Shown here: piece after piece, positions 1-64,000 of the stretch
How positions within the stretch are numbered: the first letter of the stretch is position 1
How the letters are laid out: every line of letters starts with the position of its first letter
DNA from: Eubacteriales bacterium
GTDB lineage: Bacteria; Bacillota; Clostridia; Christensenellales; Aristaeellaceae
Length of the DNA stretch: 64,000 nt
Assembly: GCA_028693055.1 (NCBI GenBank)
Contig: JAQUWD010000003.1
Span: 62,001 to 126,000, forward strand
Reading direction: 5' to 3'
The notes under the pieces: generated by a model
What the model was told of the DNA's origin: nothing
The model's database searches: none
The model's input: only the letters and a program-made list of their open reading frames with translations
Made by a program: the position numbers and the translations under genes

Positions 1-1
1 C

Positions 2-466
2 GGTATTATTAAAGACATGACCATCCTAGAAAACGGTACCGTCGTCTCCTGGCCGCGCTTAACAAAGTATTTGTTTTTAGATCACAAGAAGCAAAAGCGG
101 GAATTTGAAAAGCAAAAGTTGGCGCTGCATATTAAAATGGGCGCTGAAAACGATGTGATTACTAGCCTGTCCGGTGGAAATCAACAAAAAATTGTGCTGG
201 CAAAATGGTTAAGTGAAAACCCCAAGGTTTTAATCTTGGATAATCCTACCCAAGGCGTAGATGTAGGCGCAAAGGAAGAAATCTACGATATTATCCTTGC
301 CTTGGCCAAAGCGGGAGTAGCCGTCATCGTGCTTAGCTCAGAGGCTCAGGAAATCATTCGCGTCTGTACCCGCGCACTGGTTATGTACCATGGCGGTATC
401 ATCGGCGAGGTCAGCGGAGAGACGATGAACGAGCATGCGATCATGCGACTGGCTACCGGCGGCTGA
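2..466 (+). CDS. Sugar ABC transporter ATP-binding protein, C-terminal part (RbsA/MglA type)
   Basis: The reading frame is open from the window edge, so only the second nucleotide-binding domain of a double-domain sugar ABC ATPase is present. The signature motif LSGGNQQK and the Walker B/D-loop stretch LILDNPTQGVDVGAK are visible, followed by the switch region VIVLSSE. It would energise import of a monosaccharide together with the permease that begins 33 bases downstream. The residue after the Walker B aspartate is Asn instead of the catalytic Glu of classical family members, so this site may hydrolyse ATP poorly. The periplasmic-type binding protein gene is not in view and probably lies upstream of the window. 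Confidence 0.93.
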   Translation, partial: GIIKDMTILENGTVVSWPRLTKYLFLDHKKQKREFEKQKLALHIKMGAENDVITSLSGGNQQKIVLAKWLSENPKVLILDNPTQGVDVGAKEEIYDIILALAKAGVAVIVLSSEAQEIIRVCTRALVMYHGGIIGEVSGETMNEHAIMRLATGG

Positions 467-498
467 TGATGGCATGAAAAAAAGGAGGTCGTTTAACT

Positions 499-1545
499 AT
501 GGAAACCGCTCAAAACAATGAGAAATCCAACTTTTTTCGCTGGCTAGCCGCTAGCTGGAAGAAGAATTCTTTCTTTTCAACCGTATGTGCGCTACTTGTG
601 ATGATTGTTTTGCAAACCATTGCGCTAGGCTTTAATTATCCTTCCTTTGGCGAATGGTTTGCCGCATGGGGAAAAAACTGGATCAATATTTTACGTAATA
701 ATGCAGGCGTGGGCATTGTAGCCCTCGGCATGACCTTCGTCATCATTTCCGGCGGTATTGATTTAGCGGTGGGCTCTACGATGGTGGCCATCGGCGCTGT
801 CATGATGCTGCTGATTGACGGTAACGCCAACGGCGTTCTAAGCGCTATCGGCATTACGGGCGTTCCCGCGTATCTCATTGCAATTATTGCAGGGATTGGC
901 GTAGGCGTTCTGCTGGGGGAGTGCTCCGGTTTACTGATCGCCCATCGCGGTATGCCGCCCTTTATTGCGACACTGGGTATGATGAAAATTTGCCGCAGCG
1001 TAACGCAGCAATGCATGCAAAAAATATCTCCCAGCGTACCCAAAGGCTTCTTGGCTATAGCTAATACCCGAATTGGCGGCGAGATTATTCTGCCGATTCT
1101 CTATTGGTTACTCATTGCCGCTATTCTCTATGCGGTCAGCAAGCATACCGCCTTCGGACGACAGGTATTCGCGATTGGTTCCAACGAACGGACCAGTAAG
1201 CTATCTGGCGTTAATGTAAAGAAGGTAAAGCGTCGTGTTTATGCTTTGATGGGCGGTTTGGTAGCCATTACCGCTATGATTCAGATCGCTCGTATCGGTA
1301 GTATGGACTATGCCAACGCCGGCAGCGGTTATGAAATGGATGCAATCGCGGCCGTAATCATCGGTGGCACCAGCATGTCCGGCGGCAAGGGGTCCATTAT
1401 TGGTACTGTTGTGGGTATGCTGATATTGGCGGTTATGAACAACCTGCTAAATTTGATCGGCGTCCCTCCATTCCTGCGGGAAGCTTTCAAAGGTGTGATT
1501 GTCATTGCGGCTGTGCTGCTACAAAAGCAGGAATCTACAAATTAG
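499..1545 (+). CDS. Sugar ABC transporter permease (RbsC/MglC type)
   Basis: This 348-residue protein is made of about eight to ten hydrophobic segments and contains the family hallmark stretches GMTFVIISGGIDLAVGS near residue 80 and AAVIIGGTSMSGGKGS near residue 290, as in ribose and galactose permeases of the BPD_transp_2 family. It forms the membrane channel for the ATPase encoded just upstream. An AAAGGAGG ribosome binding site precedes the ATG. The gene ends in TAG, which shows that TAG is a normal stop codon in this genome. Confidence 0.95.
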   Translation: METAQNNEKSNFFRWLAASWKKNSFFSTVCALLVMIVLQTIALGFNYPSFGEWFAAWGKNWINILRNNAGVGIVALGMTFVIISGGIDLAVGSTMVAIGAVMMLLIDGNANGVLSAIGITGVPAYLIAIIAGIGVGVLLGECSGLLIAHRGMPPFIATLGMMKICRSVTQQCMQKISPSVPKGFLAIANTRIGGEIILPILYWLLIAAILYAVSKHTAFGRQVFAIGSNERTSKLSGVNVKKVKRRVYALMGGLVAITAMIQIARIGSMDYANAGSGYEMDAIAAVIIGGTSMSGGKGSIIGTVVGMLILAVMNNLLNLIGVPPFLREAFKGVIVIAAVLLQKQESTN

Positions 1546-1566
1546 TATAAAAGGAGGAAGAGCGTA

Positions 1567-2598
1567 ATGTGGAAGATCGGTGTCATTGGTTGCGGAAAAA
1601 TTGCCCAAGTACGCCATTTTCCTGAGTACTCAGCGCGTGAGGATGTAAAAATTGCCGCGCTTTTCGATATGAACCCGGTAAGAACCCGCGAAATGGCCGA
1701 AAAATTTGGCGCGAAGGCCTATGACTCCTATAAAGAGCTGTTAGCGGATTCACAGATTGACGCGGTCAGCGTTTGCTCGTCCAATGCAAGCCATGCGGAA
1801 ATCAGCATCGCTGCGTTGAACGCCGGAAAGCATGTACTTTGTGAGAAGCCCATGGCGGTAACGCTGGAAGATTGCGAAGCGATGGTAGAGGCTGCGAAGC
1901 GAAATCATAGGCTTTTGATGATCGACCAGAACCAGCGCTTGACAGACGCGCATCAACAAGCACGGGAATTGATCCGCAAAGGCGCGATTGGTCGGCCCCT
2001 CACCTTTCGAACCTCTTTTCGCCACGGTGGGCCGGAAACGTGGAGCGTCGACCCGGGCTCCAATACGTGGTTCTTTGATAAAAGCAAAGCCGCTATGGGG
2101 GCTATGGCAGATTTAGGAATCCACAAAACGGATTTAATTCAATTTTTATTGGATCAGCGGATTGTAGAGACAACCGCTACGTTGTGTACGTTGGATAAAA
2201 AGTTTTCGGATGGTTCTCCCATTACGGTGGATGATAACGCCTTTTGTATTTACCGTATGTCCGGCGGGGCTACGGGGATCATGACCGCCTCATGGACAAA
2301 TTACGGTTCGGAGGACAATTCCACTATGATAAACGGCACGGAGGGAATCCTCCGTATCTATGATGATCCCGACCATCCGCTGATTCTGATGAAGAAAAAT
2401 GGAGAGACTCAGTTTTTGGATGCAGGACAAATTCAGACCAACGATCATCAAACCCAATCGGGCGTTATTGACATGTTTGTAGAATGCTTGAATCATCCTG
2501 CCAAGGAAGGGATATCTGGCGAAAGCGTTTTAGACGCTATGCGCGCGGTGTTTGCTAGTCTGGACTCCTCTGAACGGGGCTGCTCTGTCCGCATCTAA
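1567..2598 (+). CDS. Gfo/Idh/MocA-family NAD(P)-dependent sugar oxidoreductase
   Basis: This 343-residue protein has an N-terminal Rossmann motif (GVIGCGKIAQ, residues 5-14), the family EKP motif at residues 93-95, and a DLGIHK stretch carrying the likely catalytic histidine. Members oxidise or reduce ring hydroxyls of sugars, inositols or glycosides. The gene sits between the sugar permease and a TIM-barrel isomerase and is followed by a second Gfo/Idh/MocA gene, so it most likely acts on the imported sugar. The substrate cannot be read from the sequence; inositol-type substrates and 3-keto-glycosides are both possible. Confidence 0.9.
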   Translation: MWKIGVIGCGKIAQVRHFPEYSAREDVKIAALFDMNPVRTREMAEKFGAKAYDSYKELLADSQIDAVSVCSSNASHAEISIAALNAGKHVLCEKPMAVTLEDCEAMVEAAKRNHRLLMIDQNQRLTDAHQQARELIRKGAIGRPLTFRTSFRHGGPETWSVDPGSNTWFFDKSKAAMGAMADLGIHKTDLIQFLLDQRIVETTATLCTLDKKFSDGSPITVDDNAFCIYRMSGGATGIMTASWTNYGSEDNSTMINGTEGILRIYDDPDHPLILMKKNGETQFLDAGQIQTNDHQTQSGVIDMFVECLNHPAKEGISGESVLDAMRAVFASLDSSERGCSVRI

Positions 2599-2618
2599 CA
2601 AAAGGAGCGTTGAATCGT

Positions 2619-3434
2619 ATGAAACGCATCATCGGGGTGAACTCCAACTGTTACCATGGCTTCTCCATAGAGGAAGCCATTGACGGGATTCGAGCGGCGG
2701 GCTTTCACTATATCGAGCTGACAGCCACCAAGGGTTGGACAGAGCATGTTTTTCCCAACCTTTCCTTTGAACGGTTGCTGACCATACAGGATGAACTGAA
2801 TGCCGCAGGATTGAAGCCTTTTTCGATGAGCGGACATTGTAACCTGATGGATCAGGAACGCATCGGAGATTTTGTGAAAAATATGCGCCTTGCCTCCTTT
2901 TTCGGGTGCGACTATCTTGTCAGCTCTATTGGAGAAGCTCATTTAAAGGATCAAGCCACCGCTGATAACGCGGAGGTAGCTAAGCATATTGCCACGCTGG
3001 TTCCTATGCTGGAGCGTTATGGATTGACGCTGGTACTAGAAACCCATGGGCATGATCATGGCACCGGCAAGGTACTAGCCGATATTGTGGGCCGTGTGGG
3101 AAGCCAAAAGGTTAAAATTAACTATGATACCGCCAACGTTATCTTTTACGGTCACGTCAATCCATGCGAGGATTTAGCGGAATGTATACAAGATGTTGGC
3201 TATCTGCACTTAAAGGACAAAGCTGGAGAAGAAGCAGAGTGGAATTTTCCCGCTCTTGGCAAGGGGAACATTGATTTTCCCAAGTTATTTACACTGCTGG
3301 ACACAGCGGAAAACAAGAGCCCGTTCAGCATTGAAATTGAGTTCACGCAAGCCGGGCCGAAGAGCCTAGCGGAAGTGCATCAGGCTGTGAAGGATAGCGG
3401 GGATTATTTGCGTTCTCTAGGCTTTACCCTATAA
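2619..3434 (+). CDS. Sugar phosphate isomerase/epimerase-like TIM-barrel protein
   Basis: This is a 271-residue AP-endonuclease-2-fold (IolE/IolI-like) protein. Metal-ligand segments typical of the family are visible: LVLETHGHDHG, INYDTANV, YLHLKDK and FSIEIEF. It is expected to be cytosolic and to isomerise, epimerise or dehydrate a keto-sugar made by the neighbouring dehydrogenases. The ATG at 2619 is chosen, with an AAAGGAG site 11 bases upstream; an in-frame TTG at 2610 lies only two bases from that site. The gene continues the operon, 20 bases after the preceding stop. Confidence 0.88.
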   Translation: MKRIIGVNSNCYHGFSIEEAIDGIRAAGFHYIELTATKGWTEHVFPNLSFERLLTIQDELNAAGLKPFSMSGHCNLMDQERIGDFVKNMRLASFFGCDYLVSSIGEAHLKDQATADNAEVAKHIATLVPMLERYGLTLVLETHGHDHGTGKVLADIVGRVGSQKVKINYDTANVIFYGHVNPCEDLAECIQDVGYLHLKDKAGEEAEWNFPALGKGNIDFPKLFTLLDTAENKSPFSIEIEFTQAGPKSLAEVHQAVKDSGDYLRSLGFTL

Positions 3435-3443
3435 GGAGAAACG

Positions 3444-4406
3444 ATGAAAATTGTGTTAGTCGGGCCGGGCGGTATGGGCACGGTTCATTATATGAATTAT
3501 GCCCATATAATGGACGCAGAGGTTGCAGCAGTTGTGGGCATGGGGGAAAGCGACAAGACTAAAGCAAAGCAATGGAACGTACCGTTATATCCTTCCATTA
3601 CGGAGGCCTGCCAAGCGACGAATGCAGAGCTGGTGGATATCTGCGTTCCGACCTTTCTTCACAAGCAGTTGGTATTGGAAAGCATTTCCTGTGGAAAGCA
3701 CACCCTATGTGAGAAGCCGCTTGCCTTACATTTTTCAGACGCGCAGGAAATGTATGACGCGGCTGAACGAAAAGGCGTACAGCTCTACGTAGCGCAGGTG
3801 CTGCAGTTTACCAAGGAGGTAGAAGTACTCCATCAAGTCGTAGCGGACCAACGTTATGGAAAGCCTTTAGACGCATGCTTTGAACGCCTTAGCGCCTGCC
3901 CAAAATGGTCGCAAGGCAGCTGGCTTCTCAGCAAAGAAAAAAGTGGATTAGTACCCTACGATTTACACATTCACGATTTGGATGTGATCATAAGCCTTTT
4001 CGGCAAACCGACCGTTATGCGCTATACCAGCTGCGGCACCCGAGAATATCAGGAACAATATCGCTTTACCTATGGCTATGACAGCTTGAACGTCAGCGCG
4101 GAGGCGGCGTGGTTCAATGCCTGCGTTCCCTTTACCGCCCGTTGGAGGGTGTACTTTGAAAAAGGAATGCTGATTTGCGACGGAGCCGGACTTCACGGCT
4201 ATGACGAAAAGGGGGAAATCATCTCGTTTGATATTGAGGATGACGTGAAGATTGCCACCGGCATCAATCTGCCGCCTACCGGGATGTTCCTTCGGGAGCT
4301 TACCCATTTTGTTCATTGCGCCAAGGAAGGTTTGCCCAGCGTTAAAGTACCTCAAGCACAGGTTCTGGCAGTGCTGGAAACCTTGGAGCGTTTGTCTCTT
4401 CAATAA
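3444..4406 (+). CDS. Gfo/Idh/MocA-family oxidoreductase (second copy)
   Basis: This 320-residue protein has the N-terminal dinucleotide-binding motif VGPGGMGTVH, the EKP motif at residues 90-92 and the YDLHIHDLD stretch around the catalytic histidine. It diverges clearly from the oxidoreductase encoded at 1567, so the two probably catalyse different redox steps on one pathway, for example oxidation before and reduction after the isomerase step. It starts nine bases after the isomerase stop, with a GGAG site. It is the last gene of the operon and is followed by a convergent hairpin. Confidence 0.9.
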   Translation: MKIVLVGPGGMGTVHYMNYAHIMDAEVAAVVGMGESDKTKAKQWNVPLYPSITEACQATNAELVDICVPTFLHKQLVLESISCGKHTLCEKPLALHFSDAQEMYDAAERKGVQLYVAQVLQFTKEVEVLHQVVADQRYGKPLDACFERLSACPKWSQGSWLLSKEKSGLVPYDLHIHDLDVIISLFGKPTVMRYTSCGTREYQEQYRFTYGYDSLNVSAEAAWFNACVPFTARWRVYFEKGMLICDGAGLHGYDEKGEIISFDIEDDVKIATGINLPPTGMFLRELTHFVHCAKEGLPSVKVPQAQVLAVLETLERLSLQ

Positions 4407-4444
4407 TGTACAGGAGAATGCTATCGCAAGCAACCATAGAATAG

Positions 4445-4490
4445 ATTGACCCGTTCATGTCGCCCTAAGGGCAGACATGAACGGGTCAAT
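4445..4490. terminator. Bidirectional hairpin between convergent operons
   Basis: A perfect 17-bp inverted repeat (4445-4461 and 4474-4490) encloses a loop that can form a further short GCCCT/AGGGC stem. It lies between the end of the sugar operon on the plus strand and clpC on the minus strand. There is no long T tract, but its size and position fit a shared terminator. Confidence 0.7.
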
Positions 4491-4522
4491 AGCTTTATGA
4501 TGGGGGAAAGCCCTGCTAACTT

Positions 4523-7018
<2,496 letters not shown>

Positions 7019-7033
7019 ATATTTCCTCCTGTT

Positions 7034-8032
7034 TTAAGCGTTTAGCCGTTCGCGGATCAGATCGCAGCGCGCCACGTTGACGGGTGCACCGCTTTCGTGG
7101 TCGGCGGCATAGAGCTTGGAATGCGCGTTTTGCGCGATGGTCAACAATTCATCCACTGTACAAAGCGACGTGGGCAGCAGCTCCAGTGCCGTTCCCAGAC
7201 GGAGGTTGCTCCAATGCTGCATAAATTCCTTCTCATCCATGGTGACGGCATATTTGAGAATGCCGTAGCTTCTCAAAATGGTATCCTTTAGCTCATTTTG
7301 CTGCTGCGTCAGGCAGCGTTCCCGAAGGGCACCTTCCATATCGATCAGCTGCTTGCCAACGGCGGTAACCGCCTCAACGATATCATCCTCCGTGCGTCCC
7401 AAGGTTACCTGATTGCTTACTTGATACAGGTCTCCCAAGGCTTCGCTGCCCTCACCGTAGATCCCCCGCATTGTAACCCCAAGCTTAGCTACGCTCTGGT
7501 TGATGTTACCCATCTGCTTAAAGCGCGTAAGCATTGGCAGATGAAGCATTAACGATGCGCGCATGCCTGTGCCGGTGTTGGTAGGACATGCGGTTAAGTA
7601 GCCGAGCTGAGAATCAAAGCTGAAACCGCAGACCTTGCCTAGCAGCGCCTCCGTTTCATAAGCCGCATTTGCGGCGGCTGGCAAATCAAAGTCCGCTATC
7701 AAAGATTGAATGCGCAGATGATCCTCTTCGTTAATCATAATACTAATCTGCTGATCCTTGCGGATCAGCGCCGCGCCGACGCTGCTGTTTTGCAGTAAAT
7801 CACGGCTGATCAGATGCTGCTCTACCAAGGCCATTCGGTTTGTTTTGGCCATGTCGTTGAGCACATGCAAAGTATAAACGTCATCCGTTCCGTTGTGCAT
7901 GGCTTCGCAGGCTCTTTGAACGCAAAGCTTTGCATTTTCGGGACGCTCCGCGTTGGAAAACGGAAGATCGAAATAATTACGGGCTAGCCTAACGCGTCCG
8001 GACACAATGACGTTGCCCACATTCTCTGTCAT
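7034..8032 (-). CDS. mcsB: Protein-arginine kinase McsB
   Basis: This 332-residue member of the phosphagen kinase fold phosphorylates arginine side chains and marks damaged proteins for ClpC-ClpP. The phosphagen-kinase core is visible in VSGRVRLARN near the N terminus and in the active-site stretch YLTACPTNTGTGMRASLMLH, which holds the conserved cysteine. The start codon overlaps the mcsA stop by ATGA, so translation of mcsB depends at least partly on ribosomes that finish mcsA. This makes the amber codon inside mcsA relevant for McsB levels. McsB normally needs McsA as activator. Confidence 0.96.
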   Translation of the reverse strand: MTENVGNVIVSGRVRLARNYFDLPFSNAERPENAKLCVQRACEAMHNGTDDVYTLHVLNDMAKTNRMALVEQHLISRDLLQNSSVGAALIRKDQQISIMINEEDHLRIQSLIADFDLPAAANAAYETEALLGKVCGFSFDSQLGYLTACPTNTGTGMRASLMLHLPMLTRFKQMGNINQSVAKLGVTMRGIYGEGSEALGDLYQVSNQVTLGRTEDDIVEAVTAVGKQLIDMEGALRERCLTQQQNELKDTILRSYGILKYAVTMDEKEFMQHWSNLRLGTALELLPTSLCTVDELLTIAQNAHSKLYAADHESGAPVNVARCDLIRERLNA

Positions 8033-8547
8033 GGCTTGCTTTCTCCTTCCCCGTTTGTGGAGAGCGCACGAAGCTCGTCGCGATATTTTGCCGCATCTTC
8101 GAAGTTTTCACAAGCAATGGCTTCATCCATTTTTTGGTGAAGAGCTTCCCGTTCCTTGTCAAGCTCCGACAATTCAGCTTTTTCGGAATGCGTTTCCGCA
8201 CCCGTCGGCGTGTGCCCCACGTGCTGTGTGCAGCCGTGGATACGCTGCAAAAGCGGCTTCAGCTACTCCGAAAAATCTCGGTAGCACTGCGCGCAGCCCA
8301 GCTTGCCGGTGCGCTCAAAGGTAGAATAGTGCAGACCGCATTGACTGCATACAGGGCTTGTATCCGCTTGAACGCTGCCTAGCACCGAGAGAATGGAGCT
8401 AAGAAAGCTTTGAATATCTCCCTGAGAAAGGCTGAGCTCCATTTTTTTCATGCAATCCCCGCACAGATGGCGTATTTTAACCTCGTCTCCGCTGGTTATG
8501 GTAATGGAATAGGCGGCTTCATTTTTTTGGCATTCCTCGCACAGCAT
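8029..8547 (-). pseudogene. mcsA: McsA, activator of McsB, interrupted by an in-frame TAG codon
   Basis: From the ATG at 8547, preceded by AAGGAGG at good spacing, the frame gives a zinc-finger protein with CxxC pairs (MLCEECQ, CGDC, CSQC, CAQC). After YRDFSE there is a TAG at codon 95 (8263-8265). The same frame then continues with LKPLLQRIHGCTQHVG, the conserved central McsA segment, and a UVR motif ENFEDAAKYRDELRAL, ending at 8029 in an ATGA overlap with mcsB. Without the TAG the product would have a normal length of about 172 residues. A CAG-to-TAG change is the simplest explanation. It may be a true nonsense mutation, a sequencing error, read-through, or re-initiation at the TTG at 8250. 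TAG ends other genes here, so the code is standard. Confidence 0.85.
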
Positions 8548-8560
8548 TGGCTTCGCCTCC

Positions 8561-9040
8561 TTATGCTTGCTGCGGCTTGCCCTTACGGGCAACCTCAAGC
8601 AGCATATTCTTTAGGATTTTTGCTCGAATCGCATCCTTCATTTCAACCGGGATCGGTAGACTGAGCGCGGGCGGGGCAACCGCAGCCTGCATTAGCGCTG
8701 CTTCTCCCTCGGTTACCAATACCCGTTCCTGTAGCTGCTGAATCAGATGGCTGGCAGATAGCGCATTGATCGATTCGCCCACCCTTTCATGAATCAAGTA
8801 CAGAAGCTGATCTCCGGTACTTTGCTCCATGCGAAAGATACGTATGCAGCCTCCTCCGCCTCGATGACTTTCAATAATATAGCCATGATCAGGCGTAAAA
8901 CGGGTGGCGAGAACGTAGTTAATCTGGGAGGGAGCACAGTTGAAATACTCCGCAAGCTCGTTGCGCTTGAGCTCGATTTGTTGTTCATCATCCACCAGCA
9001 TGGTTTTAATAAACTGCTCAATGGCGTCGCTTAATCGCAT
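8561..9040 (-). CDS. ctsR: Transcriptional repressor CtsR
   Basis: This 159-residue repressor of class III heat-shock genes has a winged helix-turn-helix (NELAEYFNCAPSQINYVLATRF) and the tetraglycine wing in HRGGGGCIRI that contacts the operator. McsB and McsA inactivate it under stress. The ATG at 9040 has an AGGAGG site; the frame stays open upstream but without family similarity. A CtsR box overlaps the predicted transcription start, so the operon is autoregulated. It is the first gene of ctsR-mcsA-mcsB-clpC, with 13 bases to mcsA. Confidence 0.96.
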   Translation of the reverse strand: MRLSDAIEQFIKTMLVDDEQQIELKRNELAEYFNCAPSQINYVLATRFTPDHGYIIESHRGGGGCIRIFRMEQSTGDQLLYLIHERVGESINALSASHLIQQLQERVLVTEGEAALMQAAVAPPALSLPIPVEMKDAIRAKILKNMLLEVARKGKPQQA

Positions 9041-9068
9041 AAAATTACCTCCTTTCGTCAAAGAACAC

Positions 9069-9085
9069 TTAGACCTTCTTTGACT
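9069..9085 (-). promoter_or_regulatory. CtsR operator box
   Basis: Read on the minus strand the site is AGTCAAAGAAGGTCTAA, which differs at one position from the known CtsR tandem heptad RGTCAAANANRGTCAAA. It lies directly downstream of the -10 element of the ctsR promoter, where bound repressor would block initiation. Confidence 0.85.
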
Positions 9086-9091
9086 AACAGC

Positions 9092-9120
9092 AGTATAGCA
9101 CTCCTTGAACCAAAAAACAA
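9092..9120 (-). promoter_or_regulatory. Sigma-A type promoter of the ctsR operon
   Basis: On the minus strand TTGTTT (9120-9115) and TATACT (9097-9092) are separated by 17 bases. The expected transcription start falls inside the CtsR box. Confidence 0.8.
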
Positions 9121-9157
9121 TCATTTGTTGTATGGGTAAAGCATTTACTATTCTGGC

Positions 9158-9186
9158 TTGACATTCAAGACTGATCACACTATGCT
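9158..9186 (+). promoter_or_regulatory. Promoter of the LacI-family regulator gene
   Basis: TTGACA (9158-9163) and TATGCT (9181-9186) are spaced by 17 bases and lie 23 bases before the start codon at 9210. It is divergent from the ctsR promoter. Confidence 0.75.
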
Positions 9187-9209
9187 TGAGAAAAAGGGGG
9201 AATGGCTGA

Positions 9210-10163
9210 ATGGGACGTCCCACCATCCGTACGGTGGCGCAGGCTGTCGGCGTAGCGCCAAATACAGTGTCCTTGGCGCTACAGGATTCGCCGCTGGTAG
9301 CCAACGAGACGAAACGAAAGGTGCTTGAGGAGGCGGAGCGTCAAGGCTATCAAAGAGACGCGCTGGCCCAAGCCCTTCGAAGTGGACGCAGTCATAGTAT
9401 TGCACTGGCGTTTGTGGATGTTGCCAATCCTCTTTTTGCCATGCGGATAAAAGCGTTATCTTTGGCTTTTCGAAAGCTTAACTACCAAACCTTTATTTTA
9501 AATACCGATGAGGATGCGGCGCTGGAAGCGCTTCTGCTTAGGAGCGCAGTGGAGCGAAAAGCAGACGGCGTGGTGCTCTGTCCCTGTCAGGGGGACCGAG
9601 CCGGACTAACAATGCTTCAAAGAGCCGGGATCCCCTGCGTCTTGGTTGGGCGGCAGTTTCAAAAGCCACAGGAGGATGCGGTGGTTTGGGATGATCAAAT
9701 GGGAGGTCGTCTGGCTACTGAATTTTTACTTTCCAAGGGTTGCCGCCGTATTTTACATCTGACTGCCAGCCATGATGTATCCAGCTCCTTCCTGCGCATG
9801 TCGGGATATCGGGAGGCCATTGAAAATAAGGGACTTGCTTTTGATCCGGCGCTGATTGTGAAAGCGTCGTCAATGGGCGGTATTGAAGAATCATTAGCTG
9901 GCGCGCCATCGGATTACGACGGCCTTTTTGCCTTTAACGACCTACTGGCATGGGAAGCCATGTCCCTTGGCGTTGCTTTGCCCACCGTAGGCTTTGATAA
10001 TATTCAAGCGTATCTTCGTCTGCCGATGAAGCTATCGTCTATTAGCGCTGATTTAGAGCTGGAAACCCAGTGGATTACGGAGCTATTGATGCGACGAATC
10101 AAGGAGCCAGACCGAGCGTACGAAACGCGGGTTCTGCCTGTTTCACTGGTAGAACGGGATTAA
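9210..10163 (+). CDS. LacI-family transcriptional regulator
   Basis: This 317-residue regulator starts with a LacI helix-turn-helix (TIRTVAQAVGVAPNTVSLAL, residues 5-24) and hinge, followed by a sugar-binding-protein-like ligand domain (SIALAFVDVANPLFAMRIK, DGLFAFNDLLAWEAM). A GGGGG stretch at 9196-9200 serves as ribosome binding site. It lies just upstream of the promoter carrying two identical palindromes of LacI type, so it almost certainly controls the downstream glycyl radical enzyme unit. Its inducer is unknown but is likely a sugar or glycoside linked to the GH127 enzyme. Confidence 0.93.
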   Translation: MGRPTIRTVAQAVGVAPNTVSLALQDSPLVANETKRKVLEEAERQGYQRDALAQALRSGRSHSIALAFVDVANPLFAMRIKALSLAFRKLNYQTFILNTDEDAALEALLLRSAVERKADGVVLCPCQGDRAGLTMLQRAGIPCVLVGRQFQKPQEDAVVWDDQMGGRLATEFLLSKGCRRILHLTASHDVSSSFLRMSGYREAIENKGLAFDPALIVKASSMGGIEESLAGAPSDYDGLFAFNDLLAWEAMSLGVALPTVGFDNIQAYLRLPMKLSSISADLELETQWITELLMRRIKEPDRAYETRVLPVSLVERD

Positions 10164-10169
10164 ATTTGA

Positions 10170-10198
10170 TTGACAGATCAACGGAAAAGATGTATACT
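10170..10198 (+). promoter_or_regulatory. Promoter of the glycyl radical enzyme operon
   Basis: TTGACA (10170-10175) and TATACT (10193-10198) are separated by exactly 17 bases, and a TG precedes the -10 element. This near-consensus promoter would be strong unless repressed, which agrees with the operators just downstream. Confidence 0.88.
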
Positions 10199-10207
10199 AT
10201 TTAAAAA

Positions 10208-10221
10208 TAGGAACGTTCCTA
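10208..10221. promoter_or_regulatory. LacI-type operator O1
   Basis: The perfect palindrome TAGGAACGTTCCTA has the central CG of LacI-family operators and sits over the expected transcription start. Binding here would block RNA polymerase. Confidence 0.88.
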
Positions 10222-10241
10222 ATTCTTTACTTTGGTTAAAA

Positions 10242-10255
10242 TAGGAACGTTCCTA
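10242..10255. promoter_or_regulatory. LacI-type operator O2
   Basis: This is an exact second copy of TAGGAACGTTCCTA, 34 bases centre-to-centre from O1, between the promoter and the AAAGGAG ribosome binding site at 10261. Two identical operators suggest cooperative or roadblock repression. Confidence 0.88.
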
Positions 10256-10273
10256 AAACTAAAGGAGCTTTGT

Positions 10274-11119
10274 ATGCTCGGTTCGGTTTTTGATGTGGAA
10301 GAGTTTGCCGTATATGATGGCCCGGGAATTCGCAGCGTTGTCTTTTTAAAGGGTTGCCCTCTGCACTGCTCATGGTGCCATAACCCGGAAGGGCTTGACT
10401 TTGGGTGTCAACGGATTACATCGCGAAATCTATGCATGCATTGCGGCGCATGCGACGCAGTTTGTCCCTCCCCAAAGCATTGTACGGGCTGCGGGAAATG
10501 CGCTGAAATCTGTCCCGCCGATTGCATCCACATCGCCGGAAAACCTGTCGATGCAGAGCTGATTGCAAAAAGGGTATTACAAAACGCAGCGCTTTTGAAA
10601 ATGAACGGCGGCGGCGTTACCTTTTCCGGCGGAGAGCCGCTGGCGCAACCGGATTTTGTTTTAGAATTACGCGGATGGATGAAGGAGCTGCACGCTTGCA
10701 TAGAGAGCAGCGGCTATGCGTCCGCCGCCGTGTTTCAGCGGGTGATGAGCGCTATGGATTTCATCATCATGGACGTAAAGCTGGTAAACTCCGAAAAGCA
10801 CCGCCGCTATACCGGAGTTGATAATCAGCTGATTCTTTCTAACCTACAATGGCTTAAATCCAGCGATAAACCTTTTCGTATCCGAATACCGCTAATACCC
10901 ACAGTAAACGACGATTGGGATAATATGACTGCCACCGCCAAGCTGTTACTTGGCGCACATAATTTAGAAAAGGTAGAGCTGTTACCCTATCATCAGACGG
11001 CAGGAGCGAAATATGAAAGCGCTGGTCGTGTTTATCTTCCGAATTTTCCCGTAGCCACGCCGCCACATATCATTACCGAACCCTTTACAAAGCTTGGAAT
11101 GGAGGTAACCGTATTATGA
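10274..11119 (+). CDS. Glycyl radical enzyme activase (radical SAM)
   Basis: This 281-residue protein installs the glycyl radical on the partner enzyme using S-adenosylmethionine. The radical SAM motif CxxxCxxC is seen in KGCPLHCSWCHNPEG, followed by a ferredoxin-like insert with two further four-cysteine clusters (CMHCGACDAVCP and CTGCGKCAEICP), typical of activases for dehydratase-type glycyl radical enzymes. GGVTFSGGEPLAQP is the SAM-binding GGE motif. The ATG at 10274 is chosen because AAAGGAG precedes it by seven bases; an upstream in-frame start would overlap the operator O2. Its stop overlaps the start of the glycyl radical enzyme (ATGA). Confidence 0.95.
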   Translation: MLGSVFDVEEFAVYDGPGIRSVVFLKGCPLHCSWCHNPEGLDFGCQRITSRNLCMHCGACDAVCPSPKHCTGCGKCAEICPADCIHIAGKPVDAELIAKRVLQNAALLKMNGGGVTFSGGEPLAQPDFVLELRGWMKELHACIESSGYASAAVFQRVMSAMDFIIMDVKLVNSEKHRRYTGVDNQLILSNLQWLKSSDKPFRIRIPLIPTVNDDWDNMTATAKLLLGAHNLEKVELLPYHQTAGAKYESAGRVYLPNFPVATPPHIITEPFTKLGMEVTVL

Positions 11120-13098
11120 ATTACCTAGACGAGGAAAGAAATTTTCTGCGGGATGGAGGCCAGAACGCATATCGGCGCGAGCTTGACGACAAACGCTTTC
11201 GGGAAATCGCCAACCTCATTCAAAACCCGGAGCTTTCCCTTGACATGCGAGCCGCTTTGCGACTGAAGCTTTTCCTTGAGGAAGAAGAAATCATCCGTCG
11301 TCCGGGAGAACGCATTCCGGGCTGGCGTACGCTGAGGAGCTTCCCTGACCTTTATCGAGACGGTGAGGCGAAAGCGCTTCATGCAGGACATTACATTCAT
11401 GAACAGGGACGGGTCTGCAACATATCCAGCGATTGGGAGGGCGTGTTGAAAAACGGCTTGTTGTGTCGGAAAACAGGCGATGCGGCCAGAGATTTATGTA
11501 TCGACGCAGTACTGGCTTATGCAGACCGCTATGAGAATGAAGCGCTTTCTCACGGGCTGCGCTATGGCGTCGAAGGCTATCTGGAAGGCTTGCAGGCGTT
11601 CCGGATTCTCCATTTCTGTCTATGGTGCAGCAATGTTTATCATAATACGGTGGGACGCTTTGATCAATATATGATGCCCTATCTGGAAAAGGATTTGCAG
11701 GCAAAGCGTTTAACGTTAGATGAAGCGCAGGAGATGACGGAGGAATTCTTTCTCTCCTTCAACCGGGACAGCGATCTTTATACCGGCATGCAGCAGGGGG
11801 ATAACGGCCAAAGCATGATGCTGGGCGGTTGTGATGCGGATGGAAAAAACGCGGTCAACCTATTGACGGAGATTTGCTTGAAAGCCAGCTTACACAACCG
11901 CTGTATTGATCCGAAAATCAATCTTCGGGTCAACGGAGAAACGCCTTTTTCACTCTATCAACTGGGTACGGAGCTGACAAGACAAGGCCTTGGCTTTCCG
12001 CAATATGACAACGACGACGTTGTGATTCCCGCATTGGTTGGTTATGGATACGATTTGCACGATGCGAGAAATTATACGGTCGCGGCGTGCTGGGAGTTCA
12101 TCATTCCCGGATTGGGAATGGACATCCCCAATATTGCGGCTTTGTGTCTGGCAGATGCCGTTAGCGTATGCGTGCGGAATCATTTGCTGGAGTGCAAAAC
12201 CTATGAAGCTTTTTTTGACCAAGTGCGAGCAGAAATCGACAAACGCGCCCGTGAGATCGCCACCTCTGTTCAATCCCTATGGATGGAACCCGCGCCATGG
12301 CAAAGCGTGCTGATGTCCGATTACACCCACGATATCAGCGAAGGCGCCAAGTACAATCAGTATGGTATTCACGGCACCGGCTTTAGCGACGCAGTTGATC
12401 AGCTTGCCGTGGTTTCTCAGTTCATTTTTCAGGAAGAAAGCCTATCAAAGGAGCGGCTTTTAGAAGGATTGGAAAGTAATTTTGAAAACGATCTTTCCTT
12501 GCGAAAGCTTTTGCGCGGAGAAAAAGCGCCCAAGCTGGGGCGTGATTCGCAGTGCGAGCCTATCGCCGACGCACTGCTAACTGCCTTTGGGGATGCCGTG
12601 CGTCCTTTGAAAAACGAACGCGGCGGCTGCTTCCGTGCGGGAACGGGAAGCGCCATGTACTATTTGTGGCATGCGGAGCACTTACCCACGCTTTGTAACG
12701 GTCATCAAACGGGAGAAAAGCTGCCCGCCAATTTTTCCCCTTCACTGCTTCTACAGGATGCGGGGCCGTTATCGGTTTTGCGGGCAATGGCTCGTCCGGC
12801 ACTGTCTCACGCAATGAATGGTGGGCCGTTGACGTTGGAACTGCACGACACGGTATTTCGCACCCAAGAGGGTGTTGACAAGGTAGCCCGACTTGTGCAG
12901 AGCTACATTAAGCTCGGCGGACATCAGCTTCAGCTAAACGCAGTCAGCCCGGAAACCCTTCTGGACGCAAAGAAGCATCCTGAAAACCATCGTGGGCTGA
13001 TTGTACGCGTCTGGGGATGGAGCGGTCATTTCGTCCAATTGGATCAAGCTTATCAGGAGCAGATAATCACGCGGGTCAGTTATCACTCTGTATCGTGA
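11116..13098 (+). CDS. Glycyl radical enzyme of unknown substrate (PFL-like, 660 residues)
   Basis: The C terminus holds the glycyl radical loop RVWGWSGHF with Gly634, 26 residues from the end. The thiyl-radical loop is AACWEF, giving Cys325 and Glu327. A Cys-x-Glu pair is the pattern of dehydratase and lyase members such as CutC, glycerol dehydratase and HypD, and differs from the Cys-Cys of pyruvate formate-lyase. The spacing from Cys to Gly (309 residues) is normal, but the N-terminal part is roughly 100 residues shorter than in classical members, so it belongs to a short subfamily. The substrate is unknown. Linkage to a GH127 glycosidase and a LacI regulator suggests a sugar-derived or glycosylated amino-acid-derived substrate. 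Confidence 0.9.
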   Translation: MNYLDEERNFLRDGGQNAYRRELDDKRFREIANLIQNPELSLDMRAALRLKLFLEEEEIIRRPGERIPGWRTLRSFPDLYRDGEAKALHAGHYIHEQGRVCNISSDWEGVLKNGLLCRKTGDAARDLCIDAVLAYADRYENEALSHGLRYGVEGYLEGLQAFRILHFCLWCSNVYHNTVGRFDQYMMPYLEKDLQAKRLTLDEAQEMTEEFFLSFNRDSDLYTGMQQGDNGQSMMLGGCDADGKNAVNLLTEICLKASLHNRCIDPKINLRVNGETPFSLYQLGTELTRQGLGFPQYDNDDVVIPALVGYGYDLHDARNYTVAACWEFIIPGLGMDIPNIAALCLADAVSVCVRNHLLECKTYEAFFDQVRAEIDKRAREIATSVQSLWMEPAPWQSVLMSDYTHDISEGAKYNQYGIHGTGFSDAVDQLAVVSQFIFQEESLSKERLLEGLESNFENDLSLRKLLRGEKAPKLGRDSQCEPIADALLTAFGDAVRPLKNERGGCFRAGTGSAMYYLWHAEHLPTLCNGHQTGEKLPANFSPSLLLQDAGPLSVLRAMARPALSHAMNGGPLTLELHDTVFRTQEGVDKVARLVQSYIKLGGHQLQLNAVSPETLLDAKKHPENHRGLIVRVWGWSGHFVQLDQAYQEQIITRVSYHSVS

Positions 13099-13110
13099 GG
13101 GTAGAAGCAT

Positions 13111-14781
13111 ATGGATAAAAAATATCAGGTACCCTATCGGACCCAAGCGCCTATGGGAGGCGTCCGTTTGACCGGCGGAAGGTTTGCTCGTGCATTTGAA
13201 AACAACGTTGATTTTCTTAAGGGCTTTGATCTGGACAGAATGCTGTACTGGTACCGGGTACACGCCGGCAAACCCGCGCAGGGTGTTCCTTACGCCGCCG
13301 GTGACGGTCATTTTGAAAACAATCTGAAAGGGCAGACCGCCGGAGAATTTTTAATGGGCGCATGCACTTCTCTACTTTGGAAGGAAGATGAAGCGCTTCG
13401 TAAGACAGTCCGGGCGATTCTGGACGAGATTAGCGGTGATAGCGAGCCTGACGGATTTTTGCTTCCCATCACCCAAGAGGAGTACCGTACCAGAGAATAT
13501 CCCAACTACACACGGGCATGGGTCACCTTTGGACTACTGGATGCGGGCTATGCCGGGGAGGAGCGCGGCTTTACGCTGGCTCGCGCCATGAGCGACAGCT
13601 TTAACCATAGCGAAGTGCTGCCCTACGTTAAGGATATGAATTTAGGCTTCCAAGGCATCCTTGCTTCTACGCGTATGTATGATGCGCCAAACGGCAAAAA
13701 CATGGATGTGGAGGTGGCGCGTCAATACTACCAGGAGGACTGGTGGCTGAAGCAAATAGCGTCCGGGGATCAACGCGCGATTTACGACCATCCCGGCAAC
13801 CATCCTCATTCCACACTGTTAACCACTTTGGAGGGATACTTAGATTTATATCGTATCACCGGCGAGCCATTATATTGGAATGCGGTAACCTCCGCTTTAT
13901 CCATGTATGAAAAGGAGTGGCAGCATGTGGGCGGTGGTATTGCCATGTGCGAAAACGATACCTTTTATCCCGGATGCCTGTGGCTATCGCCGGAGCATCA
14001 TTATAACGAGCTATGCTCCACCAATTTCTGGGTGCTGCTGAATCAACGAATGCAAAGGCTTGAGCCTGACAACGCGCATTATGCAGACGAAATGGAAAAT
14101 TCTCTTTATAATGTACTCTTGGCGGCTCAAGTGGGAAATCAAGGCTACCATTATCTTAACTTTTTGGAGCGTATAAAGGACTGGCGCTATTTAGACCGCG
14201 CCACCTGCTGCGCTAGCCTTGGCACCCGGCTTTGCGGATTGCTGCCACAGTTTCTCTATACCTATTCGGAGACAGAGGTGTATGTGAATCTTTATGCGCA
14301 AAGCACGGCTTCCTTGCCAAACGGAGTAACGCTTTGCTGCGATACCTGTATGCCCGATGACGGGCATGTGAAAATACGCATTATAAAGGCGGATCAGCCC
14401 ATCTGCTTACATCTGCGGATACCGCGCTGGGCTGTAAAGGATGGCAAATCCTATTACGAGGTGCATCAGAACGTAAAGACAGGGGATTGCTTTACGTTGG
14501 ATTTTCCCATGAGCTATCGGGTCACTCATTACCGGGGCGGCGAACGCAAGCCGGATGAAGATCGTTGCGCGTTGGAGTATGGTCCATTGCTATATGCTGC
14601 CATGGGGGCGCCCAACCCAGTACAGGTTCACTGGAACGCACACGAGCCAGAAAAATGGTTTATTCCCATAGCGGGTGAGAAACGCCGATTAAAACTGGCT
14701 GGAGATACGACTCATGAATACTGGGCATATTGTGAAATCGGGGATGAACCGTTCAGCGTATACCCTGTCGTAAAAGAGTAA
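13111..14781 (+). CDS. Glycoside hydrolase family 127 (DUF1680) protein
   Basis: This 556-residue protein resembles HypBA1-type beta-L-arabinofuranosidases. The zinc/cysteine active site of that family appears conserved: Glu300 and Cys302 in NELCST, and Cys366-Cys367 in ATCCAS, where the first cysteine of the pair would be the nucleophile. An (alpha/alpha) barrel is followed by beta-sandwich segments. No signal peptide is seen, so it acts on imported oligosaccharides or glycopeptides. It starts 12 bases after the glycyl radical enzyme and belongs to the same operon. Known members cut beta-L-arabinofuranosyl links on hydroxyproline-rich glycoproteins or in pectin side chains; the exact substrate here is not certain. 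Confidence 0.88.
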   Translation: MDKKYQVPYRTQAPMGGVRLTGGRFARAFENNVDFLKGFDLDRMLYWYRVHAGKPAQGVPYAAGDGHFENNLKGQTAGEFLMGACTSLLWKEDEALRKTVRAILDEISGDSEPDGFLLPITQEEYRTREYPNYTRAWVTFGLLDAGYAGEERGFTLARAMSDSFNHSEVLPYVKDMNLGFQGILASTRMYDAPNGKNMDVEVARQYYQEDWWLKQIASGDQRAIYDHPGNHPHSTLLTTLEGYLDLYRITGEPLYWNAVTSALSMYEKEWQHVGGGIAMCENDTFYPGCLWLSPEHHYNELCSTNFWVLLNQRMQRLEPDNAHYADEMENSLYNVLLAAQVGNQGYHYLNFLERIKDWRYLDRATCCASLGTRLCGLLPQFLYTYSETEVYVNLYAQSTASLPNGVTLCCDTCMPDDGHVKIRIIKADQPICLHLRIPRWAVKDGKSYYEVHQNVKTGDCFTLDFPMSYRVTHYRGGERKPDEDRCALEYGPLLYAAMGAPNPVQVHWNAHEPEKWFIPIAGEKRRLKLAGDTTHEYWAYCEIGDEPFSVYPVVKE

Positions 14782-14797
14782 AGTCTCAAAACAATGC

Positions 14798-14826
14798 TTG
14801 CCAACGGACGCGCGAACCCCTATAAT
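14798..14826 (+). promoter_or_regulatory. Promoter of proA
   Basis: TTGCCA (14798-14803) and a consensus TATAAT (14821-14826) are separated by 17 bases, shortly after the GH127 stop and 29 bases before the proA start. It gives proA its own transcript. Confidence 0.85.
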
Positions 14827-14855
14827 GTTGAAAACCGAAAGGGGATGGGACGAAG

Positions 14856-16181
14856 ATGGGGGAGAAGCACCGCATACGCGATATGGCCGTCGTTGCCAGA
14901 GAAGCTTCCATTCAGCTTTGCGAAACGACGATTGAGAAAAGAAACGCCGCTTTATGCTGCATCGGCGAGGAGCTAACGGTCCACACGGACGAGCTGCTTG
15001 CCATAAATAAGCTAGACGTGGAACAAGCCGAGGCTGAAGGGCTAAGCGCGCCGCTTTTGAGCCGTTTGAAGCTGACCGCTGAGAAATGCCGTCGTATGGT
15101 GGAAGGCTTACAGGCGTTGAGCAAGCTGCCTGATCCCTTGGGCAAGGTACAGTATGCCACGGAGATAGCTGACGAGTTGGCTCTTTACAGGGTAGGCTGT
15201 CCTATCGGGGTAATCGGGATCATTTTTGAAAGCCGCCCCGACGCCTTGGTGCAGATTTCCTCCTTATGCCTGAAAAGCGGAAATGCCGTGCTGCTCAAAG
15301 GGGGAAGAGAAGCCCTTCGTTCCAATGAGTTTCTCACCCGCTTGATTGTTTCCGCTTCCGTCAAAGCGGGCATTCCCGCCGGATGGTGCGATCTTTTGCA
15401 CTCCCGGGAGGATGTGACGGAAATGCTTAAGCAGCACGATCTGATCGATTTGATCATTCCCAGAGGAAGCAACGCCTTTGTGCGCTATATTATGCAAAAT
15501 AGCGAGATTCCCGTGCTGGGGCACGCTGAGGGGCTTTGCCATGTTTATGTGGATGATCCCTGCGATGTGGAAATGGCTGTAAAGGTGGCTGTGGATAGCA
15601 AGGCGCAGAACCTTTCTGTTTGTAATGCCGCTGAAACGCTGCTAGTACATCAGAATATCGCCGCTTCCTTTTTACCCAAAGCTGCGGCTGCTTTTGCGGA
15701 ACGAAAAATAGAGCTGCGAGGCGATGAGCGGGTTCAATCCATCATCGCCTGCAACCCCGCCGTGGATGAGGATTGGCACACGGAATATTTGGATGCCATT
15801 CTATCCATCAAAATTGTGGATTCGCTGGATTCGGCTATCAAGCACATTAACACCTACGGTTCCCACCATACGGACAGCATTCTCAGCTCGGACATGGAGC
15901 ATGTGAACCGCTTTATGACATTGATTGACAGCGCTGATGTTTTTCATAACTGCTCCACCCGTTTTTCGGACGGATTCCTTTATGGCTTTGGAGCAGAAGT
16001 GGGAATTGCTACCGGCAAGCTGCATGCTCGCGGGCCTATGGGACTGGAGGGGCTGTGCACGTATAAGTACCGTCTCTATGGCCATGGGCAAACCCTAACG
16101 GACTTAAACGAGCAGAACATTAAGCTCACTCACAGGGAGCTGTTGCTAAAGCTACCTGAGCAGTCTTCAAACGAGTTTTAA
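14856..16181 (+). CDS. proA: Glutamate-5-semialdehyde dehydrogenase (gamma-glutamyl phosphate reductase)
   Basis: This 441-residue NADPH-dependent enzyme reduces gamma-glutamyl phosphate to glutamate-5-semialdehyde in proline synthesis. Visible hallmarks are GVIGIIFESRPDA, the LKGGREAL segment, and the catalytic cysteine in SVCNAAETLLVH. The C-terminal part has the typical VFHNCSTRFSDGFLYGFGAEVGI stretch. The partner proB is not adjacent; proC is found at 37188. The gene has its own promoter and is convergent with bioY, overlapping its end by 15 bases. Confidence 0.96.
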   Translation: MGEKHRIRDMAVVAREASIQLCETTIEKRNAALCCIGEELTVHTDELLAINKLDVEQAEAEGLSAPLLSRLKLTAEKCRRMVEGLQALSKLPDPLGKVQYATEIADELALYRVGCPIGVIGIIFESRPDALVQISSLCLKSGNAVLLKGGREALRSNEFLTRLIVSASVKAGIPAGWCDLLHSREDVTEMLKQHDLIDLIIPRGSNAFVRYIMQNSEIPVLGHAEGLCHVYVDDPCDVEMAVKVAVDSKAQNLSVCNAAETLLVHQNIAASFLPKAAAAFAERKIELRGDERVQSIIACNPAVDEDWHTEYLDAILSIKIVDSLDSAIKHINTYGSHHTDSILSSDMEHVNRFMTLIDSADVFHNCSTRFSDGFLYGFGAEVGIATGKLHARGPMGLEGLCTYKYRLYGHGQTLTDLNEQNIKLTHRELLLKLPEQSSNEF

Positions 16182-16718
16182 AGCCTTGCGTAAACGGCCT
16201 GCCAGCAATGCAGCCAGCACCCCCTTTGCAATATCCAGCGGCAGAAACGCCAAACAGTAGCTGGTCAGCAGCACTGAAAAGGGGACAGGGGCGCCCAAGA
16301 AGATTCCTTTAAGCACCGCGATATAGCACAGGGCAATCGTATATTGGACCACAATCCCTCCCCCTACCGCGATCAAATCATGCCCCGGAAGATTGCCCCA
16401 CTTTTTTCGAAGCATGGAAATGGTTGCGGCAGCAAAGGGAAAGCCAAGCAGGTAGCCAAAGGTTGGCATCGCCAGCACAGCCGGTCCGGAGATGGACGAA
16501 AATACCGGCGCGCCCATCAAACCGATGAACAAATAAGCGCCAATGGCATAGAAGCAATACTTCACAGGAAGCAGCAGCCCGCATAGTAAAATAAAGAACA
16601 CCTGTAGCGTCACCAAAACATCTGTGCCGGGGATGCTGAATTTAAACCATAAGGTCGAAACGATAATCAGGGCGCACATCAGCGCTGAGTAGGTCAGTAG
16701 AACGGTCTTTTTTTCCAT
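16167..16718 (-). CDS. bioY: Biotin transporter BioY (ECF S component)
   Basis: This 183-residue, very hydrophobic protein with about six membrane segments shows BioY features: a short cytosolic N terminus, TLQVFFILLCGLLLP, YLFIGLMGAPVFS and PTFGYLLGFPFAA. It binds biotin and works with the ECF energising module, whose genes are not in this window. The ATG at 16718 is chosen because AAGGAG lies ten bases upstream; a more distant in-frame start lies inside the operator dyad. The downstream end overlaps the end of proA on the opposite strand. Confidence 0.9.
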   Translation of the reverse strand: MEKKTVLLTYSALMCALIIVSTLWFKFSIPGTDVLVTLQVFFILLCGLLLPVKYCFYAIGAYLFIGLMGAPVFSSISGPAVLAMPTFGYLLGFPFAAATISMLRKKWGNLPGHDLIAVGGGIVVQYTIALCYIAVLKGIFLGAPVPFSVLLTSYCLAFLPLDIAKGVLAALLAGRLRKALKLV

Positions 16719-16736
16719 TGGATGGTTCACTCCTTC

Positions 16737-16776
16737 ATATGCGTATACCATTTTTGCGATAATGGTATACGCATAT
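16737..16776. promoter_or_regulatory. 15-bp dyad upstream of bioY, probable operator
   Basis: Perfect 15-bp arms (16737-16751 and 16762-16776) are separated by ten bases. The distal arm touches the bioY -10 element and the proximal arm ends close to the ribosome binding site, which fits a repressor operator. The arm sequence (ATGGTATACGCATAT) does not match BirA boxes that I know, so the regulator is unassigned. Confidence 0.65.
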
Positions 16777-16803
16777 TATGGCGCAGGTTGCGTCGTATGT
16801 CAA
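16775..16803 (-). promoter_or_regulatory. Promoter of bioY
   Basis: On the minus strand TTGACA (16803-16798) and CATAAT (16780-16775) are spaced by 17 bases, directly upstream of the dyad. Confidence 0.75.
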
Positions 16804-16859
16804 CACTTCTTTTTTCTGCCCGCAAAGCATATGCATGGTAAGGAAAAGGAGGGGTGGCT

Positions 16860-17171
16860 ATGGCATTAACTCCACAAACGCAGGAGGAAACGGCGACCTA
16901 TGCGCCAAAGGGAAATCACACCTTACAAATTGACCGGCGAAGGCATACCACCATTACCGGTGTTACGGATGTATGCAGCTTTCAGGAAACGGAAATCGTG
17001 CTCAAACTAGATGGCGGCGTAATGGTTCTCTCCGGCCAAAGCTTCCATATTGCAAAATTGTTGTTGGAAGAAGGACGCTTGGACGTGGAAGGCCATGTGG
17101 ATAGCGTCGTTTATGAAACGCCAAAGAAGTCGCTGAAGCTATCGTGGCCATGGTTTCGGAGGAAGGCATGA
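16860..17171 (+). CDS. yabP: Sporulation protein YabP
   Basis: This 103-residue protein belongs to the YabP/YqfC family. Typical core segments are HTTITGVTDVCSFQETEIVL and GQSFHIAKLLLEEGRLDVEGHVDSV. In Bacillus the gene is expressed in the mother cell during endospore formation, and the family seems to act in the spore envelope. AAAGGAGG precedes the ATG at 16860. The stop overlaps the yabQ start (ATGA), reproducing the conserved yabP-yabQ-divIC order of spore-forming Firmicutes. Confidence 0.93.
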   Translation: MALTPQTQEETATYAPKGNHTLQIDRRRHTTITGVTDVCSFQETEIVLKLDGGVMVLSGQSFHIAKLLLEEGRLDVEGHVDSVVYETPKKSLKLSWPWFRRKA

Positions 17172-17482
17172 AGCTTTTTTTTGAAACGGCTCGGCAGGCT
17201 CAGGTTTTTCTGTTAACCATACCGCTGGGTTTTGCGCTTGCCTTGGGCTTTGACCTCTCCTCCCTATCTGGACGATTTAGACCGCTATGGGACGTTCTGC
17301 TATTTTTAGGCTGCGCTTTTGCGTTGATCTGCATGACGCTCCTTACCAAGGACGAAGGCTTACGAATCTATCATTTGTTGGCGGTTCTTTGCGGAATGCT
17401 GCTTTATTTCTGCGGCTTTGGCTCCTTGTGGCGCAACGTCAGCCATAAGCTTCGTCAAAGAAAAACAACCCGTTTAAAATAA
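17168..17482 (+). CDS. yabQ: Spore cortex biosynthesis protein YabQ
   Basis: This 104-residue membrane protein has about three transmembrane segments, beginning with KLFFETARQAQVFLLTIPLG, the typical start of YabQ. YabQ is needed for spore cortex formation in Bacillus and sits in the outer spore membrane. The ATG at 17168 overlaps the yabP stop. A basic C-terminal tail (KLRQRKTTRLK) is visible. Confidence 0.9.
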   Translation: MKLFFETARQAQVFLLTIPLGFALALGFDLSSLSGRFRPLWDVLLFLGCAFALICMTLLTKDEGLRIYHLLAVLCGMLLYFCGFGSLWRNVSHKLRQRKTTRLK

Positions 17483-17567
17483 TTTTTTCCAATTGTAGCC
17501 GTCTAGCAGGAAAGATACGGGGAACCGTCGAAGGTAATTATATTGATCAATTGGGGGGGATGCAACC

Positions 17568-17882
17568 ATGCGGAAAACAGTCAACATTTGGGTTTTGATT
17601 GGCTCGTTGGCTGTTGTTTTGATTGCGTTCTTTTGCTACAGCGGCACGTTGGCGCAAACCATTACAGAGCTAAACGACGTTTACGATCAAGGCAAAGTGC
17701 GCCAAGCTGAGCTGCAAAACGAACAGGCAGAATTAAAAGCCACGCTTGAGAATGCGGGAAGCGATTCTTATATCGAAAGTCAGGCTAGGTCCGTCTATGG
17801 CTACATGATGCCCGATGAAATTCGTTTAGTGATTACCAACCCCGAAGTTCTCTATGGAGATGAAGGTGTGCCCTCTCGTTAA
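17568..17882 (+). CDS. divIC: Septum formation initiator DivIC/FtsB family protein
   Basis: This 104-residue protein has one N-terminal transmembrane helix (about residues 7-26) followed by a coiled coil (about residues 30-65) and a short C-terminal segment with the SYIESQARSVYGYMMPDEI motif. It is a divisome protein that partners FtsL and DivIB. A GGGGGG stretch precedes the ATG. The gene follows yabQ, as in Bacillus. Its stop codon lies within the loop of the downstream terminator. Confidence 0.92.
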   Translation: MRKTVNIWVLIGSLAVVLIAFFCYSGTLAQTITELNDVYDQGKVRQAELQNEQAELKATLENAGSDSYIESQARSVYGYMMPDEIRLVITNPEVLYGDEGVPSR

Positions 17883-17896
17883 CGGAGAGGGTTTTT
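17871..17896 (+). terminator. Intrinsic terminator overlapping the divIC stop codon
   Basis: The stem CCCTCTC (17871-17877) / GAGAGGG (17885-17891) is followed by TTTTT. The TAA stop at 17880-17882 lies in the loop, so the last codons of divIC form the stem. Confidence 0.9.
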
Positions 17897-17959
17897 GTGT
17901 ATATACGCCTGAGGACAACCCGTTCTATCGTAAAGAAATAGCAAAAGAGGTGTTGTGCG

Positions 17960-18865
17960 TTGCGAACAGCTGTAATCGGCATAGGCTCAAATTCCCTTCG
18001 AATGCTTCTGGCGGACGTCAATGGTGAGGAGATTCATCGAGTGAAGCGCTACCGAGAAGGTCTGCGTACTTTTGCGGCGCTTGACAAAGCCGGAAATATC
18101 GAGCCGGAAATGATCCGATTGGCGGCAGAAAAAGTTGGGGAGTTTTCGCGTGAAGCCTATGACAGTGGAGCAAAGACCGTTTATTTATTCGCAACCAGCG
18201 CGGTAAGGGACGCAAAAAATCAAACGACGTTTACAAAGGCAATCGAGCAGGCAACCGGGCTTTGTCTTGAAATATGCAGCGGAGATTTGGAAGCCAAGCT
18301 TTCTTATATTGGAGCTACCGGCAGCGAGCCGTCAGGCATGATTGATATCGGCGGAGGATCTACCGAAATTGCAATCGGGGCTAATCGCGAAATCTCCTAT
18401 GCCCACAGTCTACAAATGGGAGCTGTGCGGCTCTATCGAATCCATCCCATTATGGATTCCGCCTCGGCGGACGAGGTTGTGGCTTTAGCGACAACCATTT
18501 TACAGCCGCTAAGGGACGAACTGCCGGCTTTGGACGCGCTTCAATGGGTAGGTGTGGGCGGAACCTTTACAACCATTGCCGCTTTGGCGCAGCAGATTCC
18601 ATGGGATGATCGGAAAAGAATTCATCATTATCTTCTATCGGTGGAGGCTGTTGAAAATACTCTGTATTCTTTAGCGCCTATGTCTATGGAGCAGCGTTTG
18701 CGCCTTCCCTCGCTTCAACCGCAACGGGCTGATATCGTCGTCCATGGCGTGGCTATATTGCTTGCATGTATGCGTTTTCTCCGTATAGATGCGTTACGGG
18801 TAAGCGAATACGGAAATTTAGAAGGTTACTTAAAAACAAAGTACTTACAAAATGTTTTGAAATAA
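17960..18865 (+). CDS. ppx: Exopolyphosphatase/guanosine pentaphosphate phosphatase (Ppx/GppA)
   Basis: This 301-residue protein has the ASKHA-fold motifs of the Ppx/GppA family: GIGSNSLRMLLAD at the N terminus, LFATSAVRDAKN, and the second phosphate-binding loop GMIDIGGGSTEIAI. It hydrolyses polyphosphate or pppGpp. The start codon is TTG at 17960, with AAGAGG nine bases upstream. No in-frame ATG lies near the N-terminal motif. Only the two catalytic core domains are present, as in short Firmicutes members. It is separated from divIC by a terminator. Confidence 0.93.
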   Translation: MRTAVIGIGSNSLRMLLADVNGEEIHRVKRYREGLRTFAALDKAGNIEPEMIRLAAEKVGEFSREAYDSGAKTVYLFATSAVRDAKNQTTFTKAIEQATGLCLEICSGDLEAKLSYIGATGSEPSGMIDIGGGSTEIAIGANREISYAHSLQMGAVRLYRIHPIMDSASADEVVALATTILQPLRDELPALDALQWVGVGGTFTTIAALAQQIPWDDRKRIHHYLLSVEAVENTLYSLAPMSMEQRLRLPSLQPQRADIVVHGVAILLACMRFLRIDALRVSEYGNLEGYLKTKYLQNVLK

Positions 18866-19075
18866 CTTGTAAAAATATTGATTTTAGTTATGGATTTAAC
18901 CTATCTTTTTGAAATAGCCCTTTTCTTTTTCTCCTTTATCTGTTACAATAGATAACGATAAAATTGTTCGTTCGCATCCTAACGGCTTCTCTCGGCAATC
19001 GTTCAATAATGTTATACTTTCACGTCGAATAGCGGAGAAGGATGCAAAAAATAAAATTCACTAAGGGGGATCTAT
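18866..19075 (+). other. 210-base leader upstream of the EF-G paralogue
   Basis: A TACAAT element at 18944-18949 sits inside a short dyad TTATCT/AGATAA (18936-18955) but lacks a good -35. Further on, GCATCC and CTTCTC pair with GAGAAG and GGATGC about 40 bases later to form an interrupted hairpin before the GGGGG ribosome binding site. This may be a structured 5' leader. I recognise no riboswitch class. Confidence 0.35.
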
Positions 19076-21160
19076 ATGGCTAACTATCTAACCAAGGACA
19101 TCAGAAATATCGCCCTCATGGGACATGGCAGCGAAGGCAAAACCACGCTGATGGAGGCCTTGCTTTTTGCTGCCGGAGCAATAGACCGTCAGGGTCGGGT
19201 AGAGGATGGCAATACCGTAACCGATTATGACCCTGAAGAAATCAAACGTGGAATTTCCATCAGCGCAGCCACCGCTCCCATCGAGTGGAACGGCAAAATG
19301 ATTAACCTCATCGACGTGCCTGGTTATTTTGATTTTATCGGCGAAATGATGGGGCCGTTCCGCGTTGCTGAAACCGCCGGAATCGTGGTAAGCGCAGTGG
19401 GCGGTATCGCGGTTGGCACCGAAAAAGCATGGAAGCTGGCAACCAAAAATAAAGTTGCGAAGATGTTCATCATCAATCAGATGGACCGTGAGCATGCCAA
19501 CTATGGCAAAGTAGAGGCTCAGCTTCGCGAGCAGTACGGCAATTCCGTTGTGCCGATTCTTTTGCCCATTGGCAATGGCGCAAGCTATCGCGGTGTGGTA
19601 AACGTGCTGGAAAATAAAGCGTATGAACGCACCAATAAGGGTGTTCCCAAGGAGATTCCCGTTCCCGCGGAAATGGCAGATGAAATTGCTGCCGCTTTGG
19701 AAGAGATTACCGAAGCCGCCGCCATGTCCGATGATGAGCTGACCATGAAGTATTTGGATGAAGGCTCCCTCAGCCACGAGGAAATCTTGGAAGGCTTCAA
19801 AGCAGGTATGTTTTCCGGTTTGATTTCCCCTGTGGTTCCGTGCTCCGCAATCACCGGCGTAGGCGTTGCCAAAATGCTGGACGTTATGGCCGACTTCCTG
19901 CCCTCACCCAAGCGGGCGGTCTATCAGGGAGTTAATCCCAAGAACGGCGAGGAAATCTCCCGTAAATGCAGCAATGATGAGCCTTTTAGCGCTTTTGTTT
20001 ATAAAACCATCGCTGACCCCTTTGTTGGCAAGCTTTCTCTGTTTAAGGTGATGAGCGGCTCCTTAGCCGGTAACGCCAGCCTCTATAACGCCAACAGCGA
20101 TAAGATGGAAAAAATCGCAGGTCTTTTCGTTCTCCGCGGCAAAAAGCAAATTTCTACCCAGCAATTGAACGCTGGCGATATGGGCGCGTTTAATAAGCTG
20201 CAGTTCACCAATACCGGCGATACGTTATGCGACGCGGCTAAGCCGATCAAGTACCCGCCGATCGAATACCCCGCCCCCTGCATTAGCAAAGCTATTTTCG
20301 CGGCTAAGCAAGGCGAGGAAGATAAGGTATTCAGCGGTTTGGCTCGGTTGATGGAGGAAGACCCCTCGATCAAGATTGAAAAGAACGCGGAAACCACAGA
20401 AACGCTGTTGTCCGGCCAAGGCGAGCTGCATTTGGACGTAGTACGCAGCAAGCTTGCCACGAAGTTCGGCGCTCAAGCCAATTTGGAGGATCCGCGCATT
20501 CCTTATCGCGAGACCATCCGCAAGAAGGTCGCTGTTCAAGGCCGCCACAAGAAGCAATCCGGTGGACATGGTCAATTCGGCGACGTATGGATTGAGTTCT
20601 CTCCCGCCGCAGACCCCAGCGTTGATTTCGAATTCGAGGACGCCGTTGTGGGTGGCGCGGTGCCACGCAACTTTATTCCTTCCGTTGAAAAAGGACTTCG
20701 CGAGAACGTTGTGAAGGGCGTATTGGCTGGCTATCCTATGGTTGGGCTTCACGCCAAGCTATATGACGGCAGCTATCATCCGGTCGATTCCTCTGAAATG
20801 GCCTTTAAAACTGCCGCTCGTATTGCATACAAGAAGGGCTGCATGGACGCCAGCCCGGCGCTTCTTGAACCAATCATGCACGTGGAAGTGCTAGTACCCG
20901 ACGAATACATGGGCGACGTTATGGGCGACATGAACAAACGCCGGGGTCGCATCATGGGCATGAATCAGGTAGAGGACGGGCAGCAGCTCGTTGCGGAAGC
21001 ACCTCTATCCGAAATGTTTAAATATGCAACCGACCTCCGCTCCATGACCCAAGCCCGCGGTAGCTTTGCCATGACCTTTGAGCGTTATGAAGAGGTTCCC
21101 GCCAACGTTGCCCAGAAAATCATCGACAACGCGAAAAAAGACGAGGAAGAAGAGGATTAA
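19076..21160 (+). CDS. Elongation factor G-like GTPase (EF-G paralogue)
   Basis: This 694-residue protein has the full five-domain EF-G layout, with P-loop GHGSEGKTT, switch II motif DVPGYFDF, and C-terminal domains IV and V (KKQSGGHGQFGDVWIE, RRGRIMGMNQ). The P-loop differs from the AHIDAGKTT of canonical EF-G, and the G4 guanine motif reads NQMD where NKMD is usual. It therefore belongs to the EF-G2/EF-G-like group. The group function is not well settled; roles in translation under stress have been proposed. No other translation gene is adjacent. A GGGGG site precedes the ATG. Confidence 0.9.
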   Translation: MANYLTKDIRNIALMGHGSEGKTTLMEALLFAAGAIDRQGRVEDGNTVTDYDPEEIKRGISISAATAPIEWNGKMINLIDVPGYFDFIGEMMGPFRVAETAGIVVSAVGGIAVGTEKAWKLATKNKVAKMFIINQMDREHANYGKVEAQLREQYGNSVVPILLPIGNGASYRGVVNVLENKAYERTNKGVPKEIPVPAEMADEIAAALEEITEAAAMSDDELTMKYLDEGSLSHEEILEGFKAGMFSGLISPVVPCSAITGVGVAKMLDVMADFLPSPKRAVYQGVNPKNGEEISRKCSNDEPFSAFVYKTIADPFVGKLSLFKVMSGSLAGNASLYNANSDKMEKIAGLFVLRGKKQISTQQLNAGDMGAFNKLQFTNTGDTLCDAAKPIKYPPIEYPAPCISKAIFAAKQGEEDKVFSGLARLMEEDPSIKIEKNAETTETLLSGQGELHLDVVRSKLATKFGAQANLEDPRIPYRETIRKKVAVQGRHKKQSGGHGQFGDVWIEFSPAADPSVDFEFEDAVVGGAVPRNFIPSVEKGLRENVVKGVLAGYPMVGLHAKLYDGSYHPVDSSEMAFKTAARIAYKKGCMDASPALLEPIMHVEVLVPDEYMGDVMGDMNKRRGRIMGMNQVEDGQQLVAEAPLSEMFKYATDLRSMTQARGSFAMTFERYEEVPANVAQKIIDNAKKDEEEED

Positions 21161-21248
21161 TTTCTTCCGTGTTGAACTTTTATACGGGATCGGCGCATGT
21201 CGTCGGTCCCGTTGCTCATGCCTGTGATCACATAAAGGAGGCCGCGCT

Positions 21249-22172
21249 ATGATAACGACCGTCTGCATGAATCCATCCTTTGATAAAACCGCCTCGGTGG
21301 ACGAGCTGATACCCGGTTCGCTGAACAGGCTAAAAAATGTCCGCGTGGATTTGGGAGGTAAGGGTATCAAAGTGGCTATTGTCCTGAAGCGGCTTGGTGT
21401 GGCTGTAAGCTGCGTCGGTTGTCTGGGGGAAAGCAATGTTTCCGAATTTTCTCAACTGATTGCGCGGGAGCACGTGCCTTTTGAGTATTACCGTTTATCC
21501 GGAGAAATTCGTACCAATTTAAAGTTACTGGATGAAAAACAAAAGACGATTACCGAATTGAACGAGCCCGGCCCTAGCATGAGCAAGGAAGAGCTTGAGC
21601 ACTTTTTAGATTTGCTGAAGGAGAAAGCTGTTTCCAGCAGTTATGTCATCCTCAGCGGACGTCTTCCCGTGGGCTGTAACGACGATACCTATCAGCGCTG
21701 TATGCAGGTATTGGGCGGCGAAAGGTGCATTTTGGATTCCGCCGGAACCTCTTTGCTGTATGGTATTAAAGAGAAACCCTTTTTAGTCAAGCCCAATTTG
21801 CCGGAAATGGAAGCGATTATCAAAAAAGAATTAAGCACGCTGCGGGGTATCCGAGACGCGGCGCTTTTCCTAAAGGAATACGGGGCGCAAAACGTGATTG
21901 TTTCCATGGGTAAATATGGCGCTTTGTTTACCAACGGGCAAAAGACGCTTTTTTCTCCGGCATTAACGGTTGACAGTCGCTCTACCGTGGGGGCGGGAGA
22001 CGCGATGGTTGGCGGCATCATGATGGGGCTTGATCGAGGATTGCCCCTTGAAGAGGCATTCCGCTTCGGGATGGCGGCTGGAGCTGCCAGCGTCATGACG
22101 GACGGCACGCAGCTGCTACGCCGCGAAGATTTTGAAGCGTTGGTTCCAAAGGTGGTTGTTCAGGAAGTATGA
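21249..22172 (+). CDS. 1-phosphofructokinase-like sugar kinase (PfkB family, FruK/LacC group)
   Basis: This 307-residue kinase has the opening TVCMNPSFDKT and GGKGIKVAIVLKRLG of the FruK/LacC/PfkB group and the catalytic anion-hole signature GAGDAMVGGIM near residue 250. It probably phosphorylates fructose-1-phosphate or tagatose-6-phosphate. No PTS gene is close, so substrate choice remains open. AAAGGAGG precedes the ATG. The stop overlaps the start of the acetyltransferase gene. Confidence 0.88.
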   Translation: MITTVCMNPSFDKTASVDELIPGSLNRLKNVRVDLGGKGIKVAIVLKRLGVAVSCVGCLGESNVSEFSQLIAREHVPFEYYRLSGEIRTNLKLLDEKQKTITELNEPGPSMSKEELEHFLDLLKEKAVSSSYVILSGRLPVGCNDDTYQRCMQVLGGERCILDSAGTSLLYGIKEKPFLVKPNLPEMEAIIKKELSTLRGIRDAALFLKEYGAQNVIVSMGKYGALFTNGQKTLFSPALTVDSRSTVGAGDAMVGGIMMGLDRGLPLEEAFRFGMAAGAASVMTDGTQLLRREDFEALVPKVVVQEV

Positions 22173-22663
22173 AAAGCCAGATCGAACGGCAATTCATTCG
22201 CTTGGGCCGAAGAGGAGCGCGAATGTTTGAAAACGATCAGATTGCTCTTGTGCCCCGTGACTATAGCGCTCATGTGGCCTGTCTGGACGGCTCGGTTTCT
22301 TTGATTTTTGACATCATTGATAAAAAAACAGCAAAAGTCGCGGGAGAAATTGCTTTACGAATAGGGGATTGCCCCGGGATGTTTTATTTGGGACACATTG
22401 GCTACCATGTCGACCCGCCCTACCGAGGAAATCATTTTGCACGAAAGGCTTGCCAGCTCTGCCGCCCTGTTTTTGAAGCCTTTCATTTTTCATCCTATGT
22501 CATTACCACAGACGCTGATAATATCGCCAGCATTAAAACCTGTGAGGAGCTTGGCTGCGTCTTGGAATGCGTCGTCGATGTGCCTGCTTGCTATGTACGT
22601 GAATTTGGCATCAGCACTCGAAAAAGAAGGTATGTATATTCGCTGTTGTCAGACAAATCATAA
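22169..22663 (+). CDS. GNAT-family N-acetyltransferase
   Basis: This 164-residue protein contains GHIGYHVDPPYRGNHFARKA, matching the GNAT motif A with the acetyl-CoA pyrophosphate loop (R/Q-x-x-G-x-G/A), and a later DADNIASIKTCEELG motif B typical of RimJ/RimL-like members. The acceptor is unknown. It overlaps the sugar kinase stop by four bases (ATGA), so the two are co-translated. Confidence 0.8.
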   Translation: MKSQIERQFIRLGRRGARMFENDQIALVPRDYSAHVACLDGSVSLIFDIIDKKTAKVAGEIALRIGDCPGMFYLGHIGYHVDPPYRGNHFARKACQLCRPVFEAFHFSSYVITTDADNIASIKTCEELGCVLECVVDVPACYVREFGISTRKRRYVYSLLSDKS

Positions 22664-22756
22664 GGATGGACATTCCTATTGGGGCGTGTTTTTCCGCAAC
22701 TTTCGCTGAAAAGACGTTTATGACTTTTCTTTTTGCATAAGATAGGGTAAAATACC

Positions 22757-23578
22757 ATGGGAAGTTTCGGAAGGGGGCGCTTGTATTTGGAGACTGAACT
22801 GCTGGGCTGCCGGCTGTATTATCATTGGCAGCGCAAGGAGGATCCGAAGGCTCCTACCGTTTTACTGTTGCATGGCTGGGGCTGCGACAGCACTATTTTT
22901 TCATTTATCGAAAGCGGCCTAGATACTTCTGTTTTATCGGTAGATTTTCCCGGACATGGAAAAAGTGGGGAGCCGCCTGTAGCTTGGGGCGTGCCGGAGT
23001 ACAAGGAGCAGCTTGTCCAACTGCTTTCCTTCCTAGGTATTGATAAGGTCATGGTTGTCGCCCACTCCTTTGGTGGAAGAGTGGCGATTTTGTTAGCAGC
23101 CGAGCATCCAGACATGGTTGAAAAGCTTGTGATTACTGGCGGCGCGGGAATCCGTAAGCCGGTTAGCGAAAGCCAGCAAAAGCGTCAGCAACGCTACAAG
23201 CGATATAACGCGATGCTGAACAGCCTGAAAAATGTGAAACCGCTGGCGGCGCATGCAGAAAAATGGCAAAACGCGCTCAGGCAACATTTTGGCTCGTCGG
23301 ATTATAACCGATTAAATGAAAACATGCGAAAAACCTTTGTAAAGGTCATTTCACTGGATCTTTTTCCCCGCCTAAAAGAAATAAAGTGTTCCACTTTGTT
23401 AATCTGGGGCAGCGAGGATACTGAAACCCCGGTGTGGATGGGCGAGCAAATGGAAAAGGAAATCCCGGACGCCGCCCTGATTGTGTTTGACGGCAGAACG
23501 CATTTTGCCTTTATTGAGGAATGGCAGCGCTTTTTAATCATTATTAAGCAATTCTTTTTAGGAGGGGTGGCTGCATGA
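22757..23578 (+). CDS. Alpha/beta hydrolase
   Basis: This protein of up to 273 residues has an alpha/beta hydrolase core: oxyanion region LLHGWGCDST, nucleophile elbow VAHSFGGR with the catalytic serine, acid region LLIWGSEDTETP and catalytic histidine in GRTHFAFIE. The substrate is unknown. Two starts are possible: ATG at 22757 with a weak site, or TTG at 22787 with AAGGGGG nine bases upstream. The stop overlaps the murF start by four bases. Coupling to murF and ddl hints at a role in envelope metabolism, which is inference only. Confidence 0.85.
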   Translation: MGSFGRGRLYLETELLGCRLYYHWQRKEDPKAPTVLLLHGWGCDSTIFSFIESGLDTSVLSVDFPGHGKSGEPPVAWGVPEYKEQLVQLLSFLGIDKVMVVAHSFGGRVAILLAAEHPDMVEKLVITGGAGIRKPVSESQQKRQQRYKRYNAMLNSLKNVKPLAAHAEKWQNALRQHFGSSDYNRLNENMRKTFVKVISLDLFPRLKEIKCSTLLIWGSEDTETPVWMGEQMEKEIPDAALIVFDGRTHFAFIEEWQRFLIIIKQFFLGGVAA

Positions 23579-25245
23579 CACAAACGCCGATTTCCTTCCT
23601 TTATGTGATGATGAAGCTGGTTTTACTTCTTTTACCGGTGCTCTGCTCCTTTTTTGCCGTGAAAGGACTCGTACATTATTTTCAGCTGGAAAGCTATCAA
23701 TTTCCCGGCTATTTTCATACCTTGCGCCGTAACCGGATTCACAGCTGGGCGCCAGGCTTGTGCGTTTCGTTAGCCTGCTTGGCGATGAACGCATTGATCT
23801 CCTTTCAAGTTTCCGCTTTTCCGTCCTTGAACCCTGCAAACGCTGCACAGGCAGGAGGAAACGACTGGTTAGCTGCGATCCTGCTAGTATTAACATTGGC
23901 GCTTTCCTGCTTTGCAGGTATACTAATCGCGAAATGCTTTACGGAAAAAAAAGCCAAAAAGCCTTTTGTGCTGACAGGCCGCGTTAAACGGTTTTACACG
24001 GTTTTCTTTTTGGTAATGCTTGTGTTATCATGGCTTTTGTCTTTAACACCGTGGATCATCATCAATATCCTTTGGCCTCTTCTCCTGCCCTTGGTGGTAG
24101 CGCTAAGCGGCTTATTAGCTTGGCCGGTGGAAAAGCTAATCAGCGAGCTATACTTCCGGGACGCTCGTCGGAAGCTGCTTTCCAATACGGGCTTAATTCG
24201 GATTGGTATCACCGGAAGCTACGGTAAGACCTCGGTAAAGCATATTCTGGGCGCTATTTTAAGCGAGAAATATCCCACACTGATCACTCCTGCCAGCTTT
24301 AACACCCCCATGGGCGTTACTAGAGCCATACGAGAAAAGCTTACGCCTAGCTATCAGGTTTTTGTGGGGGAAATGGGCGCGCGGCATGTGGGCGATATCA
24401 AGGAGATGTGCCGCTTGGTACATCCTACCATCGGAGTGATAACCTCCGTTGGGCCGCAGCATTTGGAAACCTTTAAAACCATTGAACGTGTCGCCAAGAC
24501 GAAGTATGAATTGATCGATGCGCTACCGCCAACGGATTCCCATAGCTATTTTTTTGACGACGGCAGCTTTTGCACCCAAATGTACCGTGATACGAAAAAG
24601 CCTAAAACACTTTGCGGACAAAACCCAGGAACTGCGGACGTCTGGTATACCGATGTAAAGCTCAACAAGGACGGCTGTACTTTTACGCTACATATTCGCG
24701 GCAAAGGTTCTGTGGATTGCCATACACGACTTTTGGGCGAGCACAGTATTCATAATATTTTGCTGGCGACAGCGGTTGCGAGCGATTTAGGTTTGAGCCT
24801 AAAACAGATTGCCCATGGGATTGAAAAGCTTCAGCCTGTCAAAAATCGTCTGGAATTGATGACTAACCCCGGAGGGTTTACCATCATCAACGACGCCTTT
24901 AATAGCAACCCAATTGGTGCAAAGGCTGCGCTGAAGGTCCTTGCGCAGTTTCCAAAGCGTCGCATTATCATAACGCCGGGCATGGTGGAGCTAGGGGAAA
25001 AGGAAGCGGAATACAACCGCGCCTTTGGTCAGCAAATAGCGGAATGCGTGGATATCGCCATCATTGTTGGAAAAAATCGAGCGCTGCCCATCATTGAGGG
25101 CCTTCGGGCAGCGGGGTTTAGCGAGGAGCATATTTATCGGGTGGATAGTTTGGCGCAATCTACGGAAACGCTTCACTCTTTGGTAACCCCCGATGATACC
25201 GTTTTGTATGAAAACGATCTGCCGGATCATTATCAGGAAGCATAA
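23575..25245 (+). CDS. murF: MurF-like Mur ligase with N-terminal membrane domain
   Basis: Residues 1-200 contain about five hydrophobic segments (for example KLVLLLLPVLCSFFAV and RFYTVFFLVMLVLSWLLS). From about residue 205 the Mur ligase fold begins, with ATP loop GITGSYGKTS, central motifs GEMGARHVGDI and SVGPQHLETF, LGEHSIHNILLA, and NDAFNSNP. The enzyme should add D-Ala-D-Ala to the UDP-MurNAc-tripeptide. Canonical MurF is about 450 residues and soluble; this 556-residue form is tethered to the membrane. The next gene is the D-Ala-D-Ala ligase, which supplies its substrate and supports MurF identity over MurE or MurT. Confidence 0.88.
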   Translation: MTQTPISFLYVMMKLVLLLLPVLCSFFAVKGLVHYFQLESYQFPGYFHTLRRNRIHSWAPGLCVSLACLAMNALISFQVSAFPSLNPANAAQAGGNDWLAAILLVLTLALSCFAGILIAKCFTEKKAKKPFVLTGRVKRFYTVFFLVMLVLSWLLSLTPWIIINILWPLLLPLVVALSGLLAWPVEKLISELYFRDARRKLLSNTGLIRIGITGSYGKTSVKHILGAILSEKYPTLITPASFNTPMGVTRAIREKLTPSYQVFVGEMGARHVGDIKEMCRLVHPTIGVITSVGPQHLETFKTIERVAKTKYELIDALPPTDSHSYFFDDGSFCTQMYRDTKKPKTLCGQNPGTADVWYTDVKLNKDGCTFTLHIRGKGSVDCHTRLLGEHSIHNILLATAVASDLGLSLKQIAHGIEKLQPVKNRLELMTNPGGFTIINDAFNSNPIGAKAALKVLAQFPKRRIIITPGMVELGEKEAEYNRAFGQQIAECVDIAIIVGKNRALPIIEGLRAAGFSEEHIYRVDSLAQSTETLHSLVTPDDTVLYENDLPDHYQEA

Positions 25246-25263
25246 GGAAGGGGAATCATCAAT

Positions 25264-26469
25264 ATGAGTAAGCTGCAATTGGGTGTTTTATTTGGCAGCC
25301 GCAGCTGCGAGCATGAGGTGTCCATTATCAGCGCGGTACAGCTTATGCGCGCGGCGGATCGCCAAACCTATGATGTTTATCCGATCTACATCAGCAAGAA
25401 GGGGGAGTGGTTCACCGGAGACCCGCTATTTGACATTGCCACCTATACCCCCTTTGACGAAAACCGCAAGGGCTTGGAACGGGTACAGCTGGATTTGACG
25501 GCTGGCTCCGGCGCGCTAACCACCCGCAAGCAGGGGAAAGGCCTTTTCACAAAAGAACAACAGCTGATTATTACGCGGCTGGATTGCGTCATTCCCGTCT
25601 TTCATGGTATGCATGGCGAGGACGGCACCGTGCAGGGGCTTTTGGAGCTATGCAATATCCCCTATGCCAGCTCCGGCGTGGGAGCCTCGGCTATGGGCAT
25701 GGATAAGGTTTACATGAAGCAGTTTTTTAGAGGCTGCGGCTTTCCCGTATTGCCTAGTTGCTGGTTTCTTCGCACCGAATGGGAGAAGGAACGCACGCCT
25801 GTGATGGAACGAGTGGAAAAAGAGCTTGGGTATCCCGTGTTTGTCAAGCCCGCCTCCTTAGGCTCCTCCATTGGTGTAACTCGCGCAAACGACCGTGCTG
25901 GACTAGAGGAAGCACTTGAGCTTGCCTTTGAATTTGACCGTAAGGTATTGGTGGAGAAGGGCTTAAACGCGCCGTTGGAGTTAAACTGCTCCGTACTGGG
26001 CTATGACGGCAGCGCTAAAGCCAGCGAGATTGAGATGCCTTTATCGGGCGGCGATCTTTTAACCTTTATGGATAAGTATGGCAACAATTCAACCAAGGGA
26101 ATGGCTTCGTTAAAGCGGGTGCTGCCCGCGCCTATCGAGCCGGAGCTGCGCGACCAGGTACAGCAGCTCTCCATCGATATTTTTAAAGCCATGGATTGCA
26201 AGGGCGTGGTTCGGATCGACTATATGTTCGACCCCCAAGGGCAGGAGCTTTACATCACAGAAATTAACACCATTCCCGGCTCCTTATCCTTCTATCTGTG
26301 GGAGCCCTGCGGGTTGCCCTACAGCCAATTGGTGGATGAAATGGTCAAATATGCCCTGAAGGCCCAGCAGGACAAGGACGATAGCAACTACGCCTATACC
26401 TCCGATATTCTATCCAGTATTTCCATGGGAGGAAAAACCGGCGCGAAAAACGGGCTTAAAAATAGGTAA
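25264..26469 (+). CDS. ddl: D-alanine--D-alanine ligase family protein
   Basis: This 401-residue ATP-grasp enzyme shows the Ddl signatures GVLFGSRSCEHEVS at the N terminus, FHGMHGEDGTVQG, VKPASLGSSIGV, and EINTIPGSLSFYLWEP near the C terminus. It joins two D-alanines for peptidoglycan. The omega-loop segment reads FMDKYGNNSTKGM, which differs from the FYDYEAKY form of classical DdlB, so specificity for the second residue is not proven. It starts 18 bases after murF, with a GGAAGGGG site, and clearly belongs to the same operon. Confidence 0.9.
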   Translation: MSKLQLGVLFGSRSCEHEVSIISAVQLMRAADRQTYDVYPIYISKKGEWFTGDPLFDIATYTPFDENRKGLERVQLDLTAGSGALTTRKQGKGLFTKEQQLIITRLDCVIPVFHGMHGEDGTVQGLLELCNIPYASSGVGASAMGMDKVYMKQFFRGCGFPVLPSCWFLRTEWEKERTPVMERVEKELGYPVFVKPASLGSSIGVTRANDRAGLEEALELAFEFDRKVLVEKGLNAPLELNCSVLGYDGSAKASEIEMPLSGGDLLTFMDKYGNNSTKGMASLKRVLPAPIEPELRDQVQQLSIDIFKAMDCKGVVRIDYMFDPQGQELYITEINTIPGSLSFYLWEPCGLPYSQLVDEMVKYALKAQQDKDDSNYAYTSDILSSISMGGKTGAKNGLKNR

Positions 26470-26491
26470 CGTCGCACAAAGGAGCGGTAAG

Positions 26492-28366
26492 GTGGAGTTA
26501 TCAGAAGTAAAATGTCCCGACGATCTTCGCGCGCTTACCTATGAAGAGTGCGAAAACCTTGCGGATGATATACGAACAAGAATAATTCAGGTTGTGTCAC
26601 AAAACGGGGGACATCTGTCCTCCAATTTGGGAATTGTAGAGATCACCTTGGCATTGCATCGGGTTTTTCATGCGCCCGAGGATAAAATTGTTTTTGACGT
26701 AGGTCATCAGACCTATGCTCATAAGTTGATCACCGGGCGTTATGAGGCCTTTTCCACTTTGCGTACCTATGGGGGGATCTCCGGGTTTCCCAGACGCTGC
26801 GAAAGTGAATTTGACTGTTTCGAGGCGGGACACGCTTCCACAGCCATCTCTGCAGCTGTTGGATTGGCGCGGGCAAGGGACGCACTGGGGCAGAAGCATC
26901 ATGTAGTAGCCGTGGTTGGAGACGGCGCCTTAACTGGCGGTATGTGTTATGAGGCGCTAAACGACTGCGGCAGCCGCAAAACCCGATTGATAATTATTCT
27001 CAATGACAATGAAATGTCCATCGCGCCCAATGTGGGAGCGCTTAGCAGACATCTTTCAAACCTACGAGCCAGCAGCGGATGGAATGTAACCAAAAATAGG
27101 GTAAAGCGCCGTGTTACGCAGTTACCCGTACTTGGTAAGCCAATTTACACTGTTATGCACACTGTAAAACAAATGATCAAAAGTGTGTTTGTTGACGAAG
27201 GATTCTTTTCCGCGCTAGGCTTCCGCTATTTGGGGCCGATCGACGGCAACAATCAAGAAGCGGTGGAAAAAATCCTGCTCAGAGCTGAAAGCTTAGACGA
27301 GCCGGTGGTTATTCATTGCATTACCAAAAAAGGCTACGGCTACAATCGTGCGGAAAAGAAACCTGATCTTTTTCATGGCATTCCACCCTTCTTCCTGGAT
27401 GATCAGAAGGCCCCGGTTTCCAGCGGAAAAAGCAATGGAGAAACGGTTACGGAAGAGCTTTGCAAGCTTGCTGAAAAGGATGAGCGCATTCAAGCGATTA
27501 CAGCGGCGATGGAGCTTGGCACAGGAACCATAGCCTTTAAAAATACCTATCCGAATCGTTACTTTGACGTGGGTATTTCAGAGGAGCATGCTGTCACCAT
27601 GTGCGCAGGAATGGCTTCCGGCGGATTGCGCCCCTTCTTTTTTGTTTATTCCACCTTTTTGCAGCGCGCCTATGACCAAATGCTTCATGACGTATGCATC
27701 CAAAATCTGCCAGTGGTGCTAATGATCGACCGGGCTGGGCTTTCTAACAGCGATGGACAATCCCACCAAGGGCTGTTTGATCTTGCTTTCCTTCGACAGA
27801 TTCCGCGCATGACGATCCTCGCACCGGCTAACGAAAAGGAGCTACGTTTAGCCGTCGAAGCGGCTTATCGATTGAACGCACCCTGCTCGGTTCGTTATCC
27901 AAAGGATACGCTACACCTACCCAGCGGCTATTCGATTGATGATTTCCAGATTGGACGCTGGCAGGTGCTTCGCCCCGGACAGGATGCGGCGCTGCTAACA
28001 GTCGGCAGTATGACAGCCGCCGGCCTTCGCGTTGCGGACGCGCTGGCGGACAACGGCATTCAGGTGCAGGTCGTCAATTGCTCCACCGTGAAACCGTTGG
28101 ACGAGGAACGCCTTACCAAATTATTTGAAGCGCAAATTCCCATCGTTACCGTGGAGGAGCATGTGCTGGCGGGCGGTTTTGGCAGTGCGGTGCTTGAGTA
28201 TGCGGCTAAGTGCAATCAGACCGTTTCGATTACGCCTTTAGCTGTTGGCGATTTTTTTGTACAGCACGGGGATCGCGCTCATTTACTGAGAGATGTTGCG
28301 CTTGATGATGAAAGCATTGCTTCCGCAATTATAAAGCTTAAGGAGGCGGTTGCCGATGTCGGATAA
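26492..28366 (+). CDS. dxs: 1-deoxy-D-xylulose-5-phosphate synthase
   Basis: This 624-residue thiamine diphosphate enzyme condenses pyruvate and glyceraldehyde-3-phosphate for isoprenoid and thiamine synthesis. Hallmarks are the N-terminal HLSSNLGIVEITLALH, the ThDP motif GDGALTGGMCYEALND, the transketolase pyrimidine domain DVGISEEHAVTMCAG, and a C-terminal TVEEHVLAGGFGSAV. The start is GTG at 26492, with AAAGGAG seven bases upstream. The 3' end overlaps tlyA. The order dxs-tlyA-nadK-argR-recN is a conserved Firmicutes cluster. Confidence 0.97.
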   Translation: MELSEVKCPDDLRALTYEECENLADDIRTRIIQVVSQNGGHLSSNLGIVEITLALHRVFHAPEDKIVFDVGHQTYAHKLITGRYEAFSTLRTYGGISGFPRRCESEFDCFEAGHASTAISAAVGLARARDALGQKHHVVAVVGDGALTGGMCYEALNDCGSRKTRLIIILNDNEMSIAPNVGALSRHLSNLRASSGWNVTKNRVKRRVTQLPVLGKPIYTVMHTVKQMIKSVFVDEGFFSALGFRYLGPIDGNNQEAVEKILLRAESLDEPVVIHCITKKGYGYNRAEKKPDLFHGIPPFFLDDQKAPVSSGKSNGETVTEELCKLAEKDERIQAITAAMELGTGTIAFKNTYPNRYFDVGISEEHAVTMCAGMASGGLRPFFFVYSTFLQRAYDQMLHDVCIQNLPVVLMIDRAGLSNSDGQSHQGLFDLAFLRQIPRMTILAPANEKELRLAVEAAYRLNAPCSVRYPKDTLHLPSGYSIDDFQIGRWQVLRPGQDAALLTVGSMTAAGLRVADALADNGIQVQVVNCSTVKPLDEERLTKLFEAQIPIVTVEEHVLAGGFGSAVLEYAAKCNQTVSITPLAVGDFFVQHGDRAHLLRDVALDDESIASAIIKLKEAVADVG

Positions 28367-29162
28367 ACTGCGGGCCGATTTGGCCTTGGTTCGTCAGGGA
28401 CTTGCGCCTAGCAGAGAGCGAGCGCAAGCTATGATTATGGCGGGTCAGGTTTATGTTCGGGAGGTAAAGCTGCTAAAGGCTTCTCAGCCGGTACTAGAGA
28501 CAGACGAGCTGCTCGTTAAGGGACATACGCATCCCTTTGTAGGTCGCGGCGCGCTGAAGCTGGATAAAGCGCTCCGCGTATTCGGCGCGGATGTTCGAGG
28601 CTTAACGGCTATGGATATCGGCGCGGCTACCGGAGGGTTTACCGATGTGCTGCTGCAAAACGGAGCAGAACGGGTATATGCCATTGATGTGGGCTATGGT
28701 CAGCTGGATTGGAAAATACGCAATGATCCACGGGTGACGATACTGGAGCGCACCAATGCCCGCTATTTAACCCATGCAGAAATTCCCTGCATACCCGACG
28801 TGACCGTCATGGATGTATCCTTTATTTCCGTGAAGCTGATTCTGCCTAAGGCGGCAGAGCTGATGGAGAACAAAGGACGATTTTATATTTTGATTAAGCC
28901 GCAATTTGAGGCGGGCCGAGAAAATGTGGGTAAAAAAGGCGTGGTTCGCGATCCCGCCATTCATGAAAAAGTGATCATCGAGATTGCCGATTTTCTGCCG
29001 ACGATGGGATACCATATGGCTCAATTGGATTTTTCGCCGATCACCGGCCCTGAAGGAAATATTGAATACATAACTGAGCTGCTGCCCGGAGATGGCGAGA
29101 CGATGACTTACGATGCAATTCATCAAGTGATTGCTCAGGCGCACCAGACCCTAAGCAAATAG
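28356..29162 (+). CDS. tlyA: TlyA-family rRNA 2'-O-methyltransferase
   Basis: This 268-residue protein has an N-terminal S4 RNA-binding domain (RADLALVRQGLAPSRERAQA) and a FtsJ-like methyltransferase domain (TAMDIGAATGGFTDVLLQNG as SAM site; VMDVSFISVKLILP). The family methylates 16S and/or 23S rRNA cytidines. The ATG at 28356 is preceded by AAGGAGG at nine bases; an in-frame TTG six bases earlier is less well placed. It overlaps the dxs end by 11 bases. Its stop codon overlaps the start of a long inverted repeat. Confidence 0.94.
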   Translation: MSDKLRADLALVRQGLAPSRERAQAMIMAGQVYVREVKLLKASQPVLETDELLVKGHTHPFVGRGALKLDKALRVFGADVRGLTAMDIGAATGGFTDVLLQNGAERVYAIDVGYGQLDWKIRNDPRVTILERTNARYLTHAEIPCIPDVTVMDVSFISVKLILPKAAELMENKGRFYILIKPQFEAGRENVGKKGVVRDPAIHEKVIIEIADFLPTMGYHMAQLDFSPITGPEGNIEYITELLPGDGETMTYDAIHQVIAQAHQTLSK

Positions 29163-29210
29163 CATAAAATGCATAATCATGCGCAGTTGCATAGTTATGC
29201 ATTTTATGCT
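29161..29210. repeat. 16-bp inverted repeat between tlyA and nadK, with ARG-box-like motifs
   Basis: Perfect arms at 29161-29176 and 29195-29210 enclose an 18-base loop. They span the tlyA stop, the nadK -35 element and the edge of its -10. Two stretches inside, TGCATAATCATGCG (29170-29183) and TGCATAGTTATGCA (29188-29201), follow the spacing pattern TGnATnnnnATnCA of ArgR boxes. The argR gene is two genes downstream. It could be an operator or an attenuating hairpin. Confidence 0.55.
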
Positions 29211-29215
29211 ATAAT
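29187..29215 (+). promoter_or_regulatory. Promoter upstream of nadK
   Basis: TTGCAT (29187-29192) and TATAAT (29210-29215) are separated by 17 bases, 26 bases before the nadK start. The promoter lies within the inverted repeat, so it is probably regulated. Confidence 0.8.
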
Positions 29216-29240
29216 GAAGTAATGAAAGGTAGGCGTCATA

Positions 29241-30086
29241 ATGAACTCCGTCTATATTGTTATGCATCAACGGAAGCAAAACATAGAAGAGTTAGCGGCT
29301 CAACTAGCGGCAGCATTAAGCGCCGCCGGAATCGCCGCTTACGCGGAACCTTGGCTATTGAAGCGCATGGGGGAGCGGTCTCCACTCCTTTTTCTGGGCG
29401 ACCAGATAGAGAAGTGCGACGCTGTGCTCTCTGTAGGTGGAGACGGAACGCTGCTACGGGCTAATGCGATTGCCGTTCGCAATCACATTCCTATTTTAGG
29501 GATCAACATCGGTACGGTTGGTTTCTTAGCCGAGGTGGAATGGGAGCAGCTGACAGAAGCCTGCAAGCTGCTAGCCGACGATGATTTTGAAGTCAAAGAA
29601 CGAATGATGCTAGAAGCCGAACTGGACGGTAAAAGCTGGCTGGCGCTAAACGACGTGGTGCTAAGCCGCGGAGGATACTCTCGATTGATTGGGGTAAACG
29701 CCTCCGTGAGCGGGGAACAGGCTGGACTTTACATTGCCGACGGCGTTATCGTTTCCACTCCCACTGGGTCTACGGGCTATTCCCTGTCCGCGGGCGGCCC
29801 CATTGTTTATCCCGACGTGGAGTGTATTTTAGTAACGCCTATTTGTCCCCATTCACTGCAGCACCGTCCCGTTATCGCAGCGCCTACCCAGCGGATCGAG
29901 CTTTCCCTCGACCGGGAGCATAGCAACGCCGTACAGGGCGCCGTGGATGGTCAACAGGCCTTTACCCTGTCTTTAAATCATCGTTTGGTGATCACAAAGG
30001 CCGACCAGCCCGCTAGGTTTATCGAAATGCATTCACGCGGCTTCTTTTCCACCATTCGTATCAAGCTAGCCGAATGGAGCCGCTAA
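29241..30086 (+). CDS. nadK: NAD kinase
   Basis: This 281-residue enzyme phosphorylates NAD to NADP. Family motifs are the GGDGT loop (LSVGGDGTLLRA), GINIGTVGFLAE, the NDVVLSRG segment, and the glycine-rich STPTGSTGYSLSAGGPI. Length is normal. It starts at the ATG at 29241 and is followed after 15 bases by argR. It has its own promoter while keeping the conserved dxs-tlyA-nadK-argR-recN order. Confidence 0.96.
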   Translation: MNSVYIVMHQRKQNIEELAAQLAAALSAAGIAAYAEPWLLKRMGERSPLLFLGDQIEKCDAVLSVGGDGTLLRANAIAVRNHIPILGINIGTVGFLAEVEWEQLTEACKLLADDDFEVKERMMLEAELDGKSWLALNDVVLSRGGYSRLIGVNASVSGEQAGLYIADGVIVSTPTGSTGYSLSAGGPIVYPDVECILVTPICPHSLQHRPVIAAPTQRIELSLDREHSNAVQGAVDGQQAFTLSLNHRLVITKADQPARFIEMHSRGFFSTIRIKLAEWSR

Positions 30087-30101
30087 AATCAAGGAGGAAC
30101 C

Positions 30102-30557
30102 ATGAAAGCTTCACGACAGATCACAATTCTGGAAATAATCAATTCCAAGAGCGTTGAAACCCAAGAGGATTTGGCGGATGAACTGCGAAGGCACGGCTAT
30201 CAGGCGACGCAAGCCACTGTGTCCAGAGATATCAAAGAGCTTCGTTTGGTCAAGGTTCTTGGCTCCAACGGCGCTTATCGCTACGCTACCGCGGATAAGA
30301 ATGATAACGGACTGAATGAACGATTGATCCGCATGTTTAGCGATACGGTGCTCAGCATGACCAGCGCCTACAATCAGATTATTCTGCGCACCATATCCGC
30401 CAGCGCAAATATTGCCGCCGAAACCATTGATAGCTTGCAATGGCCCGAAATTTTAGGTACAATTGCGGGAGACAATACGATATTGATGATCGTCCGAAGC
30501 ATTGAGGAAGTAAAGCCAGTCATGGAGCGGCTAAACGCTATGATGCATCGGGCGTAA
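30102..30557 (+). CDS. argR: Arginine repressor ArgR/AhrC
   Basis: This 151-residue regulator has the N-terminal winged helix typical of ArgR (TQEDLADELRRHGYQATQATVSRDIKELRL) and a C-terminal hexamerisation and arginine-binding domain, including the LGTIAGDNTILMIVRS core. With arginine it represses biosynthesis genes and may activate catabolic genes. AAGGAGG precedes the ATG. ARG-box-like motifs upstream of nadK suggest autoregulation, which is not proven. Confidence 0.95.
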   Translation: MKASRQITILEIINSKSVETQEDLADELRRHGYQATQATVSRDIKELRLVKVLGSNGAYRYATADKNDNGLNERLIRMFSDTVLSMTSAYNQIILRTISASANIAAETIDSLQWPEILGTIAGDNTILMIVRSIEEVKPVMERLNAMMHRA

Positions 30558-30576
30558 GGGAAAGGAATGTGCGCCA

Positions 30577-32298
30577 ATGCTGGTTTCAATGACTGTGCGC
30601 AATATAGCGCTGATTGAAAACCTTGTGATTGAATTTCATCAGGGGATGCATGTTTTAAGCGGCGAAACCGGCGCGGGAAAATCCATTCTGGTTGATAGCA
30701 TCAATTTGGTGCTGGGGGAGCGAGCGGATCGGGGCTTGATTCGCTCCGGCTGCGATAAAGCCTCGGTGGAGGCAATGCTCGATATCAGCGATTGTCCCAA
30801 AGCCAAGGATATATTGGCCGAGCAAGAATTAGAAGCGGAAGGAAATTTGCTAACCATACAGCGGGAGATTACCACCGGCGAGCGCAACCTGTGCCGTGTT
30901 TGCGGCGTAATCGTTCCTCTCACCTTTCTACGCAGACTTTCCGAGGTGCTCGTAGACGTTCATGGACAGCACGAGCATCAAAGCTTGCTGGATCCTAAGA
31001 AACACTTAGGCTTTTTGGACTCCTTTGGCGATTCGGCTTTTAACGCAAAAAAAGCCGCTGTAGCCGAAGCGTACCATGCATGGAAAGCCGTTAGTACAAA
31101 ATTTGCAGCGCTGCGCAAGGAAAACGCCCAACGGGTGGAGCGGCAAGCCTACTTAAAAAGTCAAGTGAAGGAGCTGGACGAGGCGCAGCTTGCCATTGGC
31201 GAGGCAGAGCAATTGGGCGCGGAAAAGGAGCGCTTTCAAAGTGCGGAACAGATTGATCGAGCCCTTCGAAGCGCCTATGAATTAAGCTATTATGGGAACC
31301 GCGAGCAAAGCGCCTTTGTGAAGCTCAAGGAAGCCGCCGAAGCGCTCCACAGGGTTGAAGAGCTGGACGAGCGATATCGCGCCTTAGCGGTCCGAATGGA
31401 CGCCGCGTCCTATGAGGCCGAGGAGGTTGGCATTGAGCTGCGCTCCTTACTAGAACAGGTAAGCTTTGATCCGGAGCGAAACGAGACCATCTTAGAACGC
31501 TTGGATTTAATACGTCGCTTGGAACGGCGCTACAATATGGCTGCCGATGAGCTGGTGAATCATCATGAGGAAATCCGGGACGAGCTGAACCATCTGGGCA
31601 GTATCGAGGATCGCATGAAACGAGCGGAAAGCGAGTATAAGCAAAGGCTGTCCGAATATCGCAGCCTAGCCGCCGAACTGACAACCGCTAGGCAGGAGCT
31701 GGCCCGTTGGTTTGAAAAAACCATGGAGGATGAATTGCGGGATTTGGGCATGCAGCGTACGCGTTTTGCTTGCGTTTTCGAGCAGCCAAGCCCCGACCAG
31801 AAAAAAATTCCCTCCGTAGAAGGCGACGATCATGTAGCATTCTATATCGCGCCCAATCCCGGAGAGCCTTTAAAACCGCTGGATAAAATCGCTTCCGGCG
31901 GCGAGCTTTCACGCCTCATGCTGGCGATGAAATCAGCAGGCGCAGCTCACGAGGGGATTCCCTGTATGATTTTTGATGAAATCGACACAGGAATCAGCGG
32001 TCATATCGCCGAGGTGGTAGCCGAAAAAATGGCTTCTATCGCTCGATATCATCAGGTGCTATGCGTTACCCATTTGGCACAAATCGCTGCGATGGCTGAT
32101 TGCCAATACTTGGTGAAAAAAAATGTGGAGGGAGAGAGAACCTTCACGTCGGTCACCCCGCTGGATGCGCCCGGACGCGTCAACGAGGTAGCGCGTTTAA
32201 TCGGCGTCAGCAGTCAAGATCAAGCCAGCGGCTTTGCTCATGCCCGCGCGATTTTAAACGCCGCCGTGAAATGGAAAAAGCAAAATAGGCCATGCTAG
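30577..32298 (+). CDS. recN: DNA repair protein RecN
   Basis: This 573-residue SMC-like ATPase acts early in double-strand break repair. The N terminus has Walker A GETGAGKSILVDSINLVLGERA, the middle is a long coiled coil (about residues 155-400), and the C terminus has the ABC signature region IASGGELSRLMLAMK, Walker B MIFDEIDTGISG and the VTHLAQIAAMAD motif. Length is standard. It closes the dxs-tlyA-nadK-argR-recN cluster; spoIVB and spo0A, which often follow recN, are not found here. Confidence 0.96.
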   Translation: MLVSMTVRNIALIENLVIEFHQGMHVLSGETGAGKSILVDSINLVLGERADRGLIRSGCDKASVEAMLDISDCPKAKDILAEQELEAEGNLLTIQREITTGERNLCRVCGVIVPLTFLRRLSEVLVDVHGQHEHQSLLDPKKHLGFLDSFGDSAFNAKKAAVAEAYHAWKAVSTKFAALRKENAQRVERQAYLKSQVKELDEAQLAIGEAEQLGAEKERFQSAEQIDRALRSAYELSYYGNREQSAFVKLKEAAEALHRVEELDERYRALAVRMDAASYEAEEVGIELRSLLEQVSFDPERNETILERLDLIRRLERRYNMAADELVNHHEEIRDELNHLGSIEDRMKRAESEYKQRLSEYRSLAAELTTARQELARWFEKTMEDELRDLGMQRTRFACVFEQPSPDQKKIPSVEGDDHVAFYIAPNPGEPLKPLDKIASGGELSRLMLAMKSAGAAHEGIPCMIFDEIDTGISGHIAEVVAEKMASIARYHQVLCVTHLAQIAAMADCQYLVKKNVEGERTFTSVTPLDAPGRVNEVARLIGVSSQDQASGFAHARAILNAAVKWKKQNRPC

Positions 32299-32304
32299 TT
32301 TTGG

Positions 32305-32328
32305 AGAAAAGCGAAAATAGGCTTTTCT
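32305..32328 (+). terminator. Hairpin after recN
   Basis: The 8-bp arms AGAAAAGC (32305-32312) and GCTTTTCT (32321-32328) lie just after the recN stop. No T tract follows, so termination strength is uncertain. Confidence 0.45.
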
Positions 32329-32353
32329 GCCTACCCCGATTGTGTTATACTAG

Positions 32354-32381
32354 TTGACGGTAAATATCTTGCGTTTATTCT
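32354..32381 (+). promoter_or_regulatory. Promoter of the rnf operon
   Basis: TTGACG (32354-32359) and TATTCT (32376-32381) are separated by 16 bases, about 22 bases before the rnfC start and its AAGGAAGGG ribosome binding site. Confidence 0.65.
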
Positions 32382-32402
32382 AAAAAGGAAGGGCGATAAC
32401 GA

Positions 32403-33749
32403 ATGAATACCCTGTATCGTTTTCCCGGCGGCATTCATCCGCAGGAGGGAAAGGGAGGAAAGGCTGTCACATCCGTGCTGCCTATTGTGGAGGCTCCACT
32501 GCCGTCCCGTGTTATGATTCCCCTGCAACAGCACATTGGCGCTCCTTGCAAGCCGGTTGTTCAAAAGGGCGATCAGGTGAAGGTTGGTCAGATGATTGGA
32601 GAACCCGTAGGCTTTGTAAGCGCGGCGGTGCACGCCTCCATATCCGGCAAGGTAGTGGATTGCTTGCCATGTATTGTTGCAAACGGAACACAGCAAACCT
32701 GTGTTGTGATTGATAACGATTTTAAAGATACATGGGTTGAGCTGAAGCCGGTAGCCAATCCAGATGGTATATCAGCGAAGGATTTGTCGGAGCTAGCCCG
32801 CAATATGGGCATTGTCGGCTTGGGCGGCGCAACCTTCCCCACGGCTGTCAAGCTAGCCGTTCCCCCTGAAAAGCAGGTGGATACGCTCATCATTAACGGC
32901 GCTGAATGCGAGCCTTATCTATCCGCCGATCATCGGTTGATGCTGGAGCATGCCGAGGAGATTGTTGGCGGCTTGCTTGTGGTGAAAAAAGCGCTGGCTA
33001 TCAAGACAGTTAAAATCGGGATCGAACAGAACAAGCTTGACGCGATTGAAGTAATGAAAAAGGCTGCGTCCGACCATAGCGACATCGAAGTCATCGGTTT
33101 GAGAACGATGTATCCTCAAGGCGGTGAAAAGCAATTGGTATATGCGCTAACCGGACGAAAGGTGCGCACCGGCGGCCTACCGCTGGATATCGGCGCAATC
33201 GTTATGAACGTGGGTACCTGCTATGCGATGTACCGCGCCGTATACGAAGGTCGCCCGGTCATTGATCGGGTCGTTACCGTTGGCGGCACCGTTCAGAAGC
33301 CCGCCAACTATATGGCGCGCATAGGTTCTCCTGTCGAATGGCTGTTGGATACCTCCGAAGGCGTGCTGCCGGAAACCCGTATGCTTATTTACGGCGGCCC
33401 CATGATGGGTATGGCTATCAGCCGTGAGGACATCCCCGTCACGAAGGGCTGCAGCGGAATACTGGCGTTGGACAAGCTAAGCGCTCTAGCCGAAGAAGGC
33501 CCTTGCATTCGCTGCGGTCGCTGCGCTGTCGCATGTCCCATGCTATTGTCGCCCGCAACCATCGATCGATACATGCGTAAAAATATGTATGACGCAGCTG
33601 AAGCTGCAGGCGCAATGAATTGTTTGGAATGCGGCGCTTGCACATGGAGCTGCCCCGCGAAGCGGAACCTAACGCAAAGTTGCCGAGTGTGTAAAAAGAT
33701 CATCACACAGCGGCGGCGGGAAGCCGCTGCCAAGAAGGGAGGACAATAA
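32403..33749 (+). CDS. rnfC: Ion-translocating oxidoreductase subunit RnfC
   Basis: This 448-residue peripheral subunit carries the NADH/FMN site. Visible features are HPQEGKGGKAV at the N terminus, the glycine-rich GLGGATFPTAVKLAVP, NGAECEPYLSADHRL, GGPMMGMAI, and two [4Fe-4S] motifs near the C terminus (CIRCGRCAVACP and CLECGACTWSCP). In the Rnf complex it exchanges electrons with NAD+. It is the first gene of the operon, and rnfD starts two bases after its stop. Confidence 0.97.
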   Translation: MNTLYRFPGGIHPQEGKGGKAVTSVLPIVEAPLPSRVMIPLQQHIGAPCKPVVQKGDQVKVGQMIGEPVGFVSAAVHASISGKVVDCLPCIVANGTQQTCVVIDNDFKDTWVELKPVANPDGISAKDLSELARNMGIVGLGGATFPTAVKLAVPPEKQVDTLIINGAECEPYLSADHRLMLEHAEEIVGGLLVVKKALAIKTVKIGIEQNKLDAIEVMKKAASDHSDIEVIGLRTMYPQGGEKQLVYALTGRKVRTGGLPLDIGAIVMNVGTCYAMYRAVYEGRPVIDRVVTVGGTVQKPANYMARIGSPVEWLLDTSEGVLPETRMLIYGGPMMGMAISREDIPVTKGCSGILALDKLSALAEEGPCIRCGRCAVACPMLLSPATIDRYMRKNMYDAAEAAGAMNCLECGACTWSCPAKRNLTQSCRVCKKIITQRRREAAAKKGGQ

Positions 33750-33751
33750 TC

Positions 33752-34777
33752 ATGCAACGCAAGCTTGTGGTTTCATCCTCTCCATTTTTGCGTAACACTT
33801 CGATTTCTACCCGGGGAATCATGCTGGATGTGATTATCGCATTACTACCCACCGCATTAGCCGCCGTATGGTTTTTTGGCGCGCCAGCGTTGGCGGTGAT
33901 GCTAACGTCTGTATTCTTTTGCGTCCTTTCCGAATGGACCTATGAGAAAATTACGCACCAAAAATCAACGATTACAGATTTAAGCGCGGTTGTGACTGGT
34001 CTTCTTCTGGCCTTTAACATGCCCGCTAATGCTCCTTGGTGGATGGCCGCTGTCGGCTCGGTCATCGCAATTGTACTCGTGAAGCAGTTCTTTGGCGGGC
34101 TTGGACAGAACTTTATCAACCCCGCTTTGGCTGCCCGCACGATCCTGATGCTTTCGTGGGCTGGCCTGATGGCCGCTACCGCCGCTCCTCAAGCCGGACA
34201 GATTTTCGGGCTGGGCGCAGGAAGCTTAGACGCGGTAGCGTCCGCAACGCCTTTGGCGCAGGACGCTGGCAAGTATGGCTTGTGGCAGTTATTCAGCGGC
34301 AACATTCCCGGCATGCTGGGCGAGACCTGCAAGCTAACGCTGATCTTGGGCGGTATTTATTTAATCGTCCGTCGTGTGATTGATTGGCGCATTCCGGTCA
34401 GCTTCATCGTGACGGCTTTGATCCTGTTCTGGATTCAAACCGGCGTGCTCTACTCTGAAGCAAGCGGCTCCCAAAACGCGCTGTACCAGTTGCTAAGCGG
34501 CGGCTTGCTACTAGGCGCTTTCTTTATGGCCACCGACTATGTGACGAGCCCGGTCAGCAAGACCGGTCGCGTGATCATGGGCATTGGCTGCGCGTTAATT
34601 CTCTTCGTAATCCGCGTATTCAACAGCAGCTATCCAGAGGGCTGCTCCTTTGGTATTTTATTTATGAACATCTGCACTCCTTTAATCGATCGCTGGACAG
34701 CTCGCAAGCCCTTTGGCTATACGAAGCCCGCTAAAGCGGTTGCGAAGGACGCCGAGAAGGGAGAAGCAAAAGCATGA
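33752..34777 (+). CDS. rnfD: Ion-translocating oxidoreductase subunit RnfD
   Basis: This 341-residue membrane protein has about nine to ten hydrophobic segments. The stretch LDAVASATPLA contains the threonine that normally carries covalent FMN in RnfD/NqrB proteins. QNFINPALAARTILM and YVTSPVSKTGR are further family landmarks. Its stop overlaps the rnfE start by four bases (ATGA), so there is no room for the rnfG gene that usually lies at this position. Confidence 0.96.
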   Translation: MQRKLVVSSSPFLRNTSISTRGIMLDVIIALLPTALAAVWFFGAPALAVMLTSVFFCVLSEWTYEKITHQKSTITDLSAVVTGLLLAFNMPANAPWWMAAVGSVIAIVLVKQFFGGLGQNFINPALAARTILMLSWAGLMAATAAPQAGQIFGLGAGSLDAVASATPLAQDAGKYGLWQLFSGNIPGMLGETCKLTLILGGIYLIVRRVIDWRIPVSFIVTALILFWIQTGVLYSEASGSQNALYQLLSGGLLLGAFFMATDYVTSPVSKTGRVIMGIGCALILFVIRVFNSSYPEGCSFGILFMNICTPLIDRWTARKPFGYTKPAKAVAKDAEKGEAKA

Positions 34778-35412
34778 AAATGAAGCGCCTCGGCCAAATC
34801 ATCATGAATGGTATCTTGGGTGAAAACCCTACCTTCCGCTTGTTGCTGGGTATGTGCCCAACGTTGGCTATTTCAAAAGCCGCCTCTAGCGGACTAGGAA
34901 TGGGACTGGCTGCTACCTTTGTGTTGGTGTTTTCCAACCTAGTCATTTCTCTTCTGCGGCATATTATCCCCGAGAAGGTGAGAATTCCTTGCTTTGTGGT
35001 GGTCATCGCTACCTTTGTAACGATCATCGACCTTGTGATTAAGGCATTTTTGCCTTCCATGTCCGCCACGTTGGGGATTTACATTCCGCTGATCGTCGTA
35101 AACTGCATCATTTTTGCCCGCGCGGAAGCCTTTGCCTTCAAAAACCCGCCTGTGGAATCCATCGCGGACGGTCTTGGTATGGGCTTGGGCTTTACAATGG
35201 CGCTAACCATTCTAGCTTCCATTCGTGAAATCATCGGTACGGGAACATGGTTCGGTATGCAAATCATGCCGGAAAGCTATATTCCTATGGGCATTGCACA
35301 AAATCCTTCCGGCGGTTTTATTTTCCTCGGCTTACTGCTGTTGGTGGTCAACGCCCTAACGAAGTATTTCGAGCGCCGCAAGCGTGAGAAAGCGGAGGGA
35401 GAAATCGCATGA
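34774..35412 (+). CDS. rnfE: Ion-translocating oxidoreductase subunit RnfE
   Basis: This 212-residue integral membrane protein has six hydrophobic segments and the family signatures [17 protein letters not shown] and [17 protein letters not shown]. The conserved membrane cysteines (GMCP and VVNC) would bind the intramembrane iron-sulfur centre with RnfA. It overlaps both rnfD and rnfA by ATGA, so translation is coupled along the operon. Confidence 0.96.
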
Positions 35413-35987
35413 ACAACTTACTGTTGATTATTATTGGCAGCGTTTTGGTTAATAACTTTGTAATGTCTCAGTTTTTAGGCATATGTCCGTTCCTGGGCGT
35501 GTCCAAAAAAACGGAGACCGCACTGGGCATGGGTATGGCCGTCACTTTCGTTATGACGATTGCCTCTCTCTTTACCTACCTGATTGAGACTTGGCTGCTG
35601 ATCCCCTTGAATTTGGAGTTCATGCAGACGATCGCTTTCATTTTGGTAATTGCAGCTTTGGTGCAAATCGTTGAAATCGTCCTTAAGAAAATGAGCCGTT
35701 CCTTATATCAAGCGCTGGGCGTTTATCTGCCGTTGATTACAACGAACTGCGCCGTGTTAGGCGTTGCGCTTCTTAATAGCCGCGAGGGCTACAATTTGCT
35801 GGAATCCGTTGTTAACGGCGCCAGCGCTGCGTTGGGCTTTACGCTGGCCATTGTCATCTTCGCTAGCATCCGGGAACGTCTAGCGGTCAGCAATTTACCA
35901 AAGTGGATGGATGGTTTTCCGGGCGCACTGATTACAGCCGGCCTGATGTCTCTGGCTTTCCAGGGCTTTTCGGGCTTGATTCGATAG
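35409..35987 (+). CDS. rnfA: Ion-translocating oxidoreductase subunit RnfA
   Basis: This 192-residue integral membrane protein is homologous to RnfE, with six membrane segments, [20 protein letters not shown] near the N terminus and [16 protein letters not shown]. The cysteines in GICP and TTNC are the expected ligands of the [2Fe-2S] centre shared with RnfE. It starts inside the rnfE stop (ATGA). The rnfB gene follows after 18 bases. Confidence 0.96.
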
Positions 35988-36005
35988 GGGAAAGGAGAGG
36001 GCGCA

Positions 36006-37058
36006 ATGAATACGATTTTAATAGCTGCGCTTGTGCTGGGCGGATTGGGCCTCTTGTTCGGGCTGCTGCTCACCCTCGCAAACAAAGTTTTCGAGGTACC
36101 CAGCAACCCCCAGCGCGATGAGGTGCGCAACTGTCTGCCCGGAGCAAATTGCGGCGGATGCGGCTTTGCTGGCTGCGACGCCTTAGCAGATGCAATTGTG
36201 GAGGGCAAAGCCCCCATCAGCGCCTGCCCTGTGGGCGGTGCAACGGTGGCGCAGGCCATTGCAAAAATAATGGGCGTCGACGATACTCCTCCACAGGTGC
36301 GTAATATTGCGACCGTGGTGTGTCAGGGAAGTCTTGACCGCTGCAAGACCAAATTCAAGTATCATGGAATCAATGACTGTGTGGCAGCTTCCTTGGTCAA
36401 TGACGGCAATCGCGCCTGCAAATATGCCTGCCTTGGTCTAGGTACCTGCGTAAAAGCTTGTCACTTCGATGCCATTCATATTGACGAGCATTCCAAAATC
36501 GCAAAGGTTGATCCTGAAAAATGCCAGAGCTGCGGAGCCTGTGTGAAGGCATGCCCCAAAAGCGTACTCAGCCTTCAACCCGAAACCGTTCCGGTTCGCC
36601 TATTGTGCCGCGCAGCGGAAGAAGGCTATCTAGTCAGCGACAACTGCAAAATTGGTTGCGTCGGCTGCGAAATCTGTAAGGATGCTTGCAAGTTCGGTGC
36701 GATAACGATCAAGAATCATTTGCCTGTATTTGATATGGACAAATGCGTTGGCTGTATGATGTGCGCAGAAGTATGCCCGACCGGCGCTATTTGGGGCGAT
36801 TTCGACAACCGAAAAATCGCATCCATTGATCGTGATCTCTGTATTGGTTGCACGATCTGCAAAAAGACCTGCAAATTCGAAGCCATTTCCGGCGAGCTGA
36901 AGCAAGTGCATGAAGTCAACGAAGCTTGCACCGGCTGTGGCGAATGCGTCAAGAAATGCCCGAAGAAAGCAATCACTTTAGGAGTGCGTAAGCACGTGCG
37001 TGACGCCAACGCCAAGGTCGGTACCACCATTGTGGAAGCCGCCGTACCGAAGGAATAA
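36006..37058 (+). CDS. rnfB: Ion-translocating oxidoreductase subunit RnfB
   Basis: This 350-residue subunit accepts electrons from ferredoxin. It has an N-terminal membrane anchor (about residues 3-26), the four-cysteine Fe-S domain NCLPGANCGGCGFAGC ending in SACPVGG, and then six cysteine clusters arranged as three two-cluster ferredoxin modules (for example CQSCGACVKACP, CVGCMMCAEVCP, CTGCGECVKKCP). This matches long clostridial RnfB proteins. It is the last operon gene, followed by a terminator. Confidence 0.96.
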   Translation: MNTILIAALVLGGLGLLFGLLLTLANKVFEVPSNPQRDEVRNCLPGANCGGCGFAGCDALADAIVEGKAPISACPVGGATVAQAIAKIMGVDDTPPQVRNIATVVCQGSLDRCKTKFKYHGINDCVAASLVNDGNRACKYACLGLGTCVKACHFDAIHIDEHSKIAKVDPEKCQSCGACVKACPKSVLSLQPETVPVRLLCRAAEEGYLVSDNCKIGCVGCEICKDACKFGAITIKNHLPVFDMDKCVGCMMCAEVCPTGAIWGDFDNRKIASIDRDLCIGCTICKKTCKFEAISGELKQVHEVNEACTGCGECVKKCPKKAITLGVRKHVRDANAKVGTTIVEAAVPKE

Positions 37059-37087
37059 GGCGGATTCGCAATCATCACAGGCTACGG

Positions 37088-37142
37088 CTGATAAATCGGG
37101 ATGCTGCACAGCTTTACGCCCGGTTTATCAGTCTTTTCTTTT
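37088..37142 (+). terminator. Intrinsic terminator of the rnf operon
   Basis: A 13-bp stem with one wobble pair (37088-37100 and 37119-37131) is followed by the T-rich tract TCTTTTCTTTT. Confidence 0.85.
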
Positions 37143-37187
37143 CAATTGATGGTTATGAACAGGGAGACGACAAGGGAGGAATGCAGA

Positions 37188-38018
37188 ATGATGAAGGTTG
37201 GCGTAATCGGAGCGGGAAATATGGGCGGCACGATCATGCGTGCGGCTTTTCAGGCAGGCGTACTCAAACCCTATGAAACCACGGTATTCGATACGAACGA
37301 AGAGCAGCTTCACAAGCTGAGCGAAGCTTACCCTGTTATCATCGCTGAAAACAATATGATGCTTGCCAAGGAATGCGATTGTATTCTGCTGGCAGTTAAG
37401 CCTAATTATGTCCGCGGCGTGCTGGAGGAGATCGGCCGTTATGCCCGAAATAAGCGCTTGATTTCCATTGCTGCCGGATGGAGCATGGATATGCTTACCG
37501 ATGCTTTTGGAAAGGAAAGCTGTCCTCAGATTCTGCGCGTTATGCCCAATACGCCCGCCTTGGTCGGCGCTGGCTTTACAGCCTTGTGCGAAGAAACCAC
37601 CTTTAATAAAATCGGATTACTTTGGGCAAAGGAGCTATTTTCTTGCTTGGGCATGGTACAGATGGTACCGGAGCGTCTATTTGACGCTGTGGTGGCTGTA
37701 TCAGGCAGCAGCCCGGCTTACATCTATATTTTAATTGAAGCTATGGCTGATGGCGCAGTAAAGCTTGGGATGCCCAGAGCATTGGCACAGCAGGCAGCCA
37801 GTCAAGCGGTGCTTGGGTCGGCAAAGATGGTGCTGGAAAGCGGAGATCATCCCGGCAAGCTAAAGGATGACGTCTGCTCGCCGGGCGGCACGACGATTGA
37901 CGCAGTTGCCGTCATTGAAAAATCTGGTTTCCGGGGTATTATCATGGAAGCCATGGAAGTGTGCGCTCAAAAAAACAAAAAGCTAGCTGCGGCTTATGAT
38001 CGGAGAGATAAACGATGA
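37188..38018 (+). CDS. proC: Pyrroline-5-carboxylate reductase
   Basis: This 276-residue enzyme reduces pyrroline-5-carboxylate to proline. Features are the Rossmann motif GVIGAGNMGGTI, the LRVMPNTPALVGAG stretch, SGSSPAYIYILIEAMADGAV, and the C-terminal signature DDVCSPGGTTIDAV. The ATG at 37188 is chosen because GGGAGG lies eight bases upstream; the longer open frame begins inside the rnf terminator. It overlaps the rnhA start by four bases. proA is encoded at 14856, away from this gene. Confidence 0.95.
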   Translation: MMKVGVIGAGNMGGTIMRAAFQAGVLKPYETTVFDTNEEQLHKLSEAYPVIIAENNMMLAKECDCILLAVKPNYVRGVLEEIGRYARNKRLISIAAGWSMDMLTDAFGKESCPQILRVMPNTPALVGAGFTALCEETTFNKIGLLWAKELFSCLGMVQMVPERLFDAVVAVSGSSPAYIYILIEAMADGAVKLGMPRALAQQAASQAVLGSAKMVLESGDHPGKLKDDVCSPGGTTIDAVAVIEKSGFRGIIMEAMEVCAQKNKKLAAAYDRRDKR

Positions 38019-38527
38019 GTGAGACAAAACGCAGCGTTCAGCTCTATACAGACGGCGCATGCTCTGGAAACCCGGGGCCCGGGGGATGGGGTTGCTTACT
38101 TAGCTTTCAGGGCAAAACAAAAGAAATGTCTGGATTTATGCCAAATACCACCAATAATCGGATGGAAATATTCGCGGTGATCAGCGGTCTGGGCGCGCTT
38201 AAGGAGCCGTGTATCGTCGACGTGTATTCAGATTCAGCCTATACGGTCAATGCCTTTAAGGAGCATTGGATCGATAATTGGCAAAAAAATGGTTGGCTTA
38301 ACAGCAAAAAAGAGCCGGTGGAGAACAGCGATTTATGGAAGCTGCTTTTAACGATTATTAAGGTAAAGAAGCTAGATGTGACCTTTCATAAGGTGAAGGG
38401 TCACGCCGATAATCCATCCAACAATCGCTGTGATGAGCTAGCAACGTCGGCCATTGCTGAATACCGCCGTATCAATGGAGAGGCAAGCGAAAAGCCTGCT
38501 GTGACCGCAAGCCCTGTCCAGAAGTAA
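38015..38527 (+). CDS. rnhA: Ribonuclease HI
   Basis: This 170-residue enzyme degrades the RNA strand of RNA-DNA hybrids. Catalytic acids are recognisable in YTDGACSGNPGPGGWG (Asp), NNRMEIFA (Glu), VYSDSAYTVN (Asp) and NNRCDELA (Asp), and the HKVKGHADNP basic loop is present. A short C-terminal tail exceeds the E. coli length. The start overlaps the proC stop by ATGA. Confidence 0.96.
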   Translation: MSETKRSVQLYTDGACSGNPGPGGWGCLLSFQGKTKEMSGFMPNTTNNRMEIFAVISGLGALKEPCIVDVYSDSAYTVNAFKEHWIDNWQKNGWLNSKKEPVENSDLWKLLLTIIKVKKLDVTFHKVKGHADNPSNNRCDELATSAIAEYRRINGEASEKPAVTASPVQK

Positions 38528-38542
38528 GGGGGAGAGCCTATG

Positions 38543-38592
38543 ATATCTTTTCGCTAAAGAATACTTTTACGAAAAGATATATATCTTTTTTC
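38543..38592 (+). terminator. Hairpin with T-rich tail after rnhA
   Basis: The 11-bp arms ATATCTTTTCG (38543-38553) and CGAAAAGATAT (38570-38580) are followed by ATATCTTTTTTC. It lies between rnhA and the recombinase gene and looks like an intrinsic terminator. Confidence 0.65.
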
Positions 38593-38615
38593 ATTATTGG
38601 AAGGGAGGTGTCCTC

Positions 38616-39710
38616 TTGGCGAACGAAAACTATCAATCCTTGCTCAACGACCAGCGTACGGAACGCACGCGGCATATGCTAAAAGCCCTGCCATCCTCCT
38701 GCTCCGATTTTATCAATAGCATCGCCATGACCACCAGCCCATTAACGCGCATGGCGTACACGATCGATTTAGGGACGTTTTGTGAGTTTGCAGTCAGGGA
38801 AATCCCCTACTTTGGCGACAAATCGCCCTCTGAATGGACAGACGACGATCTGGAGCATTTCACCGCAAAGGATCTGCAGGTATACGCCAATTATCTAACA
38901 CTATATTTTAAAGCTGACGAAGAAGCCGATCAAGCCAGTCCGCCCAAAGCCCTGCGAAATCACGAATGCGGCGTAATGCGTAAGCTTTCCTCTCTTCGGT
39001 CTTACTTTGATTATCTTTTTAAGCAGGAGCGCATTAAAGGAAATATTGCCACCTTGGTTTCCCTGCCGAAGCTGCATGATAAACCAATTTTGTATTTAAT
39101 CAACGAAGAGGTTGACCGTCTATTGCAAACGGCTGCAGATGGAGCGGAGCTGACCGAGCGTCAGCAGAAATTTCATACGCTTACAAAGACGCGAGACGTT
39201 GCTATGCTGATGCTCTTTTTAGGCACCGGAATCCGCGTCAGCGAATGCGTCGGTATCGATATAGAGGATTTGGATTTTCACTTAAACGCCGTGCTGGTAA
39301 CCCGTAAAGGCGGAAACCAAGTTATTCTTTATTTTCCAGCTGAAGTCGCTGAAGCCTTGCAGGCCTATGTTAAGGAGCGTAAGCTAATAAAAACCGATGA
39401 AGCCAATCAGAACGCGTTGTTTCTTTCGTTACAGAAAAAGCGCATCACTCAACGCGCCGTGCAGATTATGGTTAAAAAATATTGCTCCATAGCCGTGCCC
39501 TTGAAAAAGAAAATGAGTCCTCATAAGCTGCGAAGCACTTACGCTACACGGCTCTACCATGAAACGGAAGATATTTATCTAGTCGCAGACGCACTGGGAC
39601 ATTCCGATGTGAACACCACGCGTAAGCATTACGCGGCTATGAGCGATCAACGCAGAAAAGAAGCGGCGCAAAACGTGCATCTCCCAGAAATGACAGACAA
39701 ACCAGAATGA
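38616..39710 (+). CDS. Tyrosine recombinase (XerC/XerD-like)
   Basis: This 364-residue integrase-family protein has a SAM-like N-terminal domain and a catalytic domain with Arg207 (GTGIRVSE), Lys in VTRKGG, His303 and Arg306 (HKLRSTYA), His329 (LGHSDV) and nucleophile Tyr339 (KHYAAM). All catalytic residues are present. The start is TTG at 38616 behind GGGAGG. It resembles chromosomal Xer recombinases but is longer than the usual 300 residues. No phage genes or attachment-site repeats are nearby, so a housekeeping role is likelier than a prophage integrase. Confidence 0.88.
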   Translation: MANENYQSLLNDQRTERTRHMLKALPSSCSDFINSIAMTTSPLTRMAYTIDLGTFCEFAVREIPYFGDKSPSEWTDDDLEHFTAKDLQVYANYLTLYFKADEEADQASPPKALRNHECGVMRKLSSLRSYFDYLFKQERIKGNIATLVSLPKLHDKPILYLINEEVDRLLQTAADGAELTERQQKFHTLTKTRDVAMLMLFLGTGIRVSECVGIDIEDLDFHLNAVLVTRKGGNQVILYFPAEVAEALQAYVKERKLIKTDEANQNALFLSLQKKRITQRAVQIMVKKYCSIAVPLKKKMSPHKLRSTYATRLYHETEDIYLVADALGHSDVNTTRKHYAAMSDQRRKEAAQNVHLPEMTDKPE

Positions 39711-39723
39711 GCCTATAAAAGAA

Positions 39724-39760
39724 ACACCCCTACGATATCCACATCGTAAGGAGTGTTTTT
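39724..39760. terminator. Bidirectional terminator
   Basis: Arms 39724-39736 and 39743-39756 pair with one bulge, followed by TTTTT on the plus strand; the opposite strand also ends in T-rich sequence. It separates the convergent recombinase and oxidoreductase genes. Confidence 0.85.
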
Positions 39761-39767
39761 CGTTTGT

Positions 39768-41054
39768 TTATGCTTGCTTAGCGAATGCGTCAAGCTCGAT
39801 TACCTTGCCGCCATGAGTTCTAGAGTACTCTGCAGCAAGCGCCATAACATGACTCTCAACCGACGCGTCAACACTTGTAAGTCCCCCTTCGCTTTGCGTA
39901 GCGATCAAGCCGCACAGGGCGTCCATCAAGCCCATGTCACCGCCGCCGTGTCCGGCAAATTCACTGGTTATCGTGCCTAAATCAATGATTTGTTCCGTCT
40001 CGCCAAAGCGACGCAGAGATAGCTTGTTTTCTTCCAAATCGCCTTCCACCTCCCCCATGGTTCCCGTGATCTTGATGGTACGATGACAGGCGTCTGTAAA
40101 AGCGGTCGTAGTGAAGGTTGCCGTGATTCCGCCGGCAAATTCCATGTTTACGGTTTGGTGATCGGCTACATCGTTATCACAATGATAGACACACCGTCCA
40201 TAGGGCCCGGTTTTCAGCGCGTTATAGATATTCTCCTCACTTACTTGATTCGTAAGCACGGAGCAAGGCCAATTTCCGCCAATATAGCGAACGCCTGTAC
40301 GAGGATTTGTAATATAAATACGCTCCGCATCGTAAGGGCATTTCTCCTTGCAAAGACATCCGTCTAGGCAGCGGTCAGCCGCTCCCTCCGGCGCATTTTC
40401 CGCTTTAAACCAATCTAAGGATCCAAAGCTGGAAAGTCGCTGACATTCCGTTCCCGCCAGCCAGCGAAGCATGTCCATATCATGACAATTTTTTGCTAAA
40501 ATGAGCGGGCTACTCTCTTCCAGCCTACGCCAATTACCGCGCACATAGCTATGGGCGTAATGCCAGTACGCAATATGCTCAACCGCATCAATTGTTTCTA
40601 CGCGACCAATATCGCCGCGCTCAAGCAATTGCTTCAACGCGGAGTAAAAAGGTGTGTACCGCAGTACGTGGCAGACAATAACCTGACGCTTCATTTCGTG
40701 CGCTTTTTGTTGCAAAGCAATGCATTCGGAAAGCTTTGGGGAAATAGGCTTTTCCAGCAGCAAATGATATCCCTTCTCCAATGCTCTCAGCGCTTCCCCC
40801 ACATGCTGCCTATCCTGCGTAGCGATAATCATCACGTCCGCTAGCCTTGGCTGGTTTAGCAAAGCCTCATCGGAGTCAAAACAATATTCGGGCGAAACGC
40901 CATAACGGCTACGCAGCAGCTCTAAGCGTTCTGGGCGGATATCCGCTCCCGCAACAATTTTCATACGATCCGGATTCATTTTTTGATAAGGCGCGTACGC
41001 CTCCAACCCACGGCAGCCGCAGCCGCAAATGGCAACAGTAATTGGCTGATTCAT
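39768..41054 (-). CDS. Gfo/Idh/MocA-family oxidoreductase with a cysteine cluster
   Basis: This 428-residue protein has the dinucleotide-binding motif AICGCGCRGLEAY at the N terminus and an EKP motif in LLLEKPISPKLSE. The NCHDMDMLRWLAG stretch carries the likely catalytic histidine. In the middle a cysteine group reads RCLDGCLCKEKCPYDA, a pattern seen in a long subgroup of the family that may bind metal. The substrate is unknown. It is a single-gene unit with GGGAGG before the ATG and a TATAAT element at 41078-41083 on the minus strand. Confidence 0.9.
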   Translation of the reverse strand: MNQPITVAICGCGCRGLEAYAPYQKMNPDRMKIVAGADIRPERLELLRSRYGVSPEYCFDSDEALLNQPRLADVMIIATQDRQHVGEALRALEKGYHLLLEKPISPKLSECIALQQKAHEMKRQVIVCHVLRYTPFYSALKQLLERGDIGRVETIDAVEHIAYWHYAHSYVRGNWRRLEESSPLILAKNCHDMDMLRWLAGTECQRLSSFGSLDWFKAENAPEGAADRCLDGCLCKEKCPYDAERIYITNPRTGVRYIGGNWPCSVLTNQVSEENIYNALKTGPYGRCVYHCDNDVADHQTVNMEFAGGITATFTTTAFTDACHRTIKITGTMGEVEGDLEENKLSLRRFGETEQIIDLGTITSEFAGHGGGDMGLMDALCGLIATQSEGGLTSVDASVESHVMALAAEYSRTHGGKVIELDAFAKQA

Positions 41055-41131
41055 TGTGCTACCTCCCTTTCAACCGCATTATAGCAAAGATTGCATAGAA
41101 AAGATAGAAGGAAAAAAGTGACTTTGGCGCT

Positions 41132-41195
41132 TAATCGCTGCTTGACTTATCCCCCCTTGAGAATAATCGCTGCTTGACTTATCCCCCCTTGAGAA
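41132..41195. repeat. Exact tandem duplication, two 32-bp units
   Basis: The units at 41132-41163 and 41164-41195 are identical. Each contains TTGACT followed by a C6 run. They lie between the divergent oxidoreductase gene and lexA, just upstream of the lexA promoter. A duplicated regulator site or a slippage duplication is possible. Confidence 0.9.
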
Positions 41196-41197
41196 TA

Positions 41198-41211
41198 GAA
41201 ACGCTCGTTCC
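41198..41211. promoter_or_regulatory. LexA-box-like sequence
   Basis: GAAACGCTCGTTCC matches 11 of 14 positions of the Bacillus SOS box CGAACRNRYGTTYC. It lies ten bases upstream of the lexA -35 element, consistent with weak autoregulation. Confidence 0.4.
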
Positions 41212-41220
41212 CCACAATGC

Positions 41221-41249
41221 TTGTCAAACCCGCATTCTTGTGGTATTCT
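41221..41249 (+). promoter_or_regulatory. Promoter of lexA
   Basis: TTGTCA (41221-41226) and TATTCT (41244-41249) are spaced by 17 bases, 30 bases before the lexA start. Confidence 0.8.
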
Positions 41250-41278
41250 ATTGAGAGTAAGCAAAGGGAGTGACATGC

Positions 41279-41887
41279 ATGAGTAACCAGCGAGGAGATA
41301 CCCAAGCGAAAATCCTTGCCTATATTGAAAAGGCTACCTTGCAAAAGGGATATCCCCCGTCGGTACGTGAAATATGCGATGCGACGGGGTTAAAAAGTAC
41401 ATCTACCGTTCACGGGCACTTGATTCGTTTGGAGAAAAAGGGGCTTTTATACCGCGATTCCATGAAGCCGCGTGCTATTTCCGTTCCGCTGGATCATCAA
41501 ATGTACCGCTCCGAAATGGTGAATGTTCCCATTGTAGGCAGAGTAACGGCTGGAAGCCCCATATTAGCCACGGAGAATATCGAGGACTATATCGCATTGC
41601 CTCAAACAATGCTGGGCGAAGGGGAGCATTATGTGCTTTCTGTACGGGGAGAAAGCATGATTGAAGCCGGAATTATGGATGGCGATTATGTGGTGGTACG
41701 CAAACAGCCCACCGCCTATAACGGCGATATCGTTGTAGCCATGATCGAGGATGACGCGACGGTAAAACGTTTTTACCGTGAAAACGGTCATTTCCGGTTA
41801 CAGCCAGAAAACCCAACCATGGAACCTATTATTGTACCCGAGGTAACGATACTGGGCAAGGTTATTTCTCTTTATCGAATTTTCTGA
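41279..41887 (+). CDS. lexA: SOS-response repressor LexA
   Basis: This 202-residue repressor has an N-terminal winged helix ([24 protein letters not shown]), the Ala-Gly self-cleavage site in GRVTAGSP, the catalytic serine in [11 protein letters not shown] and the catalytic lysine in [11 protein letters not shown]. It represses DNA-repair genes until RecA stimulates self-cleavage. The ATG at 41279 is preferred because AAAGGGAG lies at good spacing; an in-frame GTG nine bases earlier overlaps that site. Confidence 0.97.
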
Positions 41888-41921
41888 TAAAAACTACCAA
41901 CAGAATGGGAGTTGAATAAGC

Positions 41922-42608
41922 ATGACATGGTGGGAAACCGCCCTGCGACTATTGCTAGCCGTACTAATCGGCTGCGTTATTGGCATTGAACGCGAACGGA
42001 AGAATCGTCCCGCTGGTATGCGTACTCATGTTTTGGTATGCGTGGGAGCGGCGACCATCGCGATCATGGAAAGCCTCATGATCGCGGATACCATTACCTT
42101 AAATATGAATAACGCCAATACCGGCATTGCAGTCAGCTATGGCCGCATCAGTGCACAGGTAGTAAGCGGTATCGGTTTTTTAGGCGCGGGTACCATTTTT
42201 ATCAGCCAGAAAAAAATAGCTGGTTTGACAACCGCCGCCTCTCTTTGGAATGTAGCTTGCTTAGGTTTGGCTGTTGGGATGGGCTATTACTATATCGCTA
42301 TTGCGGGCTGCGGGATCGTCATCATCACGCTAACCTTTTTGCAGCGCGTGGTCAAGGTAAACGCCGTCAAGCATGTAGAGGTTAAGTTTATTCATCGGGT
42401 AGAGACGATCGCTTTCATCAACGATTACTTTCAAAGCATCGGCGTGCGGGTGCTGGATATCGATTTTCACGTAGAAAACAAAGGAAAGTATAACCTATAT
42501 ACCAATATTTATACATTGGATATGCAGGGAAAGACCACTTATAAGGATATCGTAAACAAGCTGTCGGAGTATGCGAATATTCAGGGAATACGTACTCGGA
42601 ACACCTAA
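41922..42608 (+). CDS. MgtC/SapB-family membrane protein
   Basis: This 228-residue protein has about four to five membrane segments with family landmarks IGCVIGIERERKNRPAGMRTH, VSGIGFLGAGTIF and GLTTAASLWNVACLGLAVGMG, followed by a soluble C-terminal ACT-like domain. The family is linked to magnesium limitation and ATP homeostasis in other bacteria. It lies between lexA and the pseudouridine genes, and its own role here is unclear. Confidence 0.9.
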   Translation: MTWWETALRLLLAVLIGCVIGIERERKNRPAGMRTHVLVCVGAATIAIMESLMIADTITLNMNNANTGIAVSYGRISAQVVSGIGFLGAGTIFISQKKIAGLTTAASLWNVACLGLAVGMGYYYIAIAGCGIVIITLTFLQRVVKVNAVKHVEVKFIHRVETIAFINDYFQSIGVRVLDIDFHVENKGKYNLYTNIYTLDMQGKTTYKDIVNKLSEYANIQGIRTRNT

Positions 42609-42622
42609 GGGGGCTTTTAGCA

Positions 42623-43558
42623 ATGGACAAACGCGTGGCGGTTGTAGGCGGCTGCAATGTCGATTTAACGGCGACGGCTTATTCAAGCCTGATTATGCAG
42701 GATTCCAATCCCGGACGCTTGGAAGTATCGCTGGGCGGCGTTGGACGTAACATCGCCGAGAACCTAGCGCGTCTGGATTGGCAGGTTTCCTTGGTGGCTC
42801 CTATCGGAAACGATCAGTTTTATCCCATGATCCGGCATATGGCCGAGGATACGGGAATGGACATTTCTCATTGTCTGATCGTTGAGGGTGTGAGCACATC
42901 CAGCTATTTGTGCATCAATAGGCCAAATGGCGATATTGCCGTAGCGGTAGCCGCTATGGATATTTGCGAGAAAATCACCCCGGATGTATTGGCAAGGGAA
43001 ATGAATTTTTTAAACACCTTTCCCTACGTCGTGGTGGATACCAATCTCCCGGAGGAAAGCATTGCCTATCTGGCGCAGCATTGTACCGCGCGGCTGTTTT
43101 CCGACGCGGTATCCAGCAAGAAAGCGCGAAAGCTGATGAAGGCGCTGAATTCGCTGTATTTTCTAAAGACAAACCGGGTGGAAGCGGAAGTGCTGGCAGG
43201 AATGTCTCTCCAAAACAATGAGGACCTAGAGAAGGCAGCCTCTATCCTGCACAAGCGCGGCGTAAAACGCGTATGCATTACCTTAGGCGATGACGGCGCT
43301 TTCTTTTCGGATGGATCCAAAACGTTGATTTTACCCCAGCATCACGTGCATACCGTCAACTCCACAGGCTGCGGAGACGCATTTCTAGCGGGCGCGCTTT
43401 GCGCTATAGCGCAAAACAGCTCTTCACAGGATGTGCTAACCAGCGGGTTATCCATGGCGGCTATTTGCGCTCAAGCGGTGGGTGCTGTTTCAGATCAGCT
43501 ATCCCCGGAAACCCTTGACCGTATGGTTTTACAATATAAGGAGGAAATGACAAAATGA
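42623..43558 (+). CDS. psuK: Pseudouridine kinase (PfkB family)
   Basis: This 311-residue kinase has VVGGCNVDLTATAYSSLIMQDSNPG at the N terminus, typical for PsuK, the GGVGRNIAENLARLDW motif and the catalytic GCGDAFLAGAL loop. It phosphorylates pseudouridine to pseudouridine 5'-phosphate. Its stop overlaps the psuG start by four bases, and together they form a complete pseudouridine salvage pathway. No dedicated transporter is seen. Confidence 0.93.
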   Translation: MDKRVAVVGGCNVDLTATAYSSLIMQDSNPGRLEVSLGGVGRNIAENLARLDWQVSLVAPIGNDQFYPMIRHMAEDTGMDISHCLIVEGVSTSSYLCINRPNGDIAVAVAAMDICEKITPDVLAREMNFLNTFPYVVVDTNLPEESIAYLAQHCTARLFSDAVSSKKARKLMKALNSLYFLKTNRVEAEVLAGMSLQNNEDLEKAASILHKRGVKRVCITLGDDGAFFSDGSKTLILPQHHVHTVNSTGCGDAFLAGALCAIAQNSSSQDVLTSGLSMAAICAQAVGAVSDQLSPETLDRMVLQYKEEMTK

Positions 43559-44481
43559 AGCTTCAAAACTATCTTTGGGTATCTCAAGAGGTTCAAGACG
43601 CTATCCGTGAAAATAAACCCGTGGTTGCGCTGGAATCAACAATTATCTCCCATGGCATGCCTTATCCTCAGAACGTAGAAACCGCTCTTCGCGTTGAAAA
43701 AACGGTTCGCGACAACGGCGCGATTCCCGCTACCATCGCCATTTTAGGCGGCAAGCTCTGCGTTGGTATTACCCCGGAGCAGATCGAGTATCTAGGGAAA
43801 AAAGGGTTAAAGGTTATCAAGGCGAGTCGACGTGATTTGCCCGTATTGCTTTCACGGGGTGAGGACGGCGCAACTACCGTCGCTACCACCATGATCGCTG
43901 CGGCGATGGCTGGCGTGCGTATCTTCGCCACGGGCGGCGTAGGCGGCGTGCATCGCGGCGCTGAAACCACCATGGATATTTCCGCTGATCTGGAAGAACT
44001 GGCCCAGACAGACGTTACCGTCATTTGCGCTGGCGCAAAGTCGATTCTCGATCTTGGGTTAACGCTGGAGTATCTGGAAACCAAGGGCGTTACCGTTGTG
44101 GGCTATCAAACGGAAGAGCTGCCCGCGTTTTATTGCCGCAAAAGCGGCTTCCCCGTAGACTACCGTTTGGATACGCCCGCTGAAATCGCCGCGGCTGTGT
44201 TGGTAAAGGAGCAGTGTGAATTGAAAGGCGGCATGCTCATCACAAATCCCATTCCCGAAGAATACGCCATGCCGGAAAAAGAAATGGACGAGTGCATCCA
44301 GCATGCCATCTCAATTGCCAACGAGCAGGGAATCAAGGGAAAGAACATCACGCCCTTCCTGCTAGACAGAATTAAGACCTTAACGGATGGCAAATCGCTG
44401 GAGGCGAATATCAAGCTGGTGCTGAACAATGCAAAGCTTGGCGCTGAAATAGCCATTGAGCTTTGCAAGCAACGCGGATAA
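43555..44481 (+). CDS. psuG: Pseudouridine-5'-phosphate glycosidase
   Basis: This 308-residue enzyme reversibly splits the C-glycosidic bond of pseudouridine 5'-phosphate to uracil and ribose 5-phosphate. The opening VVALESTIISHGMPYPQNVETA, the DGATTVATTMIAA segment, FATGGVGGVHRG and SADLEELAQTDVTVICAGAKSILDL are unmistakable. The start overlaps psuK by ATGA. Confidence 0.97.
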   Translation: MKLQNYLWVSQEVQDAIRENKPVVALESTIISHGMPYPQNVETALRVEKTVRDNGAIPATIAILGGKLCVGITPEQIEYLGKKGLKVIKASRRDLPVLLSRGEDGATTVATTMIAAAMAGVRIFATGGVGGVHRGAETTMDISADLEELAQTDVTVICAGAKSILDLGLTLEYLETKGVTVVGYQTEELPAFYCRKSGFPVDYRLDTPAEIAAAVLVKEQCELKGGMLITNPIPEEYAMPEKEMDECIQHAISIANEQGIKGKNITPFLLDRIKTLTDGKSLEANIKLVLNNAKLGAEIAIELCKQRG

Positions 44482-44513
44482 ACCATTTTCACACCCTTTC
44501 ATTCCTCCTGCAT

Positions 44514-44533
44514 AGGGTATAATGCAATACCCT
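44514..44533. promoter_or_regulatory. Dyad AGGGTAT-N6-ATACCCT over a TATAAT element
   Basis: Arms 44514-44520 and 44527-44533 flank the -10 element TATAAT (44518-44523) upstream of the small gene at 44552. Such a position fits a repressor operator. No clear -35 was found. Confidence 0.6.
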
Positions 44534-44551
44534 GTAAGGAGGAATGTTTTT

Positions 44552-44881
44552 ATGAGCAGTCGTGTCTCCCCCTTCGCGGCGCTAACCGGCGAAGAAAAGC
44601 AAATGAAATGGCTTGAGTATCAGAGTATCAAGCTTCCCTATGTTCACGGCAGCGTTGATGATGGCATGGCGGAGGCTTTGCCACCCGCAGAAAAAGTCAA
44701 GGTAGATCCGCCCAAGGAAGCAGCTCCCCCAAAAATTGAAAGACGGCAGGAGACTGGCGTAAACCGCACGCCCCTTTCCCCCACCGACTTTCAAAAAATC
44801 CGTCATCGCCAATATGACGCCGTCATCGCTAAGATGAAACAGGCAGAAGCACAAACAAAGCATTATCAAAGCCTGTCATAG
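44552..44881 (+). CDS. Small protein of unknown function
   Basis: The 109-residue product starts at the ATG at 44552, preceded by TAAGGAGG. I recognise no family. It has no membrane segment or signal peptide. A charged N-terminal part (GEEKQMKWLEYQ) is followed by a proline- and lysine-rich middle (about residues 45-75) and a C-terminal helix rich in Lys, Gln and Ala. It has its own TATAAT promoter element covered by a dyad, and its end overlaps the convergent glycosyltransferase by six bases. The ribosome binding site and dyad support a real gene. Confidence 0.65.
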   Translation: MSSRVSPFAALTGEEKQMKWLEYQSIKLPYVHGSVDDGMAEALPPAEKVKVDPPKEAAPPKIERRQETGVNRTPLSPTDFQKIRHRQYDAVIAKMKQAEAQTKHYQSLS

Positions 44882-46084
44882 ACTTCGTAGAAAATGAAGC
44901 AGCTTTTGGCATTGAATTCTTGGGTTCTTCTGTTCCAGTACATAAGCCCGGCCTGCAAGCCCACGACGTAAACGCGCCGTGGGCTCTATGCGCAATAGCT
45001 CCTCAACGGACTGTCGGATTCCCATAGCGCCTGTGCCTTTGATGAAGTAGAGAAATGCGCCATACTCTGCCGGGATTCCTTCCAGCGGATAACAAAGCAC
45101 TGGCTTCCCGGAACGCATATATTCCAGCGTTTTACTGGGAAACGAATAACGCGTATAGACGCCGTCGGGAGAACGCGGGTTGATGAGAATGGTTGCTCTT
45201 TGTTGCAGTTGTATAGCTTCAGCCTGCGGCACTAAGCCAAAAAAGTGGATATTCTCATACTGCTGGGCATAGCGCTGCGCCTCCTGCGCCAGATCGCCGG
45301 AACCGCAAAGCCAAAGCTGACAGTCCGGCCAATCCCGAAAGGCCTCCAGCAGTTCGCCAATGCCGAGCTCCTTATTCAAGGTACCGGTATACAAAACAGC
45401 CGGCACGGCTTCCGGCTTGTCTATGCTACGATTTGTGTGAGAATCGGCTTCGTCCAGAATCAAGCCCTCCAAAACCATTGCGGGCTTCTGCTTTACGGGA
45501 ACAATTTCTTTCATAGGCTCCGTCAGTAAAATAAATCCGTCCATTTGGGAACAAAGCGCCAAGCTTGCGTTGCCCCGTCGCTGCTCTAAGTATTTTGCAA
45601 CGCCGGTTCGCCCCGAGGCTAATCCCCATTCGTTCGGAAGATCGGTTACAATCACAGCGGCGCGTAAATTCTGGATTTTCTTTTTTGCTTTTTGTACGGC
45701 CTTCATATAAGGCAAATAAATGGTATACAGCAGGACGGTTCGGTTTTCTTCGCTTTGCTTCGCCCAAGCTACAATGGTCTTCGCCGCCTGACGCTCGCGC
45801 TGCCTTTGCTTAAACCACGGCAGATTGACGCAGCTCAATTCCTGAATTCTTCTATCACGCAACCCACCGCGTAAAAACAACTTTCGATAGCATCGCGGAA
45901 AAATACCTACTGGCAATGAATTAACGATATCTAGCTTTTCGGTTGGTTGCAAAGTATCGTCTATTCCTTGAATGAAGGCATGCTGATACTGGTTGATCTG
46001 GTTTTGAACCTTATCGCGGATGTTCGCAGTGACTTCCGCCATGGTTTCCTTAGGATACAGTAAGGTTAAAAACAGAATATTCAT
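44876..46084 (-). CDS. Glycosyltransferase family 4 protein
   Basis: This 402-residue protein has a GT-B fold. The C-terminal donor-binding half shows VLYTGTLNKELGIGELLEAF, LWLCGSGDL and the EYMRSGKPVLCYPLEGIPAEYG stretch, typical of GT4 enzymes. The N-terminal acceptor domain is unusual. The ATG at 46084 has AAGGAG eight bases upstream and overlaps the stop of the preceding glycosyltransferase (ATGA). It is the last of three glycosyltransferases behind mtaD, probably for a surface polysaccharide. Confidence 0.87.
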   Translation of the reverse strand: MNILFLTLLYPKETMAEVTANIRDKVQNQINQYQHAFIQGIDDTLQPTEKLDIVNSLPVGIFPRCYRKLFLRGGLRDRRIQELSCVNLPWFKQRQRERQAAKTIVAWAKQSEENRTVLLYTIYLPYMKAVQKAKKKIQNLRAAVIVTDLPNEWGLASGRTGVAKYLEQRRGNASLALCSQMDGFILLTEPMKEIVPVKQKPAMVLEGLILDEADSHTNRSIDKPEAVPAVLYTGTLNKELGIGELLEAFRDWPDCQLWLCGSGDLAQEAQRYAQQYENIHFFGLVPQAEAIQLQQRATILINPRSPDGVYTRYSFPSKTLEYMRSGKPVLCYPLEGIPAEYGAFLYFIKGTGAMGIRQSVEELLRIEPTARLRRGLAGRAYVLEQKNPRIQCQKLLHFLRSL

Positions 46085-47286
46085 GGGCACAGCTCCTTAT
46101 ATACCTCCAGATAGCGCTGAAAGGTCTTTTGGCTATCAAAGCGCTTCGCCTGCTCGATGCAGGCTTGCTCCATCATGCTCTTATGACCGCAAAGCTCCTG
46201 AATTGCCGTACAAAGCCCGTCAACATCCCCCTTTTCAACCACGCAGCCACAGCTTGGCTCAATTGCTTCAGGACAACCGCCCGTTCGAAACACCGCTACA
46301 GGGGTTCCGCAAGCTAGCGACTCCAGATTCACCATGGGCATGTTGTCCTCCAGCGTTGGATTTGCCAAGCAGTCCGCAGTGGTATACCATGCAGCCAATT
46401 CCTGCACATCAGAGGTATGACAGACCCCTAGCATGCTCGGAGGCAGCGATTCTACCTGCGCTTGCGTAAGGCCAATCACGACAAAGCGGTAATCACTCCC
46501 CATTCGCTTGGCTGCTTCCACTAAAAAGCGAAGACCCTTTCGCTCATCCCAGTCGGACGCGACGGACAAGACCACCTTCTTGTCCTCTAACCCATAGCGG
46601 GTTCGTAGCGAATTGACAATAGGATGAAAGGCTTCCAAATCAACCCCGTTATAGATTGTTTTAACAGGATAGGGAGATAAAAAGGAATGCTTTAGAGGGG
46701 CCTGCATCCACTCGCAAGGCGTTACAAAGGTTAAATTGCTTAGGGAAGTAAAGAGGCTTTTTTTATGGGCGTAGTTGCGTTTGGAGCCGTCCAAGCCATA
46801 GCAAACTGGATAACTACGTAATTGAGGACAATCATGGCAGCCTGTTTGCCATAGCTTACAGCCAGCGTAATCAAAATAGGCGCAATGGCCGGTAAAGGGC
46901 CAGCAGTCATGCAGTGTCCACAGGACAGGTGTACCTGCGGCGCGTAAATAACGGAAAAGAATGGACAAATTTAGATAGCAGCCGTGAAGATTGTGCAAAT
47001 GAACGATGTCCGCCTGAAAGGCTTTCAATTCCTCCACCAATCGGTAAGTACCCGGTATCGCGCCGTAGCCTTCAAGGTCAAAGACTTTTCTAGCAGCGCT
47101 GTATAACTTGCGCTCTATGGGGGTACCGATGCGGTAGGCATACCGTTCTAACTCCTTTGGCGGCTTCCCTGCGCCAAAGCCGATTCGGCATGCTCCCCCA
47201 TCCTTTTCAACAAGCTTGGCGATTTCCGTACAAATTCTGCCCGTGCTCTTTACGCCGCAAAAGGTATTCAGTTGAAAAACTCGCAT
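46081..47286 (-). CDS. Glycosyltransferase family 4 protein (WcaC-like)
   Basis: This 401-residue GT-B protein has an N-terminal domain with ADIVHLHNLHGCYLNL and LWTLHDCWPFTGHCAYFDYAGCKLW, which is typical of colanic-acid type WcaC enzymes, and a donor domain with IYNGVDLEAFHP, SVASDWDERKGLRFLVEA and NPTLEDNMPMVNLESLACGTPV. The cysteine pattern CxxW-x6-C is shared with this subgroup. The stop overlaps the next gene, and three bases separate it from the preceding one. Confidence 0.9.
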   Translation of the reverse strand: MRVFQLNTFCGVKSTGRICTEIAKLVEKDGGACRIGFGAGKPPKELERYAYRIGTPIERKLYSAARKVFDLEGYGAIPGTYRLVEELKAFQADIVHLHNLHGCYLNLSILFRYLRAAGTPVLWTLHDCWPFTGHCAYFDYAGCKLWQTGCHDCPQLRSYPVCYGLDGSKRNYAHKKSLFTSLSNLTFVTPCEWMQAPLKHSFLSPYPVKTIYNGVDLEAFHPIVNSLRTRYGLEDKKVVLSVASDWDERKGLRFLVEAAKRMGSDYRFVVIGLTQAQVESLPPSMLGVCHTSDVQELAAWYTTADCLANPTLEDNMPMVNLESLACGTPVAVFRTGGCPEAIEPSCGCVVEKGDVDGLCTAIQELCGHKSMMEQACIEQAKRFDSQKTFQRYLEVYKELCP

Positions 47287-47289
47287 GGC

Positions 47290-48486
47290 TTACTCCCCCT
47301 GTGCCAAATCCAGCAGCATGGATTCCAGTTTGTCCATATGGTGCTTTTGCGTAAAATGCTCCTGATAATATGCCTTCCCGTTCTCCCCCATTGCTTTCTT
47401 TTGATCCGAGGATAAAAAACGGCGTACTACCTGCGCAAAGGCTTCCGGATCGTCGGGAGGCGCACAAAAGCCGCATTGCGCTTGATTGATTACGTAGGCG
47501 GCTTCTCCTCCGATGGAGCCTAGCACGGGTTTGCCCGCAGCCATATAGGTTTGTATCTTTCCGGGCAGCGTATCGTTCACCAACGGATCAGCGCGCATGC
47601 TCACTAAAAGCGCGTCCGCCATGGCATAAAAGGATGGCATATCCGCAAGGGGCCTTTGACCGTATAACTGAACACACTCCCCTAGCTTTAGCTCATCTAC
47701 CAGCGCCTTACACGCCAGATAATTTGAGCCATTCCCAACAATGTGCCAATGAATCGGTAGATCCTTTATAAGCTCTGCCGCCCGAATCAAGGTTTCAACG
47801 CCTTGCATTTTTCCAATATTTCCCGCAAAAACGAAATCGTAGGTTTCGGATGCTTTCTTGGGCGGTAGCTCGCCTTCAAACATGCCGTCTGCGAACTGCG
47901 GCATATATTGATCATCGGATACACGGATGCCATGCACATCCCAAAGGTACTGTTGAAAGCGTTTGGAGGAATAGATCAGTTGATCTGCGCGCTGATAGAT
48001 CTGTTTACTGACCACTCGCATCCATCGATAGAGTAAAGAGGTTTCAGAAACGTTCAAGGCCGCAAGGCAGGCGGGCCAGATATCCATAATATAAATCATT
48101 AGCTTTTGCCGTCCAAAGCAGCGAAGAAACGCAGCAGGTAGGCTCATCAGCACCGGAGAGGTGGAAAAGGCATAGACTACGTCATAATCCTTTTTCATCC
48201 ATAGGACATGGTGGCATGCGGAGCACATATAGCTCACATAATTGATTGCCAGCCCAATTTTGCCCGGTTTTCTACCAATCTCAAAGCAGCGACGTATCTT
48301 CACGCCGTTATGCAGCTGCTTGCGGTTTCGAAAATGCTTATATTCGGCTGGAACCACACCGCTGGGGTAATTCGGTAGCCCAACTAACGCCGTTACCTCA
48401 TGGCCGCGTGCAGCAATGGATTCGCAGATTTCCGTTACTCTAAAGTTTTCCGGCCAGTAGTGCTGACAAACCACCAGTATATTCAT
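47290..48486 (-). CDS. Glycosyltransferase family 4 protein (WbuB-like)
   Basis: This 398-residue protein opens with ILVVCQHYWPENFRVTEICESIAARGHEVTAL and continues with GLPNYPSG, as in WbuB-type N-acetylfucosaminyl or related transferases. The C-terminal half has FAGNIGKMQGVETLIRAAEL and LPGKIQTYMAAGKPVLGSIGGEAA. It is cytosolic or membrane-associated and acts on a lipid-linked or surface glycan. The start overlaps the mtaD stop (ATGA). Confidence 0.9.
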   Translation of the reverse strand: MNILVVCQHYWPENFRVTEICESIAARGHEVTALVGLPNYPSGVVPAEYKHFRNRKQLHNGVKIRRCFEIGRKPGKIGLAINYVSYMCSACHHVLWMKKDYDVVYAFSTSPVLMSLPAAFLRCFGRQKLMIYIMDIWPACLAALNVSETSLLYRWMRVVSKQIYQRADQLIYSSKRFQQYLWDVHGIRVSDDQYMPQFADGMFEGELPPKKASETYDFVFAGNIGKMQGVETLIRAAELIKDLPIHWHIVGNGSNYLACKALVDELKLGECVQLYGQRPLADMPSFYAMADALLVSMRADPLVNDTLPGKIQTYMAAGKPVLGSIGGEAAYVINQAQCGFCAPPDDPEAFAQVVRRFLSSDQKKAMGENGKAYYQEHFTQKHHMDKLESMLLDLAQGE

Positions 48487-49805
48487 TTGTTAGCTCCGCT
48501 TTTTGCCTTTTCGGCGCGTTTAAACAGCGCCTCCGCTTCCTTTTTGGCGCGGCTCTTAACCAATTCTGGCTGCAAGGTCGTATAGATTCCATTATGGTAG
48601 AGTACTTTTCCGTCCACCATGGTCATGGTAACGTCCGTCCCCTGCACCGTGTAAACCAAATCGCTTTCCCTGTCATTGCCGGGGCAGCATCTGTCCATAT
48701 CCACCAAAATGATATCGGCTAAGTTTCCCGCCTTTAGCAAACCCAAATCGCGATAACCAAGCGCCATGGCTCCCGTACTGGTAGCAGCCGCGACGGTTTG
48801 AGCAGGCGAAACAACGGTAGGATCAAGCATTGTGCCTTTTTGCAATAGCGGCATCAGCTTCATTTCTTCCCAAAGGTTTAGGTTGTTATTGCTGGCTACC
48901 CCATCCGTCCCCAAGGCAATTTTGCACCCAGCCTTCAGCATCTTCGCAATCGGCGCAACGCCGCTGGCTAGCTTTAGGTTACTGATTGGGTTATGGACGA
49001 TTACCACGCCTTTTTGCGCAAACAGTGCAATCTCCTCATCTGTCAGCCAAACGCAATGAGCGGCGATTACGGGACGCTCCAGCATTCCGATGCTCTCTAA
49101 ATATTTCGGTGGAGTCAAGCCCTGACGCTTTAAGCTGTCATCGCGGTCACACTGGGTTTCGCTGATATGAATATGGATGGGTAAATCATACCGTAGGGAG
49201 GCGTCCAATACACGGTCTAACAGCTTTTTGGTCGTACAGGTTTCGCTATGTGGCGCAAGGCTAACGCGAATGCGGTCATTGGCTTTGTGGTTCCATTTTT
49301 CCATCAGCTCCAAGGCGGGAGGAAAATCGGAACAGCTTTCATCAAAGTCAACAATGCCGTAACCCAGCAGTGCGCGCATGCCGGTTTCTTGCACGCTGAC
49401 TGCCTCGCTATCCATATGCATATACATATCGTTAAAGGAAGTAGTTCCGAAACGGAGCATTTCCATAACGCCCAAATCGGTTCCCGCTTTCACCGTATCA
49501 TCCGTTAAGTGCTTTTCTAGGGGGAAAATAGCGTTATGCAGCCAGTCCTCCAGCGTCAGATCGCTGCCGACGCTCCGCAGCAAGGTCATAGGCGTATGCG
49601 TATGACAATTGGTAAGCCCGGGCATGGCAAGCGCACCGCCGCCATCGATCTCCTGCTGCGCTTCAAAAGCCGGAGCCTCTGTCTTTTTTCCTGCATAAAC
49701 GATACGCTGTCCGTCGATGAGAATTTCAGCGTCATCAATGAATGGAATATGTGCCTCTGTGGTGACGCCGGGCGTCATCACAATATTTTTTATTCTTGTC
49801 CGCAT
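48483..49805 (-). CDS. mtaD: 5-methylthioadenosine/S-adenosylhomocysteine deaminase
   Basis: This 440-residue amidohydrolase has the metal motif GLTNCHTHTPMTLLR, HIHISETQ, AHCVWLTDEEI and the LGTDGVASNNNLNLWEEM stretch that is diagnostic of MtaD/SsnA-type deaminases. It converts MTA and SAH to inosine derivatives. The ATG at 49805 with GGAGG is preferred to the upstream frame. A TATAAT element lies at 49861-49866 on the minus strand. The next three genes are glycosyltransferases joined by overlaps, so the unit mixes methyl-cycle salvage with glycan synthesis. Confidence 0.92.
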   Translation of the reverse strand: MRTRIKNIVMTPGVTTEAHIPFIDDAEILIDGQRIVYAGKKTEAPAFEAQQEIDGGGALAMPGLTNCHTHTPMTLLRSVGSDLTLEDWLHNAIFPLEKHLTDDTVKAGTDLGVMEMLRFGTTSFNDMYMHMDSEAVSVQETGMRALLGYGIVDFDESCSDFPPALELMEKWNHKANDRIRVSLAPHSETCTTKKLLDRVLDASLRYDLPIHIHISETQCDRDDSLKRQGLTPPKYLESIGMLERPVIAAHCVWLTDEEIALFAQKGVVIVHNPISNLKLASGVAPIAKMLKAGCKIALGTDGVASNNNLNLWEEMKLMPLLQKGTMLDPTVVSPAQTVAAATSTGAMALGYRDLGLLKAGNLADIILVDMDRCCPGNDRESDLVYTVQGTDVTMTMVDGKVLYHNGIYTTLQPELVKSRAKKEAEALFKRAEKAKSGANK

Positions 49806-49880
49806 GGATTCTTCCTCCGTAATGGTTGATAGGCAAGCATGCCATAGGTGTTTCAATAGCATTATACCATAAAGGCTGCA

Positions 49881-51614
49881 TTATTCACAGCCGCATTTAG
49901 CGATCTCCTGATTCAAGCTCTTTAAAGAGTCTTCAGGCAGCTTTAGAAGCTTACGATCGTAGGTCATTATTCCGTTTACCTCGTCCTCCACATCCGTCAA
50001 TTGGGTATAAACGGATGCGGACAATCCTTTGGGGATGGCGGGAAGCACCTCTTCACGGTACAGTTTTTCATAAGCGCTCCACAACGACGCTTGATCCGGC
50101 AGCTTTTTATACCCAAAGTTCACCGCATTCCAGCAATGGCCATCCATACGTAGATTGTAACCACCAAACTCGCTGAGCGCCACGGCGCGGTTCCACTTGT
50201 CCCTAGAGAAACGATAGGGCTTGAAATAAACGTGCAGGCTTTTAAAATCTCCTGCCTTCTGATCATGCCAGCCGCTGGCGTGATCTACCGGACGGCTGGG
50301 ATCCAGCGCCTTTATCCGTTCGCAAATCTCTGCCGCGTCAAACTGTCCCCAGCCTTCATTAAAGGGAACCCACAGCACGATGCTGGGTACGTTGATCAGC
50401 TGCTTGATCATTTCCTGAAGCTCTCGTAAATACTCATTCCGTCCTTTTTGGCTTTGTCTTGCAAACTTCCGATACTGATGGTCATTGTGATGAATCCCCG
50501 TAATCAATGGGAAAGAGATCGTGGAGAAACGATATTCTTCGCCGCCATTGACCATGTCCTGCCAAACCAGCATTCCTAGTCGATCGCAATGATAGTACCA
50601 GCGCATGGGTTCTACCTTAATATGCTTACGCAGCATGGTATAGCCTAATTTCTTCGCCGTTTTGATGTCGTTGAGCATGGCTTCGTCGCTGGGTGGCGTA
50701 TACAGTCCATCCGGCCAATAGCCTTGGTCCAGCAGACCGTTATGAAAGAAGGGTTTGTTGTTGAGAAACAGGCGTTTCGTACCGTTTTCGTCGGCGCGAA
50801 CCTCCGTTTTGCGCATGCCGAAATAGCTTTGCACGCGATCCTCACCAAAAATGACTGTTAGGTCATATAAATAGGGATCATCCGGCTGCCATAAGCGTAG
50901 GTTGGCAAGGGATAGCTTTGTTGCACAATTGACAGGTAGCGTATAGGTTTCTTCTCCGATCGTTGCAGTGCATGGCGCCGAGCCATTTCCATGCACCGTC
51001 AACAGGACGGCTTCCTCATCAACCAACGGCACGGCTGTGAGCGATTGGATATATTGCTTCGGCACAGGCTCCAGCCACACTGTTTGCCATATGCCGCTTT
51101 GTGGCGTATACCAAATCCCACCGCGCTTGGTTTTTTGCTTTCCACGGCTATGCCAGCTTGCATCCGTATCGTCATGAACCTGTACGATCAGGATATTTTG
51201 TTCTTGTATGCTTTCCGTTGCGTCTAGGGTAAAGGCGTTATACCCGCCGTGATGTTCCCCAACGTATGTGCCGTTTACATAAACGGTCGCTTCTTGGTCG
51301 ACCGCTCCAAAGTGAAGCAGCAATCTGTTGCCGGAAGCAAGAAACGATGGTGGCAACGTAAAGCTTCGCCGGTACCAAAGCGTTTCATTGACATGTAAGG
51401 TACGCTGTACTCCGCTTAACTCGCTTTCCGGTGAAAAAGGAACCACAATTTCGCCGTCCCAGCGTTTAGGCGGTTGCTCATCTGCGGTGGTTTGACAAAT
51501 GGCATAGCTCCATACACCGTTTAAGTTGAGCCATTTTTCCCGCTGCAATTGTGGACGCGGATATTCCGGAAGAGGATGGTTCCTGTCGAGGGCTTCTCCC
51601 CAAATGGTTTTCAT
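49881..51614 (-). CDS. Glycoside hydrolase family 2 protein
   Basis: This 577-residue enzyme has the GH2 sugar-binding domain (SGVQRTLHVNETLWYRRSF, ATVYVNGTYVGEHHGGYNAF), an immunoglobulin-like middle domain and a TIM barrel. The acid/base glutamate is in VPFNEGWGQF and the nucleophile in ALSEFGGY. No signal peptide is seen, so it works inside the cell on imported oligosaccharides. It is shorter than LacZ and resembles beta-glucuronidase/galactosidase-like gut enzymes; the exact sugar is uncertain. Its start overlaps the MFS transporter stop, giving a transporter-hydrolase pair. Confidence 0.93.
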   Translation of the reverse strand: MKTIWGEALDRNHPLPEYPRPQLQREKWLNLNGVWSYAICQTTADEQPPKRWDGEIVVPFSPESELSGVQRTLHVNETLWYRRSFTLPPSFLASGNRLLLHFGAVDQEATVYVNGTYVGEHHGGYNAFTLDATESIQEQNILIVQVHDDTDASWHSRGKQKTKRGGIWYTPQSGIWQTVWLEPVPKQYIQSLTAVPLVDEEAVLLTVHGNGSAPCTATIGEETYTLPVNCATKLSLANLRLWQPDDPYLYDLTVIFGEDRVQSYFGMRKTEVRADENGTKRLFLNNKPFFHNGLLDQGYWPDGLYTPPSDEAMLNDIKTAKKLGYTMLRKHIKVEPMRWYYHCDRLGMLVWQDMVNGGEEYRFSTISFPLITGIHHNDHQYRKFARQSQKGRNEYLRELQEMIKQLINVPSIVLWVPFNEGWGQFDAAEICERIKALDPSRPVDHASGWHDQKAGDFKSLHVYFKPYRFSRDKWNRAVALSEFGGYNLRMDGHCWNAVNFGYKKLPDQASLWSAYEKLYREEVLPAIPKGLSASVYTQLTDVEDEVNGIMTYDRKLLKLPEDSLKSLNQEIAKCGCE

Positions 51615-52882
51615 TTGACGTTTCTCCGTTTCAATAGCGCAATAGGAATCAACACCAACAGTAGGGTTACGGCGGCGGCTAAGAAAATATCCGGGGTTGG
51701 AACTGTCTTTTCAACGCCTAGCTCCACATAGGTCTGTGCATTTTGACGAATGACGGCTGCGCCGATCATCGGCCCGACGATCATGGGCAGCATGACCGCA
51801 AAAATCATTCGAATGCCTTGAAAATGCCCGGCCTTATCGTCGGGGGTCAAATCGCGGATTTCAGCGGTAAGCGCGGCTGTTACCAGCATGTAACCGCTCA
51901 TCATGATCGATCCCGCTACCATTACCCACGCCATTTCTCTAGCAAAATACATGCCAACAAGACCCGCCAGCATAGCGGCGGCGGCCGGAAGCACGAAGGT
52001 TAGCTTTCCCATGCGATCAATGGTTTTGCCAAATAGCACGCTGCAAATAGACGCGATGATCAGAACAACGCCCAATACAATGGTATAGCTGTCCAATAAC
52101 AGATAGTGCTGCATATAAATAATTAAGTACGGGAAGAACACCTGAACCGCAATGGAAAAAAAGCACATGGCGCACAAAGCCAAATAAAGCGTGGCGTGCT
52201 TTTTCCATACAGAGGGTCGAAAGCCGTACAAAAGCTCCTGTAGATAAGGCTCCTTCTTGGGGCTCAGCGATGCGTCCTTCAGTAAAAAGAAGGCTGCCAT
52301 TCCAATGACGGACACCAGAATGCCAAAGATCAAAAAGAAAGACTGCCATTCTCCTCTTTGCGTCATCGCGTCAAAGCCGCAAAAAATGATCAGCATCGAA
52401 ATAAGCGGTAAAATGGCTAACGTGCTTTCAACACGCCCGCGATGTTCATTTTCTACAACATCCGTAATATAGGCATTCAACGCGGCATCATTGGCTGTAG
52501 AGCCAAAAAATGTCATCACACAGTCCAAGACAATCACGGAAATCGCCGCAACCGTCACCGCGTTAGCCGCAGGAAAAAGACGCGCCGCATTTTCCTGCGT
52601 GACAAAACCAAAGGCAGCGGTGCTTATCCCCCATAGAAGATAGCCAGCGGAAATAAATATTTTACGTTTACCCACTCGATCGGACAAACCGCCCATCAGC
52701 AAGGTGGTTAACGTCGCTACCACAGCGCTAGCCGCAACCATTGCGGCGATATAGCCCGGATCGGTTGAAATCGTATTATAAAGATAAACATTGAAATACA
52801 TATTTTCGATTGTCCAAGCAAACTGACCTGTAAGACCTAGTAACAGCAGCGAAACCCAAAGCCGTGGAGAGAGCTTTTTCAC
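51611..52882 (-). CDS. MFS transporter
   Basis: This 423-residue protein has about twelve hydrophobic segments, with the MFS loop GGLSDRVGKRKIF between helices 2 and 3 and a second copy FGKTIDRMGKLTF in the second half. Family resemblance is to sugar or glycoside:cation symporters. The start is GTG at 52882 behind AAGGAAGG. It is coupled to the GH2 gene by an ATGA overlap, so it probably imports the GH2 substrate. Confidence 0.9.
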   Translation of the reverse strand: MKKLSPRLWVSLLLLGLTGQFAWTIENMYFNVYLYNTISTDPGYIAAMVAASAVVATLTTLLMGGLSDRVGKRKIFISAGYLLWGISTAAFGFVTQENAARLFPAANAVTVAAISVIVLDCVMTFFGSTANDAALNAYITDVVENEHRGRVESTLAILPLISMLIIFCGFDAMTQRGEWQSFFLIFGILVSVIGMAAFFLLKDASLSPKKEPYLQELLYGFRPSVWKKHATLYLALCAMCFFSIAVQVFFPYLIIYMQHYLLLDSYTIVLGVVLIIASICSVLFGKTIDRMGKLTFVLPAAAAMLAGLVGMYFAREMAWVMVAGSIMMSGYMLVTAALTAEIRDLTPDDKAGHFQGIRMIFAVMLPMIVGPMIGAAVIRQNAQTYVELGVEKTVPTPDIFLAAAVTLLLVLIPIALLKRRNVK

Positions 52883-52917
52883 GCGGTATCCTTCCTTATC
52901 CGTAACTATTTTGGTTA

Positions 52918-52926
52918 ATTATAGCA
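52918..52926 (-). promoter_or_regulatory. Extended -10 promoter of the MFS-GH2 unit
   Basis: On the minus strand TGCTATAAT gives a TGn extended -10 element. The -35 is weak, as expected for this type. Confidence 0.6.
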
Positions 52927-52968
52927 TACTGACAATGAAAATACTATATGTTCATTGCCTTGTAAGCA

Positions 52969-52977
52969 TGATACAAT
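52969..52977 (+). promoter_or_regulatory. Extended -10 promoter of the xdhC-like gene
   Basis: TGATACAAT at 52969-52977 forms an extended -10 element, 25 bases before the ATG at 53003. It is divergent from the MFS promoter. Confidence 0.6.
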
Positions 52978-53002
52978 AGGCAAAAGGAATGGAGGACAGC
53001 AT

Positions 53003-54019
53003 ATGGATGAAATTCTTTGGGAAACGTTAACGAAGGAGTTAGAAAGCAACCATCCCTGTGTGCTTTCAACCGTACTTAGTCAGAGCGGAAGCACTCCGAG
53101 AGGCGCGGGAGCCGTTATGCTCCTTTTGCGGAATGGCTCGGTTCTTGGCACGGTTGGCGGAGGAGCGGTAGAACACGCGGTGGAGCGGCAAGCGACGGAG
53201 TGTATGGACACAGGAACGTCAAGACTCCTTAGCTACTGCCTTGCGCCTAATGAAATACAGGACTTGGGAATGGTCTGTGGAGGCAGCGTCAAGGTGCACT
53301 GCCATTACTTCAATCCCCAGGATCCGCTGACACGGCAGGTAGGACAAGCAATTGCAAAGGGACTTCATCGTGATATAAGCCTTTGGCTGACCCGGCGTAT
53401 AGAGAATAGCGGAGCCGTCACCGAGATGGAGCTAGTTACCGCAGACTCCATCGTAGATGAAACGATCAAAGCTCGCTGTGTTCGCCATGCAGTGATGTCG
53501 GATGATTCTTATTTCACATTACCCATCCGTCTTGAGGGTCACGCATATATTTTTGGCGGAGGGCATATTGCTCAAAAGCTGGCTCCCCTCCTGCACGAAT
53601 TAGCGTTTTCACCCGTTATTTATGACGATCGGATTGAATTTACGAATCCTGCTCTCTTTGCAAATACAGCGGATACTTTACTTGGCTCTTTTACAGCTAT
53701 TGATGAAAAAATCAACTTGAAGGACGACGATTATGCCGTCGTGATGACGCGAGGACACGCGCATGATAACGAGCTGTTAGCCCAGATTTTACGTACCCCG
53801 GTTACTTATATTGGTTTAATCGGCAGCCGAAGCAAAATTGGCAAAACAAAAGCCCAGCTTTTTGAACTGGGCTTTACAGAGGACGATTTTAATCGGGTGC
53901 ATACGCCCATCGGGCTAGCCATCGGTGCGGAAACCCCCGCTGAAATTGCCGTTAGCGTTGCGGCGGAAATGATTCTCCATCGAGCGCGGCAAAACGGCAG
54001 TTCCAAGGTACCCCGTTAG
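53003..54019 (+). CDS. XdhC/CoxI-family protein for molybdenum hydroxylase maturation
   Basis: This 338-residue protein has the XdhC N-terminal part (CVLSTVLSQSGSTPRGAGAVML, GTVGGGAVEHA) and a C-terminal Rossmann domain with FGGGHIAQKLAPLL and GLIGSRSKIGKTK. XdhC proteins bind molybdenum cofactor and insert a terminal ligand before delivery to xanthine dehydrogenase-type enzymes. The ATG at 53003 has GGAGG upstream. It converges on the selD operon, with 13 bases between the stops, consistent with a shared role in selenium-dependent molybdenum hydroxylases. Confidence 0.92.
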   Translation: MDEILWETLTKELESNHPCVLSTVLSQSGSTPRGAGAVMLLLRNGSVLGTVGGGAVEHAVERQATECMDTGTSRLLSYCLAPNEIQDLGMVCGGSVKVHCHYFNPQDPLTRQVGQAIAKGLHRDISLWLTRRIENSGAVTEMELVTADSIVDETIKARCVRHAVMSDDSYFTLPIRLEGHAYIFGGGHIAQKLAPLLHELAFSPVIYDDRIEFTNPALFANTADTLLGSFTAIDEKINLKDDDYAVVMTRGHAHDNELLAQILRTPVTYIGLIGSRSKIGKTKAQLFELGFTEDDFNRVHTPIGLAIGAETPAEIAVSVAAEMILHRARQNGSSKVPR

Positions 54020-54032
54020 TTTCAGCTGTTTT

Positions 54033-55058
54033 TTATCGAAGTATAACCGCTTTTTCTCCTTGCGCCTTTACCTGACCGATGCATACTGCACAACAGCAGG
54101 TTTCTTGAAGCTGGGAAATCAGCGCGTCGCAATCCTGCTGCGCAACCGCAATCAGCAAGCCGCCAGAGGTTTGAGGATCAAAGAGCACGTCGCTGAAAGC
54201 CAGAGCTACGTTCCCCAGCTCCACATGAGCTTCAGCAAAATTGCGGTTACGATACATGCCCTCCGGCAAAAGCCCCATGCTGGCAAGCTCTAAAGCCTTT
54301 GGTAACATAGGAATTGCGCTTGCAGTAAGCTCAAGCGTTTTTTGGCTACCTTCAGCCATTTCCACCGCATGCCCCAATAGCGAAAAGCCTGTAACGTCGG
54401 TGCAGGCGTGAACATCGAAGGCAAGCATGGCCTCGGCCTTGTTCAAGCGCTCCATCTGGTCAAGGGCTTGTGCCAGCTCTTCATCCTCCAGCATTTCTGC
54501 TTTGGCTGCCGTTAGATAGATCCCGACGCCTAAGGGCTTCGTTAAAATCAGCGCATCTCCATCTTGAGCGCCGCTGTTGGTCAACACTCGGTCGGGATGG
54601 ACAAACCCCGTCACCGCTAACCCGTAAACGGGTTCTTCTCCGTGAATGCTGTGACCCCCGGAAATTACAGCTCCCGCTTCCATTACCTTCTCATAGCCGC
54701 CCCGAAGAATGCCGTGCACCATTTCATCCGGCATTGCTTTGGAAATCATCAGAACATTCTGCGCCACCTTCGGTTCGCCGCCCATAGCATAAATATCAGA
54801 CAGGGCGTTCGCGGCGGCGATTCTGCCAAAGCGTACGGGGTCGTCCACCACCGGCGGAAAAAAATCGATAGTTTGCACAATCGCTAGTTCGTCGGAAATG
54901 CGATAAACAGACGCATCGTCGGAGCGCTCAAAGCCCACAAGCAATGCTGGGTCGTTTTTAACAGGCAAATCGCCCAACAGCTTTTGCAGCATGCCCGCCC
55001 CTACCTTGGCTCCGCATCCGGCACATTTGGCTAGCTTGGTTAGCTTCACATCAGACAT
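54033..55058 (-). CDS. selD: Selenide, water dikinase SelD
   Basis: This 341-residue enzyme makes selenophosphate from selenide and ATP. The catalytic loop CAGCGAKVG holds Cys15 and Lys18, so it is the cysteine form and not a selenoprotein. Further landmarks are DDASVYRI, TIDFFPPVVDDP, ANALSDIYAMGG and the C-terminal DPQTSGGLL. It is the last gene of a six-gene operon and overlaps yqeB by eight bases. No selA, selB or tRNA-Sec gene is in the window, which fits use of selenium as a molybdenum hydroxylase cofactor. Confidence 0.97.
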   Translation of the reverse strand: MSDVKLTKLAKCAGCGAKVGAGMLQKLLGDLPVKNDPALLVGFERSDDASVYRISDELAIVQTIDFFPPVVDDPVRFGRIAAANALSDIYAMGGEPKVAQNVLMISKAMPDEMVHGILRGGYEKVMEAGAVISGGHSIHGEEPVYGLAVTGFVHPDRVLTNSGAQDGDALILTKPLGVGIYLTAAKAEMLEDEELAQALDQMERLNKAEAMLAFDVHACTDVTGFSLLGHAVEMAEGSQKTLELTASAIPMLPKALELASMGLLPEGMYRNRNFAEAHVELGNVALAFSDVLFDPQTSGGLLIAVAQQDCDALISQLQETCCCAVCIGQVKAQGEKAVILR

Positions 55059-55848
55059 GGCGAATCGCTCCCGTCAATTGCAAAATAGCTTCTAATACAC
55101 CGCCGCCAATGGCACGAGCTTTATCGGATACAGTATAGCAGCTTTCAATAACGCCCCTTGGGTCCACGTCCCCGCTTTTCATTCCTTGGGTGACGACGGT
55201 GCCTTGGGGCAAAAGGCCCCGAACCACACCGTCTATGGAGGCCAACATAGGTTGTCCGTCAATCCTAGCAACCGTTTCTCCTTTTTTAACCAAGGAGCCA
55301 ATATCACAAATCGGTTCAAATACTCCGTCGCAGGGAGCACGCAACAGTCTTTCCGCTGCATAACCGCCAATCATACCGGGTTCGCCCGTATTCGGTTGGG
55401 CGCTTCCTTTCCAGTAGACTCTTCCCAAATCGTGACCTCGCATGGTCTCAACGACCGCGTGGCAATCAACCCCTGCCGTGAAGCCAGGGCCCAGACCAAT
55501 GACAACGTCCGCATCGGATTGATGGGTGCCTGTGTTACGCTTTGCCAAGATCGCATCCACCACAACCAACGGGTGTAGCTGCCCAATGGCTTCGCCCGCT
55601 TGGTCAATCAGAATGGCGGCCATTCCTTCTCTTGTAATTTGAAGCGCTTCGTCGGCGGTAGAGGCTAGCTTTGCCTTTACATCTTCAATCTCAGCTTGCC
55701 CTTGCTCGATTGCCCGGCAAAAGCTGACCTCACGTCTGATGGCAGTAGGCTTGGGGATATCTGATAAAATGACAGAAAACCCACTATGCAATAGACGAAC
55801 GGCGACTCCGCTAGCCAGATCACCTGCACCCCGAATGAAAACAAGCAT
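55051..55848 (-). CDS. yqeB: Selenium-dependent molybdenum hydroxylase accessory protein YqeB (EF2563 family)
   Basis: This 265-residue protein starts with an FIRGAGDLASGVAVRLLHSGF Rossmann-like motif and contains GLGPGFTAGVDCHAVVETMRGHDLGRVYWKG and GEPGMIGGYAAERLLRAP, typical of the EF2563/YqeB family. Comparative genomics of others ties the family to orphan SelD proteins and labile-selenium hydroxylases. The precise reaction is not established. It lies between yqeC and selD, with two bases to yqeC. Confidence 0.9.
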   Translation of the reverse strand: MLVFIRGAGDLASGVAVRLLHSGFSVILSDIPKPTAIRREVSFCRAIEQGQAEIEDVKAKLASTADEALQITREGMAAILIDQAGEAIGQLHPLVVVDAILAKRNTGTHQSDADVVIGLGPGFTAGVDCHAVVETMRGHDLGRVYWKGSAQPNTGEPGMIGGYAAERLLRAPCDGVFEPICDIGSLVKKGETVARIDGQPMLASIDGVVRGLLPQGTVVTQGMKSGDVDPRGVIESCYTVSDKARAIGGGVLEAILQLTGAIRHV

Positions 55849-55850
55849 CG

Positions 55851-56549
55851 CTATTCTCTCTCCATTTCAACAAATTCCGGGCGCGCCTGTAACGCGGTCA
55901 GTACACAGCGGCTATGCAGCTTTTCAGCGCACTTTTTCGCAACGCTGGCAAGCTCTTCCGTATCGCATTGGTTTAGGACAATGGCAAAAGGAGTAAGTAC
56001 ATTCTTGTGCTGTCCCCTATTGCTTTCCAGCACATATGCGACGTCATCTGGCGTAATGATCGCATCCATTTGCTTTCGTAGCAGCGCTCCATACCGTTGC
56101 GGTCGATGGGCGGCTATCCCAATAGTCTTTCCAATGCCAGTCACTCCGGCAACGGCAATTACTTTATTCTCTAAGCCCGTCAGCACCGGCTCGTATTCCT
56201 CCGGCGCTTTTAGGGGAAGTCCTCTTGACCCGTCCGCCTCAATGAATACATAATCCGCTGGTGAGAACAACGTTGCCAATCCACAGTCCGGCTTTTGCAG
56301 CTTTCCATTCTCACAAAGCTTCCCTACCGCTACTACGGAATCGACTTGAAAGGCTTTTTCTAGCGTTTTTGGGGTTGGGTTCAGCAAAAGCTTCCCAGCT
56401 GGCGGCCAGCAATGGGTCGTAGTCAGGCGAAGCACTTTGCCTTCTGCACCTAATTCTGCGCAAAGGCGATCAATCAGCGAGGTCTTTCCCCCACTACCCA
56501 CAACCGCTGTAACGCCCTTTGTAATGCTAAGCGCGTCACAGACTCGCAT
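55851..56549 (-). CDS. yqeC: Selenium-dependent hydroxylase accessory protein YqeC
   Basis: This 232-residue P-loop protein has Walker A VVGSGGKTSL, LRLTTTHCWPP, DYVFIEADGSRGLPLKAP and VAGVTGIGKTI, all characteristic of YqeC. It probably binds a nucleotide during maturation of selenium-containing molybdenum hydroxylases. The ATG at 56549 with AAGGTGG is preferred; an in-frame ATG 21 bases earlier lacks a ribosome site. It overlaps the DUF3343 gene end by 14 bases. Confidence 0.9.
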   Translation of the reverse strand: MRVCDALSITKGVTAVVGSGGKTSLIDRLCAELGAEGKVLRLTTTHCWPPAGKLLLNPTPKTLEKAFQVDSVVAVGKLCENGKLQKPDCGLATLFSPADYVFIEADGSRGLPLKAPEEYEPVLTGLENKVIAVAGVTGIGKTIGIAAHRPQRYGALLRKQMDAIITPDDVAYVLESNRGQHKNVLTPFAIVLNQCDTEELASVAKKCAEKLHSRCVLTALQARPEFVEMERE

Positions 56550-56808
56550 CGTTTTCGGCCACCTTTTCATACGTACCGTTTACGACGGCTACAATTTGTT
56601 CAAAATCTCGATGCATGAAAGCTGTGCAGGGCTCTAAGGCAAAGAATCTCACACAGGTGCCGCAGCTGGAGCTTAACGCTCTGGGAACCGGCCGCGCTGA
56701 AGCTTCTATCCCCGCACTATGGAGTCTGTTCAACGTTTGCAGCGCAGCTAGATGCGTCCAAAAAGTGGCTATGTACTCCTTCAGCGGCGGGTGATCTTCA
56801 ATGTCCAT
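56536..56808 (-). CDS. DUF3343 small protein, putative Se/S carrier
   Basis: This 90-residue protein has the DUF3343 core: an N-terminal THLAALQTLNRLHSAGIEA helix and the cysteine motif PRALSSSCGTCVRF. Members are thought to carry selenium or sulfur on the cysteines, based mainly on gene context. It starts inside the TusA-like gene (28-base overlap) and ends inside yqeC, so translation is tightly coupled. Confidence 0.88.
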   Translation of the reverse strand: MDIEDHPPLKEYIATFWTHLAALQTLNRLHSAGIEASARPVPRALSSSCGTCVRFFALEPCTAFMHRDFEQIVAVVNGTYEKVAENDASL

Positions 56809-56990
56809 TCCCCATCCTTTTCCTCTCTAGCTGCTTCATACCCTTCGTGCCCGGCATAGCGGGTAATGTTTTCGACCGAGCAGACGTTATCGACCACAAC
56901 AGTAATCCCTTCGGGATTGTCGATCAATGCTTTTCTAGTAAGAATCAAGGGTTCTGGACAGGAACGTCCACGAGCATCAACATTTGTCAT
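56781..56990 (-). CDS. TusA/YedF-type sulfurtransferase-like protein
   Basis: This 69-residue protein has the TusA fold signature CPEPLILTRKAL, with the catalytic cysteine at the start of the CPxP motif. In selenium loci such proteins may pass selenium persulfide-like groups from importers or desulfurases to SelD. It overlaps yedE by four bases (ATGA) and DUF3343 by 28 bases. Confidence 0.92.
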   Translation of the reverse strand: MTNVDARGRSCPEPLILTRKALIDNPEGITVVVDNVCSVENITRYAGHEGYEAAREEKDGEWTLKITRR

Positions 56991-58045
56991 GCCTTTTTTC
57001 CGCCTTTCAAAATATTACACAGGCTAATTACCAATAAAATCGCAAGGCACACTACAACAGCGATTTGACCATTTGCTGTAGGACCGTTACCGGAGGATGC
57101 AAGGCCCCAATTATGGCACAGCGCCGCACCCAGCACCATTCCCGTGATCGTTACGGCTGCGTCGCTATCGCCCTCTCCAGCCATCACCAATTGGCGCAGC
57201 GGGCAGCCCCCTAGCAATACGCTGCCCCAACCAACCGTCGCCATACCCAGAAAATTCCAAAGACCATCCGTATGGGCTACGGGCTGTTCTGCAAAGGACA
57301 GCTTGAATTTGCCTAAAATAAAATTGCCTGCCAATACGACTACCAGTAATGCAATGCTACCCCAAAGCAGGTGCATATCGCGGAAAAGCATGGTATCTCT
57401 CAAACCGCCCGCCATGCAAAACCGGCTACGCTGCGCTAGCGCCCCAACCGCCAGTCCACCAGCTAATGAAGCCAAAATAGGTGCATGCTGAGAGCCAGGG
57501 CCGCTTTCGGAAAAAAGGAAAAGCGCCGGAACGCAAAGAGTGAGTATAAATAGAATACTTACGAGAGCGGGAAAAGCAGCTCCCTCTGATTTTGACTGTG
57601 CATAGGAACGTCTAAGAGAAAAGCCAGAATTCAACGCCAGTACGCCGACGCCGATGCCCGCAATAAAGCCTACCAAGCCAACCACTGCGTTTAAATCACC
57701 GCCGCCAACGCGCAATAGCATACGCAGGGGGCAACCAAGGAACATGAGAGCTCCCACCATTACGCAAAAGCCGAGTATCAGCCGAGTTACAGGTGAAGAG
57801 CCCCCTCTTGCGCGGAATTCGCCAAAGCAAAGAGAAATCACTAGTGAACCAAGAACGATTCCCACGATTTCGGGCCGGAAGTATTGTACCGCCGCAGCGC
57901 TGTGCAGGCTGCAGGAGCCAGCGCTGTCCCGCAGGAAACAAGCGATACAAAAGCCCATATTAGCTGGATTTCCAAGCGCGACGAGAATAAGCGCAACCAA
58001 GCCGATCACGGCTCCGGTGATGATGACCATCATATTTTTCTTCAT
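56987..58045 (-). CDS. yedE: YedE-family putative selenium transporter
   Basis: This 352-residue membrane protein has about ten hydrophobic segments. It contains the family cysteine motifs MGFCIACFLRDSAGSCSLH near the N terminus and two GCPLR repeats (FLGCPLRMLLRVGGGDLNA and LGGCPLRQLVMAGEGDSDA). YeeE/YedE proteins move thiosulfate or related sulfur species, and this subgroup is linked to selenium. The ATG at 58045 has AGGAG; the longer frame has none. It is the first gene of the selenium operon. Confidence 0.92.
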   Translation of the reverse strand: MKKNMMVIITGAVIGLVALILVALGNPANMGFCIACFLRDSAGSCSLHSAAAVQYFRPEIVGIVLGSLVISLCFGEFRARGGSSPVTRLILGFCVMVGALMFLGCPLRMLLRVGGGDLNAVVGLVGFIAGIGVGVLALNSGFSLRRSYAQSKSEGAAFPALVSILFILTLCVPALFLFSESGPGSQHAPILASLAGGLAVGALAQRSRFCMAGGLRDTMLFRDMHLLWGSIALLVVVLAGNFILGKFKLSFAEQPVAHTDGLWNFLGMATVGWGSVLLGGCPLRQLVMAGEGDSDAAVTITGMVLGAALCHNWGLASSGNGPTANGQIAVVVCLAILLVISLCNILKGGKKA

Positions 58046-58060
58046 GGATTGTCGCTCCTG

Positions 58061-58069
58061 TGCTATAAT
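58061..58069 (+). promoter_or_regulatory. Extended -10 promoter of the desulfurase-like gene
   Basis: TGCTATAAT is an extended -10 element on the plus strand; TTCATG at 58041-58046 is a weak -35 at 17-base spacing. It lies between the divergent yedE and desulfurase genes. Confidence 0.6.
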
Positions 58070-58126
58070 GATGTTATCCAAGCGAAGCTTGAATGTATGC
58101 ATAGTTTACCATAAGGAGATAGCAAA

Positions 58127-59266
58127 GTGCAATCCTTTTATTTCGATAACGCATCCACCTCTTACCCCAAAGCGCCCGGCGTAGGAGAAGCGATGAAGCG
58201 TTATGTGGACGATATTGGCATGAATGTGGGACGAGGAGGCTACCGTGACGCCATACAAGCAGAGCAAGCTTGTTTAGCTTTACGAGAAAAACTGTGCAAA
58301 TGGTATCATTCTGAATGTGTAGAAGGCTGCATCCTAACGCCGGGTGCAACCTTCGGACTCAATATGGTTTTAAAAGGATATTTACAACCGGGCGACCATG
58401 TGCTGGTCAGCGCCATGGAGCATAACGCAGTGATGCGTCCCTTACGGCAAATGGATGGAATCGTCGTTGAAACCGTTCCCTGCGCTGCCGACGGAACCAT
58501 GATGGTTGCTGATTTTGAAGAGAAACTGAATCCTCAAATAAAGCTGGTGTGCATAACCGCCGTATCCAACGTATGCGGTACCATTATGCCCTTCGCCAAA
58601 TTAGGGCGCATCTGCCATAGTCACAACATTCCCTTTGTAGTAGACGCTTCACAGGCTGTGGGACACCTTCCCATTGATTGCCTTGCTATGGAGATAGACG
58701 CGCTGGTATTCTCCGCCCACAAAGGGCTGCTAGGCCCGCAAGGAATCGGGGCAGCTCTGCTTCGCCGTTCCTTTGCGGAAAGGCTACGTCCCTTCGTCAC
58801 CGGCGGTACCGGAAGTATTTCCGATCAAGAAACGCAGCCCTTATTTCTGCCAGATAAATTTGAAGCCGGAACCCCCAATTTGCCTGGTGTTTACGGTTTC
58901 TCTGCCTCTATTGACTTTGTGATCGCTCATCAGCAGGAAATTGATCGTCGGGAGCAAAAACTGTGCGAACGGTTTCTATCCGGAATTGCGCAAAACAAAA
59001 AGCTTCGTTTGTATGGCCTGCCCACGATTGAGGGGCGCGTAGGCGTTTTCGCACTGGATTTTCCATCGATGGACAACGGCGATCTTGCGGAAAAACTAGA
59101 ACGAGAATATGGTATTTTAACCCGTTCCGGCTTGCAATGCGCACCCGCAGCTCATCAAACGATGAGCACCTTCCCGCAAGGAGTGATTCGTTTTTCTTTG
59201 GGCTGGCAAACCACAGAGCAGGAAATTGATTTCGTGCTTGCCGCCCTTCGGAGCTTGGTAGAATAA
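58127..59266 (+). CDS. Cysteine desulfurase/selenocysteine lyase-like aminotransferase class V protein
   Basis: This 379-residue PLP enzyme has the motif FDNASTSYPKAP at the start, the PLP lysine Lys199 in FSAHKGLLGPQG and a putative catalytic Cys338 in RSGLQCAPAAH. It would mobilise sulfur or selenium from cysteine or selenocysteine. The start is GTG behind AAGGAG. It is transcribed divergently from the yedE-TusA-DUF3343-yqeCB-selD operon, a usual neighbour in labile-selenium loci, so selenium delivery to SelD is likely. An IscS-type housekeeping role cannot be excluded. Confidence 0.9.
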   Translation: MQSFYFDNASTSYPKAPGVGEAMKRYVDDIGMNVGRGGYRDAIQAEQACLALREKLCKWYHSECVEGCILTPGATFGLNMVLKGYLQPGDHVLVSAMEHNAVMRPLRQMDGIVVETVPCAADGTMMVADFEEKLNPQIKLVCITAVSNVCGTIMPFAKLGRICHSHNIPFVVDASQAVGHLPIDCLAMEIDALVFSAHKGLLGPQGIGAALLRRSFAERLRPFVTGGTGSISDQETQPLFLPDKFEAGTPNLPGVYGFSASIDFVIAHQQEIDRREQKLCERFLSGIAQNKKLRLYGLPTIEGRVGVFALDFPSMDNGDLAEKLEREYGILTRSGLQCAPAAHQTMSTFPQGVIRFSLGWQTTEQEIDFVLAALRSLVE

Positions 59267-59284
59267 ATAAACGGAGGCGATCAC

Positions 59285-61435
59285 GTGATTACTTGTAACA
59301 AGGGAAAAGGATTCTTTCACTTATCAAATTCCTCGGTATCTTTGGTACTACAGCTGCGTCAGGATGGTGATATGGGGCAAGAACTGCTGCAAACCTACTT
59401 CGGCTCCCCTATTCACGATGGGGACGTATCTCTACCCTCTTACAGCGATCATTTCTCTAACGATGGTCTCCGTACAGTACTCCCCTATGCCTGTCCCATT
59501 GACGGGCTCGGAGATTACCGCCCGTCCATGCTGCGGGTTATGGATTCGTCCGGTCGACGCAACGCAGAATTATTTTACGAAAGCCATCAAATAGCTCCCG
59601 GCAAGCCTGTTTTGGATGGGCTGCCGGCAACCTATGCCGAAAACGAGGACGAAGCGGAAACTTTGCTAATTACCTTAGGCGATCCCGTGACGGGGCTCAA
59701 GGCCGTCTGTTCCTATACGTTGTTTGCTAGTTCGACGGCTGTTGCTGCCAATGTGAAATTGATAAATAGCGGTACTGAAGCGTTAACGCTGGAAAACGCA
59801 GCAAGCGCCTGCTTCACCTTTGAAGGCAGGTATGACATGCTTCATTTGCACGGCACATGGGCTCATGAGCGGAATGTAGAACGCATCCCCGCTGCGCGTA
59901 TGACCCGGCAAATTGAATCCTGCCGCGGAGCCAGCGGTCATGAACACAATCCCTTTGTCGCGTTGATGCGTCCGGAAGCAAGCGAGGCTTACGGAGAATG
60001 CTATGGCTTCAGCCTTGTTTATAGCGGAGATTTTCGCATTGCAGTCGATGAAAACTGTTTTGGCACCACTCGATTGGTAGGCGGACTGAATCCTAGAACC
60101 TTCCGCTGGACGCTGAAGCCGGGCGATTGCTTTCAAGCCCCGGAAGCCGTTGTGGTTTATTCCTCCAACGGACTGAACGGCATGAGCCAAACCTATCATC
60201 AGCTATATCGCAGTCGTCTTTGTCGGGGATACTGGCGTGACCGAGAGCGTCCAATTTTGATTAACAACTGGGAAGCCACCTATTTCGACTTCAACCACGA
60301 ACGCATTATGAAAATCGCTAAGACAGCGGCCGAGTTGGGCGTTGAGCTATTTGTCTTGGACGACGGATGGTTCGGGCAGCGCAACGATGATCATTCCTCC
60401 TTAGGCGATTGGGTGGTTAATACCAAGAAACTGTCCAAGGGGCTGGAAGGCTTATCTGAAGAGATTCATGGCTTGGGTATGAACTTTGGCCTGTGGTTTG
60501 AGCCCGAAATGGTATCTCCCCGCTCCGACCTATACAACGCGCATCCCGACTGGTGCCTACACATACCCGGTCGCCGTCGTACGGAAGCCAGACATCAGCT
60601 GACCTTGGATATGTCCCGAAAAGACGTGCAGGATTACGTAATCAATGCAGTATCCGCTATCCTGCGCAGTACGCAGATTGATTATGTAAAATGGGATATG
60701 AACCGTAGCTTTATGGAAGTTGGATCGGAGCTTCCTGTGGAGCAAGGAGAAATCGTTCATCGGTATATGCTGGGCCTTTATCGAGTACTAGCTGAAATAA
60801 CGTCTGCCTTCCCCAAGGTGCTATTTGAAAGCTGCGCCAGCGGCGGCGGACGTTTCGACCCGGGTATGCTGTATTACATGCCTCAAACATGGACTAGCGA
60901 TGACACGGACGCAGTGGAACGGCTATATATTCAATATGGTACCAGCCTTTGCTATCCAGCCTCTACCATTGGCGCTCATGTGAGCGCGTCGCCAAATCAT
61001 CAAATAAAACGTGTGACCAGTGTGGAGATGCGCGGGTTGGTAGCGTTGGGCGGCAACTTTGGCTATGAGCTTGATTTATCCGCACAATCACCAGAGGATC
61101 TTGAAAAAATAAAAGAGCAGATTTCTTTGGTCAAAAACCTCCGTTCTACTACGAACAAAGGTGTTTTTACACGACTTTTAAGCCCGTTTGACAGTAACTT
61201 CGCCGCTTGGCAGTTTGTGGATGAAAAGCGTGTCGTTCTATGCGTATACCGTATTCTAGCCCACCCCGCCAGCAGCGCGCCAGTTATTCGTTTGCGAAAC
61301 CTACCGCTAGGCGTCAGCTATCGCGACGAAAATCACCGTGTGCTGTCCTCCGAGGCGCTCATGAACATCGGCATTCGGCCAGAGCTTAAAAATGAGGACT
61401 TCAGTGGCTTCATACAGATATGGGAACGAGAGTAA
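59285..61435 (+). CDS. Alpha-galactosidase (GH36)
   Basis: This 716-residue enzyme hydrolyses terminal alpha-galactosides such as raffinose or melibiose. The N-terminal beta-sandwich is followed by a TIM barrel with NNWEATYFDFN, the nucleophile Asp471 in DYVKWDMNR and the acid/base Asp539 in TWTSDDTDA, plus FESCASGGGRFDPGM. Length is normal for bacterial GH36. No signal peptide is present, so it is cytosolic. The start is GTG at 59285 with GGAGG. It follows the desulfurase gene by 18 bases but has no functional link to it. Confidence 0.95.
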   Translation: MITCNKGKGFFHLSNSSVSLVLQLRQDGDMGQELLQTYFGSPIHDGDVSLPSYSDHFSNDGLRTVLPYACPIDGLGDYRPSMLRVMDSSGRRNAELFYESHQIAPGKPVLDGLPATYAENEDEAETLLITLGDPVTGLKAVCSYTLFASSTAVAANVKLINSGTEALTLENAASACFTFEGRYDMLHLHGTWAHERNVERIPAARMTRQIESCRGASGHEHNPFVALMRPEASEAYGECYGFSLVYSGDFRIAVDENCFGTTRLVGGLNPRTFRWTLKPGDCFQAPEAVVVYSSNGLNGMSQTYHQLYRSRLCRGYWRDRERPILINNWEATYFDFNHERIMKIAKTAAELGVELFVLDDGWFGQRNDDHSSLGDWVVNTKKLSKGLEGLSEEIHGLGMNFGLWFEPEMVSPRSDLYNAHPDWCLHIPGRRRTEARHQLTLDMSRKDVQDYVINAVSAILRSTQIDYVKWDMNRSFMEVGSELPVEQGEIVHRYMLGLYRVLAEITSAFPKVLFESCASGGGRFDPGMLYYMPQTWTSDDTDAVERLYIQYGTSLCYPASTIGAHVSASPNHQIKRVTSVEMRGLVALGGNFGYELDLSAQSPEDLEKIKEQISLVKNLRSTTNKGVFTRLLSPFDSNFAAWQFVDEKRVVLCVYRILAHPASSAPVIRLRNLPLGVSYRDENHRVLSSEALMNIGIRPELKNEDFSGFIQIWERE

Positions 61436-61447
61436 AAAGCTATGTAA

Positions 61448-61925
61448 ATGCCGCTATGTATTTCTGTCATCCCTTTGATGGATTTGCTAGGGTGGTGGCT
61501 GGTGGGCCGACGCTCTTTTGGTATTCTAGCGCTACAAATGGCTGCTAATACCCTACTGTGGGCAGGTCAAATGATTTGTACGTTTTTATAGCTTTTGTAT
61601 GCGTTTCAGTTGCTTACTCCGGACGCCCATAAGCAAATCAGCCCGTTGCTTTACCTTCCGCTGGTTGTTTTCGGGCTTATCCCTGCTGTGCAATGTTTTC
61701 ACCGGCTGGTTTTTCTACTTTGATACGGAACATTTATATCGGCGAGGCACACTATATCTACCCTTGACGATGCAGTTTGGCGGTTATAGCGACGTTGCGT
61801 TTATCATGATGCTTCGCCGCTATTTAACCGCAAGAGACAAAGCGACAAAAGTCAGCTGCTTATGGATGTCCTCCTTCATGATTCTGCCCTATTTGGCGAT
61901 GCTGGCTCTGCGTTTTTTCCGTATT
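61448..61925 (+). pseudogene. Decayed membrane sensor gene (resembles the N-terminal membrane domain of GGDEF-type proteins)
   Basis: The 453-base gap after the GH36 gene holds a broken coding region. From ATG 61448 the frame reads DLLGWWLVGRRSFGILALQ and stops at TAG 61589; the same frame continues with KQISPLLYLPLVVFGLIPAV, then the signal moves to the next frame near 61690 with NVFTGWFFYFDTEHLYRRGT and ILPYLAMLALRFF. The hydrophobic pattern and FTGWFFYFD..YRRGTLY resemble multi-membrane-segment sensor domains that precede GGDEF domains. The output domain is missing: the sequence runs into the convergent surface-protein gene. One stop and one frameshift are needed to repair it. Confidence 0.6.
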
Positions 61926-64000
61926 ATCAGCCGAAGCCCAAGACCACTCAGCAGACACATACCCAGCCAAAGCAGCGGCTTGCTGTTGTCGCCCGTTTGG
62001 GGCGGTACAACAGCAGGAGAAATGTACAGCGTGGCAATGCCTGAACGCAGCGTATTTCCATGGGCGTCGGTGAGCAGACAGCCATATTGATAACCGTTAT
62101 TTTCCAGTGTGACCGGTGCGGTCGTCTGACTTGTTCCCGTTTTCCCACTCGATTTTTGCCAGCCGAGCCCGTCATTTCGATTGATATACCATTGATAAGT
62201 AAGTCCGTCGCCCGTTGCAGCAAGCGTAAATGTTGCTTGTTGTCCGACTACGACGTATTGATCGATGGGTTGCGTGGTGATAGATGGCTTGGCAATTGTC
62301 ATCAGCGTTGCCCCATTGCTCGTCGCATTAGGTGAAACGCCATTGGACACGATACAACGATACTGGTATCCATTCATAGCCGTGGTCGTATTCGGCGTTG
62401 TATATCTCGTAGTTGTTCCACCCGCACCATCTGTTACATTGCTCCAGTTTATACCGCCGTTTTTAGAGACCTGCCATTGATAACCTAGCGCAGGCTTGCC
62501 GTCTGCTGCAACAGTAAACGTCGATGCTTCACCCTCAATTACGGATTGGCTTATTGGCTGTATGCGAATAGAGGGTGCGACCTGCGCAGCAACTACCGTC
62601 AGCGTCATTTCCTGATTAGCAGGATTGTTGTAGTTGCCGGATGTATCTGCCACGGTTGCCGTGAAGGTCAACGTTGCGCCAACGGCAGTCGTTGCTGGAA
62701 TGACGTAGCTTGCAGTATAATGCCCTGCTTGACCGCTGACTGAAGCGAGTGACAGCGCACCCTCCGGTCCGCTTAGCGCAACTCCGTCAGGCTGTGTCCA
62801 GCCGCTGTCGGCAAGGGAGTTTTCGCCATTGGCCGCGCCTACAGAAAGCGTAATCGTGGTTCCCGGAGCCGCGTTACCGGGGTTGGAGGAAACCTGTAGG
62901 GTTATTGCAGCTGGATAAATCGACAGCGATCCCTGTGTGTAGTCAATGATGTACTTGCTTCCAGCAGAAAGGCTTCCCTGCCTAATCGTATACGAATAAC
63001 CGGCAGTTTCTCCCGCATCACGAGCGAGTGCTCCCGTCAGTAGACTTGCAGTATCTGATCCAACCCAGCCGGTTGCTGTATAATTCAATGTTGGATCAAG
63101 CTGTCCGTACTTCTTGCTTTGGTTGCTAGCAAACACAGTCAGCCCAGTCGGAGTAGGTGGGATAGGCACGCTGCTGACCTCTACCTTTGCCACGGAGGAA
63201 AACACCGTACTTGCACCCAGACAAGTGGCTTGGCAAAGGTAGTAATACGTTCCTGCGACAAGGGAGGTCGGGATGGCAAACGTATCATTTGCACCAAGGG
63301 CGTCACCAGACTTCACGCCGCTTTCGTTGCATGCAAACCAGCCTAACGTTGGTGCATTGCCGTTCGATACGCTCACCACCACGCTTAAGCTGCCCTTGAT
63401 GTTTCCCGCCGTGACTGTAGTTACTGCGGCAGGTTCGGTTGTGAAGGTGATCTTCGGCACAACGGGCGCGGTATACACATACTCCGCGCTTTTTGCACTT
63501 TGATCGCTATCCGCATAGTTTACGCTATCTCCAACAGCCGTTACAGCAAAGGCATATCTACCCGCTTCGGTAATGGCGGACGTAAAGTTATACTCTGTCG
63601 CTATCACGGGCACTGCCGCGCCCTGCGCAATCCAGACCTGTGCCGCGTCGCTTTTGTAGAGCTGCACAGAATAGCCCGTTGCATTGGTAACCGCGTTCCA
63701 TTTCGCATTGCCGGAAAGCGTTGCATCCCAAACAAGACCCGTTGGCGTGTCCAGCTTCGCCGTGCTGGCTTTGCCAACGACCACCGTTGCCACGTTGGAA
63801 AGCACAGAAACCGCGCCGCTTGAGACGGCCTCACAGAGGTAGTAATACACACCCGCTTCTAAGTCGGTAGGCAGTGTGAAGGAAGTACCGGTGGCAAGAA
63901 CGTTTCCATTGCTGATGCCGTTTTCGTCGCAGGAGTACCAGCTGAGCGTTACAGCCGCCGAGGGCAAAACCGCCGCTTCAGCGGTCAGCGAAGCAGTGAT
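61889..64000 (-). CDS. Sortase-anchored surface protein with Ig-like and MBG repeats (5' end outside window)
   Basis: At least 703 residues are visible and the frame stays open to the window edge. From the N side there are two related repeats (ending GVYYYLCEAV and GTYYYLCQAT) flanking a fibronectin-type-III-like segment (LDTPTGLVWD...WNAVTNATGYSVQLY), an MBG-type domain (KKYGQLDPTLNYTATG), and two Ig-like domains with YQWQVSKNGG and YQWYINRNDG cores. The C terminus has VPPQTGDN, a hydrophobic helix and RKKRR, the sortase sorting signal (LPXTG variant). It would be covalently attached to the cell wall and may bind host or plant surfaces. It overlaps the decayed sensor gene tail to tail. Confidence 0.88.
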   Translation of the reverse strand: MTASLTAEAAVLPSAAVTLSWYSCDENGISNGNVLATGTSFTLPTDLEAGVYYYLCEAVSSGAVSVLSNVATVVVGKASTAKLDTPTGLVWDATLSGNAKWNAVTNATGYSVQLYKSDAAQVWIAQGAAVPVIATEYNFTSAITEAGRYAFAVTAVGDSVNYADSDQSAKSAEYVYTAPVVPKITFTTEPAAVTTVTAGNIKGSLSVVVSVSNGNAPTLGWFACNESGVKSGDALGANDTFAIPTSLVAGTYYYLCQATCLGASTVFSSVAKVEVSSVPIPPTPTGLTVFASNQSKKYGQLDPTLNYTATGWVGSDTASLLTGALARDAGETAGYSYTIRQGSLSAGSKYIIDYTQGSLSIYPAAITLQVSSNPGNAAPGTTITLSVGAANGENSLADSGWTQPDGVALSGPEGALSLASVSGQAGHYTASYVIPATTAVGATLTFTATVADTSGNYNNPANQEMTLTVVAAQVAPSIRIQPISQSVIEGEASTFTVAADGKPALGYQWQVSKNGGINWSNVTDGAGGTTTRYTTPNTTTAMNGYQYRCIVSNGVSPNATSNGATLMTIAKPSITTQPIDQYVVVGQQATFTLAATGDGLTYQWYINRNDGLGWQKSSGKTGTSQTTAPVTLENNGYQYGCLLTDAHGNTLRSGIATLYISPAVVPPQTGDNSKPLLWLGMCLLSGLGLRLIIRKKRRASIAK

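Follow-up and report, generated by a model that had tools for sequence, protein, structure and literature searches.

What would a glycyl radical enzyme (GRE) do in the company of a glycosidase of family GH127? In the window analysed here, 64,000 nucleotides of an Eubacteriales bacterium, the two are encoded in one operon with a GRE activase, behind a LacI-family gene, and an earlier sequence-only reading had suggested that the glycosidase cuts a plant glycoconjugate, the released product then being opened by radical chemistry. We have examined the operon, the family to which its GRE belongs and the genes that accompany this family in other genomes.

The operon and its control

The gene of a LacI-family repressor of 317 amino acids (9210..10163, forward strand, as are the features that follow; Pfam PF00356, PF00532 and PF13377) lies directly 5' of the operon. 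It is followed by a sigma-70-type promoter, TTGACA-17-TATACT (10170..10198), and by two putative operators recognised by sequence match: the 14-bp palindrome TAGGAACGTTCCTA (10208..10221) and an identical palindrome 34 bp downstream (10242..10255). A near-consensus promoter with two identical operators had already been noticed, and the observation stands. The promoter agrees with the consensus at 11 of 12 positions and is notable by this score, not by being a match (11 promoter-like sites occur in 6.2 kb, versus 6.6 expected), and the two operators are the sole matches in the window at up to two mismatches (0.17 expected). The same tolerance revealed no third copy in the 3.83-Mb genome assembly, so that no transporter can be assigned to the system via a regulon. 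The helix-turn-helix and sugar-binding domains of the protein, together with palindromic operators having a central CG, point to a regulator of the LacI family. In a related locus (L026) a LacI gene at the equivalent position encodes a protein 53% identical to the window repressor, and LacI-family genes also adjoin the GRE cluster in L175 and L060. Different palindromes, with the AACGTT centre seen in the window, can be read by eye before the activase or GRE gene of L026 and L060.

The first gene of the operon encodes a radical SAM GRE activase of 281 amino acids (10274..11119; TIGR02494, 265 bits for a cut-off of 174), with AAAGGAG 5' of its ATG. It overlaps by 4 bp the gene of a short-form GRE of 660 amino acids (11116..13098), which is followed by that of a GH127-family protein of 556 amino acids (13111..14781). 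The next gene 3', proA-like by eye (14856..16181; Aldedh only in Pfam), has a promoter of its own (14798-14826, 11 of 12 consensus positions), and the transcription unit therefore probably ends at GH127. Its genes include no transporter, lactonase or later pathway step, and scans of the 64 kb for Rfam families (at the gathering threshold) and tRNAs gave no matches.

A family of short glycyl radical enzymes

The assignment of the central protein as a GRE with Cys325, Glu327 and Gly634, partnered by an activase, is borne out by its PFL-like and Gly_radical domains (PF02901, 204 bits; PF01228, 62 bits), by the activase score given above and by the motifs C325-W326-E327 on the Cys loop and R-V-W-G634-W-S at the radical glycine. 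C325-W-E327 is found in all 125 rows of an alignment, which places the enzyme in the C-x-E class of dehydratases and lyases; 23 of these rows were picked by a pattern with AACW, and the conservation of Cys and Trp is thus partly by construction. In the same alignment, which includes some contigs under two locus identifiers and in which rows longer than 720 residues were trimmed N-terminally, Gly634 is Gly in 123 of 125 rows (one row has D, one a gap), N102 is present in 123 (two gaps) and N339 in 125.

The N terminus had been described as shorter than in classical members, and this turns out to be a feature of the whole clade, whose median length is 682 amino acids (102 rows, from open frames with unrefined starts, nine of them cut at 700), versus 759-897 for nearly all the matched full-length solved GREs. 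In a tree made by a quick method, whose only outside rows were PflD and YbiW of E. coli, the 102 short GREs stand together, apart from these two, which long branches connect to them. Neither the tree nor the neighbour counts include twenty loci whose GRE is a duplicate; tree rows above 700 residues were trimmed at the N terminus, and the tree leaves out L022 and L023, which are truncated by contig ends. No NCBIfam model names the family, all NCBIfam GRE models being far under their cut-offs for the window enzyme. The proposal of an uncharacterised subfamily could have failed through clustering with a characterised family; no such clustering occurred, and the sequence comparisons support the view that the window GRE belongs to a distinct, uncharacterised GRE subfamily.

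Glycerol and propanediol dehydratases are both the best profile matches of the window GRE and the nearest folds to its predicted model, which resembles the B12-independent glycerol dehydratase 1r8w with a Foldseek TM-score of 0.84 over the query and an rmsd of 4.8 (PDB 5i2g and 9rco were the other glycerol/1,2-propanediol dehydratase structures compared). The C-x-E motif, the glycyl radical loop and His281 (H176 in the window GRE) are common to both, whereas identity is 22-23%, the N terminus is about 100 residues shorter and, unlike the dehydratases, the window GRE has a Trp beside its catalytic Cys and a radical Gly flanked by Trp on either side. Furthermore, N102, N177 and N339 replace, as read from the alignment, H164, S282 and D447 of glycerol dehydratase. 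H164 and D447 are the active-site His and Asp of that enzyme; the window GRE has asparagines in both places, and the glycerol/propanediol dehydratase model TIGR01774 gives it 238.5 bits for a cut-off of 678.2. HypD, the trans-4-hydroxy-L-proline dehydratase, is likewise a GRE of gut anaerobes with the same fold, but its model NF043068 gives 211.3 bits for a cut-off of 1100, and loci of short GREs have no conserved neighbourhood of proline genes. PflD and YbiW share with the short GREs the C-x-E motif and work on a sugar-derived ring; their substrates are, however, phosphorylated (1,5-anhydromannitol- and 1,5-anhydroglucitol-6-phosphate, going by the titles of PDB entries 8id0 and 8id7 and by PMC12441222), and they differ from the short GREs at positions 102, 326, 339, 419, 507, 516, 575, 633 and 635.

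GH127 and other neighbours

The window GH127 protein contains the PF07944 catalytic domain (83.5 bits for a cut-off of 24.9) and PF20736; the usual C-terminal domain is absent (no PF20737 match in the Pfam search), and no signal peptide is seen by eye. The intact Glu-Cys-Cys-Cys site reported earlier was recovered by alignment: E300, C302, C366 and C367, identical in all 14 aligned rows, correspond to E338, C340, C417 and C418 of PDB 3wkw, which we take to be the metal/nucleophile site of HypBA1. This site and the catalytic and middle domains are shared with HypBA1, a GH127 beta-L-arabinofuranosidase, from which the window protein differs in its length of 556 amino acids without a C-terminal domain match and in its weak, partial similarity (E 1.8e-8). 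No glutamate aligns at E322, presumably the acid/base residue of HypBA1; E281 is a candidate, being invariant and three residues off in the alignment with 6ex6. The AlphaFold model (five sequences) has a mean pLDDT of 62.9 and is poor around the active site. HypBA1 is active on hydroxyproline arabinosides, and not every member of GH127 is an arabinofuranosidase.

A lack of linkage to GH127 in related genomes had been named as a possible refutation; the linkage was found to be conserved. Eight loci, spread over at least three tree branches and showing several gene orders, have GH127 beside a short GRE: LacI-activase-GRE-GH127 (the window and L026), activase-GRE-GH127-GH127 (L024), LacI-GH127-GRE-activase (L175), GH127-LacI-GRE-activase (L060), GRE-activase-GH127 (L205) and GH127-GRE-activase (L019 and L223, the latter with a GH127 of the common type that has the C-terminal domain). 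Among 200 genomes of the same family, GH127 of the window type (E at most 1e-40) occurs in 16 and a short GRE (E at most 1e-100) in 40, with both in 13 (hypergeometric 5e-8, a guide, as are the Poisson values); counted by genus, the GRE accompanies this GH127 in nine of ten (p 0.008). In 391 genomes of the class, 20 have the GRE and two the window-type GH127, namely the host and a genome (G259) in which it lies inside the GRE operon. In a further genome (G086) GH127 and activase are adjacent, and the GRE was found on another contig. By tblastn, GH127 genes are near the GRE in 10 of 104 loci, where 1.2 would be expected from their density in 35 same-family genomes, a comparison to be taken as a guide since the loci are related and some come from outside the host family; the count is low, the search having missed the GH127 that adjoins the GRE in L019. 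GH127 domains as such occur widely in the host family, 38 of 60 relatives having one. GH127 was also seen in genome G017 (L108).

Other arabinose genes recur around the family. A gene for GH127, GH51, GH43, AraA, AraD or a FucI-like isomerase lies within 9 kb of the GRE in 27 of 104 loci, a count that leans towards these genes because the queries were chosen after viewing the loci and some match themselves; 77 have none of these arabinose genes and 38 no gene that was sought, many of the contigs being short. The arrangements include GH43-GH51-GRE-activase (L172), GH51-activase-GRE (L023) and, in L173 and its sister L068, araA, an FGGY kinase gene and araD divergent from the GRE. In 15 of 104 loci the 9-kb range includes a sugar-porter MFS gene, in each case adjacent or almost adjacent to the GRE or activase; five of these loci also have GH51 and six a mutarotase. 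Lactonase genes are near the GRE in 2 of 104 loci; the types seen are PF10282 (L047) and SMP-30 (L066 and L222). Matches of the RbsA type include generic ABC ATPases and were excluded as evidence. Other company comprises alpha-L-rhamnosidase-like, melibiase-like, GH116 and GH106-like genes and an unnamed 617-aa family without a Pfam, NCBIfam or PDB match; given these varied glycosidases, the GRE family may serve several sugars.

What the enzyme may do

The gene neighbourhoods suggest that the substrates of the GRE are plant sugars in their released form, for instance L-arabinose, which we propose because it is the shared product of the neighbouring arabinosidases (GH127, GH51 and GH43); the pairing with GH51 and GH43 points to the freed sugar, not to hydroxyproline or another aglycone. 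That the glycosidase acts first and radical chemistry follows on its product is reasonable but unproven, and radical chemistry could have several outcomes, of which an "opening" of this product is one. We tentatively favour, as a serious possibility, a substrate-induced operon in which L-arabinose is freed by GH127 and then dehydrated by the GRE, a 2-deoxy-lactone being the simplest product; here induction, substrate and all the chemistry are what we infer. A small sugar-like ligand would cause the repressor to leave its two operators, and GH127, probably cytoplasmic, would split a short imported L-arabinoside. The activase would set a radical on Gly634, which would pass to Cys325; the thiyl radical could then abstract a hydrogen from the sugar, Glu327 deprotonating the hydroxyl on the same carbon while a neighbouring hydroxyl departs as water, with His176 as a likely acid. 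In the simplest case the cyclic sugar would lose the hydrogen at its anomeric carbon together with its 2-hydroxyl, giving 2-deoxy-L-pentonolactone, to be opened by a lactonase or by water. The wider claim that short GREs of Clostridia, Bacteroidales and Verrucomicrobiota dehydrate aldoses that are free and unphosphorylated, with the reaction at the anomeric centre (C1 hydrogen, C2 hydroxyl), taking L-arabinose to 2-deoxy-pentonolactone, seems to us rather unlikely to hold in this form.

It is somewhat less doubtful, if still on the unlikely side, that the family uses radical chemistry to cleave C-O bonds in a range of plant sugars, freed or modified, or in ring ethers, as PflD and YbiW do with their anhydrohexitol phosphates, arabinose genes being frequent simply because the carriers degrade plant fibre. 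The diverse glycosidases near clade members and the abundance of GH127 domains in the host family agree with this; against it, the co-occurrence is with one type of GH127, met again outside the host family, GH127 lies near the GRE more often than the expected value (again only a guide), and the tree sets short GREs apart from PflD and YbiW. The resemblance in profile and predicted fold to glycerol and propanediol dehydratases would suit a different chemistry, in which a pentose is reduced to a pentitol whose terminal 1,2-diol is dehydrated by the GRE to a 2-deoxypentose, the latter passing via an FGGY kinase and DeoC to acetaldehyde and triose phosphate. Diplocloster agilis (L066) and L222 do have DeoC, FGGY kinase, Zn-ADH and SMP-30 together with the GRE. 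We nevertheless find this route improbable: the window unit has no reductase, kinase or DeoC, DeoC was near 1 of 104 loci in the tblastn search, four Bacteroidales loci (L064, L072, L081 and L086) have as partners a porter, mutarotase or GH51, mutarotases acting on aldoses, and L-arabinitol would not yield the D-series sugar used by DeoC (stereochemistry drawn by hand).

The proA-like gene directly 3' of the window unit, and a P5C-reductase gene lying two genes 5' of the L025 and L028 activases, prompted the idea of a HypD-like hydroxyproline dehydratase: GH127 would remove arabinose from plant proteins rich in hydroxyproline, and the exposed hydroxyproline, dehydrated by the GRE, would enter proline metabolism; the known action of HypBA1 on hydroxyproline arabinosides would fit. 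We set this reading aside as very improbable, since 3 of 104 loci have proline genes nearby, the proA-like gene is preceded by a promoter of its own, the HypD model scores far under its cut-off, and GH51 and GH43 partners are not known to release hydroxyproline.

Under the arabinose reading that we favour, the GRE shares its presumed sugar with the AraBAD pathway, whose araA, kinase and araD genes adjoin it in L173 and L068, but that pathway is an isomerase-kinase-epimerase route without radical chemistry. The host itself carries arabinose genes in another operon (araA, araD and FGGY kinase, resembling araB-araA-araD, with GH51 divergent beside it) that lacks the operator of the window unit, and the GRE is therefore not needed for ordinary arabinose use. 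This counts against the arabinose reading, as do the 77 of 104 loci lacking the arabinose genes sought within 9 kb, the scarcity of lactonase genes and the lack of a transporter or lactonase gene in the window unit. Strong araA matches accompany the GRE weakly (16 of 53, p 0.027), and the 18 genomes behind clade loci, whose completeness is not given, have a strong match in eight, a weak one in one and none in nine.

The discovery of new GRE families has repeatedly brought to light anaerobic reactions previously unseen in gut microbes. If this family acts on free sugars, fibre fermentation would gain a radical route, and the gut a source of 2-deoxy-sugar acids; dehydration at the anomeric centre would be a redox-neutral entry into sugar catabolism with no need of isomerase, kinase or dehydrogenase, a catabolic counterpart of ribonucleotide reduction on a plain sugar. 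Our literature search, which covered few subscription journals, found no title on a GRE paired with GH127, arabinose or related sugar genes. The family is widespread, and its genomic surroundings link it to plant pentoses. At least 577 relatives were found among the 593 stretches of one scan, and none among the seven pattern matches in viral contigs; members occur in Clostridia, Bacteroidales and one Verrucomicrobiota bin, and carriers among named strains include Hungatella hathewayi, Diplocloster agilis and Ructibacterium gallinarum. The nearest named relatives of the host bacterium are gut Clostridia.

The operon and its control region

All elements that the sequence-only reading named for a putatively LacI-controlled unit of an activase (the radical SAM partner of a glycyl radical enzyme, GRE), the GRE itself and a GH127 protein are present, and the operon is real and conserved. 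The repressor gene (9210-10163, Pfam) is followed by a strong promoter (TTGACA-17-TATACT, 10170-10198), two identical operators (10208-10221 and 10242-10255), and the genes for the activase (10274-11119, NCBIfam), the GRE (11116-13098, 660 aa, Pfam) and the GH127 protein (13111-14781, Pfam), with a 4-base overlap between activase and GRE and 12 bases between GRE and GH127. The next gene is proA by eye, its Pfam match being Aldedh alone, and we left it out of the unit because it has its own 11-of-12 promoter. Allowing up to two mismatches, the operator matches nowhere else in the 3.83-Mb assembly. In L026, the closest complete counterpart of the window unit, and in L060, another GRE locus, different palindromes sharing its AACGTT centre precede, by eye, the gene for the activase or the GRE. 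Divergent from the LacI gene (4523-9056 (-)) lie a ClpC-type ATPase gene and, by eye, mcsB-, mcsA- and ctsR-like genes.

A separate family of glycyl radical enzymes

Both GRE domains are detected by Pfam in the window enzyme, which is the one PFL-like match in the host genome, and it scores far below the cut-off of every NCBIfam GRE model listed (best TIGR01774, 238 vs 678). Searching the species-genome collection with an alignment of this GRE and nine relatives gave at least 593 pattern-bearing stretches, at least 577 of them relatives, of which the best 80 were kept as loci. The relatives come from Clostridia, Bacteroidales and one Verrucomicrobiota bin, and named carriers include Hungatella hathewayi DSM 13479, Diplocloster agilis and Ructibacterium gallinarum. 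A tree of 104 rows, built by a quick method with E. coli PflD and YbiW as the sole outside rows, places the 102 short GREs together and separate from these two. With this separation and the NCBIfam scores, what the sequence-only reading offered as a possibility can be stated more firmly: the window enzyme belongs to an uncharacterised GRE family.

The model of its structure (mean pLDDT 92.3) folds like glycerol dehydratase (TM-score of 0.84 over the query), propanediol dehydratase and PflD. Aligned with glycerol dehydratase, the enzyme retains the Cys, the Glu and a single His (C325, E327, H176), whereas H164, S282 and D447 are replaced by N102, N177 and N339. N102 and N339 are unchanged over 125 GRE rows (two gaps at 102), and W326, H419, R507, Y516, E575, W633 and W635 are identical in every row that is not gapped there; PflD and YbiW have a different residue at each of these conserved positions. 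The short GREs carry a distinct residue set in the active-site region, and its Asn and Trp would be typical of sugar-binding sites.

Immediately upstream of its clade GRE, locus L222 holds a second, distant short GRE (10892-12898 (-), 668 aa) that has an activase of its own and reads ACC instead of C-x-E; DeoC, GH43, Zn-ADH, FGGY and SMP-30 genes stand in the same row. A further pair of GREs occurs in L224.

Linkage to GH127

Conserved co-occurrence of the GRE with GH127, which the earlier reading had left to be looked for in related genomes, was found. GH127 genes adjoin the GRE in the window and in loci L024, L026, L175, L205, L223 and L019, and in L060 one lies near it with a LacI gene in between. 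Gene order varies, the loci placed in the tree fall on at least three separate branches, and L205 (genome G259) and L223 (G352) belong to two other taxonomic families than the host's. The GH127 proteins of L060 and L205 are relatives of the window type (39-45% identity), and the L223 protein, which has a C-terminal domain, is of the common type. In L023 a GH51 gene directly precedes the activase, and the same contig carries, 11 kb off, a GH127 with 67% identity; in G086 GH127 and activase are together, with the GRE on another contig.

Among 200 host-family genomes (E at most 1e-100 for GRE, 1e-40 for GH127), this GH127 type occurs in 16, the GRE in 40 and both in 13 (hypergeometric 5e-8); by genus, nine of the ten with this type have the GRE (p 0.008). 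The search found no GRE in the GH127 carriers G009 and G084; in the third exception, G033, it is present but cut by the contig end. Across 391 genomes of the class, 20 have the GRE and two this GH127 type, namely the window's own and G259 (order GRE-activase-GH127). By tblastn, 10/104 GRE loci have GH127 within 9 kb, vs 1.2 expected from its density in 35 same-family genomes, a count in which loci are mutually related and some matches are weak or 8-9 kb off.

Two GH127 cysteines, C280 and C289 (window 13948-13977), located between the candidate acid/base glutamate and the metal site, are invariant in 14/14 aligned relatives.

Proposed substrate and chemistry

L-Arabinose is the usual product common to GH127, GH51 and much of GH43, their aglycones being different, and we give even chances to the idea that the GRE-GH127 pair serves L-arabinose freed from plant glycans. 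With query genes picked after looking at the loci, GH127, GH51 or GH43 lies within 9 kb in 19/104 GRE loci, AraA, AraD or a FucI-like isomerase in 8/104, and either kind in 27/104; proA- or proC-like genes do so in 3/104. The order in L172 is GH43-GH51-GRE-activase; in L173 araA, an FGGY kinase gene and the start of araD are divergent from the GRE, and its sister L068 has the same set, with araA above the curated cut-off. Weak AraA-domain matches, probably FucI-like isomerases, occur in 9/200 genomes, seven of which carry the GRE, as was noticed after the fact. A sugar-porter MFS gene is found in 15 of the 104 loci (five with GH51, six with mutarotase), in Bacteroidales as activase-GRE-sugar porter with GH51 or mutarotase coming after, and an RbsC-type permease in 10 further loci; mutarotase and sugar porter fit a free aldose.

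Against L-arabinose, an arabinose locus apart from the unit (araA, araD and an FGGY kinase gene, plus a divergent GH51 next to them) exists in the host, and araA goes only weakly with the GRE in the 200 host-family genomes (16/53, p 0.027). Several GRE loci carry other glycosidases (alpha-L-rhamnosidase-like, melibiase-like, GH106-like, GH116). In three of every four loci the surrounding 9 kb lack all of the arabinose genes, in part owing to short contigs, and 38/104 have none of the genes sought. Given this counter-evidence and the post hoc queries, L-arabinose is a putative substrate of the window GRE, deduced from its clade and partner.

In C-x-E dehydratases a hydrogen is taken beside a hydroxyl, the Glu deprotonates that hydroxyl, and a group is expelled from the next carbon. 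On a cyclic aldose, C1 would be a likely source of the hydrogen, and a 2-deoxy-lactone would result if the 2-hydroxyl were lost. Three members have lactonase-type genes beside them (PF10282 in L047, SMP-30 in L066 and L222), a suggestive but rare arrangement. We consider this exact reaction rather improbable, clearly more so than service to L-arabinose. In L066 and L222 the set of DeoC, kinase, dehydrogenase and SMP-30 genes hints instead at deoxypentose phosphates for some members. GREs acting on sugar rings have a precedent in PflD/YbiW, which, according to PMC12441222 (citing Ma et al. 2024), convert anhydrohexitol-6-phosphates to 1-deoxyfructose-6-phosphate.

A 617-aa protein family (L041:12008-13858; relatives in L022, L040, L042, L043, L044 and L075), without Pfam, NCBIfam or PDB match and possibly an unnamed glycosidase, adjoins or nears the GRE in 7/104 loci. 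DUF4867/ureidoglycolate-lyase-like proteins lie beside clade GREs (L071:11981-12628, L066:8556-9050, L054:8623-9108, L056:1567-2070), once between GRE and activase. In L108 (274-9226 (-), genome G017), GH127 is followed by a row resembling a sugar-acid route: an Ldh_2-like dehydrogenase, a KDPG-type aldolase, a possible aldo/keto reductase, a DUF4147/MOFRL (glycerate-kinase-like) protein, an enolase paralogue and an ALDH-like gene.
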